Of a stretch of 51,768 nt of DNA, positions 1 through 51,768 are shown piece after piece. Location: assembly GCF_001687335.1 (NCBI RefSeq), contig NZ_MAGO01000014.1, positions 1-51,768 on the forward strand. The letters run 5' to 3'. The first letter of the stretch is position 1; each line of letters opens with the position of its first letter. The notes below the pieces were generated by a model that was given only the letters and a program-made list of their open reading frames with translations, was not told where the DNA came from and made no database searches. This DNA comes from Dissulfuribacter thermophilus (GTDB taxonomy: Bacteria > Desulfobacterota > Dissulfuribacteria > Dissulfuribacterales > Dissulfuribacteraceae). Both the position numbers and the translations under genes were made by a program.

Positions 1-264
1 GTCCGGGTAAATGGTTACGTTACAAAGGTACTTACTGGGATTATGGGAAAAAACTGGGTACACATCCAAGATGGGACAGGTGGTAAGGAGGGTACGCCCA
101 CTGAGCTGGTCATAACCACCAATGCTCTTCCCAATCCCGGAGACGTAATAGCTATTGAGGGAACACTTTATGCAGATAAAGACTTTGGAGCCGGATACAA
201 ATATGATGTCATCATAGAAAATTCCAAGGTGGAGACATTGACTTCTAAAAAAGAAAAAAATTAG
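1..264 (+). CDS. NrfJ-like OB-fold protein, 5' end cut by window
   Basis: The reading frame is open from base 1 and ends at a TAG, giving 87 visible residues; the true start lies upstream of the window. The visible part carries the pattern of NrfJ-like/OB-fold periplasmic proteins: a GKNWVHIQDGTG stretch followed by a GDVIAIEGTLYADKDFGAGYKYDVIIE stretch, in which KDFGAGY and a closing VIIEN strand are characteristic. In this family an N-terminal signal peptide and sometimes a haem or metal-related segment precede the OB fold, but that part is not visible here. The gene is 17 bp upstream of the methyltransferase gene and is probably co-transcribed. Function is unknown; similar small proteins occur near cytochrome c and nitrite reductase genes. 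The family call is from pattern recognition only. Confidence 0.75.
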   Translation, partial: VRVNGYVTKVLTGIMGKNWVHIQDGTGGKEGTPTELVITTNALPNPGDVIAIEGTLYADKDFGAGYKYDVIIENSKVETLTSKKEKN

Positions 265-281
265 TGGTTTAGTGGTATATA

Positions 282-1172
282 TTGCAAGGTTCTTTAATTT
301 TAAAAATCTTCAATAGAGAAAAAGATCTAATAGATAAGATAGTATCTATTTTGAATTCACATCCAGTTGGTTCATGCCTTACTGTAAAAAAATATGATAT
401 AGAAACTCTTTTAATCACAGGATTCAACAATGATCATGAAATAAATAAGTTGCTCCAACTATTTTCGAAGTCATTTCCTAATGACTTACCTTTTTCCATT
501 TCGGTTGTTGACAAGGATGTAGACATCCCTCTAAATAATTCTCTTCTCCTTGAAAACACCTTAAGGATAGTGCCTGTGGGAGAATCAAAACCACCATCTC
601 CCATGGATAGAACAGACGGCTGTATAAAGAATATTTTTATTAAGTGTCAACAATCTTTTGGATACGGCACCCATCCCAGCACAAGAGGCGCATTACTTGC
701 GCTAATTTGGCTCTTTAGACGCGGCAACCTTAGTGAAAAAATTGTCTTGGATTGTGGGACAGGATCAGGCATACTGTCTTTAGCAGCACTTTTTTTAGGT
801 GCTAAAAAGGTAGTGGGAATCGACATCAGTCAAGAAGCCATAAAAGAAGCTAGAGAAAATGCAGGACTTAACAATTGTCCAAAAGAACGATTGTCTTTCT
901 TAAAAGGATCTGCTTTGGAAACTGATTTGCAAGGTTATGACCTCATAATTGCAAACATGGTCCCAAGCGTAATGGAGATTTTTTCTAAAAGACTTGTAGA
1001 GAGCGATTTAAAGTCAGGAGCAATCGTAATAACTTCAGGTAGTAAATCGAAAGCAACTCATCACTGGCTAAGGCAGTGCCAAACTGGCGCATTAATCAAC
1101 CATAACAATAAGTTTAAGCCCATAAAGTCTTTCAATATTGAGGGGTGGTTTACTACTGTGTGGGAAAAATAG
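282..1172 (+). CDS. prmA: PrmA-like ribosomal protein L11 methyltransferase
   Basis: A 296-residue SAM-dependent methyltransferase of the PrmA family, which methylates ribosomal protein L11 in the cytoplasm. The family signature FGYGTHPST (usual form FGTGTHPTT) is present near residue 126. It is followed by the SAM-binding motif I LDCGTGSGILSLAALFLGA and by IIANMVPSVM, where PrmA normally has an N-I/M-L motif. The start is a TTG: an in-frame TAG lies 9 bp upstream, and no ATG occurs before residue 108, so TTG is the only reasonable start. The ribosome binding site is weak. The N-terminal substrate-recognition domain is divergent, so a target other than L11 cannot be excluded. Spacing of 17 bp upstream and 12 bp downstream suggests an operon. 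Confidence 0.85.
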   Translation: MQGSLILKIFNREKDLIDKIVSILNSHPVGSCLTVKKYDIETLLITGFNNDHEINKLLQLFSKSFPNDLPFSISVVDKDVDIPLNNSLLLENTLRIVPVGESKPPSPMDRTDGCIKNIFIKCQQSFGYGTHPSTRGALLALIWLFRRGNLSEKIVLDCGTGSGILSLAALFLGAKKVVGIDISQEAIKEARENAGLNNCPKERLSFLKGSALETDLQGYDLIIANMVPSVMEIFSKRLVESDLKSGAIVITSGSKSKATHHWLRQCQTGALINHNNKFKPIKSFNIEGWFTTVWEK

Positions 1173-1184
1173 GAGGATCAAAAC

Positions 1185-1649
1185 ATGAATCTTTCGCTTA
1201 TCTTAATTCCAGTAGATTTTTCAGATTGCGCAGCTCATGGTGTCGCCTATGCCAAAAAACTCACAGAGAAATTTAATGCAGAGTGTATTCTAATACATGT
1301 TATTGATGAAGCTATAGCTCGTCAAATTTCCCAATACTGTAAGGAAACTCTAGATAAAACAAAAGAACGCCTTATTAATCAAGCTCATCAAGCCATGAGA
1401 GCTTTTATAGATAGAAATGATGCCAAATCAATCGTAAAGGATACAATAGTTAGTTTCGGGACTCCGTTCCAGGAAATTTCCATTAAGGCAAGAGAACTAC
1501 AGGTAGACCTGATTCTTATGGGAGGTTACGGAAGCAGGGGAAAGGGGCAGCTTTCTGAGATCTTTTTTGGAAGCACTGTAGAAAAGGTTGTTCGTCTCCT
1601 ACCATGCCCTGTTCTCTGTGTACCTTATGGATGGGGAGAAGAAAGTTAA
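1185..1649 (+). CDS. Universal stress protein, UspA family
   Basis: A 154-residue cytoplasmic Usp-fold protein. It opens with the ILIPVDFSD strand typical of the family. Near the C-terminus it carries the ATP-binding pattern G-2x-G-9x-G-S/T, seen as G-SR-G-KGQLSEIFF-GST, so it probably belongs to the ATP-binding UspFG-type group. An AGGAGG ribosome binding site sits 8 bp upstream of the ATG. It is the last gene of the short plus-strand group and is followed by a strong hairpin. The role is general stress protection; no specific partner can be named. Confidence 0.92.
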   Translation: MNLSLILIPVDFSDCAAHGVAYAKKLTEKFNAECILIHVIDEAIARQISQYCKETLDKTKERLINQAHQAMRAFIDRNDAKSIVKDTIVSFGTPFQEISIKARELQVDLILMGGYGSRGKGQLSEIFFGSTVEKVVRLLPCPVLCVPYGWGEES

Positions 1650-1654
1650 AAATA

Positions 1655-1686
1655 TCACCCCCCCGATTTTTAACGTCGGGGGGTGA
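1655..1686 (-). terminator. Rho-independent terminator between convergent genes
   Basis: A C7/G6 inverted repeat gives an 11-bp very GC-rich stem (TCACCCCCC..GA pairing with TC..GGGGGGTGA) around a 9-nt loop. On the minus strand the stem is followed by TATTTTT, so it best serves the secreted protein gene ending at 1727. It may also stop plus-strand transcription after the stress-protein gene, although no T-run follows on that side. Confidence 0.8.
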
Positions 1687-1726
1687 CTGTCTACTCAGCT
1701 ATCCCTTATGAATTGTAGACTTCGCT

Positions 1727-2863
1727 TTATTTCATAATCCGCCTGCCAATCTTACCACCAACTCCAGGATGCTGTGGGCGCTTTGGCTGCTTTGCAAAAG
1801 AAGGGGCAGGAGTCAAGATATCTCTTGAAGACCTTTGTCCGACCTTACCAATATTTTTCATACCTATCTGACCATTTTCAAAGATTTCACCTGAAAAGGT
1901 CACGAAATCTCCAGGCTTGAGATCATTTTGGGTAGTGTCGAGTTTTACTTTAAGGGTAAGGTGTGTTCCCGGGGTCTGAATAACGGCCGTCCCATCATCC
2001 TCAATTTCATTAATAAGTGCCCTAAATCGTACGAGATTTTGACGAAGCACTAAAATCCCCACAGCAAAATATTCATTATTGATGTACTGGGCCAGGACCC
2101 TTACTGGCAAGCCTGATCTAAGTACAGACCTATCAAGCCCTTTAGATACTAAAATAGACCTAAATGCCCGAATGACAGTATTGTCATTTAGACTAATAGA
2201 TAGACCATTAACGGTAATATGTGATTGGTCTTCATCTACCTCACTAATTAGTCCTCTAATGTCTAGGATAGGTCCCTGGACAATTCTTTTTACAAAATAT
2301 CCATTGTCATCACTATAGCCTATTCTCACCCTAACACTGGTTAGATCCAGGTCCCCAATGGAAACTTTCTCGCCATATTGGCCAATAATTAGTGTGGAAA
2401 ACGGATCTCCAGCACTTTCATCTAAAACCCTTGCCTTAATTCCCGCACAAGTGAGATTACCGTCTTCATAACTTGCGGGCCCCAGCCATAAAACATCTCG
2501 TTTGAAAGGCCTACGCATCCTGTTTAAAAGAAGCCCCCTTTTTCCAAAACTTGCCTCCATCTCAACAATTTCACCAATCTCAATAGCTGTACCATTAGCA
2601 CCTTGGTCTCCTGACACCAATGTTTCAAGCATATCTTCAAGGGCGTCGTCTCCATCCATGTCATTTTCTACTGTTGAATCTACAGGCACTGTAACATTGT
2701 TACCCCCAACATCTATGGTGATATTGTCGCCTCCAACAGAAACAACCTCTCCACTAAAGGTGAGGTCATCTTCCTCAACCTGTGCTCCCACTATTTTGGG
2801 TAAGAAAAACAGCATTCCAGCTAGTAAAAAGGCCAAAAAATGGCACTTCTTAAGGTCTAGCAT
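1727..2863 (-). CDS. Secreted DUF5666-type OB-fold repeat protein
   Basis: A 378-residue exported protein. Residues 1-27 form a signal peptide (basic MLDLKK, hydrophobic core, cleavage near VGAQ). The mature part contains about four repeated units that each begin with a pattern like FSGEVVSVGGDNITIDV, as in RGLISEVDEDQSHITVNG, FRALINEIEDDGTAVIQTPG and VTFSGEIFENGQIGMKN. This is the DUF5666 OB-fold pattern. The C-terminal 50 residues are basic and proline-rich (PSFAKQPKRPQHPGVGGKIGRR). An AAGGAGG site lies 8 bp upstream of the ATG. No biochemical function is known for the family. Several smaller secreted proteins elsewhere in the window share the same FSG-x-V-x(2)-I/V opening. Confidence 0.82.
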   Translation of the reverse strand: MLDLKKCHFLAFLLAGMLFFLPKIVGAQVEEDDLTFSGEVVSVGGDNITIDVGGNNVTVPVDSTVENDMDGDDALEDMLETLVSGDQGANGTAIEIGEIVEMEASFGKRGLLLNRMRRPFKRDVLWLGPASYEDGNLTCAGIKARVLDESAGDPFSTLIIGQYGEKVSIGDLDLTSVRVRIGYSDDNGYFVKRIVQGPILDIRGLISEVDEDQSHITVNGLSISLNDNTVIRAFRSILVSKGLDRSVLRSGLPVRVLAQYINNEYFAVGILVLRQNLVRFRALINEIEDDGTAVIQTPGTHLTLKVKLDTTQNDLKPGDFVTFSGEIFENGQIGMKNIGKVGQRSSRDILTPAPSFAKQPKRPQHPGVGGKIGRRIMK

Positions 2864-3058
2864 AATAACCTCCTTTTAATTTTTTTTAATGTTTATCGAC
2901 ACTACTTTAAAATAACTTTAATTTTTTCGCCTAAGACCTATTCAAAGAACAAACTTTTAATAGGACTTTTTTAAAGCAAACCCAGGGTACTTTTCATGCT
3001 TTCAACACAAAAAATGAGGGGATTTTTGCTGGGAATTGGTATTGTCAGCTGCTATAGT

Positions 3059-3883
3059 CTATTGATTGGCTATTAAATCCGTGAGGGCTTCCTGGATCGC
3101 AGGATATTCAAACCTAAAGCCTTCTTGAAGCAAACGCTTTGGATATACTATCTTAGATGCAGTAAGCACCACCGAAGCGTCGCCATAGAGGATTTTTAAA
3201 AAAAATATGGGGATAGGGATTATTGCAGGTCGATTTAATGCCTGTCCCAATGCCTTTGAAAATTCTTTATTTGTTACAGGATTCGGTGAAACACCATTAA
3301 AAATTCCTGTAAGACCCCTCTCTATTACAAAAGAGATTGCATTTATGAGATCGTCTATGTGAATCCAGCTCATAACCATTGAACCCGACCCTATAGGGCC
3401 TCCAAGGCCGAGCTTAAAGGGAAGCAGCATCTTTTTTAAGGCCCCACCATCTTTTCCAAGAACCATTCCAAAACGAAATATCGCCGTAGGACATTGCGCC
3501 TTTTGCGCCTCTTTTTCCCACTGGCTTGCAAGCATTCCCAGAAAGTCCTCTGAGGTGCCAACACAATCTTCGTCACATTCTTTACTGTCAGGATAAATCC
3601 CCACGGCAGAAACAGATATAAAGATGCGCGGTGCCTTCTTTTCTATTGCGGCTACAAGCTTCTTTGTTGTTCCAATACGGCTATTCCAAAGTGTTTTTTT
3701 ATACTCATCTGTCCAACGCTTAATTATTGGGGCACCTGCCAAGTTTATTAGGCAGTCAATGCCCTCCAGCTTTTTTGAAATATCATCAATGCTGTCATCT
3801 CTTTTAATGACACGATGATCTTTAAAACGCCTTCTCAAATGACTCCCTATGAAACCACTGGCCCCAGTAATTGCGATCTTCAT
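3059..3883 (-). CDS. TIGR01777-family NAD(P)-dependent epimerase (YfcH-like)
   Basis: A 274-residue atypical short-chain dehydrogenase. The Rossmann nucleotide-binding motif ITGASGFIGSHLRRRF is at the extreme N-terminus. It is followed by DCLINLAGAPI and the R-x(5)-S-R-x-G-T-T-K pattern characteristic of TIGR01777 (E. coli YfcH). The active-site region is SVSAVGIYPDSKE, with the Tyr retained. The C-terminal DUF1731-like part contains FEYPAIQEAL. Length is close to the family norm of about 300. Substrate unknown. It ends 176 bp after the DUF5666 gene start, on the same strand, and lies 15 bp downstream of ydbL, so it is probably co-transcribed with the ydbH operon. Confidence 0.9.
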   Translation of the reverse strand: MKIAITGASGFIGSHLRRRFKDHRVIKRDDSIDDISKKLEGIDCLINLAGAPIIKRWTDEYKKTLWNSRIGTTKKLVAAIEKKAPRIFISVSAVGIYPDSKECDEDCVGTSEDFLGMLASQWEKEAQKAQCPTAIFRFGMVLGKDGGALKKMLLPFKLGLGGPIGSGSMVMSWIHIDDLINAISFVIERGLTGIFNGVSPNPVTNKEFSKALGQALNRPAIIPIPIFFLKILYGDASVVLTASKIVYPKRLLQEGFRFEYPAIQEALTDLIANQ

Positions 3884-3898
3884 TTTCTCACTCGACTA

Positions 3899-4294
3899 TT
3901 ATCTTTTTTTATACCAGCGCCCTGTTTGGTCCTGAAGCCACTCTCCAGGACGCGCCTTATGACGTATTTGTTTAGCCCTCAATCTCTCAACCACATCAAT
4001 AGAAACCCCTTGTTGTTTACTGATAAATGCATAAATGATCCGTCTGTCTCTATTCTCATCATCTACTAGCTTCTTTGCCCTTTTGTCTTGCCTTATCAAT
4101 TCCAGAAAACCTCTATTGTTTTCACCAACTATTCCCTTTTGTTTTAATTCCAAGATGGCCGGGATTCTTTTAAGCATCCTAGCCTTTGCTTCTTTTATAG
4201 GATCTACGGCAAAAGCCGAATAATTCATTCCTACAAAAAACATCAAGAATATCATACAACCAACCAAGGAGTAGTAACTTTTTTTACTTTCCAT
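3899..4294 (-). CDS. ydbL: YdbL-like periplasmic protein (DUF1318)
   Basis: A 131-residue secreted protein with a signal peptide (residues 1-29, cleavage after FAVD or similar). The DUF1318 body includes AKARMLKRIPAILELK, KGIVGENNRGFLE, RRIIYAFISKQQGVSIDVVERLRAKQI and the ending PGEWLQDQTGRWYKKR, which closely follows E. coli YdbL. In E. coli YdbL modulates the YdbH-YnbE intermembrane bridge. The gene overlaps the end of ynbE by 11 bp, so translation is probably coupled. The order ydbH-ynbE-ydbL matches the conserved proteobacterial operon. Confidence 0.9.
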   Translation of the reverse strand: MESKKSYYSLVGCMIFLMFFVGMNYSAFAVDPIKEAKARMLKRIPAILELKQKGIVGENNRGFLELIRQDKRAKKLVDDENRDRRIIYAFISKQQGVSIDVVERLRAKQIRHKARPGEWLQDQTGRWYKKR

Positions 4295-4529
4295 TTACCT
4301 TGCCTCCCTTTGAAGTCTCCTGTGTTTCCACCTCATCGATGTCTTTAAAAACATCATTAAGGGCCCTTTCTATCCTTAGATTAACGTCTATTGTTATGTG
4401 AATTGGCTTTACCTCAATTGGTGCAACTTCTACCTGGCTCTTGGTCTCAATTTGGTGTTTTGTGCACCCCATTATTGAAGCGCCAAAGACCAAACAAACG
4501 GCAACAAAAAACAATCTCCCTCTATTCAT
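4284..4529 (-). CDS. ynbE: YnbE-like outer-membrane lipoprotein
   Basis: An 81-residue lipoprotein precursor. The start chosen is the ATG at 4529, preceded by GAGGAG at good spacing and overlapping the end of ydbH by 8 bp; the frame could begin 18 bp earlier but lacks a ribosome site there. The lipobox is ASIMGC. The mature part IEVKPIHITIDVNLRIERALNDVF is the YnbE signature. In E. coli YnbE sits in the outer membrane and extends YdbH's beta-groove by strand addition to form a lipid bridge across the periplasm. Linkage with ydbH and ydbL supports the same role here. Confidence 0.88.
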   Translation of the reverse strand: MNRGRLFFVAVCLVFGASIMGCTKHQIETKSQVEVAPIEVKPIHITIDVNLRIERALNDVFKDIDEVETQETSKGGKVNGK

Positions 4530-6327
4530 TAGAGATTCTCCTCTCAATACCTCTCTTCAGCCTCAAAAGTTCATTTATGGGCACGTTTAAATTTACATCA
4601 AGCCGCATCTTTTGCCTTATCCCATTAGCCTTATGAGCTGGCTCAAATACGCCTTTTGAAGGATTATATCTGAAGGGTAGTTTCGACGCTGGAGTTCCAT
4701 CAAGCTGTATGGAAACAACGAGATTCTCGCCCTTCATTCCCAATAAGACGTTTACCCAGTCGTAGTCAAAGTCCTTCAATGCAGCACTAGCAAACTGCAG
4801 CTGTGTAAAAAGCGGATTTGATGGTGGTAATTGACTTGTAATCAATTCTGCTTCACCAATCCTTATCTTTCCCCCCTTCCCTGGCTGGGAAAACAAAACT
4901 CCATCTTCTATGACCAAGCCTTTTTGACCAAATGAAAAGGGTACTTTACCACTTACCACCCCATCTCCCTCGACCTTGTTGATCCCGAACTGAGCCAATA
5001 CGTCTGCAAGATTTACTCTATCACAAAATATAATACCATTAATTTCACCCTCCTGGCTAGGGATTACGATGCCATGGGTGTAAACGGAGCCCTTGGCCCA
5101 CTTAGCCCTGATACTTTCAATCAAAACTCCAAAAGGCGGAATCACAGAATAGGTCGATTCAATGTCCTCAAACTTGAAATCTCCAAAGACTATCCTTTTA
5201 ATTTTTAGGTGTTGAGAAGGCGGGATGAGAAATCGTGCTGCATCTTTAAACTCTATCTTAGTCTCTATGCCTCTTAACTCCAATTTATTCTCTTTATCAC
5301 TTAACTTGCCTTGTTCAAACTCTACTTCTGCCTCTACGCCATCTTCTAAACGGCTTAGATCGGCCTTTCCCGCCAGACTAACCAATCCAGAGATGGAAAT
5401 CCCAGCAAAGTCTTTATCTACGATTGACAAATCAGGAATGTTTACCATTGTAGCTGGAAGCCTTAAGGATGCATAAGAGGCGTGATCTAATTCATTGTAC
5501 TTCAAATAAAAAATCAAATCTGTTCCAAGTATGGAATTGGAGACCAGTAGCGCTTTGGCTGAAATAGCCTTTTGATTCCCTTCTATATTGATCTTTAAAG
5601 GGCCGATTTTATTTGATGCCAACCCAATGCTAGGTGCATTTAGCTCACCATTTAAAAGGTAATTTTTCCCTATGTTCCGTAAAGACCCTTCTGTATAGAC
5701 TTCTGAAATAGAAATACTATTGCCCCCAGCATAGATATTTAATCCTTCTATTTTGGAATTTAGATTAATCTCTTTAAAATTCAGATCGCTCTTTAGTTTT
5801 AAATTAAAACTCTCCCACACCGTAGGAGTGCTCGGTATGCCATCTAATGACAAATTTAAATGCCCATCCCCAAAGAGACCTATACGTAACTTTCCGGAAA
5901 TATTTTTCCCAAAATATTCATACCTTGACAATCTTACCCTATAATGACCTGAATAAAGGATTCCGCCTTCATCTTGGGCCTTTTGAAGATCGAATGAAAA
6001 GAAATTGTCTAGGGCTATCCCTCTAGATACAGACAAAGATCTCAGTACCTCATTAGTCTCTCCTTTCAGTAGATGCCATGGAGAAATGACTATATCCAGA
6101 TCGCCAATATAGATAAAAGGCAAAGATGGGCTATCAATGCGAAGGTCTGAAAACTCTAAATTTGTCAGACCAATTCTTGTGACTTTAAAATCGATGTCAT
6201 AATCAGGGTAGAACTCTTTAAGATTATTTAAAATAACTCTTTTTAATAAAAAGGGGGCCGACACATATATTAGGCCCCCAATTAAAAATACAGTTATTAC
6301 TATCCGTTTAAAAAAGGCTTTTTTCAA
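4522..6327 (-). CDS. ydbH: YdbH-like intermembrane lipid transport protein (AsmA-like)
   Basis: A 601-residue inner-membrane-anchored protein. Residues 9-29 form one transmembrane helix (IVITVFLIGGLIYVSAPFLL). The rest is a long beta-rich periplasmic region of the AsmA-like/repeating-beta-groove type. C-terminal signatures of the YdbH family are visible: GVVSGKVPFSFGQKGLVIEDGVLFSQPGKGGKIRIG and FDYDWVNVLLGMKGENLVVSIQLDGTPASKLPFRY. It is shorter than E. coli YdbH (about 880), so the groove is presumably shorter. Start is a TTG 13 bp after serC with a weak ribosome site. It heads the ydbH-ynbE-ydbL operon and probably moves phospholipid between the membranes. Confidence 0.88.
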   Translation of the reverse strand: MKKAFFKRIVITVFLIGGLIYVSAPFLLKRVILNNLKEFYPDYDIDFKVTRIGLTNLEFSDLRIDSPSLPFIYIGDLDIVISPWHLLKGETNEVLRSLSVSRGIALDNFFSFDLQKAQDEGGILYSGHYRVRLSRYEYFGKNISGKLRIGLFGDGHLNLSLDGIPSTPTVWESFNLKLKSDLNFKEINLNSKIEGLNIYAGGNSISISEVYTEGSLRNIGKNYLLNGELNAPSIGLASNKIGPLKINIEGNQKAISAKALLVSNSILGTDLIFYLKYNELDHASYASLRLPATMVNIPDLSIVDKDFAGISISGLVSLAGKADLSRLEDGVEAEVEFEQGKLSDKENKLELRGIETKIEFKDAARFLIPPSQHLKIKRIVFGDFKFEDIESTYSVIPPFGVLIESIRAKWAKGSVYTHGIVIPSQEGEINGIIFCDRVNLADVLAQFGINKVEGDGVVSGKVPFSFGQKGLVIEDGVLFSQPGKGGKIRIGEAELITSQLPPSNPLFTQLQFASAALKDFDYDWVNVLLGMKGENLVVSIQLDGTPASKLPFRYNPSKGVFEPAHKANGIRQKMRLDVNLNVPINELLRLKRGIERRISNE

Positions 6328-6340
6328 AACTTATGTTTTC

Positions 6341-7423
6341 TCATCCATTCTTTCTTTCAAATTCTTTCATAAACTCTACAAGTTCCTCAACTCCCTTAAC
6401 TGGAAAGGCATTGTAGATAGATGCCCTTATACCACCAATGGACCTGTGGCCCTTAAGCCCTGAAAGGCCTTCTTTTTCTGCCTCTTCTACAAACTTTTTC
6501 TCCAGTTCAGGGGTTGGGAGATTGAAGGTGACGTTCATAAAGGAACGTGAATCTGGCCTGGCATGGCCTTTATAAAAGTCTGAATTATCAATAGCGTCAT
6601 AAAGTATCTTTGCCTTTTCTCTATTGATCTTTTCAATGGCATCTACTCCACCCTTGGCCTTTAGCCACTTGAGGACCCTTCCCACACAGTAAATAGAAAA
6701 GCACGGAGGTGTATTGAACATCGATCCCTTTTCTGCGTGGGTCTTATACTTAAACATGGTGGAAAGATTTTCTGGAGCACGATTGACAAGGTCCTTTCTC
6801 ACAATCACCACGGTAACACCTGCTGGTCCCATATTCTTCTGTGCTCCGGCAAAGATCAGACCAAAAGGCCTGATATCAAACCTCCTTGAAAGGATGTCCG
6901 AGGACATATCACTTACGAGCATCTTCCCCTTTTCTGGGAACTTGTGAAACTGAGTACCATAGATGGTATTATTGGACACGAAATAGAGATATTCTGCATC
7001 TTCATCTACATCATATTGATCATCTGTGGGGACATGATCAAAGGAAGAGTCCTCACTTGAATAGGCCACCTGTACCTTGGCAATGGTCTTTGCCTCTTTA
7101 ATGGCCTTCTTTGCCCAAGTGCCTGTATTCAAATAAGCACCCTTTTTGTCAGGCATGAGGAGGTTCATGGGTACCATTGCAAATTGAGTTGATGCCCCAC
7201 CCTGTAAAAACAGCACATAATAGTCATCTGGAATATCCATTAGTTCTCGAAGATCTGCCTCGGCCTCCTGGATGACTTCACTAAATTCCTTTGATCTATG
7301 TGAGATCTCAAGGATACCTATGCCTTTATCGCGAAAATTCAAGACATCTCTAGAGGCCTCTTGAAGTACCTCATAGGGCAGTGTAGCTGGACCTGGACTA
7401 AAATTGTAGATTCTTTCCGGCAT
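6341..7423 (-). CDS. serC: Phosphoserine aminotransferase
   Basis: A 360-residue PLP enzyme that converts 3-phosphohydroxypyruvate plus glutamate to phosphoserine plus 2-oxoglutarate (serine biosynthesis; also used in pyridoxal phosphate synthesis). Family motifs are the N-terminal YNFSPGPATLPYEVL, LFLQGGASTQFAMVPMNL, and the PLP lysine in FAGAQKNMGPAGVTVVIV. The C-terminal GLSGLKGHRSIGGIRASIYNAF contains the substrate-binding HR-x-x-GG-x-RAS pattern. Length matches the family exactly. A GGAGAGGAG ribosome site precedes the ATG. The ydbH operon starts 13 bp downstream and is likely co-transcribed. Confidence 0.97.
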   Translation of the reverse strand: MPERIYNFSPGPATLPYEVLQEASRDVLNFRDKGIGILEISHRSKEFSEVIQEAEADLRELMDIPDDYYVLFLQGGASTQFAMVPMNLLMPDKKGAYLNTGTWAKKAIKEAKTIAKVQVAYSSEDSSFDHVPTDDQYDVDEDAEYLYFVSNNTIYGTQFHKFPEKGKMLVSDMSSDILSRRFDIRPFGLIFAGAQKNMGPAGVTVVIVRKDLVNRAPENLSTMFKYKTHAEKGSMFNTPPCFSIYCVGRVLKWLKAKGGVDAIEKINREKAKILYDAIDNSDFYKGHARPDSRSFMNVTFNLPTPELEKKFVEEAEKEGLSGLKGHRSIGGIRASIYNAFPVKGVEELVEFMKEFERKNG

Positions 7424-7507
7424 TTTACTCCTCTCCTAATTATATTTTTTGCCACTTTGAATTAGCACGCAATAACGCATCTTGCCATATCTTTTATCCA
7501 ACATTTT

Positions 7508-10171
7508 TTAAATTCGGTTCAGTCTCCAATCATAGGGAATATATCTCACTTTATACCCCGAATGGTCACTTTGGGCAAAAAGCCTGTCTTGTTCATCATA
7601 AAAATATTTAGAAATGAAAAGAAGGCGTTCCTCCATTGTCTTGCCAAAGTCAGCACCATACCATTTAAATATTTTCGATAAAATGAGGAGCCTTTCCTGT
7701 CTTACCAGTCTTGCCCCTCCGGAATTTATGAAGATCATTGCGGCGGTATCAAGTTGCATATCAAGCTCTTGAGGTGAATAAATAGAGATTGGAGGGCAAG
7801 ATGACGAAGCACACACAAGGGTAAAGTGTATTCTTGGGTCGAGGTGCTCCACCATAAATGCCCTTCTTGGGTCTCCGTATGAAAACGGTCTAAAGATACT
7901 CCAGGGCGGCCTCTTATTTCTCCTTAAAATACCGTGCTCAATATCATCTAGGCAAAAGATGTAGCCGCCTATGTTGTATCTCACCTGTCTAAAAAAGTTT
8001 GAAATTTCCTTTACAGAGTCCTTTATGCCCCAAGAAATTACCCCATGAATGGTCATTACATTGTAGAGATTAATCCAAAATGGCATCTTCTCAGAATCGT
8101 CTTTTAATTTGCTGAGATCAATCCGTTTTAATGCTCCTGCAATATCCAAATAATTTTCGTATAGTGGTGAAAAGGCCATTTCTTCATAGGCCACTCTCTT
8201 AGATTCAGATTTAAAAAAGGCCCCTCTCAATATATTCATTGTATCCTTTAGACGCTTTCCTATCTCTTGAGGAGATGAAAAGACGTAGGATGAATCCCCA
8301 TCGTTTAGGATCTTTCTATTCTTTTTGAGGTCACCGCTAGTTAACTTCGATCTTCTAGTAGAGTTTTCCTTCTGAGCCAATGCTCTTCTAAAAGAAGACA
8401 CACTATTTACAAAGCCAATATGGGTTAAGGCCTGTGGAAAATTTCCTAGAAACATATTCCAGTCATAGTCAAATTCCTCTGAAAATAGTCCTAGGTGATT
8501 GGCCATGTTGGAGAGTTCAAAAAGGAGGGTCTGGGCCTCGCCAAGTCGTCCCTGACCAACCAGATTTTCCACTAGCCAAAAAGTACATAAGGTGAAGGGG
8601 GCCTCTCCTCGTGGCATGCCATCTTCATTCAAATATCTATAAAGGAGGAATCCACTAGAAAGTTCTTCCACCACACTTTCCACTGTGGAGAGCATTTTGG
8701 GGTCTTTGAATTGGATAAAACCTGTAAGCGGTAACAAAAGGAGGCTGGAATCCAATTTGTCACTGTCATATGTCTGTACGAATGATTGCTTTTCCTGAGA
8801 CCATCCCTTTTCTAATACCTCTTTTCTGATCTCGTCTTTTTCTTTTTTCCACAGAGAGACCTCGCCTGGGAAACCATACCTCTTAGCTATATAAATCCCT
8901 TTATCAAGGGCATTCCAGCACATGACCTTTGAATATACATAGTGCCGTTCCCCTAACCTCGCCTCCCATATTCCGTTGTCTGGTAGTCTCCACGTGTTTG
9001 AAACATAATTACAAATTTCCCTCAGATATTCCCAAAAATCTAGATCTATCCGCCCCACATAGTCTGAAAGGTGAGTGGCAGCTAGCATAAGTTCCCCATA
9101 GATGTCGAGTTGTCTCTGAAGATGCGCAGCGTTTCCTATCCTAACAGGCCCTGAGCTCCTAAATCCCTCTAAGTGGTCTAATACCTGTTCCTCCATTGTC
9201 TGCTCTGTCCTGATTCCGTACATGATCTGTAGTCCTTTTGCCCCATCCCTCTTCAACAACTGTTTTATCCAGGACAGGTAATTTTCCATCTCTGTTAAAT
9301 GTCCCAGTTGATATAGGGCCTGTACTGTAAAGGCGGCGTCTCTAATCCAGCAAAACCTGTAATCCCAGTTTCTGGCTCCTCTGAGCTGTTCCGGTAGGGA
9401 GGTGGTTGGTGCAGCTACAATAGCCCCAGTATCCTTTGACTGAAGGAGTTTTAGAGTGATGGCAGACCTTCGCATGAGCCTTTCAAAGGGACCAAAATCA
9501 AGGATCTGGCCTGTCTCGTTTGTCTCTATCCAATTGGTCCAAAAAGTATAAATTTTATTAAATATTCTATGTACAAGTTGGGGATTTATATGGAAATCCT
9601 TTAATTTTTCATTTCCGATGGGTAGAAAAAAACACGCCTCCTCTCCCTGAGACAAGGAAAATTCAAAGACCTCTTTTTGGGGGTCAAAGTTCAAAGCCGG
9701 ATAGAAAAAGAGATGAAACTTTAGGTCCTTAAATTCGACCTTAAGGGCCGATCCACTGTCTTCATATTTGGGGCTATATTTGGCATAGGGATACCGTGGG
9801 GCAAAGATGACTCTAATTTTTGCGTTCCCACTTTTACAAAGACACCTCCTAAAGAGACCTCGTTTCAGAGGAAAAGAAGTCTGTTGGTCCGCTGTTATAA
9901 CCATAAAGTCAACAATTGACAGGACAGCGTCATTGGAACGCATATTCGTCTCAATAATCGCGGTGTCCTCTAGGTATCTTTGCGAAAAATCAGTTGTTTT
10001 CTCGAGACTAATCCTGAAGGTGCCGCCATTTTCTGCATCGAGTATGTCGGCAAATATACTTGGAGAGTCAAAGTAGGGAACACAAAGCCAGCCTATCGAA
10101 CCGTCCTTTCCAATGAGGCCGGCCGTAGAAAGGTCTCCAATTATTCCATAATCCTCTATTCCCAGTGGCAT
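7508..10171 (-). CDS. GH15 glucoamylase/trehalase-like protein fused to DUF547
   Basis: An 887-residue two-part protein. Residues 1 to about 600 are a GH15 glycoside hydrolase of the trehalase/glucoamylase-like bacterial group. Visible are the N-terminal EDYGIIGDLSTAGLIGKDGSIGWLCVPYFDSPS, the RNWDYRFCWIRDAAFTV catalytic-cleft motif, the candidate general acid in DNGIWEARLGERHYVYSKVMCW, and the candidate base in LFSEEFDYDWNMFLGNFPQALTHIG. Residues about 640-887 are a DUF547 domain, seen in MPFWINLYNVMTIHGVI, DDIEHGILR, DPRIHFTLVCASSSCPPISIYSP and the ILSKIFKWYGADF ending. No signal peptide is seen, so it is probably cytoplasmic. Substrate is likely an alpha-glucoside such as trehalose or a maltooligosaccharide; the DUF547 role is unknown. 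The start codon lacks a strong ribosome site. Confidence 0.88.
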   Translation of the reverse strand: MPLGIEDYGIIGDLSTAGLIGKDGSIGWLCVPYFDSPSIFADILDAENGGTFRISLEKTTDFSQRYLEDTAIIETNMRSNDAVLSIVDFMVITADQQTSFPLKRGLFRRCLCKSGNAKIRVIFAPRYPYAKYSPKYEDSGSALKVEFKDLKFHLFFYPALNFDPQKEVFEFSLSQGEEACFFLPIGNEKLKDFHINPQLVHRIFNKIYTFWTNWIETNETGQILDFGPFERLMRRSAITLKLLQSKDTGAIVAAPTTSLPEQLRGARNWDYRFCWIRDAAFTVQALYQLGHLTEMENYLSWIKQLLKRDGAKGLQIMYGIRTEQTMEEQVLDHLEGFRSSGPVRIGNAAHLQRQLDIYGELMLAATHLSDYVGRIDLDFWEYLREICNYVSNTWRLPDNGIWEARLGERHYVYSKVMCWNALDKGIYIAKRYGFPGEVSLWKKEKDEIRKEVLEKGWSQEKQSFVQTYDSDKLDSSLLLLPLTGFIQFKDPKMLSTVESVVEELSSGFLLYRYLNEDGMPRGEAPFTLCTFWLVENLVGQGRLGEAQTLLFELSNMANHLGLFSEEFDYDWNMFLGNFPQALTHIGFVNSVSSFRRALAQKENSTRRSKLTSGDLKKNRKILNDGDSSYVFSSPQEIGKRLKDTMNILRGAFFKSESKRVAYEEMAFSPLYENYLDIAGALKRIDLSKLKDDSEKMPFWINLYNVMTIHGVISWGIKDSVKEISNFFRQVRYNIGGYIFCLDDIEHGILRRNKRPPWSIFRPFSYGDPRRAFMVEHLDPRIHFTLVCASSSCPPISIYSPQELDMQLDTAAMIFINSGGARLVRQERLLILSKIFKWYGADFGKTMEERLLFISKYFYDEQDRLFAQSDHSGYKVRYIPYDWRLNRI

Positions 10172-10180
10172 CGTTTGATG

Positions 10181-11632
10181 CTACCCACAGGCCCTTCCTT
10201 TTAGATTAAAGAAAAATTTTAGGCCCTTTTTCACTCTATCTGAAAACACCTTTTTGGAAATAAAGGCCCCTACAACACGCTTATTGATTTCCCCAAAGGT
10301 TGGATATGGATGCACTGCCTGTGCAAGGGTTGAAGTTTTTACCCTTCCTTTAAGGCCTACAACCCAATAGGAAAGGAGATCTCCAGCCCTCGACCCAAGG
10401 ATCTGAATTCCCAAAGGTGTACCACTCTTATCCAGGAGTAGCTTAATCTCCCCTCTTTCAGCCCCTTCGCAAATTGCCCTGTCATTCCTATCAAAACTCT
10501 CTTCAAAGAGTTCATAATCAGTTCCAGATGCCTTGCACTGAGATTCATTCATGCCAATACAGGCAAATTCAGGGTCTGTGTAAGTACACCTTGGCATATA
10601 GGTATAATCAACCTTTCGAGGGATTCGAAATACGGCATTTGTGACGACAATCCCTCCCTCGTAACCCGCGGCATGGGTAAACTGATACTTTCCTATGACG
10701 TCTCCGGCTGCATAGATGTGTTTCTGAGTCGTTCTAAGCCTATCATCGACCTTAATGCCCTGCTTATCAAAATCCACTCCGGCCTTTTCCAAAAGAAGAC
10801 CATCGATATTTGGCTTTCTTCCCAGTGCTATAAGGATGGCATCACTTTGGACTGCGATGTCATCACCGGTTTCATTTATACCAATATCAACCCTTACACC
10901 ACCACCTATTGGCGTAATAGATTTGATCTTGGTCCCAAGGAAAAATTTAACCCCTTCTTCCTCTAAGATACCTTTTATCTCCTCAGAAAAATCAGGATCT
11001 TCGTTCTTGAGAATGCGTTCACTCCTTTGAATTACCGTAACCTTGGACCCTAACCTGGAAAAGGCCTGCGCCATTTCTATGGCAATGGCGCCACCTCCAA
11101 GTATAGTTAGCTCTTTAGGAAGCTTATCCATAAAAAAAATCGTTTTATTAGTATGATACGATACATCTTTGATTCCAGTTATAGGGGGAATCATAGGACC
11201 AGATCCAGTGGCTATACATATTTTTTTTCCACTGTAGATTTTGCCCTCTACTGAAATTGAATGTTCGTCAACGAACTCTGGATATCCAAATATCACCTTG
11301 GCCCCAAGAGAACAGAATCGTTCAGGGGAATCGTGTTTTTGAATGGTATTTATCACATGCCTTATCCTGTCTCTCACCTTGGCAAACTCTACTGGAGGGA
11401 CCTCGACCTGGGGTAGACCAAACTCAGGTCCACGTCTCATTTGATGATACAGACGCGCAGTCCTTATAAGGGTCTTACTTGGCACACAGCCATAGTGTAG
11501 ACAGTCTCCTCCAAGATTTGGCTCCTTTTCAATGAGAAGGGTCTTGGCTCCAAGTTGTGCAGCACCTGCCGTAACTGTAAGACCTGCCGCACCTCCACCT
11601 ATAACAATTAGGTCAAAATCATATTTGGCCAT
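10181..11632 (-). CDS. Dihydrolipoamide dehydrogenase/mercuric-reductase-like flavoprotein
   Basis: A 483-residue class I pyridine-nucleotide disulfide oxidoreductase. In order: FAD-binding IVIGGGAAGLTVTAGAAQLG, the redox-active disulfide GGDCLHYGCVPSKTLI, NAD(P)-binding ILGGGAIAIEMAQAFSRLG, the second FAD contact IYAAGDVIGKYQFTHAAGYEG, and the dimerisation-domain active site AVHPYPTFGEINKR (His-Pro pair). It has no N-terminal heavy-metal domain and no C-terminal Cys pair, which argues against a true MerA. It resembles the lipoamide-dehydrogenase-like group often linked to membrane DedA-type proteins. TGGAGG lies 5 bp before the ATG. It is transcribed divergently from the chimera gene and lies 9 bp upstream of the GH15 gene, so those two probably form an operon. 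Confidence 0.9.
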   Translation of the reverse strand: MAKYDFDLIVIGGGAAGLTVTAGAAQLGAKTLLIEKEPNLGGDCLHYGCVPSKTLIRTARLYHQMRRGPEFGLPQVEVPPVEFAKVRDRIRHVINTIQKHDSPERFCSLGAKVIFGYPEFVDEHSISVEGKIYSGKKICIATGSGPMIPPITGIKDVSYHTNKTIFFMDKLPKELTILGGGAIAIEMAQAFSRLGSKVTVIQRSERILKNEDPDFSEEIKGILEEEGVKFFLGTKIKSITPIGGGVRVDIGINETGDDIAVQSDAILIALGRKPNIDGLLLEKAGVDFDKQGIKVDDRLRTTQKHIYAAGDVIGKYQFTHAAGYEGGIVVTNAVFRIPRKVDYTYMPRCTYTDPEFACIGMNESQCKASGTDYELFEESFDRNDRAICEGAERGEIKLLLDKSGTPLGIQILGSRAGDLLSYWVVGLKGRVKTSTLAQAVHPYPTFGEINKRVVGAFISKKVFSDRVKKGLKFFFNLKGRACG

Positions 11633-11727
11633 TGTGCCTCCATTTTAAAACGAGAAAAGACAGACCTGGACTGATATCTTATCTCAGCATAGGATATATA
11701 AGAACTGGGTGTCAATTTAAAATATCG

Positions 11728-13002
11728 ATGAAGATAGCCATTCTATCAGATATTCATGGCAATTTAGAGGCCATGGACAATTGTCTTAAAGACTTGGAAT
11801 CCAATGGAGTAGACACCATCATGTCTCTTGGAGACCTAGTTGGTTATGGTCCGGAACCAGATGGTGTTGTTCGCCTTGCACAGGCCCTCAAAATAAAATG
11901 CGTCATGGGAAATCATGATTATGCTGTTAATGCAGTATGTGCAGAAAGATGGTTCAATCCCCAAGCACGAACAGTTGTTGCAATGACAAGAAAATTACTC
12001 AGCGATCAAAGCCTTGATTTTTTAAAGACTCTTCCAAATACAATAGAGACGAACCATGCCCTCCTTGTCCATGGTTTTCCCCCGAATTCTTTCAAGACTT
12101 ACATATATATGGTGCCGGAAAAGGGGATTAAACGGGTGCTGGCCGCAATTGACAAGCGTATTGTATTCGTAGGCCATACCCATGAACTGTATCTATACGA
12201 ACTCTTGAAGAACAATGATCTCAGTATTCGACCATTAAAAACAGATCTGTATTCAGTCGGGCTAGTATTATACAAAATGCTTTCTGGCCATCTCCCCCAA
12301 AAAGACTGCCCTCTACATAGACTAAATCCTGACTGTGACAGGTCTTGGGATACATTCTTGGAGGGGGCACTATCAGAGAATCCCGAAGACAGGTTTAATG
12401 ACTCCCTTGAGATGGAACGAGCACTCTCCCAGCTCTTTTCGTCTTGGAGGGAAAAAACCCTGTCTAGGTGTCCCGTTAGGCCTACTTTTGAGTATAAAAA
12501 AGAAAAGAAAAATACCAATAAAATAGGTTACATACGCACTGATCCAATCCAGCTTGTTCCTTCACAGGCAAGACAGACTTTCAATCTGGATGAATCCTTT
12601 AGACCTATGATTTGGACTAAAAACGACTATGAAAAACTAAATAGCAAACTTGTCTTCGATAAAGAAACTGGCCTTCTTTGGGAAAGTTTGGGCTCTGCCT
12701 CTCCTATGACATGGTCTCAGGCAGTGATGCGAACACAATCACTGAATCAAAAACGTATTGGTGGAGTCAGTACTTGGCACCTTCCAACCATTGATGAACT
12801 TTTGACCATTCTAGACCCTGTTCCCCATAAGACAGGCCACTGTATTGTGAGCCTATTTGATGTGGAAAAGTCATGGCTATGGAGCTCTGATTGTGTTAAC
12901 AAAAAAAAGGCATGGTGTGCAAATGTACAAAATGGCTTTATTGGCTATAAGGACAAAAACTGTTACCTTTTTGCAAGGCATGTAGCGCGACTTAATATTT
13001 AA
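11728..13002 (+). CDS. Metallophosphoesterase / truncated Ser-Thr kinase / DUF1566 chimera
   Basis: A 424-residue chimera. Residues 1 to about 170 form a calcineurin-like phosphoesterase with all main metal motifs: SDIHGN (D8, H10), GDLVGYGP (D36), GNHD (N62, H63), LLVHGFP and GHTHE. Instead of the usual closing GS(V)GxPR segment, it runs into KTDLYSVGLVLYKMLSGHLP and later LSENPEDRF. These are the subdomain IX to XI pieces of a Hanks-type kinase, without the ATP-binding lobe, HRD loop or DFG. The last 110 residues are a DUF1566 (Lcl) domain: VFDKETGLLWE, WHLPTIDELLTILDP, WSSDCVNKKKAWCANVQNG. The ATG at 11728 begins the phosphoesterase fold; an upstream in-frame TTG at 11632 adds unrelated residues. 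The kinase part cannot be active; phosphoesterase activity is plausible. Confidence 0.8.
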   Translation: MKIAILSDIHGNLEAMDNCLKDLESNGVDTIMSLGDLVGYGPEPDGVVRLAQALKIKCVMGNHDYAVNAVCAERWFNPQARTVVAMTRKLLSDQSLDFLKTLPNTIETNHALLVHGFPPNSFKTYIYMVPEKGIKRVLAAIDKRIVFVGHTHELYLYELLKNNDLSIRPLKTDLYSVGLVLYKMLSGHLPQKDCPLHRLNPDCDRSWDTFLEGALSENPEDRFNDSLEMERALSQLFSSWREKTLSRCPVRPTFEYKKEKKNTNKIGYIRTDPIQLVPSQARQTFNLDESFRPMIWTKNDYEKLNSKLVFDKETGLLWESLGSASPMTWSQAVMRTQSLNQKRIGGVSTWHLPTIDELLTILDPVPHKTGHCIVSLFDVEKSWLWSSDCVNKKKAWCANVQNGFIGYKDKNCYLFARHVARLNI

Positions 13003-13016
13003 AGCAAAAGGAGACG

Positions 13017-13676
13017 ATGAAGTTGAGATTCAAGGCCTACCTGTTTGACATGGATGGAGTTGTTTTAAACAGTATGCCCTATCATGTAAAGGCATGGCAG
13101 GAGGCGTTTCAAGAATTTGGGCTGACAGTTTCCCCAAATCTACTCTACCTCTATGAAGGTGCAATTGAACCTGACACAGCAGTACAGCTATTTTGTAACA
13201 ATGGATGCACTATAACAAAAAACGATTTTGAAAAAATATTGGCGCGACAAAAACAGATCTTTCAGGAACGCTATAGGGTCTTAGTAAGTCCGTATCCAGA
13301 AATACCAGAGATACTTTCGACCCTTTTTGGCATGGGTGCATCCACAGCCCTGGTTACCAGTTCCCATAGAGAGATTCTGAACTCTATTTTGCCAAAAGAA
13401 ATTTTGGCATATTTTAACTGCGTGATTACCGGGGATTCCGTTGAAAGGAGAAAACCTTATCCCGATCCGTATCTGAAAGCCATTGAGGCACTGGGAGCAA
13501 CATCTGATGAAGCTGTTGCAATTGAAAATGCCCCATCCGGCATACTGTCTGCAAAACAGGCCGGCGCCTCCTGTATAGCTATAAAGACCACCCTTGATGA
13601 ACAACACTTACAAAAGGCCGATATGGTAGTAGAAGACCACAGGGAACTAAAAAGTGCTATTTGTCATACAAAATAA
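13017..13676 (+). CDS. HAD hydrolase, beta-phosphoglucomutase-like
   Basis: A 219-residue HAD-superfamily subfamily IA protein. Motif I is FDMDGVVLNSM with nucleophile D and acid/base D two residues on, followed by the PYHVKAWQEAF cap entry. Motif II is ALVTSSHREIL. Motif III and IV regions appear as RRKPYPDPYLKAIEALG and AIENAPSGILSAKQAGASCIAI (E-N-A/S-P-S-G is typical of phosphoglucomutase-like phosphatases). It likely dephosphorylates or isomerises a sugar phosphate; the exact substrate is open. AGGAGA precedes the ATG at good spacing, 15 bp after the chimera gene, and the next gene overlaps its end by 23 bp, so the three probably form an operon. Confidence 0.92.
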   Translation: MKLRFKAYLFDMDGVVLNSMPYHVKAWQEAFQEFGLTVSPNLLYLYEGAIEPDTAVQLFCNNGCTITKNDFEKILARQKQIFQERYRVLVSPYPEIPEILSTLFGMGASTALVTSSHREILNSILPKEILAYFNCVITGDSVERRKPYPDPYLKAIEALGATSDEAVAIENAPSGILSAKQAGASCIAIKTTLDEQHLQKADMVVEDHRELKSAICHTK

Positions 13677-14766
13677 AAATTTTCTAAAGATCATAACAGT
13701 TTTTGTCATAGTCATGGGCACCACAGTCCTTTTTACTGAAAAAGATGCCCTCTCTTTCTTTGGATCAGTTGAACTGGGGAATGGATATGACTCCAACCCT
13801 GCCATTTTACCCAAAGGCAAGGGTTCCGGATTCTCTAGTCTCCTAGTGGACCTAAACCAAGGTTTTGGTATTGGAGAGGCCACGCTTTTAACTTTTAATG
13901 TCCGAGGCAACTGGAAAAGATATTTTAAAGGAGAATCTGATTCCCTCACCGAGGCAGAGGCGAACCTGAGCTTCATCAATCAGAGGGGTACGTTCAAGCC
14001 ATCAGTGTTTCTAAGAGGTACGCGGATCAGAAGCGGCGTTATCCCAGAAGACGATCGCGACGTTGCCACAGTTGGATTGGCAATGGAATATTATCCCTAT
14101 GAGGACATTGGCATCCAATTTACCTTCTCAGTGGGCTGGCTTGATTATAGGAGAGCGAGTGAGAGTGTGTCTGGAAGATCTTTGAGTGGGACTCTACCTA
14201 ATGGCTCTGGCCACATGAGCCCACTCGGGGGTATGAGAGACCCTAAAGAGATCGATATCTTCAGAGCAGCCTTTGAATCAATAGCAGAAAAGAAATTTGC
14301 CCAAAGATTCATTGGATCAGGTATGGGAATGGGCCCCCTCCTACAGGGGAATTTAAATGCTAATAAAGACCCCAATAGGGACGATAGAGTCGAACAACTT
14401 TACCTATCCATTCAAAAGGATCTTTTGAGCAACACCTCGGTCTCTATTTTCTTCAATCGTCAAAGGCTATTTTCATCTATCAAGTTTGAGAGCTTTACCC
14501 GGTACGGAAGCGGTATCACCATGACTGTCTCCATGCCCAAAAATTTCGATGTCTTTACCCAACTGAGCTGGTACAGAGCGAGTTTCAGAGAAAAAAGATC
14601 CCGAAATAGGGTAGATTACTCAAAATTCTTTTCTATAGGTCTCATAAAATCTTACAAAAAATTTGGACTTTCCCTCAAGTATGACTACTCAAAAAATGAC
14701 TCGTCTTTCGTAGATGAGTATTTTGAAAGAAACCTGATCAGCTTTAGTATTGGCTACTATTTTTAA
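13654..14766 (+). CDS. Putative outer-membrane beta-barrel protein
   Basis: A 370-residue exported protein of unknown function. Residues about 10-30 (LKIITVFVIVMGTTVLFT) form the hydrophobic core of a signal peptide. The mature region alternates polar and hydrophobic residues with many aromatic-ended strands (ATLLTFNVRGNWKRYF, FGLSLKYDYSKND, ISFSIGYYF). It ends in a C-terminal Phe within YYF, the classic BAM-recognised last strand. It starts GSVELGNGYDSNPAILP, a pattern seen at the start of surface lipoprotein/porin-like barrels (GYDSNP). Start is a GTG inside the end of the HAD gene; no ATG lies before the hydrophobic core, so the GTG is preferred. Confidence 0.75.
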   Translation: MLFVIQNKNFLKIITVFVIVMGTTVLFTEKDALSFFGSVELGNGYDSNPAILPKGKGSGFSSLLVDLNQGFGIGEATLLTFNVRGNWKRYFKGESDSLTEAEANLSFINQRGTFKPSVFLRGTRIRSGVIPEDDRDVATVGLAMEYYPYEDIGIQFTFSVGWLDYRRASESVSGRSLSGTLPNGSGHMSPLGGMRDPKEIDIFRAAFESIAEKKFAQRFIGSGMGMGPLLQGNLNANKDPNRDDRVEQLYLSIQKDLLSNTSVSIFFNRQRLFSSIKFESFTRYGSGITMTVSMPKNFDVFTQLSWYRASFREKRSRNRVDYSKFFSIGLIKSYKKFGLSLKYDYSKNDSSFVDEYFERNLISFSIGYYF

Positions 14767-15078
14767 CTCATTAATCCCAAATTATGGGATCACCAATTGC
14801 ATAATTGACCATGAAAATACCCGTTGGGATAATTCGACTAGTATAACAGGTAGAAGGCAGAAGGTAGAAGGAAGAAGCAAGCCCTGCCTGTACAAAAGCC
14901 AGAGGCTGAAGGGCGAAGCTGTCATAAAAAGTTTAAAGGGCAAAGTTCTCTTCCTTCGACTCAACACTGAACACTCAAAACTTCTAAAGTCCTTTTCCTT
15001 CAACTCAAAACTCAACACTCAAAACTCAACACTTTTAAAACTGCTCAACACTCAAAACTCAACACTTTTATACGGGGG
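14767..15078. other. Gene-free stretch with low-complexity repeats
   Basis: No gene is supported here. From about 14850 to 14900 the DNA is rich in GTAGAAGG-type purine units and then GCTGAAGGGC. From 14945 to 15069 it consists of degenerate heptamers of the form AAMACTY (AACACTC, AAAACTC), described separately as a repeat. A frame running 14750-15112 is open only because the repeat lacks stops. Confidence 0.7.
14945..15036 (+). repeat. 92-bp AACACTC/AAAACTC dispersed repeat, copy 1
   Basis: Starts with GTTCTCTTCCTTCGACTC and continues through heptamers of the AAMACTY type, ending AACTCAACACTTTT. Aligned by eye without gaps to the reverse complement of 46502-46593, 83 of 92 positions agree. 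Further partial units follow to 15069. Confidence 0.85.
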
Positions 15079-15096
15079 TGACGAATTCGTTCGTCA
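15079..15096 (-). terminator. UUCG-loop hairpin after the response regulator gene
   Basis: A perfect 7-bp stem TGACGAA / TTCGTCA encloses a TTCG tetraloop (on the minus strand the loop reads CGAA). It lies 20-37 nt beyond the stop codon of the sigma-54 activator on the minus strand. No T-run follows, so it may be a transcript-stabilising 3' hairpin rather than an intrinsic terminator. Confidence 0.45.
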
Positions 15097-15115
15097 TGAA
15101 AGTTTGGGTTAATAG

Positions 15116-16459
15116 TTACTTTTTCCCCTGTTTCTTTATTCCCAAACGCTCTATCTTATATCTCAACACCCTCTCGCTGATTCCAAGTTGTTCAGCAGCC
15201 CTTGTCTGGACCCAGTTTGCCTCTTGAAGGGCATTGAGAATCATCTCCTTTTCCATTGCTTCAAGCCTTTCCTTCAAGGGCCCGTGAGCGGTCTTCTCCC
15301 CTATTCTGACCTCTTGGGGTAGGTCTGAGGGTCTTATTACATTACTCCTCGCTAGGGTGATGGTACGCTGCACTATGTGCTCCAGTTCTCGTACATTTCC
15401 TGGAAAACTATATTTCATTAGCACATCCACCGCCTCTTTTGAAAACCTTACATCCCTCAAGGCATACTTCGATTTAAAAAATTCTATCAGCTTTGGGATG
15501 TCTTCCTTTCGGGACCTAAGTGGCGGGAGGGTGATTTCAAATACATTTAACCTAAAATATAGGTCCTCTCTAAAGCGTTCTTCTTCTACCATCTTTCTCA
15601 GGTCTCTATTGGTCGCAGCAATCACTCGGACATCCACATCAATTTCCTCGCTAGAGCCCACCCTTGATATTCGTTTTTCCTGAAGGGCTCTTAGTAGTTT
15701 GGGTTGAAGATTGAGCGGCAACTCTCCAATCTCATCCAGGAATATGGAACCACCATTGGCGCTCTCAAAAAGGCCTGTTCTCCTTGAAACAGCGCCAGTA
15801 AATGCCCCCTTCTCATGGCCAAAAAGTTCACTTTCAAAAAGATTTTCAGGGATTGTCGCACAATTTACTTCGACAAAAGGCCCATGCTTTCGCTCGCTCA
15901 AGAGATGAATAAGGCGGGCAATGAGCTCTTTTCCTGTTCCCGTCTCCCCTCTGATCAAGACTGTCCATGGTGTAGGGCTCACTCGTCTCACCATAGAAAG
16001 GACATTTTTCATTGCGCGACTTTCAGCAATTATCTCAATTGGAAGGGGTGATTCATCGTCGCAAATCCCCTTCTCTACCTCTTCAATGTCCTTTTCAACC
16101 TGGAGTTCCTGTTCAATCTCCTCAATCTTTTTAGCCAAAAATTCAAGATCCACTGGCTTTTCGAGAAAATCGTCTGCACCTATCTTCATGACATTCACTG
16201 CAGTAGAGACTGAACCAAAAGCAGTAATCATAATGCACCTTACGAGCGGATTGATCTCCTTAAGCATTTTTAATGTTTCTTCTCCGCTCATTCCCGGCAT
16301 CTTTTGATCCATCAACACCAAATCTATGGGTTCCTCCCGAAATATTGCAACAGCATGTTCTCCATCTTCGGCCTCGAACACCACATGACCTGCCTTTTCG
16401 AGGAAACCTTTTAGGAGCTCTCGTTGGACGGCTTCATCGTCTACGATCAAAATTTTCAA
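15116..16459 (-). CDS. Sigma-54-dependent response regulator, NtrC/ZraR type
   Basis: A 447-residue transcription activator. Residues 1-120 form a receiver with acidic pocket D7/D8, phospho-acceptor D51 (LVLMDQKMPG) and the conserved Lys in DDFLEKPVDLEF. Residues about 140-370 form the AAA+ domain with Walker A GETGTGKE, sigma-54 contact loop GHEKGAFTGA, Walker B GGSIFLDEIGEL and R-finger region FREDLYFRLNVF. The C-terminal Fis-type helix-turn-helix is VQTRAAEQLGISERVLRYKIERLG. Its first codon overlaps the end of the sensor kinase gene (16456-16459), so it is its cognate partner. It probably activates -24/-12 promoters, possibly including its own operon's. Confidence 0.95.
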   Translation of the reverse strand: MKILIVDDEAVQRELLKGFLEKAGHVVFEAEDGEHAVAIFREEPIDLVLMDQKMPGMSGEETLKMLKEINPLVRCIMITAFGSVSTAVNVMKIGADDFLEKPVDLEFLAKKIEEIEQELQVEKDIEEVEKGICDDESPLPIEIIAESRAMKNVLSMVRRVSPTPWTVLIRGETGTGKELIARLIHLLSERKHGPFVEVNCATIPENLFESELFGHEKGAFTGAVSRRTGLFESANGGSIFLDEIGELPLNLQPKLLRALQEKRISRVGSSEEIDVDVRVIAATNRDLRKMVEEERFREDLYFRLNVFEITLPPLRSRKEDIPKLIEFFKSKYALRDVRFSKEAVDVLMKYSFPGNVRELEHIVQRTITLARSNVIRPSDLPQEVRIGEKTAHGPLKERLEAMEKEMILNALQEANWVQTRAAEQLGISERVLRYKIERLGIKKQGKK

Positions 16460-18045
16460 CTTTGTATACCTCCAACCTTGGGAATTGTGATTTCTACTTC
16501 AAATGCCCCATCTTTCAACTGTACATCCATTTGTCCACCATGAGCACTGACAATGCGTTTGGAATAAGGTAGTCCTATACCAGTACCCTTAATCTTTGTA
16601 GTAAAGTATGGTTCAAGTAGTCGTTCCACCTGATTTTCTTTGGGCATTATTCCACCATTTCTCATACGGATGATTACGCGTTGTGGCATATCTTCAACTA
16701 TTATATCTAAATAGCCGCCATTTGATTGGGCCTCAATAGCATTTTTAACGAGGTTTAAGAAGACCTGGCGCATAAGTTCAGGATCAATCGAAATTTTTAC
16801 AGGTCGTCTATTGTAGGTAAATTTCACCTCAATTCCCCTTTGCTCAGGCCCTAAGACATAGATCACTTCCTCCAGTAGTTTGTCCAGTATGACATCTTTT
16901 ACTTTGGGAGAAATGGGTCTGGAAAACTCGAGCAGGTTTGAAATTATGCTATTTGCTTGTCTAATAGAAGTAAGGCTCAATTTTAAAAGCCTTTTTTCAG
17001 ACTCATCCAGAGAATCGGACTCAAGTAAAAGTCGTTGAAGCCCCATGTGAACTGCATTCAAGGGATTTCTAACTTCATGGGCAATGGTGGCAGCGGCACG
17101 TCCTATCATGGCATCTTCTCTTTGCCTGCTCATGGCCTTTTCAATCAAGACTGCTCGCCTCATCTCCTGCCTTTGCTTTTTATAAAGCCAATAAGACAAG
17201 ATGGCCCCTCCTAGCAATATAAAAAGACTAATCAGAAAGAAATTTCTCCAGAGTCTATTCATTGAATCCCTGTAACGTGATGCGTCTAAAATCACCTTTA
17301 GGACCTTATTCTCAACCGGTATACTCATTGTCACATAAGGGGAATTGGTCTTTCCTTGTATCTCGATCTCTGGAGACTGTAAGCCCGTTCCATTGACTGA
17401 GGCTCCTACTCTATCGATCTCAATGGAAATAACCCCTTTTACATCTCGTAGGGCCTTCATGACAGATGAAAGCCCGATTTGTGCCTGCAATCTTTCAAAG
17501 TCAGTAGAGGGAAGCGCGCAGACAATACAGCCCTCAGAGTATCTGCCTTTTTTAGACAGGATCAATAGATGGGCATCATGGTCCCTACTAAAACTCTCCT
17601 TTGAATTACATGTATATGGAAATTTTTCCAACCATTCCCTTACGCTTGTGACTATCTTTCCATTGGGCCTTATTATGGCTATTCCATAAAGCCCAGTCCT
17701 ACGGGCAAACAACTCCAATTCCTGTGGTGAAAACGGCTCAAAAGAATCCAGGTAGTCAATAAAGGATGCAATATTTCTGAGATGTGTTTTTACAATTTGA
17801 TCTGTAATCTTTTGTGACTCTACTGCATTTCTTACGTGTAATTTAAATACATTAGACAGTATTTGTGCGTGGGCCATCTGGTCTTGTAAAAATGCCCTTC
17901 TCGTTTGTTCTACTTGTAAAAAAAATAAGACCAATACCATGATAAACAGACATGAAAAGACAATGATATTGGCCTTCCAAAGTGGAATGGATCTATCCGT
18001 TAAAAAATTATCGATGTCCACTGTGACCGTGCCATCCTCCTCCAA
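16456..18045 (-). CDS. Membrane sensor histidine kinase with periplasmic domain
   Basis: A 529-residue inner-membrane sensor. TM1 is at about residues 25-43 (ANIIVFSCLFIMVLVLFF). A periplasmic sensor of about 220 residues follows, containing two Cys (YTCNSKES and CIVCALP). TM2 is at about 270-290 (FFLISLFILLGGAILSYWLY). There is no HAMP; instead a short linker leads to the HisKA box ATIAHEVRNPLNAVHMGLQRL with the phospho-His. The HATPase N box is LVNLVKNAIEAQSNGG, and the G box region is LEPYFTTKIKGTGIGLPYSKRIV. The architecture resembles ZraS/AtoS kinases that pair with NtrC-type regulators. The start is uncertain: TTG at 18045 or GTG at 18021; both are preceded by, or include, a GGAGGAGG tract inside the upstream gene. 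Confidence 0.93.
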   Translation of the reverse strand: MEEDGTVTVDIDNFLTDRSIPLWKANIIVFSCLFIMVLVLFFLQVEQTRRAFLQDQMAHAQILSNVFKLHVRNAVESQKITDQIVKTHLRNIASFIDYLDSFEPFSPQELELFARRTGLYGIAIIRPNGKIVTSVREWLEKFPYTCNSKESFSRDHDAHLLILSKKGRYSEGCIVCALPSTDFERLQAQIGLSSVMKALRDVKGVISIEIDRVGASVNGTGLQSPEIEIQGKTNSPYVTMSIPVENKVLKVILDASRYRDSMNRLWRNFFLISLFILLGGAILSYWLYKKQRQEMRRAVLIEKAMSRQREDAMIGRAAATIAHEVRNPLNAVHMGLQRLLLESDSLDESEKRLLKLSLTSIRQANSIISNLLEFSRPISPKVKDVILDKLLEEVIYVLGPEQRGIEVKFTYNRRPVKISIDPELMRQVFLNLVKNAIEAQSNGGYLDIIVEDMPQRVIIRMRNGGIMPKENQVERLLEPYFTTKIKGTGIGLPYSKRIVSAHGGQMDVQLKDGAFEVEITIPKVGGIQS

Positions 18046-18424
18046 AGCTTCTGCCTCTCATTGCACGCTGAAGTCTAGACCTCACCCCCGTAGGATCACA
18101 TCTACATCTTGCTCCGGCAATCATGATCTCCCTAGCCATAAATGTCCCTGCACTGACAAAACTCTTTTCTGCTACGACCCTGATTGGCGTTCCTACCCTT
18201 ATCCTCCTGAGCCTGGCTGGATCATCTACAAACACCTTGTAGATGTCTCCATTGAGCTCACTTTTTATCTCCATGTATTTGTCGCTAAAATTTAAGGATA
18301 CGACCTTCCCCTTTAAAAGTGTCTCAATGCCAGATTTAGCAAAATCCTGGGCATTAGAACACTGTAGTCCAAATACATGGAACAAAGTGATAATTGCTAT
18401 GATTAAGGCATATCTTTTTTGCAT
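18008..18424 (-). CDS. Small secreted OB-fold-like protein with Cys/His tail
   Basis: A 138-residue exported protein, starting at the ATG at 18424 because the signal peptide begins there (MQKRYALIIAIITLFHVFGL, cleavage near SNAQD). The frame extends 34 residues upstream, but that part overlaps the preceding hairpin. The mature domain (about 30-105) has an OB-like strand pattern: LLKGKVVSLNFSDKYMEIKSEL, IRVGTPIRVVAEKSF, GTFMAREIMIAG. The tail holds CRC, then RSFGGGWHGHSGHR, with three His and two Cys, a possible metal-binding end. It overlaps the kinase gene start by 38 bp (if TTG), implying coupled translation. Function unknown; a periplasmic partner of the kinase is an inference. Confidence 0.75.
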   Translation of the reverse strand: MQKRYALIIAIITLFHVFGLQCSNAQDFAKSGIETLLKGKVVSLNFSDKYMEIKSELNGDIYKVFVDDPARLRRIRVGTPIRVVAEKSFVSAGTFMAREIMIAGARCRCDPTGVRSRLQRAMRGRSFGGGWHGHSGHR

Positions 18425-18441
18425 TTCAAGATCATACCCAT

Positions 18442-18459
18442 AGGGGGCAAAAGCCCCCT
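18442..18459 (-). terminator. Intercistronic GC-rich hairpin
   Basis: AGGGGGC and GCCCCCT form a perfect 7-bp stem with a 4-nt loop between the two secreted-protein genes of the kinase operon, 18 nt before the second start codon. There is no T-run, so partial attenuation, RNA stability or differential expression is more likely than full termination. Confidence 0.4.
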
Positions 18460-18477
18460 TCTGCTGTAAACATTTTA

Positions 18478-18987
18478 TTAATTTGTCCCCTGACTCTGAG
18501 GCGCCATTGTCCCCATTTTTGGACAAGAGCCTCTCATTTTACAACCAAAGCCATTGGCTCCACCATGTCTTTTCATTCCACCACGCCACAGTGGAAAGCC
18601 AGTCTTAGAGTCCCTGAGTTCAATTGAATTTTCTCCAATGGTGATCTTAGTAGCAATCATTCTTTTAGTGCCATCAGAAAGAGTAATTTCTCGACCTTCC
18701 ACTGACACATTTTCACCAACTGTTGGATAGGCTATGGACTTAGAATACCAGTACCATGCTGGACCAATACCGTAAACAGTGACTACATCTGTACCTGTGT
18801 CCACACTCATTCCTTTTCCGTATGGGCCAATAGCAGTTACTACACCCTGTATTGTGAAAGGATTGCCCTGTAGCACAACTGAGGTCTGATTACCGCTCAA
18901 ACAATTAGCAGCGCCTGGCCCAAAGGAAATTGCATGCGTTGCACCCATAATCACAAACAAAAGTGTTATAATTATAGCCTTTCTCAT
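18478..18987 (-). CDS. Secreted OB-fold-like protein with Cys/Met/His-rich tail
   Basis: A 169-residue exported protein. The signal peptide MRKAIIITLLFVIMGATHA is cleaved before ISFGP. The central part has OB-like strands: FTIQGVVTAIGPYGKGMSVDTG, VGENVSVEGREITLSDGTKR, MIATKITIGENSIELRD. The C-terminal 40 residues are rich in potential metal ligands: WRGGMKRHGG, FGCKMRGSCPKMGTM (2 Cys, 5 Met, 1 His). GGAGG lies 7 bp upstream of the ATG. It is the first gene of the operon, followed by a second small secreted protein, the histidine kinase and the sigma-54 activator. A ZraP-like accessory role is an inference; the fold is not that of ZraP. Confidence 0.78.
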   Translation of the reverse strand: MRKAIIITLLFVIMGATHAISFGPGAANCLSGNQTSVVLQGNPFTIQGVVTAIGPYGKGMSVDTGTDVVTVYGIGPAWYWYSKSIAYPTVGENVSVEGREITLSDGTKRMIATKITIGENSIELRDSKTGFPLWRGGMKRHGGANGFGCKMRGSCPKMGTMAPQSQGTN

Positions 18988-19111
18988 TTCTGGTCCTCCT
19001 TAATTTAGAATTATTTTTCGTTAACTAATCTCTCTTAAAGTGGATTTAATTTTGGACCTTACCTCATGATAACTACCTCCTTTCATTTCATTTTATTTTA
19101 TTAAAATGAAA

Positions 19112-19127
19112 TTCAAGGCCTATGCCA
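19112..19127 (-). promoter_or_regulatory. Candidate sigma-54 (-24/-12) promoter for the kinase operon
   Basis: Minus strand reads TGGCATAGGCCTTGAA. Compared with TGGCAC-N5-TTGCW, the -24 box has one mismatch, the spacer is exact, and the -12 box has C changed to A. That last position is normally well conserved, so the site is tentative. It would give a leader of about 110 nt before the ATG at 18987. Confidence 0.35.
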
Positions 19128-19219
19128 AAAAGAAGGCAAAAAAAATGTTATGTAAATACAAAGAGTTACAACAGGAATTGAACGATGAGCGAAAATTTAG
19201 AATCGACAAAGGGAAATCT

Positions 19220-19241
19220 CTTTCGACAATTTTGTCGAAAG
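19220..19241. promoter_or_regulatory. 22-bp palindrome, candidate activator binding site
   Basis: Half-site CTTTCGACAA is repeated as its exact reverse complement after a 2-nt centre. A third half-site TCGACAA begins at 19203, 20 bp (two helical turns) from the corresponding position at 19223. It lies 93-130 bp upstream of the candidate -24/-12 element, the usual place for NtrC-type enhancer sites, and is also upstream of the divergent channel gene. Confidence 0.5.
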
Positions 19242-19373
19242 GGCGAGGTCTAGAGAGATTCTTTTCACTTTAGATATGTTATCCCTTCAAAGATGGCAAT
19301 ACTCTATTCTTCCATTAAACTAACACTAAAGTCTTTTTCATATTGACTCGATAAAAGATTTAAAAGGTAAAAC

Positions 19374-20366
19374 ATGAAGCCTAAAGAGATAGCTGATTAC
19401 ATCAAAGAACACAAGAGTCTACCGCCTGGGATAAATAATCTTGAGGGACTGAACCTTGAAGGCATTGATTTAAGCGGAGCCGACCTCAGTCGTGCCAATC
19501 TCTCAAAAGCCGATCTTAGGGACGCTAACCTAAGGGACACCATTTTTTTTAAGGCTGATCTCAGTGAAGCCCTATTTAATGGAGCTGACATTTCAGGGGC
19601 AGATTTTACAGGTGCAGACCTATCCCAGGCCCATTTTAATAGTGTAAAGGCCCATGCAGTTGGTTTTGGTGCGGCCAAGCTGAATGGAGCGACTTTCTTT
19701 GAAGCGGATCTCCAGTCAAGCAGCTTTACCAAAGCTGAATTGGTGGGAGTAGATTTTAGATGTGCAGATATGTCGGCATGTCGTTTAAGAGAGGCTGATT
19801 TAAGAAAGGCCGATTTTACATCATCAGTACTCAACTACGCAGACCTCAGTATGGCCAATGTTGCAGGCGCCAGATTCGACAACGCAGATATCAGACACTC
19901 CAAGGTCATAGCCATTACCGGTTATGAGAAGGCTAGCTGGATCGGTACGGATATCAGAGACATAAATTTTGCTGGAGGCTATCAATTAAGGCGCTTTATA
20001 GTAGATCAAAATTATCTTAAGGAGTTTAGAGAAAAAAATCTCATGTGCCATATAATTTACTGGATATGGTACATTACTTCGGATTGCGGACGGAGCATGA
20101 CCCGTTGGATGCTGTGGGTAACTGCCCTTACTCTGTTCTTTGCATGGCTTTATACTGTAGTTGGTGTAGATTATGGGGATTATCCTACGCCAATCTCACC
20201 TCTGTATTTCAGTGTTGTGACCCTCACCACACTTGGCTATGGAGACGTTGTTCCAAAAACCATCACAGGACAATTGGTGGCCATGATTGAAGTAATCACT
20301 GGATACTTAATGCTCGGAGGACTCCTTTCTATCTTCTCCAATAAAATGGCAAGACGAGCTGAATAG
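19374..20366 (+). CDS. Pentapeptide-repeat protein with C-terminal ion channel
   Basis: A 330-residue fusion. Residues about 22-190 are A(D/N)Lxx pentapeptide repeats (for example GADLSRANLSKADLRDANL), which fold into a right-handed beta helix facing the cytoplasm. The last 95 residues are a two-helix potassium-channel pore (Ion_trans_2): TM1 RWMLWVTALTLFFAWLYTVVG, the selectivity filter TLTTLGYGDVVPK, and TM2 QLVAMIEVITGYLMLGGLLSIFS. The filter has TLGYGD rather than TVGYGD, a tolerated change. It is probably a tetrameric K+ or cation channel gated by something bound to the repeat domain. The divergent promoter region upstream is shared with the sensor-kinase operon. Weak AAGG ribosome site. 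Confidence 0.9.
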   Translation: MKPKEIADYIKEHKSLPPGINNLEGLNLEGIDLSGADLSRANLSKADLRDANLRDTIFFKADLSEALFNGADISGADFTGADLSQAHFNSVKAHAVGFGAAKLNGATFFEADLQSSSFTKAELVGVDFRCADMSACRLREADLRKADFTSSVLNYADLSMANVAGARFDNADIRHSKVIAITGYEKASWIGTDIRDINFAGGYQLRRFIVDQNYLKEFREKNLMCHIIYWIWYITSDCGRSMTRWMLWVTALTLFFAWLYTVVGVDYGDYPTPISPLYFSVVTLTTLGYGDVVPKTITGQLVAMIEVITGYLMLGGLLSIFSNKMARRAE

Positions 20367-20389
20367 TACAGGGAAAAAAGGGGAAATTA

Positions 20390-21250
20390 ATGTTCAGATT
20401 TTTCATAAAGAAAAGAAAAGATCCTAAAAAGGCCATCAAGGAACTTTTGAATGGTTTTGAACTGCCGAGTTTTCCTCAGGCAGTGATGAACGCCCTAAAA
20501 AAGATGAGAGACCCAGACATTCCCATGAGGGAGGTGGCAAAAGAGATAGAAAAAGACCCAGGTATGCACGTCATGGTCTTAAAGTGCGTCAACTCTGCTG
20601 CTTTCGGACTTAGTAGAAAGGTTTCTAATATTGTACATGCAGTAAATCTCCTGGGGAGATCAAGGCTTGAATCCCTAATTCTACCTTTGGCGGTAAGAGA
20701 TTCTCTGCCTAAAATCACAATGTCATGCATGGATTTGAAAAAGTTTTGGTACACTTCTGGTTTTCGAGCCAGTCTTGCCAGACAACTTGCAGAAAAACTA
20801 CACCCGGCTGAAAAGGACGATTCCTTTACCGCAGCACTTCTCCAAGATATTGGAATTCCAATACTCATCAAATCGAAAAGGGAAACATACTGTGATACTT
20901 TAAACCAATGGGATGAAAATGAGGGGCTTTCCCTCCCCCTGCTAGAAAAAAAGCTACTGGGTTTTGATCACCAAATTGTCGGTGGTCTCATGGCAGAAGA
21001 ATGGGAATTTCCTGAAAAACTAAAGAACTCTATATTGACCCACCACGAAACTGATCCAGACCTAGAAACTCCTATCTCGGCTCATCTCGTTTCCCATATA
21101 AGATTTCTAAATGGATTAGATATAGACGAAGAAATAAAGTTTATGAAAGAGATTTGTATAGACAGACATGGTTTTAAAGAGGCATTTCTCGATAATATTG
21201 TAAAAAAGGCCATTAGTGAAGCAGAAGAAATGGCCTTACTTATGAAATAA
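20390..21250 (+). CDS. HDOD domain signalling protein
   Basis: A 286-residue cytoplasmic protein. After a basic N-terminus (MFRFFIKKRKDPKKAIKE), an HDOD domain spans about residues 15-215: LPSFPQAVMNALKKMRDPD, IEKDPGMHVMVLKCVNSAAFGLSRKVSNIVHAVNLLGRSRLESLIL, FTAALLQDIGIPIL, and SILTHHETDP. HDOD domains are HD-related but usually non-catalytic and act in signalling. The HD dyad is altered (LQDIG rather than LHDIG). No output domain is attached. It starts 23 bp after the channel gene with GGGGAAATTA before the ATG, so the two are probably co-transcribed. Confidence 0.9.
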   Translation: MFRFFIKKRKDPKKAIKELLNGFELPSFPQAVMNALKKMRDPDIPMREVAKEIEKDPGMHVMVLKCVNSAAFGLSRKVSNIVHAVNLLGRSRLESLILPLAVRDSLPKITMSCMDLKKFWYTSGFRASLARQLAEKLHPAEKDDSFTAALLQDIGIPILIKSKRETYCDTLNQWDENEGLSLPLLEKKLLGFDHQIVGGLMAEEWEFPEKLKNSILTHHETDPDLETPISAHLVSHIRFLNGLDIDEEIKFMKEICIDRHGFKEAFLDNIVKKAISEAEEMALLMK

Positions 21251-21302
21251 ATTTTTTATTCGCCCAACTACTAATTTAAAATAATACCCCTTAGGAACTC
21301 TC

Positions 21303-23045
21303 ATGAAAAAATTATTAAAAATTATATCAATATCGTCAATTATAATAATCTTTACCATAATCTTATTTAGCACTTTTCTTAAATTTTACTTTAAAGATGA
21401 GAAAATAATTGCTTTACTGAAGCCCAAAATCGAAGAGGTTACCAGACGAAAGATAGTCATTGAAGGCGCAACCATCAGCCTTTTTAAAGGTATTATTCTA
21501 AAAAATATTTCATTAAAAGAAAGCGATGAAAAAACAGATTTTATCAGGGCCAAGGAATTAGTAATAAGCTATGAACTTTTTCCTTTGCTCAACAGAAAGT
21601 TAATAATTACTTCACTACATCTTGAAAAACCCTTTATACATATCGTAAGAGAAAAAAACGGTAAGTTTAATTTCAGTTCACTGTTAAGGCCTGACCAAGG
21701 CCCCAAAGATGACTCTAAAGAACCTACATCAAGAGAAATTCAACCTGCTCTCCTACCCATATCCATTACAATACAAAAATTTACTGTATCAGAAGGTCTA
21801 ATCAATTTTACAGATCAAGAACAGGAATTTCCAAACATTAAAGGTATCTTTGATGCAGATACTGAAATTCACATAGACGCAAAAGGTGATATTTTCTACA
21901 AAGGCTCTATAGAGCTAAAGGCAGACGCCCATCTCAAAGATCTTATCACTACAATAAAAGGGCAAGTTGAAATCGATCCCCAAAGGCTAACTTTTCAATC
22001 AGTCGTCGGTCTTGATAAGTGGGATTTTGAAATAAAAGGTGATGTTTCCAATTATACTACGGTCCCTCATTTAGTCCTTGACCTTTCAACAGACAATCTG
22101 AATGCAGATGAACTGTTCACAAAAATAAAGGCCGCGACAAGTGGACACAAAACACACACTAAGACAGTTAAGACACCGGGGAAAGTCAACACACCAAAAG
22201 GACCTCCCCCCATCCCACCCATTGTAAAGGACCTTAAAGCAAAAGGGACTCTTTCATTCAAGACATTGATATATAAAGGCATCAAGAGTCGCGATGTCAG
22301 GATCGAATATCAGTTTGTAAATGGTCGACTCAGAGTAAAAGAGGACATAGGAGAATTTTACAGAGGTTCAATTCACTCCACTGTAGACGCTGACCTAAAC
22401 GATCCCATTGTCCCATTCAAAGGACGATTAGACATTCAACAGGTTGCAATAGTAGGGCTTTTGGAACTTTATGTACCAAAGGCAAAGGATATTGTGTCTG
22501 GTGTCTTTTCTTCTGATCTCTCCTTTTCAGGAAGGGCTTTTCCATTGGATGACCCATTAAGGCATCTTATCCTTTCAGGAACCTATGAACTATTTAATGG
22601 TAAAATACAAAAAAACCCTGTAACACTAGCCCTTTCAAGCCTCTTAAAGATTGAAGAACTTAACAGCCCAACCTTTAGGGATATTCATGGTAATCTAAAG
22701 ATGGAAGACGGCTGGATTATCTTTAAAAGCCATATTTCAGCCAAAGATTTTACTGCAGACATAGACAAAGGAAAGATTGGCCTCAAGGGCAAGCTCGACA
22801 TCCCTGTAGACATAATTTTATCACAAAAGCTAAGTAAAAAATTTATAGAAAGGCAAAAGGCCCTGAAAATATTCTTAGACGATCAGGGAAAAGCACTACT
22901 GCCCATAACCATTAAAGGCGATTATCATCATCCTGTCCCCACACTAAATTTAAAAAATATAGAAGATAAGGCAAAAAAAGAAATTGAGAAAAAAATCGGT
23001 AAGACAATCGACAAAATATTACTAGACCTCGATTTTTCTAAATAA
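21303..23045 (+). CDS. AsmA-family envelope protein
   Basis: A 580-residue protein anchored by one N-terminal helix (IISISSIIIIFTIILFSTFL), the rest periplasmic. AsmA-type features: TRRKIVIEGATISLFKGIILKNISLKES near the N-terminus (membrane-proximal groove), FIRAKELVISYELFPLLNRKLIITSLHLEKPFIHIVREKNGKFNFSSLL, and the C-terminal DGWIIFKSHISAKDFTADIDKGKIGLKGKLDIPVDIILS. It ends in a long charged helix (AKKEIEKKIGKTIDKILLDLDF). A proline-rich linker (PKGPPPIPPIVKDL) divides the two halves. Such repeating-beta-groove proteins carry lipids between membranes; this is the second one in the window besides YdbH. Confidence 0.88.
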   Translation: MKKLLKIISISSIIIIFTIILFSTFLKFYFKDEKIIALLKPKIEEVTRRKIVIEGATISLFKGIILKNISLKESDEKTDFIRAKELVISYELFPLLNRKLIITSLHLEKPFIHIVREKNGKFNFSSLLRPDQGPKDDSKEPTSREIQPALLPISITIQKFTVSEGLINFTDQEQEFPNIKGIFDADTEIHIDAKGDIFYKGSIELKADAHLKDLITTIKGQVEIDPQRLTFQSVVGLDKWDFEIKGDVSNYTTVPHLVLDLSTDNLNADELFTKIKAATSGHKTHTKTVKTPGKVNTPKGPPPIPPIVKDLKAKGTLSFKTLIYKGIKSRDVRIEYQFVNGRLRVKEDIGEFYRGSIHSTVDADLNDPIVPFKGRLDIQQVAIVGLLELYVPKAKDIVSGVFSSDLSFSGRAFPLDDPLRHLILSGTYELFNGKIQKNPVTLALSSLLKIEELNSPTFRDIHGNLKMEDGWIIFKSHISAKDFTADIDKGKIGLKGKLDIPVDIILSQKLSKKFIERQKALKIFLDDQGKALLPITIKGDYHHPVPTLNLKNIEDKAKKEIEKKIGKTIDKILLDLDFSK

Positions 23046-23084
23046 ACCTAAATTATGCACTCCAAATGGCTGAAATATAGATAT

Positions 23085-23516
23085 TCAAGGCCTTAGACCT
23101 ATAATCGTTACGTCAATCTTCCTCTGCCTTGGTTTGTTGTCATGATTGATGACCACCACCTGCTGCCAAGTGCCGAGATTGAGTCTTGCGTTCCTCACTC
23201 CTACGACAATCGAAGGGCCCATCAAAGCAGCCTGGACGTGGCTATGACCATTTCCGTCATGCCAGCGTAGTTCGTGTCTATAGTAGGCGTCCTCTGGGGC
23301 AAGGCGCTTGATTGCATCTTTTAAATCCTCTATTACACCTTCTTCATATTCTATTGTGGTAATGGAGCCCGTTGAGCCAATCACCGTAGCATTCAAAGTT
23401 CCAAGGGCGATACCACTCTCTTTTAGGATTTTCTCTAGATCGCCAGTAATATCTACAATATCAGGTCCCCGATCTAAAGACTTTGTTATGGTGTCACAAA
23501 AGATTTCAAGCCCCAT
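23085..23516 (-). CDS. YjbQ-family protein (UPF0047), paralogue 1
   Basis: A 143-residue single-domain UPF0047/YjbQ protein. Signatures are VDITGDLEKILKESGIALGTLNATVIGSTGSITTIEYEEGVIEDL, HGNGHSHVQAALMGPSIVVGVRNARLNLGTWQQVVVINHD and the terminal KIDVTIIG. The family is sometimes labelled secondary thiamine-phosphate synthase because E. coli YjbQ has weak activity of that kind; the true role is unknown. In place of the common HTTA motif the protein has GSTGSI, so the putative ligand-binding His is replaced. GGAGG lies 6 bp upstream of the ATG. It converges with the AsmA gene. A second paralogue is at 38364. Confidence 0.9.
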   Translation of the reverse strand: MGLEIFCDTITKSLDRGPDIVDITGDLEKILKESGIALGTLNATVIGSTGSITTIEYEEGVIEDLKDAIKRLAPEDAYYRHELRWHDGNGHSHVQAALMGPSIVVGVRNARLNLGTWQQVVVINHDNKPRQRKIDVTIIGLRP

Positions 23517-23874
23517 TGGAATCCTCCAGTGCCCAAGTTTTTTAAGGATATTTTAAGATTTTATCCTTAATATTCAGTTATTATAGAGTCAAGACATAAC
23601 AAAGAAATTCACCTTGAACTATTGGACGTCATCACTGCTTCCACTTTGGCTAAAGGACAGGCACAGGATTTAAAATTAAGATATTTGTTGAAAATCTACC
23701 AATAGCCTAGTAAAAAATCTATGTTCTCAAAGGTTAAACCGTCTTTAAAGTGGGATAGAGTCCCTAGCTGTAAGCACTCGCAGGGTACCCCAAATTCGAG
23801 GCGGAGATATTCCATGTACACAGACACTCGACAACCAAGGAGAACGGGTGCACTGTTAGCACTAAAAAAAATCT
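23517..23874. other. Gene-free stretch with an unexplained open frame
   Basis: No recognised gene. On the minus strand 23699-23872 is open for 58 codons with protein-like composition (it includes MEYLRLEFGVPCECLQLG and ends FLLGYW before TAG), but it has no good start or ribosome site; it could be a gene remnant or an RNA. Short inverted repeats occur: CCACTTT (23640-23646) with AAAGTGG (23748-23754), and GTGC/GCAC near 23848-23862. Confidence 0.5.
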
Positions 23875-24312
23875 ATGACTAAAGTATCTGACATGATAAA
23901 GCCCAAAGGATCGAGTAAAAAGCAACTTTTTTTGGCTGGGGCCATGTGGTCTCTGGTTGGAATTATGTTATTTTTTAGGGGCATAAGATGGTTAATTTTA
24001 AACCAATATGAAAATTGGTTGATAATTATTTGTATTTTGGGTGCCACAGTTATCGGCCTCATAAAAGGGAAAATAATCCTGGACAAAGCAGCAAATAAGG
24101 CAACGATACGCATACAAAAAAGAGGTGACGATAAGTGCTTGTTCGGTTTTTTCTCTTGGAAAAACTGGCTCTTAATAGCCCTAATGATAACCTTGGGAAG
24201 GTTACTTCGTGCAAGTCCGGCACCGGTTTATGTTGTCAGTACAATTTACATGGCAATTGGAACTGCCCTCACCTATTCCAGTAGAATTTTCTTTACTTCC
24301 ATTTACCCTTGA
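23875..24312 (+). CDS. Predicted four-helix membrane protein, unknown function
   Basis: A 145-residue hydrophobic protein not assigned to a known family. Four transmembrane helices can be drawn: about 18-38 (LFLAGAMWSLVGIMLFFRGIR), 46-64 (NWLIIICILGATVIGLIKG), 96-112 (NWLLIALMITLGRLLRA) and 116-140 (APVYVVSTIYMAIGTALTYSS). The loop between helices 2 and 3 is basic (KIILDKAANKATIRIQKRGDDK). No ribosome site is evident before the ATG. Its last 20 bp overlap the end of the convergent pilin gene. The opposite-strand frame is shorter and less protein-like, so the plus-strand reading is preferred. Confidence 0.7.
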   Translation: MTKVSDMIKPKGSSKKQLFLAGAMWSLVGIMLFFRGIRWLILNQYENWLIIICILGATVIGLIKGKIILDKAANKATIRIQKRGDDKCLFGFFSWKNWLLIALMITLGRLLRASPAPVYVVSTIYMAIGTALTYSSRIFFTSIYP

Positions 24313-24718
24313 CCTCATTTTCAGTCAAAACATACTTTGTGCCCTTGGGACATTTGTTGTCTACCGCAGTCCCATTTACAGTTAGGGGTGAAGATGAGCT
24401 CCCTGATCCTCCTATAACCACTGAGGCAACGTGGTCTGGATACTTAATTCCCAATGAAGTAGCATCACCACTGGGTGCGGTCCCAGTCTCGTTCAAATAT
24501 TTTACCGCTGCAAGCATTGTCTCATGGACAGTCACCTCAACTTCAGAACAGACAGTCCTATTGACTATTGGTTGATACATCTTTAATGCCACTGCACCTA
24601 AAATTGCCAGAATAGCTATGACTATAAGGAGTTCTACCAGGGTGAATCCTCTTTGACGCCGTTTTTTGGTACCTAAATCCTGCACTTGGCGAGTTTGCCC
24701 AAATTGTTCAAAATTCAT
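24293..24718 (-). CDS. Type IV pilin-like protein (PilE/PilA type)
   Basis: A 141-residue prepilin. A basic 24-residue leader (TKKRRQRG) ends at the prepilin peptidase site G|FTLVELLIVIAILAILGAVAL, with the essential E at +5 and a long hydrophobic helix. The globular part contains VCSEVEVTVHETMLAAVKYLNETG and the pair C...C (TVCSE and DNKCPKG) that probably forms the D-region disulfide. AAGGAGG lies 6 bp before the ATG. It is the last gene of the pilin operon, with its own strong ribosome site and a 57-bp gap to pilX, so it may be made in larger amounts than the minor pilins, or it may be the PilE-type minor pilin. Confidence 0.92.
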   Translation of the reverse strand: MNFEQFGQTRQVQDLGTKKRRQRGFTLVELLIVIAILAILGAVALKMYQPIVNRTVCSEVEVTVHETMLAAVKYLNETGTAPSGDATSLGIKYPDHVASVVIGGSGSSSSPLTVNGTAVDNKCPKGTKYVLTENEVKGKWK

Positions 24719-24775
24719 TTTTGCCTCCTTTTGCCGTACAGGATTTAGATGGTATTGTTCTCCCCATGATGTCTA

Positions 24776-25252
24776 TCATTTTACCTTATATACAAAGTCT
24801 AACTCTACCTTTTCACCTGTAGTAGGATTAGACACCTCAATCCAAAAACCATGCATTGTGTAAGGCTCTACAGATTCAGGATCCTCCACTGAGAATAGAT
24901 AACATGCCTTTGCCATATACTTTGAAGAATCATAGAGGTTGGTCGGGATATAAATATATGCCATAGAACTAGAATTACAGCCTGCATTTCCATTTGGCAA
25001 ACAAATTTTTTCGCCCTTTACGCCACACCTGAGGTCTCTCGTTGGACTCATTATGGTCCCAGCTATATAGTGGACTATACCTTTCGCCTCTTCTAACTCG
25101 CCTACGTATCTTGATCCTATACCAGACATTGTCACAAGATTTTTTGACATGTAGAAGATTCCAATGACAAGTGCTGCTCCAAAAAGGCCGAGGAGCAACA
25201 CTGTAATCAAGGCCATACCGCGCTCTTGCCTAAACTGTGGCCATACCTTCAT
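24776..25252 (-). CDS. pilX: PilX-type minor pilin assembly protein
   Basis: A 158-residue prepilin-like protein. The leader MKVWPQFRQERG is followed by the hydrophobic helix MALITVLLLGLFGAALVIGIFYMSKN; a Met at +1 and no E at +5 are typical of PilX/GspK-like minor pilins. The periplasmic part has LEEAKGIVHYIAGTI and two Cys pairs (DLRCGVKGEKICLPNGNAGC). It begins 1 bp from the pilW stop, so the genes are translationally coupled. Within the type IV pilus it would form part of the tip complex that primes assembly together with PilV, PilW, FimT and PilY1. Confidence 0.8.
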   Translation of the reverse strand: MKVWPQFRQERGMALITVLLLGLFGAALVIGIFYMSKNLVTMSGIGSRYVGELEEAKGIVHYIAGTIMSPTRDLRCGVKGEKICLPNGNAGCNSSSMAYIYIPTNLYDSSKYMAKACYLFSVEDPESVEPYTMHGFWIEVSNPTTGEKVELDFVYKVK

Positions 25253-25253
25253 A

Positions 25254-26207
25254 TCAAAGGTCCATTAACCTTATTGTCTTTTTTATCACCTTCCAGTGAT
25301 AATTAGGGCATGTGGGACAGTCACTTGGAAAGGTCAATACAACGTTGTTGTCTACTGTGACGTTATTTCCATAATTATATGTCGAATCAAAATTGCCCTC
25401 CTGTACAAGTGCATAAAAACTAATGTATTTGAGCTGCTTACGGATTTCATCTGGACTAGAAGGAAGGTCTGTACCTAAAACAACAGAGTCCACTGCACCG
25501 TCAGTGTCAGTATCCAACCCAAAACGCACTTCCCAGTCCGCAACACAATTTAGTATGGGTGCCCCTAGCCCCCCTCCCACTTTTCTCAAAAGGTTCCTTG
25601 TCCCTTGGGCACATTGAGCAAGAGACTGAGACGAACTCAATACATATGCTATCCTTGTACATGTCTGTATGTTACAGCCACTTGAAACAGAGGTATCAAC
25701 AGGGTACCCGATATAATGGGCATCTAGAGGGCACTTTGAATTTAAATTGCCTGAAAAGGCAAAATGCTTTCTATAATCCAGAAATACGACATTATTTGTA
25801 GGCTGTTTTCTTTCATCCACTATGATGTGGTTTAACCAGCTTTCATCTTGTTTACAATCCACAAGGATCCAACCCAGGTTTTTTTGATTGGTATTATTCA
25901 ATGTTGAACGAAGGATAAGCCCTTTTTCTATATCTGGATCACATGGGTCTGAGGAATTTAATGTGGCAATCCACCGCACAGGCGAACATGTCTCTTCCTT
26001 AGCAATTCCAAAGCCCGCATGTTCTATATCAAGCCTAAGCAACTCAAGTCCAACAATCTTGTCCATTGCTCCCTGTATGGAGCTAGATTCTGTAGTGATT
26101 CCTGTAGCGAGTCTATTATATGCATAATATGCCATGCCAATTATTGCTGACACTAGCACCATCGTAATCAAGATCTCTACAAGGGTGAACCCTTTTTGAT
26201 TATTCAT
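25254..26207 (-). CDS. pilW: PilW-type minor pilin
   Basis: A 317-residue minor prepilin, much longer than a major pilin as is usual for PilW. The start chosen is the ATG at 26207 (MNNQKG|FTLVEILITMVLVSAIIGMAYYAYN), giving a short six-residue leader and overlapping the pilV stop. GGAG lies 7 bp upstream. The family pattern of E at +5 is kept, and the large C-terminal beta-rich domain contains many Cys (ETCSPVR, SDPCD, SGCNIQTC, NCVADW, DCPTC) as in PilW. It is the presumed tip-complex partner of PilX. Confidence 0.85.
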   Translation of the reverse strand: MNNQKGFTLVEILITMVLVSAIIGMAYYAYNRLATGITTESSSIQGAMDKIVGLELLRLDIEHAGFGIAKEETCSPVRWIATLNSSDPCDPDIEKGLILRSTLNNTNQKNLGWILVDCKQDESWLNHIIVDERKQPTNNVVFLDYRKHFAFSGNLNSKCPLDAHYIGYPVDTSVSSGCNIQTCTRIAYVLSSSQSLAQCAQGTRNLLRKVGGGLGAPILNCVADWEVRFGLDTDTDGAVDSVVLGTDLPSSPDEIRKQLKYISFYALVQEGNFDSTYNYGNNVTVDNNVVLTFPSDCPTCPNYHWKVIKKTIRLMDL

Positions 26208-26700
26208 TAATGTCTCCAACAACAGTGGTTAGACTATAGGATTTTTGCTCACCCTTAATGGTCCAGTATACCACTACTTTGACATTCTTGAGATCGCCAT
26301 CAAAAAGATCCGTAACAGTGGTGTTTACAGTATAAGGAATGGTGGTCTTTTTTATCCTGCGATATATGGTCTGGATCCCAGATGTTACAGAAGAATACCC
26401 GCTGCTCCTTGCCTGTTCCAAGACTTCCTGAGCGATATCTATTGCTGTATCCCTGCTAGCAAGTTCATAGTTAATATTGTAGGCTCGTATAAAGGCAGGA
26501 ATGAGACCAAGCAGCATTATTGAAAGTATCAAAATCGCAATAAGTGCCTCAACTAAGGTAAAACCGCCAGTGGAATTATGTATTGGTAAATAGCCAGAAA
26601 ACGGCTCGTCTTCTGTATTGGCCTTGGCCTTAACTAAAGAAAAGCCCCCCTGATCAGTTGCCAATATTGAGATATTATTTTGCAATGCAACTCGAGCCAT
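26200..26700 (-). CDS. pilV: PilV-type minor pilin with two prepilin-like motifs
   Basis: A 166-residue minor prepilin. The genuine cleavage motif is STGG|FTLVEALIAILILSIMLLGLIPAF at residues 43-70, with E at +5, as in PilV. The leader is unusually long (46 residues) and contains a second, imperfect copy of the motif, QGGFSLVKA at 17-25, without the +5 Glu and without a hydrophobic helix. The ATG at 26700 has AGGAGA at good spacing and overlaps the fimT stop by 26 bp. The remainder (ASRDTAIDIAQEVLEQARSSGYSSV, VKVVVYWTIKGEQKSYSLTTVV) matches the PilV/GspI-like pattern. Confidence 0.85.
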   Translation of the reverse strand: MARVALQNNISILATDQGGFSLVKAKANTEDEPFSGYLPIHNSTGGFTLVEALIAILILSIMLLGLIPAFIRAYNINYELASRDTAIDIAQEVLEQARSSGYSSVTSGIQTIYRRIKKTTIPYTVNTTVTDLFDGDLKNVKVVVYWTIKGEQKSYSLTTVVGDINE

Positions 26701-27109
26701 TCCATTCTCCTAGTCTTACCCTGGTGGTAGACAACACCACACACGAATAGGTTGGATTGTCTGTAGTTGCCTCACTCAAATGGATATTGCCGTTAGAAAA
26801 AATCCCCCTATCAGTAATGGTAAAATTGCCACTTGCAGAAAACCGATTATTGAGGTCTATACATTTTCCCTGAACAGTTTCACACAATCTAGTACCGTTA
26901 TTTGATATTACTATGTTGAGTGAGACCTTCTTTGAGAATGCCTCCATCCTCATCTGCTGTAAGAAGGCATGAATCATTTTACAATCGTTCTCAACAGAGC
27001 TTGAAGCATGAAAACGCGATAGATTTCTAACAAAAATAGTCCCAAGAATCGTTAAAATTACGAGAACCACTGCTATTTCTATTAGTGTAAGACCCTTTTG
27101 ATTCGTCAC
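26675..27109 (-). CDS. fimT: FimT/GspH-type minor pilin
   Basis: A 144-residue prepilin. The start chosen is a GTG at 27109 that overlaps the pilY1 TGA (GTGA); it yields the leader MTNQKG and helix LTLIEIAVVLVILTILGTIFVRN, with E at +5. Upstream in-frame starts would add residues encoded within pilY1. The GspH/FimT domain follows: FLQQMRMEAFSKKVSLNIVISNNGTRLCETVQGKCIDL and the final VVLSTTRVRLGEW. Its overlaps with pilY1 and pilV indicate a single polycistronic mRNA. Confidence 0.85.
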   Translation of the reverse strand: MTNQKGLTLIEIAVVLVILTILGTIFVRNLSRFHASSSVENDCKMIHAFLQQMRMEAFSKKVSLNIVISNNGTRLCETVQGKCIDLNNRFSASGNFTITDRGIFSNGNIHLSEATTDNPTYSCVVLSTTRVRLGEWNGSSCIAK

Positions 27110-30100
27110 TTTTCCATCCACAACATTATCTCGCCTTCTCGTCCTGGGGAACCTCCAGCAAGAGGCGTGGATGACTCTGGAGGCACCCCAGTCATCCATC
27201 CAGTAGTACGTCCCCCTTCAAGAGAGAATACACCTTCATTTATGGAAGCATCCTCGATATTTCCTCGTGACAGTTGTAAGAACAGGGTCCCCCCATGATT
27301 TTTTATGGCAAACTGTCCATTACAGCTGGAGGTCATGTTTCCACCAGTAGCGCAATTCAAGGCCCATAGCCTGGATCGACCACTAAAAGAACATAGGTCA
27401 GCAGAAGGCTGCATTGTTGTGAAAAATATAAGATTCATATTAGAACTAGTTGGATCGGTAATAGTCCGTTCCTTAAAATATGTCCCATCATTGGGCTCCA
27501 AGTCCTCAATGGTCCATGCAACATTTTGCGCTGCGTTTCGATCAAGTTCATTGCAGACATCCTGTGAATTGTGGGCATTGTTGAGACTGCAGTGGCCAGG
27601 CCCTTCCAATAGACACTCATCAATCCTTATGCCGTACAACTTCTCTGTATCATTGATATTTTGACCCTCTTCATCAGTCTTATAAAACCATCTTCCCGTA
27701 CCAAAATAAATATAGTTCATGTCAAAACACTTCATATATTCCACCTTGGAAGTAATTGGCTCTCTAGCACTTTGAAATACGGTCTCAAAATCCCATTTCA
27801 TGGGATCATCATCACCTGTCAATACACCAATGACATTGCCCTGCCACACAGTACCTGTATACTGACTCACTCCAAAAAAGACGGCATCTGTAGTACCATT
27901 TCCATCATAATCAATTCCGTTGGTAAAAAGTCTGCCTCCAAAAGTCCTATTGTAGGAGGCCAATTCGCTTATTTTTGTAAATCCAACATCCTTTCCATCT
28001 CCATCGAACTTATAGACAGTATCAAGGCTAAAATCCCCGTTTAACTTCAGTACAAAAATCTTCAAATCTTGTCCTGCGGCACCTCTATAATTTGTTGGAC
28101 CGGACAGAAACATGATAAACTGTGTTTTTTTTCTCTTTATATAAGCAGGCCCTGAAAAAGTTAGCGCTAATTTAGGATCTGAAAATTCCCATAGGAATTT
28201 TGGATCAGCTGGGTCAGTAACATCAAGTGCAAAATAAGACGAGAGGCCAACGCACTCTGAGGAACTGGGATCTGAGCATGTATCAGATGGTGGTAGAATA
28301 CAATCAGTAGATGTGCATCCACATGCCCCACCTAGTCTTAGGCCACCAATCAATATACGTTTATCAATATAACCATCATTATTGGTGTCTTCTTCAATTA
28401 TGTATGGAGACAAATCAACAAAATAGAGGTGACAATAATTGGGATCAGCAAGATATCTAAGGTATGGCATGACATTCTTAGGTATAAAGGCCCATTCTTC
28501 TTTACCCAATTTAGTCACTGTGCAGTTAACACTGGAATCATCACACACACGCACTATCTGCCCTGGGCTCAGACCATCATTCCTGGCCTTGCCAACTCTA
28601 AATGCGTGTAACATGCCATCATTGGCCCCAACAAAAATCATAGAATAATCTTTATAATTAATGAGCTTAGGAGTGGAGTATATAATGTCCCCAAGCTTCC
28701 ATACGCCACTCCCGGTTTCTCGCTCACGGCAATTAGCCACGTCCTCACCCCTTATGTATTTGACCAGATTGCGTCGTGCCTGAGACAAGTTGCTACCGAG
28801 GCATGAAGGATATTCGCTCAAATCTGTCCCCAAAAAATTTTGAATTCCACTCTCATTACCATCTACATTTGTTGCATTGAACTCCAACCATTCTGATGTC
28901 GAAAACGCATATTTTATTTTCCTATTGGCTGGAGACATAGATCTTAGATTATTTCCTGCTTCCCATACCTTATGAACATCGTCGAGGGAAAAATATTGTG
29001 TAGCCAATGTAGTAGCTGTACCGTTTAATGCACTGTTATAGGCATCAATCAGCAAATTCCCCGATGAATCCAATAAGAAATCTATTATATAATCTCCTGT
29101 TAAGTCTAAATAAGTTGCGTTGACAGTATCTTCTCTAATATTTTGTGCTGTTTTAGTATTCAAAAACCAAAAAGAATTCAGATATCCAGGCCAGGTAACT
29201 TTGTAAGAGGAAAATTTTTTCTCTGGATAAAATACGGCTTGGCTCATGATGCTACCCTTTTTGGCCTTGGTCGCCAAGATAGAAACCGAACTTCCTGCCG
29301 ATGTCTTTTTCTGGATATCAAGCAAAAATTTCAATAATGAATTCTTTATTGTATTTGCATCCTTGGCATTTAAAAAAGTATCTGGCTTCCCATCTCCATC
29401 ACTATCCCAATCTGGTGTGGACGATGGGAGTGGAGTGCATGCACTGCCCTTTCCTTGGCCACAATCGTCCATTTCACAGCTAGTTTGTGGGTAACCAGTC
29501 AATGTGTCTGGCCATGTATTAGAACTGGTGTCGAATGATCCGTACATCGCAACATTCTTTAAAGACTGTTCTCCTGTCCCCCCAAGGAACAACCCCAGTG
29601 TATAAACATCATGCACATTTATAGGAATTCCATTCATGGTACGGAGTGTCTCAGTATGAATTCTATAGGCCGGGACAACTGGATCAGCAGAATAATTTGT
29701 CCCCCCAGAATCAATTGAACAGGTCCAGCCAGGAGGATCTCCTCCATAATTCCATTGTCCATCTGAGACAAGAATTACAAAATTTTTCATACATGGTGCT
29801 GGACGACAATTGGAACGATATGCATCGCAAATATAAACGGGATCACGGTGAAGACTTGAGGGAGTGCTCAGACTAAAACCATTGGCATATCTGTGATCAT
29901 TTTGTTGCTTAAAATAATCATATGCCTCCCACATTGCTATACTAGATCCTGTCCCACCGCCAGGAGGCATGGCATTAATGTATCTTTTTAAATAAGTATA
30001 TGGATGATTAGGATCAGCATCATTACCATCAGGATAATCACCAATATATACCTTGTGAGATTCTATGCCGTTACTATAAAAAAGCGCTCCAAATCTAGGT

Positions 30101-30768
30101 CTATTTTCCAAATCCTCAAAGATCTGTGTAATGCCATTTATACGTGAGATAGGGACTTCCACTCGTGCATCATAACGATGCCACTTTCCATCAAAATATA
30201 AATACCACACACCATCATTGATCGTTTCTAAAACACAGGTTGGACCTGTGCAGGCCAAATTGGGATCACAGTTTGGATTAGTAAAGTCTCCATCTGTACA
30301 ACTTACTGGTCTTCCTCCGGTTATAGCCCATCTAAATAGATCCATCCTTGTCATTAAAGCAAAGTTTAATTGATTTCCGCTACAAACACCGACAGGATAC
30401 AGGATATGATAGAAAGAACCTGAGCTACTAGTGACAAAATGATGTATGTTGCATGATAGGGAATCATTTGTTTCAGTCCAAATTCCATTTATTAGTTTAT
30501 ACTTTTTATCTGGAACAAAATAGCCTTCATACTCCTTAGTGGCATTATAACTTGAAGTGGGATCATAAGAGGCATCTGCCCATGGATCATAATAGGCAAA
30601 CCAACTCATGCTGCCACTTTTGTCAATTACAAACAGTACATTTGCCGGAATAGAAGAGGTTAAAAATGGAGGAGTAGCACAATATTCATTTAAAGATGCC
30701 GTGGCATTATTGGTTATTTTAAAAAATAATATAAAAACTAAAAGTATAAGGAGCCTGTTATTTTTCAT
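27106..30768 (-). CDS. pilY1: PilY1/PilC-type pilus tip adhesin
   Basis: A 1220-residue exported protein with a signal peptide (residues 1-25). A von Willebrand A-like domain starts at residue 43 with the MIDAS motif D49-K-S51-G-S53. The C-terminal half is the PilY1 beta-propeller: VWKLGDIIYSTPKLINYKDYSMIFVGANDGMLHAF, RILIGGLRLGG, SYFALDVTDPADPKFLWEF. A DSDGDGKPD loop is a probable Ca2+ site. PilY1 sits at the pilus tip, promotes extension and mediates surface adhesion and sensing. The gene is flanked by minor pilin genes downstream and a small OB-fold gene upstream, as in the classical fimT-pilV-pilW-pilX-pilY1-pilE clusters, but with pilY1 placed first. Confidence 0.93.
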   Translation of the reverse strand: MKNNRLLILLVFILFFKITNNATASLNEYCATPPFLTSSIPANVLFVIDKSGSMSWFAYYDPWADASYDPTSSYNATKEYEGYFVPDKKYKLINGIWTETNDSLSCNIHHFVTSSSGSFYHILYPVGVCSGNQLNFALMTRMDLFRWAITGGRPVSCTDGDFTNPNCDPNLACTGPTCVLETINDGVWYLYFDGKWHRYDARVEVPISRINGITQIFEDLENRPRFGALFYSNGIESHKVYIGDYPDGNDADPNHPYTYLKRYINAMPPGGGTGSSIAMWEAYDYFKQQNDHRYANGFSLSTPSSLHRDPVYICDAYRSNCRPAPCMKNFVILVSDGQWNYGGDPPGWTCSIDSGGTNYSADPVVPAYRIHTETLRTMNGIPINVHDVYTLGLFLGGTGEQSLKNVAMYGSFDTSSNTWPDTLTGYPQTSCEMDDCGQGKGSACTPLPSSTPDWDSDGDGKPDTFLNAKDANTIKNSLLKFLLDIQKKTSAGSSVSILATKAKKGSIMSQAVFYPEKKFSSYKVTWPGYLNSFWFLNTKTAQNIREDTVNATYLDLTGDYIIDFLLDSSGNLLIDAYNSALNGTATTLATQYFSLDDVHKVWEAGNNLRSMSPANRKIKYAFSTSEWLEFNATNVDGNESGIQNFLGTDLSEYPSCLGSNLSQARRNLVKYIRGEDVANCRERETGSGVWKLGDIIYSTPKLINYKDYSMIFVGANDGMLHAFRVGKARNDGLSPGQIVRVCDDSSVNCTVTKLGKEEWAFIPKNVMPYLRYLADPNYCHLYFVDLSPYIIEEDTNNDGYIDKRILIGGLRLGGACGCTSTDCILPPSDTCSDPSSSECVGLSSYFALDVTDPADPKFLWEFSDPKLALTFSGPAYIKRKKTQFIMFLSGPTNYRGAAGQDLKIFVLKLNGDFSLDTVYKFDGDGKDVGFTKISELASYNRTFGGRLFTNGIDYDGNGTTDAVFFGVSQYTGTVWQGNVIGVLTGDDDPMKWDFETVFQSAREPITSKVEYMKCFDMNYIYFGTGRWFYKTDEEGQNINDTEKLYGIRIDECLLEGPGHCSLNNAHNSQDVCNELDRNAAQNVAWTIEDLEPNDGTYFKERTITDPTSSNMNLIFFTTMQPSADLCSFSGRSRLWALNCATGGNMTSSCNGQFAIKNHGGTLFLQLSRGNIEDASINEGVFSLEGGRTTGWMTGVPPESSTPLAGGSPGREGEIMLWMEK

Positions 30769-31057
30769 TAGTCATATCCTTCAATGTAAAGATCCTAATT
30801 GGGGCACCTTCACTCTTGCAGTCCCCATAAACAATAAAATTGATCATTTTACCTTTTTGCAATTTATTCTCGTCTGGCACCGAATATTTGTGAAAGCCTT
30901 TACATGAAGGACCGAATATTAAAATAGTTACCTTATTTCCAGATATATCTATAACTTTTCCACTAAAAACTATATCATCTAAGGCATTAGCCTTATTGGC
31001 AACTATAAGAGTGAAAATAGATAATGCTGTAATTAACAATATCTTAAATTGGCTCAT
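30758..31057 (-). CDS. Small secreted OB-fold protein leading the pilin operon
   Basis: A 99-residue exported protein. The ATG at 31057 is preferred, with GAGG 5 bp upstream; two in-frame GTGs lie just before. The signal peptide MSQFKILLITALSIFTLIVANKANA is cleaved before LDD. The mature part (75 residues) has an OB-like pattern: DIVFSGKVIDISGNKVTILIFGPSCKG, KLQKGKMINFIVYGDCKSEGAP, IRIFTLKD; two Cys could form a disulfide. It overlaps the pilY1 start by 11 bp, so the two are coupled. It shares the FSG-x-V opening with the DUF5666-type proteins of the window. Function unknown; a role in PilY1 or pilus function is inferred only from position. Confidence 0.75.
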   Translation of the reverse strand: MSQFKILLITALSIFTLIVANKANALDDIVFSGKVIDISGNKVTILIFGPSCKGFHKYSVPDENKLQKGKMINFIVYGDCKSEGAPIRIFTLKDMTNEK

Positions 31058-31078
31058 CACCACCTCTTTCCTATTTAC

Positions 31079-31094
31079 TGCAAAAAAAATACCA
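31079..31094 (-). promoter_or_regulatory. Candidate sigma-54 promoter for the pilin operon
   Basis: Minus strand reads TGGTATTTTTTTTGCA, matching TGGCAC-N5-TTGCW at the invariant GG and GC with correct spacing. Transcription would begin near 31068, leaving only about 10 nt before the ATG at 31057, with the GAGG just included. The short leader is a weakness. Confidence 0.35.
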
Positions 31095-31099
31095 CGTAA

Positions 31100-31750
31100 T
31101 TATACACCTTGAACCGGGCAATCTTGGCATTTATAAGAGCTTTTCTTGCAACATTCTTTCCCAACGGCCACCAAGAGGGCATGATATTCATTAAATAATT
31201 TAACATCATTAGGTAATTTTTTTAAAAACAAATCCTGGACTTCGTCATAGGATTCGTCTCCCCAAATTATCTCATGCCTAGTAAGGAGTCTAAAGGTGTA
31301 GGCATCAACTACAAAAATTGGCTTGTTGCCAGCATACAACAAGATACTGTCAGCAGTCTCTGGGCCAATTCCTGAAATTGACAAAAGCCACCTTCTTGCC
31401 TCAAAGAGTTCAAGGGAGAACAATTTGTCTAATGATCCACAAAAATCCTTCATAAGTGCATCTAAAAAATTTCGCAATCTCTTTGCCTTTACATTGTAGT
31501 AACCAGCTGGACGAATCAGTTCAGCAAGCTCAACCAAACCAACTTTTGAAAGCTGTTCAGGGCTGAGAAGCCCTTCTATTTTCAAGTTTTCAATGGCTCT
31601 TTCAACGTTTTTCCATGAAGTGTTCTGAGTGAGGATTGCACCCACACATACCTCAAAGGGTGTATCTCCTGGCCACCACCCCTGGGGACCAAAGTGTCTG
31701 TAGAGCCGTTCATATATGTCCATAAGCCGCTCGCCGATTTCTGCCATCAT
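31100..31750 (-). CDS. Endonuclease III-like DNA glycosylase (COG2231 type)
   Basis: A 216-residue HhH-GPD DNA-repair protein. The N-terminal WWPGDTPFEVCVGAILTQNTSWKNVERAIENL is typical of the endonuclease III-related COG2231/MagIII group. The helix-hairpin-helix is LLSISGIGPETADSILLYAG, and the catalytic Asp is in FVVDAYTFRLL. The C-terminus has C-x6-C-x2-C (CKKSSYKCQDC) and then stops five residues later, so the fourth iron-sulfur ligand of classical endonuclease III is absent, as far as can be seen. The cluster may be missing or have another ligand (an adjacent Cys pair CC is present). Substrate could be alkylated purines rather than oxidised pyrimidines. GGGAGGA precedes the ATG. Confidence 0.88.
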   Translation of the reverse strand: MMAEIGERLMDIYERLYRHFGPQGWWPGDTPFEVCVGAILTQNTSWKNVERAIENLKIEGLLSPEQLSKVGLVELAELIRPAGYYNVKAKRLRNFLDALMKDFCGSLDKLFSLELFEARRWLLSISGIGPETADSILLYAGNKPIFVVDAYTFRLLTRHEIIWGDESYDEVQDLFLKKLPNDVKLFNEYHALLVAVGKECCKKSSYKCQDCPVQGV

Positions 31751-32063
31751 TTCCTCCCATTATGAAACCGAAAATGTTTAGGTCACACCTTTGCAAATTT
31801 AACCAAGCCCTAGACATACATACGAGCTTTGGCACTCTAAAAACCAACTTACCAGACACATCAGCCAAGAGCCAAAGCCCCTTTTGACCAAACCACCTGA
31901 GATATAAACCTGAATGAATCAACGCCTTCAGGTGAAGGATTTTTCCATAAGACTCACTACAACCCCCTCACTTCAATTTATAAGGTCCTGTAATGCTATT
32001 AAAAAAATTTTTCTGTCTGGTATTTGAAGTGCATAATTGGAGTTCATGTGTTAGTTTTTAATC
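31751..32063. other. Divergent intergenic region, 19-nt dispersed motif near 32022
   Basis: Nothing gene-like is supported. At 32022-32038 the sequence ATTTGAAGTGCATAATT occurs 26 bp before the peptidase start; near-identical copies occur at 23050-23068 (minus) and 50748-50766. GCTTTGGC (31833 region) and GCCAAAGC (31873 region) form a small inverted repeat. Confidence 0.5.
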
Positions 32064-33845
32064 ATGCCTTACAGCCAGTTACTCGCAATTATATTAGCGC
32101 TTTCACTTATTGTAGGTGCACCTGATGAAGTTCCACCTGATTTATCCCCTAAAGTCTTGGCCATTATCTGGGGACTCAAGACCTTGGCATGGTATGGACT
32201 CTGCCTGATCTGGACCAAACTCAGCAAAGATAAATTGAGGCGTCTTCCAGACAAAATCCTTTGGTTTGCAATAATTCCTCTCTTCATTGATCTTTACGCC
32301 CTTAACCTTAAATGGTTTTTCCCACACCTGCCCATTATAGACTTCTCCAACACCTTTACAGAGAGTATCGGGCTTTTCTTGTATTTTCTTTACGTCATAA
32401 TGGGATGGTCAGTAGGTTGGCGTGTTTCTCGTGAGATCAGAAAGCTTTTTCCTGACCAAAATAAATTTGTCTTAGAAAAATCGCGATTGGTATTACCTGT
32501 TCTTGTCCCATATCTCTTTGCAGGCATTATTGGTGACATCTTCAGGGCAACAAACCTGCCCTATTCAGAGTTCTTTTTTACTGGGATCTTTATAGTATCG
32601 ATGGTTATAATACTACCTCCAGTTACCTACAGATTATGGTCGTGTGTACCACTTCCTCCATCGCCTTTGAGACAAGAAATAGAGGATTTTTTAAGAAAAA
32701 AAGGGCAAAGAGTTAAGGAGATACTCCTCTGGCCAGCAGAAGGTTTAGGGGTATGTACTGCTGCTGTGCTTGGGATAGTACCACAATTTCGCTATATTCT
32801 CCTGACTCCCTGCCTTCTTAACTACCTATCTGTACCCGAGATCAGGGCAGTGCTCTCCCATGAGATGGAACACATCAAAAGACGGCACATGCTCTGGTAC
32901 ATAGTGTTGCTCCTTGCCTATATATCCATTCTCTACAGGTTGATTGATCCCCTGTGGGTCTGGCTTTTGACTAAAAAGGGCGTATTGGAATTATTCCTCA
33001 AGGCCCAAGACGATTCCATCATGGTTGGCCTCTTTTCTGTCTTACCCTTTGCACTAAGCTTCTTACTCTATTTCAGGTTTATTGTTGGCTTTTTTATGAG
33101 AAATTTTGAGAGGGAGGCAGACGCATCAATCTTTGAAACAGATAACAATCCCATTCATCTAATCAATGCCCTGGAAAAAGTGGCCTACCTTGCAGGGGGC
33201 ATCAGAAATCAACCAAACTGGCATCACTACAGTATTAGAGAACGGGTCGATTTCTTGGTAGCCGCCTATGAGGATAGGAAGATATTGTTAAACTTTAAAA
33301 AACGCCTTTTTAAAATTAAAACCGCCTTTGTCATTATCTCCATCCTATTACTAGCACTGCCCTCTGTCCTTCCAAAAGATGTGTGGGAAACAAAGGCTAA
33401 AGAGAATCTGGCAACTATATATATTGAACAGCTATTGAAAAGAGGGAAAAACAGCCCTGAACTTTATCTGGAACTTGGAAACTTCTTTCTAGAAAAAAAG
33501 GATTATGAAAAGGCAGAGCGCTTTTTGAAAAAGGCACTTAAACTCTCACCCAATCTCCCTGAAGCCCTAAACAATTTGGCATGGCTGTATGCCACAAGCA
33601 ATGACCCGAGATTCTTCAGACCAAAGGATGCCTTGGAGTTGGCAAAAAGGGCCCTAAAACTAAAAGAAGCCCCATACATTTTAGATACTCTAGCTGAGGC
33701 CTATTTTAAAAATGGCAATATTAAGGAAGCCATTTTATTGGAAAAACAAGCAATTGGCATGAAACCAGAAAAAAAAGATTACTATGAAGGACAACTACAA
33801 CGATTTAGGGACGCCCTCGTCAAATCCCAAATGAACAGCCATTAG
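32064..33845 (+). CDS. M48-family membrane metallopeptidase with C-terminal TPRs
   Basis: A 593-residue integral membrane protein. Several N-terminal helices (for example LLAIILALSLIVGA, IGLFLYFLYVIMGWSVGW, LVPYLFAGIIGDIF) precede the zinc-peptidase motif AVLSHEMEHIKRRHMLWY (HExxH). Two more helices follow, then FMRNFEREADASIFE, which supplies the third metal ligand Glu (E-x-x-A-D). After a helix at about 420-440, the C-terminal 150 residues are TPRs: SPELYLELGNFFLEKKDYEKAERFLKKALKLSPNLPEALNNLAWLYATSN. The layout is like HtpX/Ste24 plus a BepA-type TPR module, but with the TPRs on a membrane-bound enzyme. It presumably degrades misfolded envelope proteins. The last 26 bp overlap the convergent kinase gene. 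Confidence 0.88.
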   Translation: MPYSQLLAIILALSLIVGAPDEVPPDLSPKVLAIIWGLKTLAWYGLCLIWTKLSKDKLRRLPDKILWFAIIPLFIDLYALNLKWFFPHLPIIDFSNTFTESIGLFLYFLYVIMGWSVGWRVSREIRKLFPDQNKFVLEKSRLVLPVLVPYLFAGIIGDIFRATNLPYSEFFFTGIFIVSMVIILPPVTYRLWSCVPLPPSPLRQEIEDFLRKKGQRVKEILLWPAEGLGVCTAAVLGIVPQFRYILLTPCLLNYLSVPEIRAVLSHEMEHIKRRHMLWYIVLLLAYISILYRLIDPLWVWLLTKKGVLELFLKAQDDSIMVGLFSVLPFALSFLLYFRFIVGFFMRNFEREADASIFETDNNPIHLINALEKVAYLAGGIRNQPNWHHYSIRERVDFLVAAYEDRKILLNFKKRLFKIKTAFVIISILLLALPSVLPKDVWETKAKENLATIYIEQLLKRGKNSPELYLELGNFFLEKKDYEKAERFLKKALKLSPNLPEALNNLAWLYATSNDPRFFRPKDALELAKRALKLKEAPYILDTLAEAYFKNGNIKEAILLEKQAIGMKPEKKDYYEGQLQRFRDALVKSQMNSH

Positions 33846-35709
33846 GCTGTTTGGAATAGAGGAGTTTTTTTTCCAAAATACCCATCAACTCGGCAATTCT
33901 AAAGGGTTTTCTAACACATTCCACACCGGATTCATCCAAAAACTTTCTAGTGCGATCATCGCAGGTTATACCAGTTGTATAGACTATCTTTTTACAATAA
34001 CTTGGATCCATTTCCCGCAGTTGTTGATACAGGGCAATACCATCGAGTCCAGGCATTCTGATATCCGAGACAATGAGATCAAAGACATTACTCTCTATTG
34101 ATCTCAAGGCCTCATCTCCATTACGTGCCCAGCTGACATCAAACTTCTGGCCGAGGATCTCAGTCAAAAGAGCTGCTATTTCAGGTTCGTCTTCCACAAG
34201 TAAAATCCTCTTCTTTCCCAACATAGAACGAGGGGCATTTTCAGAATTTGGGCGGGTTTCTGCTAAACTCTTATGTATAAACCGTTTTTCCGCAGGTAAC
34301 ATAATGGAAAATCTCGTGCCCTGGTTATTACAACAGACGGAGATATCTCCTCCATGTTCCTTAATAATGCCATAACACAGACTTAGGCCAAGTCCTGTCC
34401 CCCTTCCCCTTCCCTTTGTTGAAAAAAAAGGCTCAAAAATCTTTGATATGATATTGCTAGGGATCCCTGGCCCCGTGTCTTCAATCGTTACTACTACATC
34501 ATCGCCGATTTGAGTACTTCGTAAAATTATCTTCCCGTTTCCTCCAAGGGCCTCAAATGCGTTCTTGATAATATTTGAAAAGACCTGCTCCAACTGGAGT
34601 GGATCACCCTTTACAAGGGGTAAATCAGGATCAAATTCTGTTATGACTTCTACATTGCTACCTCGAAAAGAGGCAGATACAAGGTCTTTTGAAGCCTCCA
34701 ATAACTCATTGATATCACAAGGACCGATCTTGGGTTTCTCTTGCCGTGAAAACAACAGAAGGCTTTCCACTATACCCTTTGCCCCAAGGGCGGCATTTAG
34801 AATAATTCCAAGCTTCTTTTCTAAATGCTCTGGTAGTCCCTCCTTGGTGAGCAGATCTACATATGCTAGGATGGGCGTAAGCTTGTTATTGAGTTCATGG
34901 GCAATCCCTGCAACCATTTCTCCCATGAGCGCCAGTTTTTCCGCCCTGACAAGTTGCTCCCACAGTTTTTTACGCTCTCCAATGTCTCTTATAAGCCCTA
35001 TAAACTTATTTTTTCCTCCCTCCGAGGGCGAACTACTAAGCTTCACTTCGGCAATGAGTCGTTCTCCAGAATCGCGTTTGACAAAGGTAAATTCTTCTAA
35101 AAGTGGTCTTGAATGGGGGGATGAAAGTCCCTTTAATTTGGACTCAAAGCTTTTTTTGTGATCAGGCTCCAAATAATCAGTTATATTTGTTCCAATAAGA
35201 GATTTTTTGGGGACACCAAGGTGCCTTGCCATTGCCTCATTGGCATATAAAAGTTTTGTTCCTTCTAGAACGAAAAAACCATCGTCCAGGTATTCAACAA
35301 GTTCGGCATAGCGTTCTTTCAACTTCAACGCATTATTTCTTAAATCAATCGCCTCAAACGCCTTTTCTACAGCGTGTTTTAAGATATCAAAATCAAAGGG
35401 CTTTACTACGTAATCATAGGCACCTTTTCTTAAGGCCGTCACAACGGAGTCCAGGGTAGCATACCCTGTCATGGCAATGACCTTGGTTTCAAGGCCATTT
35501 TCTTTGCAGTAAACCATGATATCAAATCCTTCACCATCTGGAAGGACGAGGTCAGTAACTACGACGTCATACCGCACCTCTTGCATTTTGTTCAAGGCCT
35601 CTTTAACAGAAGAGACGCCTGTGACAAAAAAGCCTGAATGCTTAAAGAGCAATAACAGGCTATTTAGCATATTTTTATCGTCTTCCACTAGGAGAATCTT
35701 TTTTTCCAC
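33820..35709 (-). CDS. Hybrid regulator: REC-PAS-histidine kinase-REC
   Basis: A 629-residue soluble signalling protein. Order: receiver 1 (residues 1-120; YDVVVTDLVLPDGEGFD with phospho-Asp, KPFDFD); PAS (about 135-255; EYLDDGFFVLEGTKLLYANEAMARHLG); HisKA (about 260-330; MGEMVAGIAHELNNKLTPILAYVDLL); HATPase (about 370-480; LEQVFSNIIKNAFEALGGNG, GRGTGLGLSLCYGIIKEHGG); receiver 2 (about 507-620; RILLVEDEPE, FDLIVSDIRMPGLDG, CVRKPF). No membrane helices. Start is a GTG with no clear ribosome site; an in-frame ATG does not occur upstream. It follows the HDOD kinase gene by 41 bp on the same strand, so the two probably form a phosphorelay. Confidence 0.93.
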   Translation of the reverse strand: MEKKILLVEDDKNMLNSLLLLFKHSGFFVTGVSSVKEALNKMQEVRYDVVVTDLVLPDGEGFDIMVYCKENGLETKVIAMTGYATLDSVVTALRKGAYDYVVKPFDFDILKHAVEKAFEAIDLRNNALKLKERYAELVEYLDDGFFVLEGTKLLYANEAMARHLGVPKKSLIGTNITDYLEPDHKKSFESKLKGLSSPHSRPLLEEFTFVKRDSGERLIAEVKLSSSPSEGGKNKFIGLIRDIGERKKLWEQLVRAEKLALMGEMVAGIAHELNNKLTPILAYVDLLTKEGLPEHLEKKLGIILNAALGAKGIVESLLLFSRQEKPKIGPCDINELLEASKDLVSASFRGSNVEVITEFDPDLPLVKGDPLQLEQVFSNIIKNAFEALGGNGKIILRSTQIGDDVVVTIEDTGPGIPSNIISKIFEPFFSTKGRGRGTGLGLSLCYGIIKEHGGDISVCCNNQGTRFSIMLPAEKRFIHKSLAETRPNSENAPRSMLGKKRILLVEDEPEIAALLTEILGQKFDVSWARNGDEALRSIESNVFDLIVSDIRMPGLDGIALYQQLREMDPSYCKKIVYTTGITCDDRTRKFLDESGVECVRKPFRIAELMGILEKKLLYSKQPNGCSFGI

Positions 35710-35750
35710 TTCAGCTACATCCTGTTCAATATTTTCAGTTATGTTGCGCC

Positions 35751-38270
35751 TCAGCTAATTGGCAACCCAATTTCAAATGTTGCTCCTCTGGGCGTGTCCT
35801 TCACATGGATTTCCCCGCCTACACTCTTGACTAGTCCATAACACACAGACAGACCTAAGCCTGAATTCATGGCCCCTTTTGTAGAAACATATGGATCAAA
35901 AATCCGGTCTTTAATTTCAACATCGATACCCGGACCGGTATCCGAGATTTCAATGATAACCCTATGATAGGGCCCCTTCCTGGCCTTGACTCTTATAATG
36001 CCTTCTCTTCCATCTAAAGCTTCTTCTGCATTTTTTATCATGTTTATTAAAAGCTGCTTAATACCATCTTCATCCAACTTTACCAAGGGTAAATTGGATT
36101 CAATCGTTACCTCTAACTTTATACCTTTTTCATCCAAGTCCGGTCTAATCAGACGCTCTATATCCATTATGGCATTCTCAACAGATCCTGGACGTTTACT
36201 AGAATTATTCAAACCTCCTGCGCCATTAGCAAAATCCCTTAGCTGATTTAATATGCTGGAAATCCTATCGATTTCTCTATCAATGGCATCAATGGCTTCA
36301 GAAGCTAATTCGCCCTTTTCATACTGAATCTTTAATATCCTCAAATAATTTTTTATCACTCCTAAAGGATTGTTTACTTCATGAACTACCTTTCTAGCAA
36401 AATCAGCCGTTGCACTAAGTCGTTCCAATTTAAGGAGCTTTTCATGGGTATCTCTCAACTCCTCTGTCTTTCTTCCAAGTTCTTCCTTTAGGCGCGCCTC
36501 ATGTTGAAGTCTCTCTTTCTCAAGTAGCTTTTCAGCCGATATATCATGAACTGCGACTAAAAGCCTTTTTGCCCCGTTTATTTCTATGGGGTTAGTCAAA
36601 AGGCGGATCCATTTTTCGCAGTTATCCTTTTCATTATGCCATATAAAATCATGCTCTTTGCCTTGTTTAGAGGCACGAATAATTTCCGTCTTAGTCTCTT
36701 CATCGATTCCCAATAAATCCCAAAGGTTTTCTCTCGTTATCACCTTATTACCATTTGAAAAATTCAAAAAAGTCTTACAAATAGGATTCAAGAAAAGAAT
36801 GTCTCCCTCTTCCTTACAGAGTATAAAACCAGTTTTCGTATGTTTTAAAATTGCCTCATTAATCGCCTGTTCTTTTCTGAGGAGCTTTCTCAATGAAAAA
36901 CTCTTCAAGGCCTGACCAACCTGATTAGAGAGTATGCCAATAATCTCAGAATATTCCTTCAGCTTTTGGCCATCTTCTTCACCAATCAGTATAGCTCCTA
37001 CAAACTCATTCCCACCTTTAATTGGAAATATTCCAAAAGACTGTCCCAAATATGACAAAACCTTACGTTCAATAATCTTGGCTGAGCTTCTTGCAAAAAA
37101 ATCTTTACTGTAAATCGGTCTTCCAGTTTCAAAAACTTTGTCCCAGATTGTCCCTTGTCCCATGGGGAGAGCCAATTTAGTCGCAAAGGCATCATCCTTT
37201 GTACCTAAAGCAATCTCTCCGTATAAATGCTTTCCCCTTTTATTGAGATAAAGGATACAATTTACATCTAAAAACAATATCAAAGACTTGATAAACGTCT
37301 CGATAAGTTCTCGTTCATTAACGGCTCCAACAAGACTTTGAAGAGTTCCAACTAGAAGTGAATAGTTCCTGGCCTTGTCTTTGAGGTTTAATCTATGGTC
37401 TTGTTCCCCTGAGACTATTTCCAAAAATAGGTCGCCACCATCCTTTTCTGTGGTAAAACCCAAAATCAATGACAGTTCATTGACATCTGTTTCTATCTTT
37501 TCAGAAAGTTCTTCTATATCATTTTGGGCTAGCCCTAAGAGATCTTTTCCTAATTCCTCGAGATACTTGATATCCACACTATCTGATCTCTGCATGGAAC
37601 GGCTGAGTATATCTGCCAAATAAATAATTTTGGCCAACAAGGAGGATTGAGCAATTTCAGATGGTAGCTGGTGATGAGTCCATATGGCATCACAAATAAC
37701 AGGTTGTATCCTCCATTTTTTTAACAATTCAGCGCCGATTTGGGCGTGATTTTTCCCCCAAATTTCTTTTTCTTTCCCAGTTACCGACTTTCCAGAACTG
37801 GCGAGCTCAAAGAGCTGTTGGTATCTCTCTGGATAATTTTTAATCAATGCAAGTTGTCCAATATCATGAAGAAGTCCCGCAATAAATGCCTCTTCTGGCT
37901 CCCCAAAACCAACTCTCTCAGCAAGGCGTCTTGCACTGGTTGCTGTAGACAGGCTATGGTACCAAAATGCCCCTAAAGAGAAATTAGGAAGATTGGACAA
38001 ATCAGAAAAAGTATCATAAATACCAATGGTTAGGGCTATGTTTTGAAGTAATTTCAACCCAAGGACTACAGAGGCCTGTTGAAGTGAACTGACACTTCGT
38101 CCTTTTGAAAAATAAGGCGAATTTGCCACCCTCAATATCTGGGCAGAAAGAGCGGGATCAGTACCAGCCAGATTGGCTAACTCTTTTAAATCACATGATT
38201 CATTGAGACTTACTTCCAAAAATTTCGTAACTGCAACTGGTAGTGATGGCAATACTAAACTGTGATCCAT
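35751..38270 (-). CDS. HDOD-GAF-PAS histidine kinase
   Basis: An 839-residue soluble sensor. The N-terminal 210 residues are an HDOD domain (LPSLPVAVTKFLEVSLNESCDLKELANLAGTDPALSAQILRVANSPYF, FIAGLLHDIGQLALIKNYP, IWTHHQLP). The LHDIG motif is kept, so hydrolase function is possible. A GAF-like domain follows (about 310-465; TLQSLVGAVNERELIETFIKSLILFLDVNCILYL). Next come a PAS domain (about 470-590; ILKHTKTGFILCKEEGDILFLNPICKTFL), a coiled coil, HisKA (FARKVVHEVNNPLGVIKNYLRILK) and HATPase (LLINMIKNAEEALDG, STKGAMNSGLGLSVCYGLVKSVGGE). It lacks a receiver and probably hands phosphate to the adjacent hybrid protein. Confidence 0.92.
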   Translation of the reverse strand: MDHSLVLPSLPVAVTKFLEVSLNESCDLKELANLAGTDPALSAQILRVANSPYFSKGRSVSSLQQASVVLGLKLLQNIALTIGIYDTFSDLSNLPNFSLGAFWYHSLSTATSARRLAERVGFGEPEEAFIAGLLHDIGQLALIKNYPERYQQLFELASSGKSVTGKEKEIWGKNHAQIGAELLKKWRIQPVICDAIWTHHQLPSEIAQSSLLAKIIYLADILSRSMQRSDSVDIKYLEELGKDLLGLAQNDIEELSEKIETDVNELSLILGFTTEKDGGDLFLEIVSGEQDHRLNLKDKARNYSLLVGTLQSLVGAVNERELIETFIKSLILFLDVNCILYLNKRGKHLYGEIALGTKDDAFATKLALPMGQGTIWDKVFETGRPIYSKDFFARSSAKIIERKVLSYLGQSFGIFPIKGGNEFVGAILIGEEDGQKLKEYSEIIGILSNQVGQALKSFSLRKLLRKEQAINEAILKHTKTGFILCKEEGDILFLNPICKTFLNFSNGNKVITRENLWDLLGIDEETKTEIIRASKQGKEHDFIWHNEKDNCEKWIRLLTNPIEINGAKRLLVAVHDISAEKLLEKERLQHEARLKEELGRKTEELRDTHEKLLKLERLSATADFARKVVHEVNNPLGVIKNYLRILKIQYEKGELASEAIDAIDREIDRISSILNQLRDFANGAGGLNNSSKRPGSVENAIMDIERLIRPDLDEKGIKLEVTIESNLPLVKLDEDGIKQLLINMIKNAEEALDGREGIIRVKARKGPYHRVIIEISDTGPGIDVEIKDRIFDPYVSTKGAMNSGLGLSVCYGLVKSVGGEIHVKDTPRGATFEIGLPIS

Positions 38271-38363
38271 TTACATAGTCCTTTTTTGGATTAAAATACA
38301 AAAATAAAATACCAACTTTAGTGAGCCATTCACAGAAAACATATCGGACTTGGAGGAAAAATC

Positions 38364-38753
38364 TTGAACAAAATTGTAGTATCTACTGAATCAAGGACAG
38401 AATTCATTGATATCACCCAAGAGCTCGCAGACGCAGTAAAGGACAAAAATAACGGTTTACTCGTAGCTTATTGCCCGCATACCACTGCAGGACTGACAAT
38501 TAATGAAGGTGCTGATCCTGCTGTCAAAAGGGATATCTTAGAAGTCATAAATAAAATCGTTCCATGGTCCTTTGATTACAAACACCTCGAAGGAAATAGC
38601 CCTGCCCATATAAAGGCCTCGCTCATGGGATCCAGTGTAACTGTCATAGTGGAAGATGGACGTCTTTGTCTCGGGACATGGCAGAGGGTATTCTTCTGTG
38701 AATTCGATGGTCCCAGAACCCGTTCTGTATGGCTAAAATTCTTGGGCGATTAA
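38364..38753 (+). CDS. YjbQ-family protein (UPF0047), paralogue 2
   Basis: A 129-residue UPF0047 protein, closer to the family consensus than the copy at 23085. Signatures: EFIDITQELADAVKDKNNGLLVAYCPHTTAGLTINEGADPAVKRDIL, HLEGNSPAHIKASLMGSSVTVIVEDGRLCLGTWQRVFFCEFDGPR. The HTTA site is intact. Start is TTG with TTGGAGGAAAAATC directly upstream, a strong ribosome site that decides the start. The transglycosylase gene begins with an ATG overlapping the TAA stop (TAATG). Its role remains unknown; thiamine-phosphate synthase is only a weak activity reported for E. coli YjbQ. Confidence 0.93.
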   Translation: MNKIVVSTESRTEFIDITQELADAVKDKNNGLLVAYCPHTTAGLTINEGADPAVKRDILEVINKIVPWSFDYKHLEGNSPAHIKASLMGSSVTVIVEDGRLCLGTWQRVFFCEFDGPRTRSVWLKFLGD

Positions 38754-39646
38754 TGTCTAAAATAGCCTTTTCAATCTGTTTTCAAATACTGATACTGGCC
38801 TTTTTGACTAACACCTGCGCTCTTGCAGGAGATATTGGGCTATGGGATGGTCTTATTACAAGGCTTTCACAAGAAGGCTTTGATAGAGCTCGTCTTGAAA
38901 CTCTTTATTCTAGAAGCGAGGTCAAATTCGAACCCAAAACCATGCCCAAAAAATTGCTCCATAAAGAGGCCAAACTCAATTATTCCAAATTTTTAAGAGA
39001 AGAAAGGATAGATAGGGCTACAAAATTTATTGCTAGTCACAGAGAGCTTTTTGACAAAGTTGAAAAGAAATATGGTGTTCCCGCTACGATAAAGGCTGCT
39101 ATCCTTTTAGTTGAAACAGATCTTGGAAATTATACTGGCAAGTACAGAATATTTAATATCCTCTCCAGTATGGCGATATCAGAAGACTTAGAAAAGATTA
39201 AACCCTGGCTGCCAAAAAGTGTTGCAAATGACAAGAACTATATGAAACTCTTCAAGAAAAAGGCGAAAAAAAAGGCAAACTGGGCCTTTAGAGAGCTTAA
39301 GGCGCTATTGATCTATGCGAAAAAAAACGACATCGATCCCGTTTCTATAAAAGGGTCTCCATTCGGTGCTTTTGGACTCTGTCAGTTCATGCCCTCTAGT
39401 GTCTTGAGGTTTGGTGTAGATTTTAACAGAGATGGCAAGGTAGACCTATTTTCCCTCGAAGACGCCCTTGCAAGCATGGCCAATTACCTTGTTAAAAACG
39501 GCTGGTCAAAGGACATTACAGAAAAAAAGGCCTTCAAGGTAATCCTCACCTATAACTACTCAAGACCATACGCAAATACAGTATTACGCGTGGCAAAAAG
39601 GATCGAGACAAGACTAAATGACACAACTGTTCACTCCAAAAACTGA
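38753..39646 (+). CDS. MltB-like lytic murein transglycosylase
   Basis: A 297-residue secreted peptidoglycan enzyme. Signal peptide MSKIAFSICFQILILAFLTNTCALAGD; the start chosen is the ATG at 38753 in TAATG with the previous gene (an ATG 24 bp earlier is possible). SLT_2/MltB signatures: FDKVEKKYGVPATIKAAILLVETDLGNYTGKYRIFNILSSMA with the catalytic Glu in LVETDLG, ALLIYAKKNDIDP, and KGSPFGAFGLCQFMPSSVLRFGVDFNRDGKVDLFSLEDALASMANYLVKNGW. A lipobox is not seen, so it is probably soluble periplasmic. Overlaps with both neighbours suggest an operon with yjbQ and the M24 peptidase. Confidence 0.9.
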   Translation: MSKIAFSICFQILILAFLTNTCALAGDIGLWDGLITRLSQEGFDRARLETLYSRSEVKFEPKTMPKKLLHKEAKLNYSKFLREERIDRATKFIASHRELFDKVEKKYGVPATIKAAILLVETDLGNYTGKYRIFNILSSMAISEDLEKIKPWLPKSVANDKNYMKLFKKKAKKKANWAFRELKALLIYAKKNDIDPVSIKGSPFGAFGLCQFMPSSVLRFGVDFNRDGKVDLFSLEDALASMANYLVKNGWSKDITEKKAFKVILTYNYSRPYANTVLRVAKRIETRLNDTTVHSKN

Positions 39647-40853
39647 GATTCAAAACCGCATAAATAGATTTCAGGAATTGATGGAGGAAAAAGGCGGTGA
39701 CCTTGCCATCATAAGGCACAGTGCAGACCTATACTATTTTACAGGGACAGTACAGGATGGTCACCTCATTATACCAGTAAAAGGGGACCCATGTTTTTAT
39801 GTATGGAGATCCTCAAGACGGGCAGAGGAAGAATCCCCTCTAAATAATATAAAAAGAATCAAGAACTTTACCCACTTAATTGAACTTGTAAAAAAAGATG
39901 GCTTTGCCGAGGCCCAAGAGGTTTGGACCACATTTGATGTCATACCCCACAGCTTATTCTCCTTTTATTCTAAGAAACTCTTTTCAAATGCAAATTTTTC
40001 AGACTGCACCCATTATATTCGCACGGTTAGGGCAATAAAAAGTCCCTGGGAGATCGAGCAGATACGCATGGCCTGCAGGGTTATAGACGCGGCCATGAGT
40101 GAAATACCTGCCCTTCTCACCCCTGGCATTGATGAACTGGAATTTGCAGCATGCATTGAGGCAATTCTTAGAAAAAACGGACATCAGGGTTTTTTGAGAA
40201 TGAGAGTGGCACAGGGAAATGCCCTTTCCATGAGCCAAATCCTCACAGGAGCAAACGGTGCCATCTCTTCATTTACCCTTACACCTGCTGGAGGCCCCGG
40301 GGTTTCACCCTCTTTTGGAATGGGCTCTGGCCACAGGATCATAGGCCCTGGTGAACCCGTTAGCGTAGACCTGGGTGGGTGTTTTAATGGCTATTTAGGT
40401 GATGAGACAAGGATCTTTTCCATAGGGGCCCTTCCAGACACCCTGGAAAGGGGATTGGATACCATGATTGAACTCATGGAGAGACTTGAGGCCGAACTTT
40501 GTCCTGGAGTAGTCGCAGGCGTTCTTTACCAGATTTCTATTGATTTTATGAAATCAAGCCCTTTTTTTGAAAATTTTATGGGATGTGACGAAAAGGTCCA
40601 ATTCATAGGTCATGGTCTGGGGATTGAAATCGATGAATATCCTTTTATTTCAAGAGATAATCAAATGATACTCAAACCTGGGATGGTATTGGCCCTAGAA
40701 CCAAAACTGGTATTGCCGGGCTTGGGTTTAGTTGGCGTAGAGGATACATTTGTCGTCACTGAAGACGGATTTGAGAGGTTGACAGAGACACAGCGAAAAG
40801 TAACTTCTCAAGGGATTGGCAAAGGCCATGCCGTTTACGAAGCCCATCAGTAA
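39618..40853 (+). CDS. M24-family metallopeptidase (Xaa-Pro peptidase-like)
   Basis: A 411-residue cytoplasmic pita-bread peptidase. The N-terminal creatinase-type domain contains IRHSADLYYFTGTVQDGHLIIP. The five metal ligands are visible in order: Asp in SVDLGGCFNGYLGDETRIF (two Asp), His in IGHGLGIEIDEYPF, Glu in LALEPKLV and Glu in GVEDTFVVTEDGFERLT. The His-containing RVAQGN segment is in the expected position. The specific substrate (X-Pro peptides versus other) cannot be decided. The 5' end overlaps the transglycosylase gene by 29 bp; 45 bp separate it from guaA. Confidence 0.92.
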   Translation: MTQLFTPKTEIQNRINRFQELMEEKGGDLAIIRHSADLYYFTGTVQDGHLIIPVKGDPCFYVWRSSRRAEEESPLNNIKRIKNFTHLIELVKKDGFAEAQEVWTTFDVIPHSLFSFYSKKLFSNANFSDCTHYIRTVRAIKSPWEIEQIRMACRVIDAAMSEIPALLTPGIDELEFAACIEAILRKNGHQGFLRMRVAQGNALSMSQILTGANGAISSFTLTPAGGPGVSPSFGMGSGHRIIGPGEPVSVDLGGCFNGYLGDETRIFSIGALPDTLERGLDTMIELMERLEAELCPGVVAGVLYQISIDFMKSSPFFENFMGCDEKVQFIGHGLGIEIDEYPFISRDNQMILKPGMVLALEPKLVLPGLGLVGVEDTFVVTEDGFERLTETQRKVTSQGIGKGHAVYEAHQ

Positions 40854-40898
40854 ACGCTTTCAGCGTTTTCAAAAAAGAATTGAATTAGGAGATTGAAA

Positions 40899-42455
40899 AT
40901 GAAAAACGACCCCAAAAGTCAATTCATTCTGATACTTGACTTCGGCTCTCAGACCACTCAGCTGATTGCAAGGAGAGTCAGAGAGGCAAAGGTTTACTGC
41001 GAGATACACCCTTTTAATTTGCCAGTTTCAAAGATCCGTGAAATGGCCCCAAAGGGTATAATCCTCTCTGGTGGTCCTTCAAGTGTCTATGACAAAGAAG
41101 CCCCAAAGGTCGAAAAGGAGCTATTTGATCTAGGTTGTCCTATACTTGGCATCTGTTACGGGATGCAGCTCACCACCCACCTCTTTGGCGGAAGGGTCGA
41201 GAGGAGTGAAAAGAGGGAATATGGCCCAGCACAGATTGAGATAGTAAAAGACAGTCCATTGTTCAAGGGATTGAACGTTGGCTCTTCTACATACAAGGTT
41301 TGGATGAGCCATGGAGACAGGATTGAAGAACTGGCTCCAGGGTTCGTCTCCATTGCGAAGACCGAGTCAACCCCCTTTGCTGCCATCTCACACAGCGAAA
41401 GCCCCATCTATGGCGTACAGTTTCACCCAGAGGTTGTACACACTGAAATCGGCACTGATCTCATACGAAATTTTCTCTTTGAGATCTGTAATTGTGAACC
41501 CATCTGGGACATGCACTCCTTTGTGGAGATGGCCACTCGCGAGATAAGGGAAAAGGTAGGCAATGGTAGGTGCATCTGCGCCCTTTCAGGAGGAGTTGAC
41601 TCCACAGTAACTGCCCTTCTCGTCTCAAGGGCCATAGGAGACAACCTCACCTCTATATTCGTTAACAATGGCTTTTTGAGAAAAAACGAGGCGGAAACAG
41701 TACTCTCGTTTCTCAAAAAATTGGGACTAAAGGTAGATTATGTTGACGCCTCGTCGAGGTTCCTTGAGAAACTTAAAGGCGTTGTTGATCCAGAGAAAAA
41801 AAGAAAGATCATCGGTGAAGAGTTTATAAAGATATTTGAGGAAGAGGCCAAAAGGATCGGCAAAGTAGAGTTCCTAGCTCAAGGGACCCTATATCCTGAT
41901 GTCATAGAAAGTGTTTCGTTCAAAGGGCCTTCTGCTACCATCAAGAGTCACCACAATGTCGGTGGGCTTCCAGAGGTAATGAAGCTCGATCTCGTAGAAC
42001 CCTTAAGGGAACTCTTTAAAGACGAAGTCAGAGAACTCGCCCTCGAACTCGGCATGCCAGAAGAACTAGTCTGGAGGCATCCATTCCCAGGACCTGGGCT
42101 CGCCATTAGGATACTCGGTGAGATCACAGAAGACAGACTCAGAATTTTGAGGGAGGCAGACGCTATCGTCATAGAAGAGTTAAAAAAGAGCGGATGGTAC
42201 AGAAAGGTATGGCAGGGATTTGCAGTGCTTCTTCCCATTAGGACCGTCGGTGTTATGGGAGATGAGAGGACATACGATCATGTTGTTGCTCTTAGGGTCG
42301 TAGACAGCGTTGATGCCATGACAGCAGACTGGACTCGACTTCCATACGATGTCCTTGCAAGACTTTCCATGCGCATAATAAACGAGGTAGATGGCGTAAA
42401 CAGAGTCTGCTATGACATAAGCTCGAAGCCACCTTCAACCATTGAATGGGAGTAA
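40899..42455 (+). CDS. guaA: GMP synthase (glutamine-hydrolysing)
   Basis: A 518-residue enzyme that aminates XMP to GMP with glutamine and ATP. The amidotransferase domain has the catalytic Cys in GICYGMQLT and the His/Glu pair in [15 protein letters not shown]. The ATP pyrophosphatase motif is SGGVDSTV. The dimerisation domain carries IKSHHNVGG and ends IIEW-type ([10 protein letters not shown]). The ATG at 40899 is chosen because TTAGGAGA is 8 bp upstream; an in-frame TTG two codons earlier is too close. A short hairpin AAACGC/GCGTTT sits between it and the M24 gene. Confidence 0.98.
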
Positions 42456-42461
42456 CAAGAG

Positions 42462-45400
42462 ATGTTCACTCACCTTCATCTCCACACTGAATACAGCCTG
42501 CTTGATGGCGCCATAAGGCTAAAGGACCTCTTTCCCAAGGCAAAGGAGTATGGCTTTGAGGCCCTTGCAATGACGGATCATGGTAATATGTACGGGGCCT
42601 TAAACTTTTATGAAAACGCCATTTCCCATGGGATAAAACCCATCCTTGGTTGCGAGGTATATGTGGCGCCAAAGGGGATGAAGGATAAGAGTGCCAGAAG
42701 TTCCAGAGAGGCAGCCTATCACCTGGTACTCCTCGCAAAAGACCAAACAGGTTATAAGAACCTCTTAAAACTCGTCTCACTTGCTCACCTAGAGGGTTTT
42801 CACTACAAGCCACGAATAGACCTTGAGGCCCTTAAACAATACAACGAAGGCCTAATTGCACTGACTGCATGCCTCCACGGAGAGATCCCCCATAGCCTAC
42901 TTCGAGGTGGGCTCAAAGAGGCAGAAAAGACCTTTGAAAAATATGCGGCAATCTTTGGCGAGAGGCTCTATTTGGAACTTCAGGAAAATGGCATACCAGA
43001 ACAGAGGATAGTTAACGAAGGCCTCATGGAGCTGGCCCAAAAGAAGGGGGCTCCTCTGGTTGCAACAAATGACTGCCACTATTTTTCCAAAGACGATGCA
43101 GATGCGCACGATGTTCTCCTGTGCATACAGACCAACAAGACTGTAAACGATGAAGACAGGATGCGCTTTACCACAAGAGACCTCTACTTCACGTCTCCGG
43201 AAGAGATGGCAGAGCGCTTCCAGTACTGCCCCGAGGCATTGAAAAATACCTTGGACATTGCAAGACAGTGCAATGTAGAACTCGAGACAGGTAAGCATCA
43301 CTTTCCCAGATTCCCACTCAAAGAGGGCGAAACCTACGAAGAACGTTTTGAAAAACTCGCAAGAGACGGACTAAATGGGCGTCTAGAAGAGCTAGGTATC
43401 ACAGACAAAGAAGAAAGAGACAGATACAAAGAGCGGCTTGAATTTGAAATTAAGGTTATCAAGGAAAAGGGCTTTGCATCGTACTTTTTGATTGTTGCAG
43501 ACTTCATAAACTGGGCAAAATCACACGGCGTAGCAGTGGGGCCTGGAAGAGGATCAGCTGCAGGAAGCCTCGTGGCCTATGCCATGCGCATCACAGACAT
43601 CGACCCAGTAAAATACGGCCTGGTATTCGAGAGGTTTCTAAACGCTGAAAGGACCAGTCTGCCTGATATTGACGTTGACTTTTGTATGAAGCACAGAGAT
43701 AAGGTCCTTGAATATGTGGCCCAAAAGTATGGGGGAAGCAAGTACGTAGCCCAGATTGCCACCTTCGGAAGGATGAATGCCAGGGCAGTGATTAGAGATG
43801 TAGGTAGGGCCCTTGGATTTCCATATCAGAAGGTAGACAGAATTGCAAAGCTCATTCCAGAAGGCCTGGGCATAAATCTGTCCTCAGCATTGGAGCAGGA
43901 GCCAAGGCTAAAAAAACTTATTGAAGAAGACCCAGAGGTCTCTAAACTATTCTCTATTGCGCTTTCCCTTGAAGGCCTTCCACGACATTCGTCAACCCAT
44001 GCGGCTGGAGTAGTCATATCTGACAAACCCATAGTTGAATATCTCCCTCTGACCAAAGGCCAGGAAGGGGAAACATTGACCCAGTTCGACATGAAGTGCG
44101 TGGAAAAGGTTGGGCTCATAAAGTTCGACTTCCTGGGCCTAAAGACCTTGACCGTCATTGAAAACGCACTCAAGCTCATTGAAAAAAATACTGGGGAAAA
44201 AGTAGATATCTCAAGAATCCCCCTTGATGATCCAAAAACCTATGAGCTTCTTTGCAGAGGAGACACCATAGGGGTCTTCCAGCTTGAAAGTAGCGGTATG
44301 CAAGACCTTTTAAGGCGACTAAGGCCCTCTGAATTTACAGACCTCATAGCAGTTGTGGCCCTCTACAGACCAGGCCCCATGAAGAGCGGAATGGTGGATC
44401 AATACATCAAGGGCAAACATGGTGAGATAGAGGTCCAATATCTACTCCCAGAACTCGAACCTATTCTCAAAGAGACCTACGGGGTTATTGTCTACCAGGA
44501 ACAGGTAATGAAAATTGCCCAGGAGGTAGCAGGCTATAGCCTTGGTGAAGGAGACATCCTGCGGCGGGCCATGGGGAAAAAGATCCCTGAAGTCATGGAG
44601 GCCCAAAGAGAGAGATTTCTAGAGGGCGCTACCCAAAGAGGCGTAGACAGGGAAAAGGCGGAAAAACTCTTTCAGTTGATACAGGAATTCGCAGGCTACG
44701 GTTTTAATAAGAGCCACTCTGCATGTTATGCCCTCATCGCCTACCGAACAGCATGGCTCAAGACCCACTATCCAGTGGAATTTCTGGCGAGCCTACTTAC
44801 AAATGAACTTGGGAATACCGATGGCGTTTTAAAGTTTATAAGCGACTGTAAGGCCCGTGGAATCGGCATCTTTCCTCCTGACATAAATAAATGTGATGTG
44901 GATTTCACTGTAGAAAATGGAGGTATAAGGTTTGGTCTCTCTGCAGTAAAGAATCTCGGGACCAATGCCATAAAGTCCATTGTTGAGGAAAGGGAAAAAA
45001 ATGGTCCTTTCAAGGACTTTGAGGACTTTTTAAGGAGGATAGACCCACACAAGGTAAACAAGCGCTCCCTTGAAAGCCTTATCAAGTGCGGTGCCTTTGA
45101 TTCCCTTGGCTATAGGCGCGCTCAACTCATGAATATACTGGAAAAGGCAGTAGAATTTTCACAAAAGGCCAAAAAAGAAAGGACATCCGGACAAAAGAGT
45201 CTGTTTGGCGCATTGAACAGTTCATCCAAGAACAACAAACCCAGTGTAACGCTACTTGATATTCCCGACATTGACGAATGGAGTTCCTCAGAGCTTCTTG
45301 GTTATGAAAAAGAGGCCCTTGGATTCTTTATTAGTGGCCATCCTCTAGACCCTTATCTTAAGGAGATAAAAAAACTCACGCCATACAACACGGAATCCGT

Positions 45401-45929
45401 AAAGGGCGTGGAAGATGGCATGACAGTTGGACTGTGCGGTATCGTAAGGTCAAAAAAGGAGACAAAGACCAAAAAGGGAGAAAGGATGGCGTTTGTGGTC
45501 TTTGAAGACCAACTGGGCTCCTTGGAAGTCCTGTGTTTTCCTGAGTGTTATCAAAACCACAAGGCCCTTATAGACCTAGACGAACCGCTATGGGTAGAGG
45601 GAAAATTCAAAAAGGCAGATGACAGAGGAGATGCCAAAATAATCGCAGAAAAGTTTCTTCCCTTAGAAGAGGCCCTGCATCAAAGGGCTACTGGCGTAAT
45701 CATAGAGATTCACCATGACAAAGTCAAAGAAGACACCATGGAGAGATTGAAGGACGTCCTTGAGAGGCACCACGGCCAATATACTGCAAAGCTAGCCATC
45801 ACGATTGAAGGTAAAGGCCGGGTTGTATTGCAACTTCCGGATGAATATAATACCTCAATAGACAGTAGCCTAGCTAAGGATGTAGAGACTATCCTTGGAT
45901 ATCAGGCTGTTAGCGTTTTATACGCGTAA
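42462..45929 (+). CDS. dnaE: DNA polymerase III alpha subunit
   Basis: An 1155-residue replicative polymerase of the DnaE1 type. The N-terminal PHP domain starts FTHLHLHTEYSLLDGAIRL. The polymerase active site contains GPGRGSAAGSLVAYAMRITDIDP and LPDIDVDFCMKHRDKV (three acidic residues), and later VIVYQEQVMKIAQEVAGYSLGEGDILRRAMGKK and FAGYGFNKSHSACYALIAYRTAWLKTHYP. A C-terminal OB fold (GLCGIVRSKKETKTKKGERMAFVVFED) is present. Length is normal (E. coli 1160). It begins 6 bp after guaA, so the genes are co-transcribed. Confidence 0.98.
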   Translation: MFTHLHLHTEYSLLDGAIRLKDLFPKAKEYGFEALAMTDHGNMYGALNFYENAISHGIKPILGCEVYVAPKGMKDKSARSSREAAYHLVLLAKDQTGYKNLLKLVSLAHLEGFHYKPRIDLEALKQYNEGLIALTACLHGEIPHSLLRGGLKEAEKTFEKYAAIFGERLYLELQENGIPEQRIVNEGLMELAQKKGAPLVATNDCHYFSKDDADAHDVLLCIQTNKTVNDEDRMRFTTRDLYFTSPEEMAERFQYCPEALKNTLDIARQCNVELETGKHHFPRFPLKEGETYEERFEKLARDGLNGRLEELGITDKEERDRYKERLEFEIKVIKEKGFASYFLIVADFINWAKSHGVAVGPGRGSAAGSLVAYAMRITDIDPVKYGLVFERFLNAERTSLPDIDVDFCMKHRDKVLEYVAQKYGGSKYVAQIATFGRMNARAVIRDVGRALGFPYQKVDRIAKLIPEGLGINLSSALEQEPRLKKLIEEDPEVSKLFSIALSLEGLPRHSSTHAAGVVISDKPIVEYLPLTKGQEGETLTQFDMKCVEKVGLIKFDFLGLKTLTVIENALKLIEKNTGEKVDISRIPLDDPKTYELLCRGDTIGVFQLESSGMQDLLRRLRPSEFTDLIAVVALYRPGPMKSGMVDQYIKGKHGEIEVQYLLPELEPILKETYGVIVYQEQVMKIAQEVAGYSLGEGDILRRAMGKKIPEVMEAQRERFLEGATQRGVDREKAEKLFQLIQEFAGYGFNKSHSACYALIAYRTAWLKTHYPVEFLASLLTNELGNTDGVLKFISDCKARGIGIFPPDINKCDVDFTVENGGIRFGLSAVKNLGTNAIKSIVEEREKNGPFKDFEDFLRRIDPHKVNKRSLESLIKCGAFDSLGYRRAQLMNILEKAVEFSQKAKKERTSGQKSLFGALNSSSKNNKPSVTLLDIPDIDEWSSSELLGYEKEALGFFISGHPLDPYLKEIKKLTPYNTESVKGVEDGMTVGLCGIVRSKKETKTKKGERMAFVVFEDQLGSLEVLCFPECYQNHKALIDLDEPLWVEGKFKKADDRGDAKIIAEKFLPLEEALHQRATGVIIEIHHDKVKEDTMERLKDVLERHHGQYTAKLAITIEGKGRVVLQLPDEYNTSIDSSLAKDVETILGYQAVSVLYA

Positions 45930-45941
45930 TTGGAGGTTACT

Positions 45942-46499
45942 ATGAGCATTTATTTGGAAAAACCTGGCTATAAGAACACGGAAAACGTGATTAATATAGT
46001 GGTTGATGAATGCAAAAAAAGAGAAATAAAACAGGTAGTCGTTGCCTCAACCAAGGGAACCACCGGCCTCCTTGCTGCAAAGGCTCTAAAGGGATTGTCT
46101 GAAAAGACAGTGATCGTTACTCACAATTATGGTTTCAAAGAGCCTGATACCCTTGAAATGAGCCCTGAGACCAGGCAAGAAATAGAATCATTTGGGGCAA
46201 AGGTCTTTACTGGCACTATGGCCTTTAGAAACATCGGCACTGCTATCAGGGAAAAAACAGGATACTCTGAACAGGACCTGATAGCAAACACACTCAGGCT
46301 CTTTGGCCAGGGCATGAAGGTATGCGTAGAGATTGTATTGATGGCCCAGGATGCAGGGCTTATCGACTCTAGGGACTGCATTGCCATTGCAGGTACAGCC
46401 CATGGTGCAGATACCGCGGTAATTATCAAACCAGCACCATCAAACAGACTTTTCGACATAAAGGTCAGGGAAATACTCGTAAAACCAAGGGACTGGTAA
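45942..46499 (+). CDS. Pyruvate kinase alpha/beta (C-terminal) domain protein
   Basis: A 185-residue stand-alone domain resembling the C-terminal allosteric domain of pyruvate kinase, lacking the catalytic barrel. Motifs: IVVDECKKREIKQVVVASTKGTTGLLAAKAL, VIVTHNYGFKEPD, DLIANTLRLFGQGMKVCVEIVLMAQDAGLI and AIAGTAHGADTAVIIKPAP. Free-standing proteins of this type are annotated in many anaerobes without a known role. The ATG at 45942 is preferred because TTGGAGG lies 5 bp upstream; the earlier in-frame start at 45930 directly abuts the dnaE stop. A dispersed repeat copy follows it. Confidence 0.88.
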   Translation: MSIYLEKPGYKNTENVINIVVDECKKREIKQVVVASTKGTTGLLAAKALKGLSEKTVIVTHNYGFKEPDTLEMSPETRQEIESFGAKVFTGTMAFRNIGTAIREKTGYSEQDLIANTLRLFGQGMKVCVEIVLMAQDAGLIDSRDCIAIAGTAHGADTAVIIKPAPSNRLFDIKVREILVKPRDW

Positions 46500-46501
46500 T
46501 A

Positions 46502-46593
46502 AAAAGTGTTGAGTTTTGAGTTTTAAGTGTTGAGTTGAAGGAAAAGAACTTTGGAAGTTTTGAGTTTTGAGTGTTGAGTTGAAGGAAGGGAAC
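46502..46593 (-). repeat. 92-bp AACACTC/AAAACTC dispersed repeat, copy 2
   Basis: The reverse complement begins GTTCCCTTCCTTCAACTC and matches 14945-15036 at 83 of 92 positions without gaps. It fills nearly the whole gap between the pyruvate-kinase-like gene and smpB. Confidence 0.85.
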
Positions 46594-46609
46594 ATAAAAA
46601 GGTTGTTTT

Positions 46610-47080
46610 ATGGCGAAAAAAATAAATGACGGCATAAAGATTGTCTGCCAAAACAGGAAGGCCAGGCATCTATATCATATAGACGACACCATCGAGGCAG
46701 GAATGGTCCTTCTGGGCCCAGAGGTGAAGTCCCTCCGTGAAGGTAGGGCCAATCTCACTGATTCATATGTAGTTTTCAAAGGGGGAGAGGCCTGGTTACA
46801 AAATGTGCATATTACACCCTACAAGCACTCTTCTACCCACACCAGCCTCGATCCCACAAGGCCCAGGAAATTGCTCCTCCACAAACGAGAGATCAAACGT
46901 CTCTCAGGAAAGGTACAGGAACGTGGCTATACCTTAATACCGCTAAAAATTTATTTCAGGAATGGAAAGGCCAAGGTAGAACTCGCTCTCGCTAGGGGTA
47001 AGAAGCTCTATGATAAGCGAGAGGCACTGAAAAGAAGGGACCTAGATAGGGAACTGGCAAAAAAATTCAAAATAAAATAA
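46610..47080 (+). CDS. smpB: SsrA-binding protein SmpB
   Basis: A 156-residue RNA-binding protein required for trans-translation: it loads tmRNA on stalled ribosomes. Signatures: [75 protein letters not shown], and the basic C-terminal tail [29 protein letters not shown] that reads the mRNA channel. The tmRNA gene follows 62 bp downstream, so both partners are linked. The start ATG has a weak upstream AAAAGG. Normal length. Confidence 0.98.
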
Positions 47081-47087
47081 ACCCAGC

Positions 47088-47116
47088 TTGACACCAGGCA
47101 TACTAATCATTAGTTT
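47088..47116 (+). promoter_or_regulatory. Candidate sigma-70 promoter of ssrA
   Basis: TTGACA at 47088-47093, then a 17-bp spacer and TAGTTT at 47111-47116 as a poor -10 box. Initiation near 47124 would give a short 5' leader removed by RNase P before position 47143. Confidence 0.4.
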
Positions 47117-47142
47117 AGTGATACAAGATAAGCGTCCATACC

Positions 47143-47495
47143 GGGGGCGAATTGGATTCGACGGGGGTATGGAAGCTTAAGTGGCGTGCCGAGGCCCCGA
47201 ACCTCGTAAAAATCGGGAAAAAACACAAACGCCGACTCAGAATACGAGTACGCACTGGCTGCATAAGACAGCCAGCACTCATCTTAGCGCGCCTGCCCGC
47301 TAAGATTGGGTGACGGTCAGGCAGGATAGTCATTCCGGATCGCTTGCGTCTGGAATGGCGAACATTCAGCAAGCTAGCCTCATGTTCCCCTGCCTGGGTG
47401 GGGAGCATCAGGCGAATGTCAAGACCCAGGCTACGCACGTAGAAGCTTAAGTGGAATGCCTTCGGACGCGGGTTCGATTCCCGCCGCCTCCACCA
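47143..47495 (+). ncRNA. ssrA: Transfer-messenger RNA (tmRNA)
   Basis: A 353-nt tmRNA, one-piece form. The 5' end GGGGGCG pairs with CGCCTCC before the discriminator A and encoded CCA, a 7-bp acceptor stem with one G-U. The 5' box AATTGGATTCGACGGGG is diagnostic, and the T-arm GGTTCGATTCCC is intact. The tag reading frame is at about 47225-47266 and encodes NADSEYEYALAA before TAA; the resume codon is either the ACA or AAC just before it. ALAA is the usual protease-recognition end. Pseudoknot-forming segments lie between the tag and the 3' half. It works with the adjacent smpB in ribosome rescue. Downstream DNA is mobile in character. Confidence 0.97.
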
Positions 47496-47612
47496 ACAAA
47501 ATTCCATTATTACAATAAGTTACTTATTCCAACCCTACTTAAAATGCATACCACTTACCCACGAGCGATTCTCACCAAAACCTGAAACAAAGCTAGACTA
47601 TCGCTGGTGAGA

Positions 47613-48722
47613 TATTAATACCTACAAAAGTAAAGCCAGTAATTATGCCATTGTATAACAACATGAGGGATGCTTGAAAAATGAACGAATCAATGCCGGC
47701 ATCTTCTGCAACGATCTGCGGGCTCCCATCACTCTATTCTCTAAAGCTCTTTTGATACCACCAATGACCGGCTAACTTTGCGCTTCACATGGTTCCAAAC
47801 TTGCTCGTCTGGATTCAAGTCAGGACTATACGGAGGCAAATAGAATATCTCTAATTTCCCTTCTAAAGACGATACTAGCTCCCTTACCTTCTTGGAATGG
47901 TGAACTCTGTGATTGTCTAACATCAAAAAGATCTTCTGATCCATACCATTGACGAGACGTTTTAAAAAATCACAAAACACCTCTGCAGTTACAGAACCTT
48001 TAACAGTCATAAATCGAAAATGGCCCCTTGGGCTTATCGCTGATATCATGTTTAATGAAAAACATGCACCTGTGGACTTAACTACCGGGGGTTTTCCACG
48101 TTCACCCCACATTGTGCCTCTATGATAGTCAGAACGCACTCCGGATTCGTCTCCAAAAAATATTACTGCACCTTCTTTCTTGGCTCTGGCTTTTATCTTA
48201 GGATACTCTGTGGTTTTCCACTCATTTACCAAAGCCTTGTCTCTCTGAGTGGCTCTATAAAGGGGCCTCTGAGGACTAAAACCGAGGGTCTTTAAAATGC
48301 GACCTACTGATACCTCGCTTAAACTCACACCAAACTTCCTGAAAATCAGTTCTTTCACCATTGCCAACGTCCAAAGTGCAAATGGAAAATTTAGTTGTCT
48401 TGGGTCCTTGTCTCTTAGTGCTCTGGCCAACCATTGCAACTGACTTGCATTAAGCTTGGGCGGTCTCCCTGGAACAGGTTTGGCCTTCAATGCATCAAAG
48501 CCACCATAATGATACTTCTCAAGCCATCTGTAGATAGTCCGATGATTCATTCCATAAAAATCAGCAACATCTTCTGGCTTTTTGCCTTCAAGAACTTGCT
48601 GAACTGCTCTCATACGAATGGCTTCAAGGGTCTTATGATCAAGTTTTCTGCCGTCAAATTCTCTCTTACATTTCATAAAATTAATATACCATAAGTGGCT
48701 TTACTTTTGTAAGGTATTAATA
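47613..48722 (-). mobile_element. IS630-family insertion sequence
   Basis: About 1.1 kb, bounded by inverted repeats: the left end TATTAATACCTACAAAAG (47613 onward) matches the reverse complement of the right end TATTAATACCTTACAAAA, continuing GTAAAGCCA with one indel; about 25 bp in all. Ends are TA-rich, as expected for IS630 elements that duplicate TA. The single gene inside is a transposase on the minus strand. It lies 117 bp after the ssrA 3' end. Confidence 0.88.
47741..48676 (-). CDS. IS630-family transposase, C-terminus shifted out of frame
   Basis: A 311-residue DDE transposase. N-terminal helix-turn-helix region: EDVADFYGMNHRTIYRWLEKYHYGGFDALKAKPVPGRPPKL. Catalytic triad: Asp in IFFGDESGVR, Asp in IFLMLDNHRVHHS, Glu in PPYSPDLNPDEQVWNHVK. 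The frame stops early after SRSLVVSKEL. In the -1 frame the expected family ending continues (ENRVMGA and then MPALIRSFFKHPS) to a TAA at 47643, so about 33 C-terminal residues are lost by a one-base change or need a -1 frameshift. The catalytic core is complete; activity is uncertain. Confidence 0.9.
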   Translation of the reverse strand: MKCKREFDGRKLDHKTLEAIRMRAVQQVLEGKKPEDVADFYGMNHRTIYRWLEKYHYGGFDALKAKPVPGRPPKLNASQLQWLARALRDKDPRQLNFPFALWTLAMVKELIFRKFGVSLSEVSVGRILKTLGFSPQRPLYRATQRDKALVNEWKTTEYPKIKARAKKEGAVIFFGDESGVRSDYHRGTMWGERGKPPVVKSTGACFSLNMISAISPRGHFRFMTVKGSVTAEVFCDFLKRLVNGMDQKIFLMLDNHRVHHSKKVRELVSSLEGKLEIFYLPPYSPDLNPDEQVWNHVKRKVSRSLVVSKEL

Positions 48723-48723
48723 A

Positions 48724-48896
48724 TTGATAAGAATATGTTGAAACATGAGATGAGGTTGTTATAAAATAGAAAAAATAAGGATGGAGTTCGGGGCCCCAGA
48801 GTTTCCGACGATTTTCCTGTAACTAGATCGTTTAAGGGAAATAGATTTCCGGAAAGGAATCAGGCTGGAAAATATATTTTTATACAGACGCGTTAA
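48724..48896 (+). repeat. ~173-bp direct repeat, copy 1
   Basis: Begins TTGATAAGAATATGTTGAAA immediately next to the IS630 right end. It is nearly identical to 51099-51274; 75 consecutive bases starting CAGAGTTTCCGACG (48802-48876 region) are the same in both. It contains the palindrome TTTCCGGAAA. Confidence 0.85.
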
Positions 48897-49000
48897 ACCA
48901 AAGAATAGCGATCGCGATATCCCATTTATTAAAGAAACATCGAGTAAAATTAAGTAAAGAAGCAGAATAGCAAATTCACAATCACGAGTAAATACAAACC

Positions 49001-50392
49001 ATGCGACTATATCTGATCAATCCATCAAACCCGCTTGTCAGCATCGTCAACCTCAAGGAGAGCTGTTGGAACCGTTACCGTGTATGGAAACCTCTCGGCC
49101 TTATGGTTCTCGCTGGCAAGACCCTACCAGAGTGGGAAATCACGATCGTGGACGAGAATCTCGGAGTTCCCAACTATCAAGCCATGCCTCGGCCGGATCT
49201 TGTGGGCATTACTGCTTTCACCTCACAGGCACCACGCGCCTATGAAGTGGCTGCGTACTTCCGGAATATGGGCATACCCGTCGTCATGGGTGGTATTCAT
49301 GCAACCATGTGCCTGGATGAGGCCATGGAACGCGTGGATTCAGTTGTTACGGGGGAAGCCGATAGTATCTGGCAGCAGGTCCTGAAGGACGCCCGACATG
49401 GCAACCTGAAGCGCCGGTATGACGGGGGGCTTGCCGAGATAAGTGATATCCCACTCGCCCGCCATGATTTGCTGACTGGGAGATATGCCTTTGGGGCCAT
49501 TCAGACAACACGCGGCTGTCCTTTGAACTGCAATTTCTGTAGCGTGACGGCGTTTAACGGAGTCCGCTACCGGCAACGCCCTATTCCGGATGTCTTGCGG
49601 GAATTTCAGTCTATTCGTGATAAACGTGTTCTAGTGGTGGACGACAATCTCATCGGCACACGTCCTGAACACATCAGCCGCGCAAAGGACTTGTTCCGCG
49701 CTATGGCACAGGCGAACTTGCAAAAGGAATGGGTTGCCCAGGTCACCATTAACTTCGCCGATGACGATGAACTTCTGGCGTTGGCTGCGAAGGCCGGGTG
49801 CAGAGGCGTATTTATCGGTTTTGAGTCCCCCGATCCGGAAGGGCTTGTGGAGCTCGGCAAGAGATTCAACCTTCGTAAAGGCCAGGACTTCCGCGCCTCC
49901 GTACGACGCATACAACGGCATAACATTCTGGTAGTGGGGTCTTTTATCATCGGTTTGGACGCACACAAACCGGGCATCGGTAAACGTGTGGCCGAAGCGG
50001 CCAGTCAGTATGGTGTGGACAATCTCAACGTGCTGTTCTTGACGCCCTTGCCTGGTACGCGCCTGTGGAAGCAGATGAAAACGGAGGATCGCATCGCCCT
50101 TGATTCGTTCCCAGAACACTGGAAATACTACACGCTGACCTTCCCAGTGGCCAAATATAAGCATTTTTCCCTGGACGTTATCATCGAAGAAATGCTTTCC
50201 TGCGACCGGGACTTCTACTCCATGTCGCGCATTATGCGCAGGGTGTGGGGCAACTTGTGGCAAGGCCGCCAACCGCTGATCACCTTGATTGGCAATCTAT
50301 CATACAGGAGCAATTTCCGGCTGAACTGTAAGGCATACGCGGACTTCAAGCGAAACTGGGGCGATAGACATAATTGTATAAAGGAATCATGA
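49001..50392 (+). CDS. B12-binding radical SAM protein
   Basis: A 463-residue enzyme. Residues 1-140 form a B12-binding Rossmann-like domain (MRLYLINPSNPL, LVGITAFTSQAPRAYEVAAYFRNMGIPVVMGGIHATMCLDEAMERVDSVVTGEAD; the canonical DxHxxG cobalamin motif is not obvious). The radical SAM [4Fe-4S] motif is TTRGCPLNCNFCSVTAFNG (CxxxCxxC), followed by GVFIGFESPDPEGL and LPGTRLWKQM. It resembles the B12/radical-SAM group found in lipid, bacteriochlorophyll and natural-product tailoring. Codon use and GC (sampled lines about 48-58 percent) are higher than the flanking DNA, suggesting transfer. No partner genes are adjacent; reaction unknown. No clear ribosome site. Confidence 0.88.
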   Translation: MRLYLINPSNPLVSIVNLKESCWNRYRVWKPLGLMVLAGKTLPEWEITIVDENLGVPNYQAMPRPDLVGITAFTSQAPRAYEVAAYFRNMGIPVVMGGIHATMCLDEAMERVDSVVTGEADSIWQQVLKDARHGNLKRRYDGGLAEISDIPLARHDLLTGRYAFGAIQTTRGCPLNCNFCSVTAFNGVRYRQRPIPDVLREFQSIRDKRVLVVDDNLIGTRPEHISRAKDLFRAMAQANLQKEWVAQVTINFADDDELLALAAKAGCRGVFIGFESPDPEGLVELGKRFNLRKGQDFRASVRRIQRHNILVVGSFIIGLDAHKPGIGKRVAEAASQYGVDNLNVLFLTPLPGTRLWKQMKTEDRIALDSFPEHWKYYTLTFPVAKYKHFSLDVIIEEMLSCDRDFYSMSRIMRRVWGNLWQGRQPLITLIGNLSYRSNFRLNCKAYADFKRNWGDRHNCIKES

Positions 50393-50769
50393 AACGGAAA
50401 ATTTGATAGTATGCTCTCCATAAATACTGCATGATATAGGAATTAAATTACGTTCTAACTTAATTTCCGATTTCAGGTGCAGAAGCATGTCCCCACTAAA
50501 CACCAATAGTAAAGAAATAAAGAGTCAATTCTTTATTATTGACAAAAATAGAAACGGTCTCAGGCTTTGAATGTATGTATATACAGTTGAAACCGGACGA
50601 GTTCAAAGTTTAATCTTGAAAATTATTTTTATGGAGCTTACTTCTTTGTTACCATGTGAAAATTGCTATTGATCTATCAGGTGAAGTATTTACTCAGCAT
50701 ATGTTATGATATGCATATTAAATTTTATATGCATTCTTTTTTTGCGGCATTTGAAGTGCATAATTTGGG
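50393..50769. other. Gene-free AT-rich stretch
   Basis: No gene supported. AATAAAGA/TCTTTATT at 50516-50537 forms an 8-bp AT hairpin; a second hairpin with a T-run is listed as a terminator; the 19-nt dispersed motif is at 50748-50766, directly before the transposase remnant. Confidence 0.6.
50711..50743 (+). terminator. AT-rich hairpin followed by a T-run
   Basis: ATGCATAT and ATATGCAT form an 8-bp stem with an 8-nt loop, followed by TC and seven T. It could end transcription of the radical SAM gene, 320 bp upstream, although the stem is weak. Confidence 0.4.
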
Positions 50770-51081
50770 TTGAAGCCCATGATAGAGAGGTCCAGTAAGA
50801 CTTGTAAGGTGTTGTCTCCTGATGAAGATATTTTTAAGGAAGTAAAGTTGACTGCTTATGCTGGGTTTCACACAAAGAAGAACATAGAGATGGTCTTCAG
50901 CCAGGGAATAGATGCCTATATAGCAGATAGGCAGTTTCGCAAACGAGATCCCAGGTTCAGGGACCGAGATCGTTTCAAACAAATAGTTCGAAAGGAGAGA
51001 AAATCCCGCTTTACCCTCAGAGGCAAGCGTACCCAGTGGCTTCTTTACTGCTTAGTGCACAATATTAGCAAAATCCACTGA
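50770..51081 (+). pseudogene. IS1182-type transposase remnant with internal deletion
   Basis: A 103-codon fragment. It contains KVLSPDEDIFKEVKLTAYAGFHTKKNIEMVFSQGIDAYIADRQFRKRDPRF, the middle of an IS1182-type transposase (where LTADAGFH is usual, here Y replaces the acidic residue). It then jumps after FKQIVRKERK to RFTLRGKRTQWLLYCLVHNISKI, the C-terminal end of that family. The N-terminal half and the roughly 150-residue segment between these pieces are missing. It cannot be active. It lies between the 19-nt motif and the second direct repeat. Confidence 0.85.
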
Positions 51082-51098
51082 TTTGCATTTGGATTTAG

Positions 51099-51274
51099 TT
51101 GATAAAAATATGTTGAAACATGAGATGAGGTTGTAAAAAAATAAAAAATAAGGAGGGATGGAGTTCGGATGTCCAGAGTTTCCGACGATTTTCCTGTAAC
51201 TAGATCGTTTAAGGGAAATAGATTTCCGGAAAGGAATCAGGCTGGAAATTATATTTTTATAAAAACTCGTTAGA
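51099..51274 (+). repeat. ~173-bp direct repeat, copy 2
   Basis: Begins TTGATAAAAATATGTTGAAA, 18 bp after the transposase remnant stop, in the same orientation as 48724-48896. Differences cluster in the A-rich part and at GGGGCC versus GATGTC (about 51163-51170). It ends 8 bp before the membrane-protein start. Confidence 0.85.
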
Positions 51275-51281
51275 TGAAAAA

Positions 51282-51768
51282 ATGAATAATAATATGAAAC
51301 ATGCATTGAAGACAGGTATTTCGTTCGGTTTAACCTCTGGAACAATCACTACTCTAGGGCTCATAGTAGGGTTGCATTCTGGAACCCATTCAAAAATAGT
51401 TGTGATAGGTGGGATTATTACTATAGCAATAGCTGATGCTTTTTCTGACGCCTTGGGGATACATGTATCTGAAGAATCAGAAAATATTCATACACAGAAA
51501 CAAATTTGGGCATCTACAATTGTAACATTCTTATCCAAATTTATATTTGCTTTTACATTTCTCATCCCTTTAGTATTTCTACCGCTTGAAAAAGCGATCT
51601 TAGTAAGCATTGCTTGGGGATTTTCTGTTTTGACAATGCTCAGTTATATCCTGGCCAAAGCCCAACGAGAAAAACCTTGGAAAATAATTTTAGAACATCT
51701 TTTAATCGTTATGGTTGTTATAGCTATCACTCACTATATAGGTGACTGGATTGCCGGTATAGGAAAAT
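51282..51768 (+). CDS. VIT1/CCC1-like membrane protein, 3' end cut by window
   Basis: The first 162 codons of a membrane protein whose frame is still open at the window edge. MKHALKTGISFGLTSGTITTLGLIVGL matches the N-terminal helix of VIT1/CCC1-type (vacuolar iron transporter-like) proteins; IAIADAFSDALGIHVSEESE is their metal-translocation signature. Further helices are seen at WASTIVTFLSKFIFAFTFLIP, AILVSIAWGFSVLTMLSYIL and HLLIVMVVIAITHYIGDWIAG. Related small proteins may transport Fe2+ or Mn2+ or have other roles. The ATG at 51282 or the one at 51294 could be the start; neither has a clear ribosome site. Confidence 0.85.
   Translation, partial: MNNNMKHALKTGISFGLTSGTITTLGLIVGLHSGTHSKIVVIGGIITIAIADAFSDALGIHVSEESENIHTQKQIWASTIVTFLSKFIFAFTFLIPLVFLPLEKAILVSIAWGFSVLTMLSYILAKAQREKPWKIILEHLLIVMVVIAITHYIGDWIAGIGK

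Follow-up and report, generated by a model that had tools for sequence, protein, structure and literature searches.

What has brought a phosphatase-like enzyme, the tail of a protein kinase and a DUF1566 domain together in a single reading frame of Dissulfuribacter thermophilus is the question raised by one locus in the window (the whole stretch of 51,768 nucleotides that was analyzed). The first-pass annotation offered two interpretations: a deletion that joined a phosphatase gene in frame to a kinase-DUF1566 gene, or a novel architecture in which the kinase tail resembles a scaffold. The comparisons described below favor the first. The open reading frame (ORF) is likely to be a real and probably recent remnant of a conserved two-gene unit, left by an in-frame deletion of about 815 bp.

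Composition of the fused reading frame

The N-terminal part of the ORF is a calcineurin-like metallophosphoesterase (MPE; PF00149/PF12850). The frame is open across all 424 codons, with no stop or frameshift (Table 1). The relatives favor the ATG at 11728 as its start; the TTG start at 11632 in the ORF list is a mechanical extension and was rejected. Scans for promoters and terminators gave signals no better than those in shuffled sequences.

Table 1. Coordinates of the fused ORF, its parts and its downstream neighbor
Feature	Position	Strand	Size, basis or comparison
Fused ORF: shortened MPE, remnant of a kinase C-terminal lobe and Lcl_C/DUF1566	11728..13002	+	424 aa
MPE, residues 1-170, every metal-binding motif present	11728..12237	+	69-70% identity to G002 MPE
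Fusion junction, TTA AAA ACA, codons 170-172	12235..12243	+	comparison with G002 sequence
Kinase C-lobe remnant, TDLYSVG (subdomain IX, helix F) onward	12238..12460 (3' limit approximate)	+	homology to intact kinases
Lcl_C/DUF1566 domain (PF07603)	12649..12984	+	Pfam
HAD hydrolase (beta-phosphoglucomutase/phosphatase-like)	13017..13676	+	14 bases 3' of fused ORF

In Pfam searches the Metallophos model matches residues 1-153 (E=3.3e-16) and Lcl_C/DUF1566 matches residues 308-419 (E=3.1e-18; 66.6 bits against a cut-off of 34.9; positions 2-116 of 117). The middle segment matches PF00069 at residues 171-192 with an E value of 0.15, which is below the Pfam cut-off, and kinase models of the PknB type align to residues 171-276. 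Residues 166-421 are 50% identical (E=1.2e-83) to the kinase-DUF1566 protein of G002, the closest relative in which the module is present; this identity rules out an ordinary extension with no kinase similarity. The Pfam domains and this alignment bear out the chimera of MPE, kinase remnant and DUF1566 that had been described from the sequence.

The kinase segment shares with bacterial Hanks kinases of the PknB type the C-terminal lobe from subdomain IX onward, and this lobe is homologous to that of intact kinases. It differs from them in lacking the ATP lobe, catalytic loop, DFG and APE; the missing motifs comprise the Gly loop, the VAIK-type Lys, HRD, DFG and APE. Judged by the presence of an ATP lobe, HRD and DFG and by a score above the Pfam cut-off, the ORF does not encode a Hanks-type kinase. 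Compared with G002, about 196 residues have been lost, from the N-terminus through APE. The kinase tail had been said to begin at DLYSVG without its ATP lobe and catalytic loop, which is correct, and APE is missing as well. Because it has neither the ATP-binding lobe nor the catalytic loop, the remnant would be unable to phosphorylate.

In the MPE half the DxH, GD, GNHD, H and GHTH motifs are all found, with the metal ligands D8, H10, D36, N62, H63, H115, H150 and H152; the first reading had likewise stated that all metal motifs are present. Its final segment had been noted as absent, and comparison with the intact family puts the loss at the last ~76 residues, including NAGSVGQPRDGD. The near-invariant GSVGQPRDG motif of this MPE subfamily is gone, as are the C-terminal strands. 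An intact relative (L040; predicted structure, pLDDT 95.7) has strands at 174-176, 182-187, 200-206 and 211-217 past the fusion point, together with two helices, and its predicted fold matches 3rqz along essentially its full length. The best Foldseek and phmmer match is 3rqz, the metallophosphoesterase of Sphaerobacter thermophilus, which belongs to the same MPE family and has all metal motifs, GHTH among them, but unlike the fused ORF retains complete C-terminal strands and the sequence GAVGQPRDGD. SapH/Spr1479 (3qfm), an asymmetric Ap4A hydrolase and phosphodiesterase, shares the fold of the intact MPE family but is only 20% identical. Having lost two helices and four strands from its C-terminal end, along with the nearly invariant GSVG motif, the truncated MPE is probably unstable or inactive. 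A structural model of the fusion is mostly below pLDDT 50 after the junction, which is weak evidence because the low values are due in part to an alignment made of MPE relatives only, with no kinase or DUF1566 sequences.

The intact gene pair in relatives

G002 belongs to the same family as D. thermophilus. At G002:C192 (L007/L073) it carries a 248-aa MPE gene and a complete 446-aa kinase-DUF1566 gene that overlap by 4 bp and are followed by a HAD gene; the kinase-DUF1566 protein matches PF00069 with an E value of 9.5e-42. The locus shares gene order and flanks with the fused ORF, the MPE being 70% and the kinase tail and DUF1566 about 50% identical, but it consists of two complete overlapping genes. 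Separate phosphoesterase and full kinase-DUF1566 genes, which the first-pass annotation had proposed looking for, are thus present side by side at the syntenic place. The collinear flanks comprise genes resembling those for phosphoserine aminotransferase, dihydrolipoamide dehydrogenase, HAD, a membrane protein, a response regulator and a histidine kinase (names read from the sequences). The HAD neighbor is in the same place in G002 and elsewhere in more distant relatives.

The sole exception to this shared flank order is an extra gene of the window at 7508-10171 on the minus strand. It is an 887-aa ORF composed of a trehalase-like N-terminal domain, a GH15 glucoamylase and a C-terminal DUF547, and it separates two genes that are direct neighbors in G002. 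The difference suggests an insertion in the window or a loss in G002.

A survey of the phylum, with one genome per species, found at least 35 genomes in which both parts have a match. The two parts are adjacent on one strand with the MPE first in at least 30 of the 35 genomes tabulated, and the gap between the window-matching parts of these adjacent pairs is 795-1048 bp. In G004 the two genes overlap as they do in G002. The MPE-kinase-DUF1566 gene pair recurs across the phylum. No description of the pair, whether as MPE-Hanks or as kinase-DUF1566, was found in the literature searched. While a single deletion is a modest curiosity, the recurrent pair that it exposes is the more useful result.

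Among the matches listed, a fused MPE-kinase is found in none of the 35 genomes. Two candidates for a second fusion were rejected: G383:C327, with a match over 3-206, and L042 of Nitrospinota, with a match over 1-190, are ordinary MPE genes of 249 and 242 aa. The new-architecture interpretation, which lacks a second example among these matches, found no positive support. What argues for the deletion is the gene pair itself, intact and syntenic in G002 and with its members adjacent in other genomes of the phylum.

The kinase gene linked to MPE varies among these genomes. It is split by frameshifts in G003, G027 and G186 (L069 2373-3616, L070 1432-2228 and L065 1687-3097), which may reflect either decay in parallel or errors in the sequencing of these draft genomes. 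In G040 and G045 it is short (281 and 267 aa; L071 2251-3096 and L072 2739-3542) and has no Lcl_C/DUF1566 match; DUF1566 is thus a variable component of the module.

The junction and the missing segment

The fusion had been placed near 12235, which agrees with the junction codons found by comparison with G002. To the left the sequence corresponds to CCATTAA of the G002 MPE gene and to the right to ACAGA of the kinase gene; about 815 bp between these points in G002 are absent from the window. No repeat lies at the junction, the region of which is present once in the genome, and there are no direct repeats of note at the breakpoints. The MPE and kinase genes of G002 lie in different reading frames; an open fusion could therefore result from only one of the three length classes of deletion, the one to which this deletion belongs.

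Loss of the same ~815 bp through an assembly error, between two genes that are truly intact, is quite improbable, even though the locus is represented by a single assembly. The junction lies outside repeats, the breakpoint regions of G002 have only a 5-nt word in common, and no other contig carries the missing parts. The published draft of D. thermophilus S69T (27 contigs, 2,524,218 bp) was obtained by 454 shotgun sequencing with reads of 411 bp on average and about 90 Mb in total (PMC5276818). It is apparently the same assembly, for which we calculate a coverage of ~36x. The genome of the window has 27 contigs and 2,524,199 bases, and a search of all contigs found no other copy of the missing MPE and kinase parts. 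Because the junction region is unique and the missing parts are nowhere else, misassembly appears unlikely as the source of the junction.

According to the deletion model, the ancestor would have had an MPE gene followed by a Hanks kinase-DUF1566 gene, as in G002, and the loss of ~815 bp inside the pair would have left one open hybrid frame. The deletion would have put an end to kinase activity and probably have impaired the phosphatase severely. Being in frame by chance, it would have allowed the closely spaced downstream HAD gene still to be translated. The outcome would most likely be a recent remnant of a phosphatase-kinase module which the family can do without.

Divergence and dispensability of the module

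Trees and Tajima relative-rate counts indicate that neither half of the fused ORF is generally accelerated relative to the intact genes of G002. The exception is a raised value (21 vs 7) in the MPE comparison with G004, one of the four outgroups used for the MPE. Conserved sites showed no clear excess of change in either half. The lack of acceleration or decay means that the deletion is recent or that the fusion product is constrained, and both fit.

Constraint would be expected if the fusion were functional, with the truncated MPE still acting as a phosphoesterase, the helices of the kinase C-lobe completing or positioning it, and with DUF1566 binding the ligand of the former kinase. The open frame, intact metal ligands, unaccelerated halves, and retained translation start and downstream gene are consistent with such a product, but it is known from one genome only (among the matches listed), the lost part of the MPE holds core strands and the near-invariant GSVGQPRDG, and an in-frame join is expected by chance for one-third of deletions. 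A functional fusion is thus unlikely. Also unlikely is a working single chain that replaces the separate kinase and phosphatase of the relatives and unites a shortened MPE with a kinase C-lobe devoid of catalytic function and a DUF1566 sensor domain. The absence of visible decay after the deletion would also suit an origin during culture of the type strain, with both genes retained in natural populations; this is very improbable.

The window genome has no match to a PF00069 kinase or to PP2C_2. G001, the second family member, has neither an MPE match nor a PF00069 kinase; the module is thus dispensable in the family, and tolerance of its loss favors a remnant. D. thermophilus would then be a naturally occurring case of a genome whose pair is disabled and that has no PF00069 kinase left. 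If this is confirmed, the strain provides a ready comparison for the function of the signaling pair. Another ORF of the window genome, G000:C11:111797-112672 (L002, L003), has no kinase match; its single open frame of 360 aa contains two stretches that resemble DUF1566.
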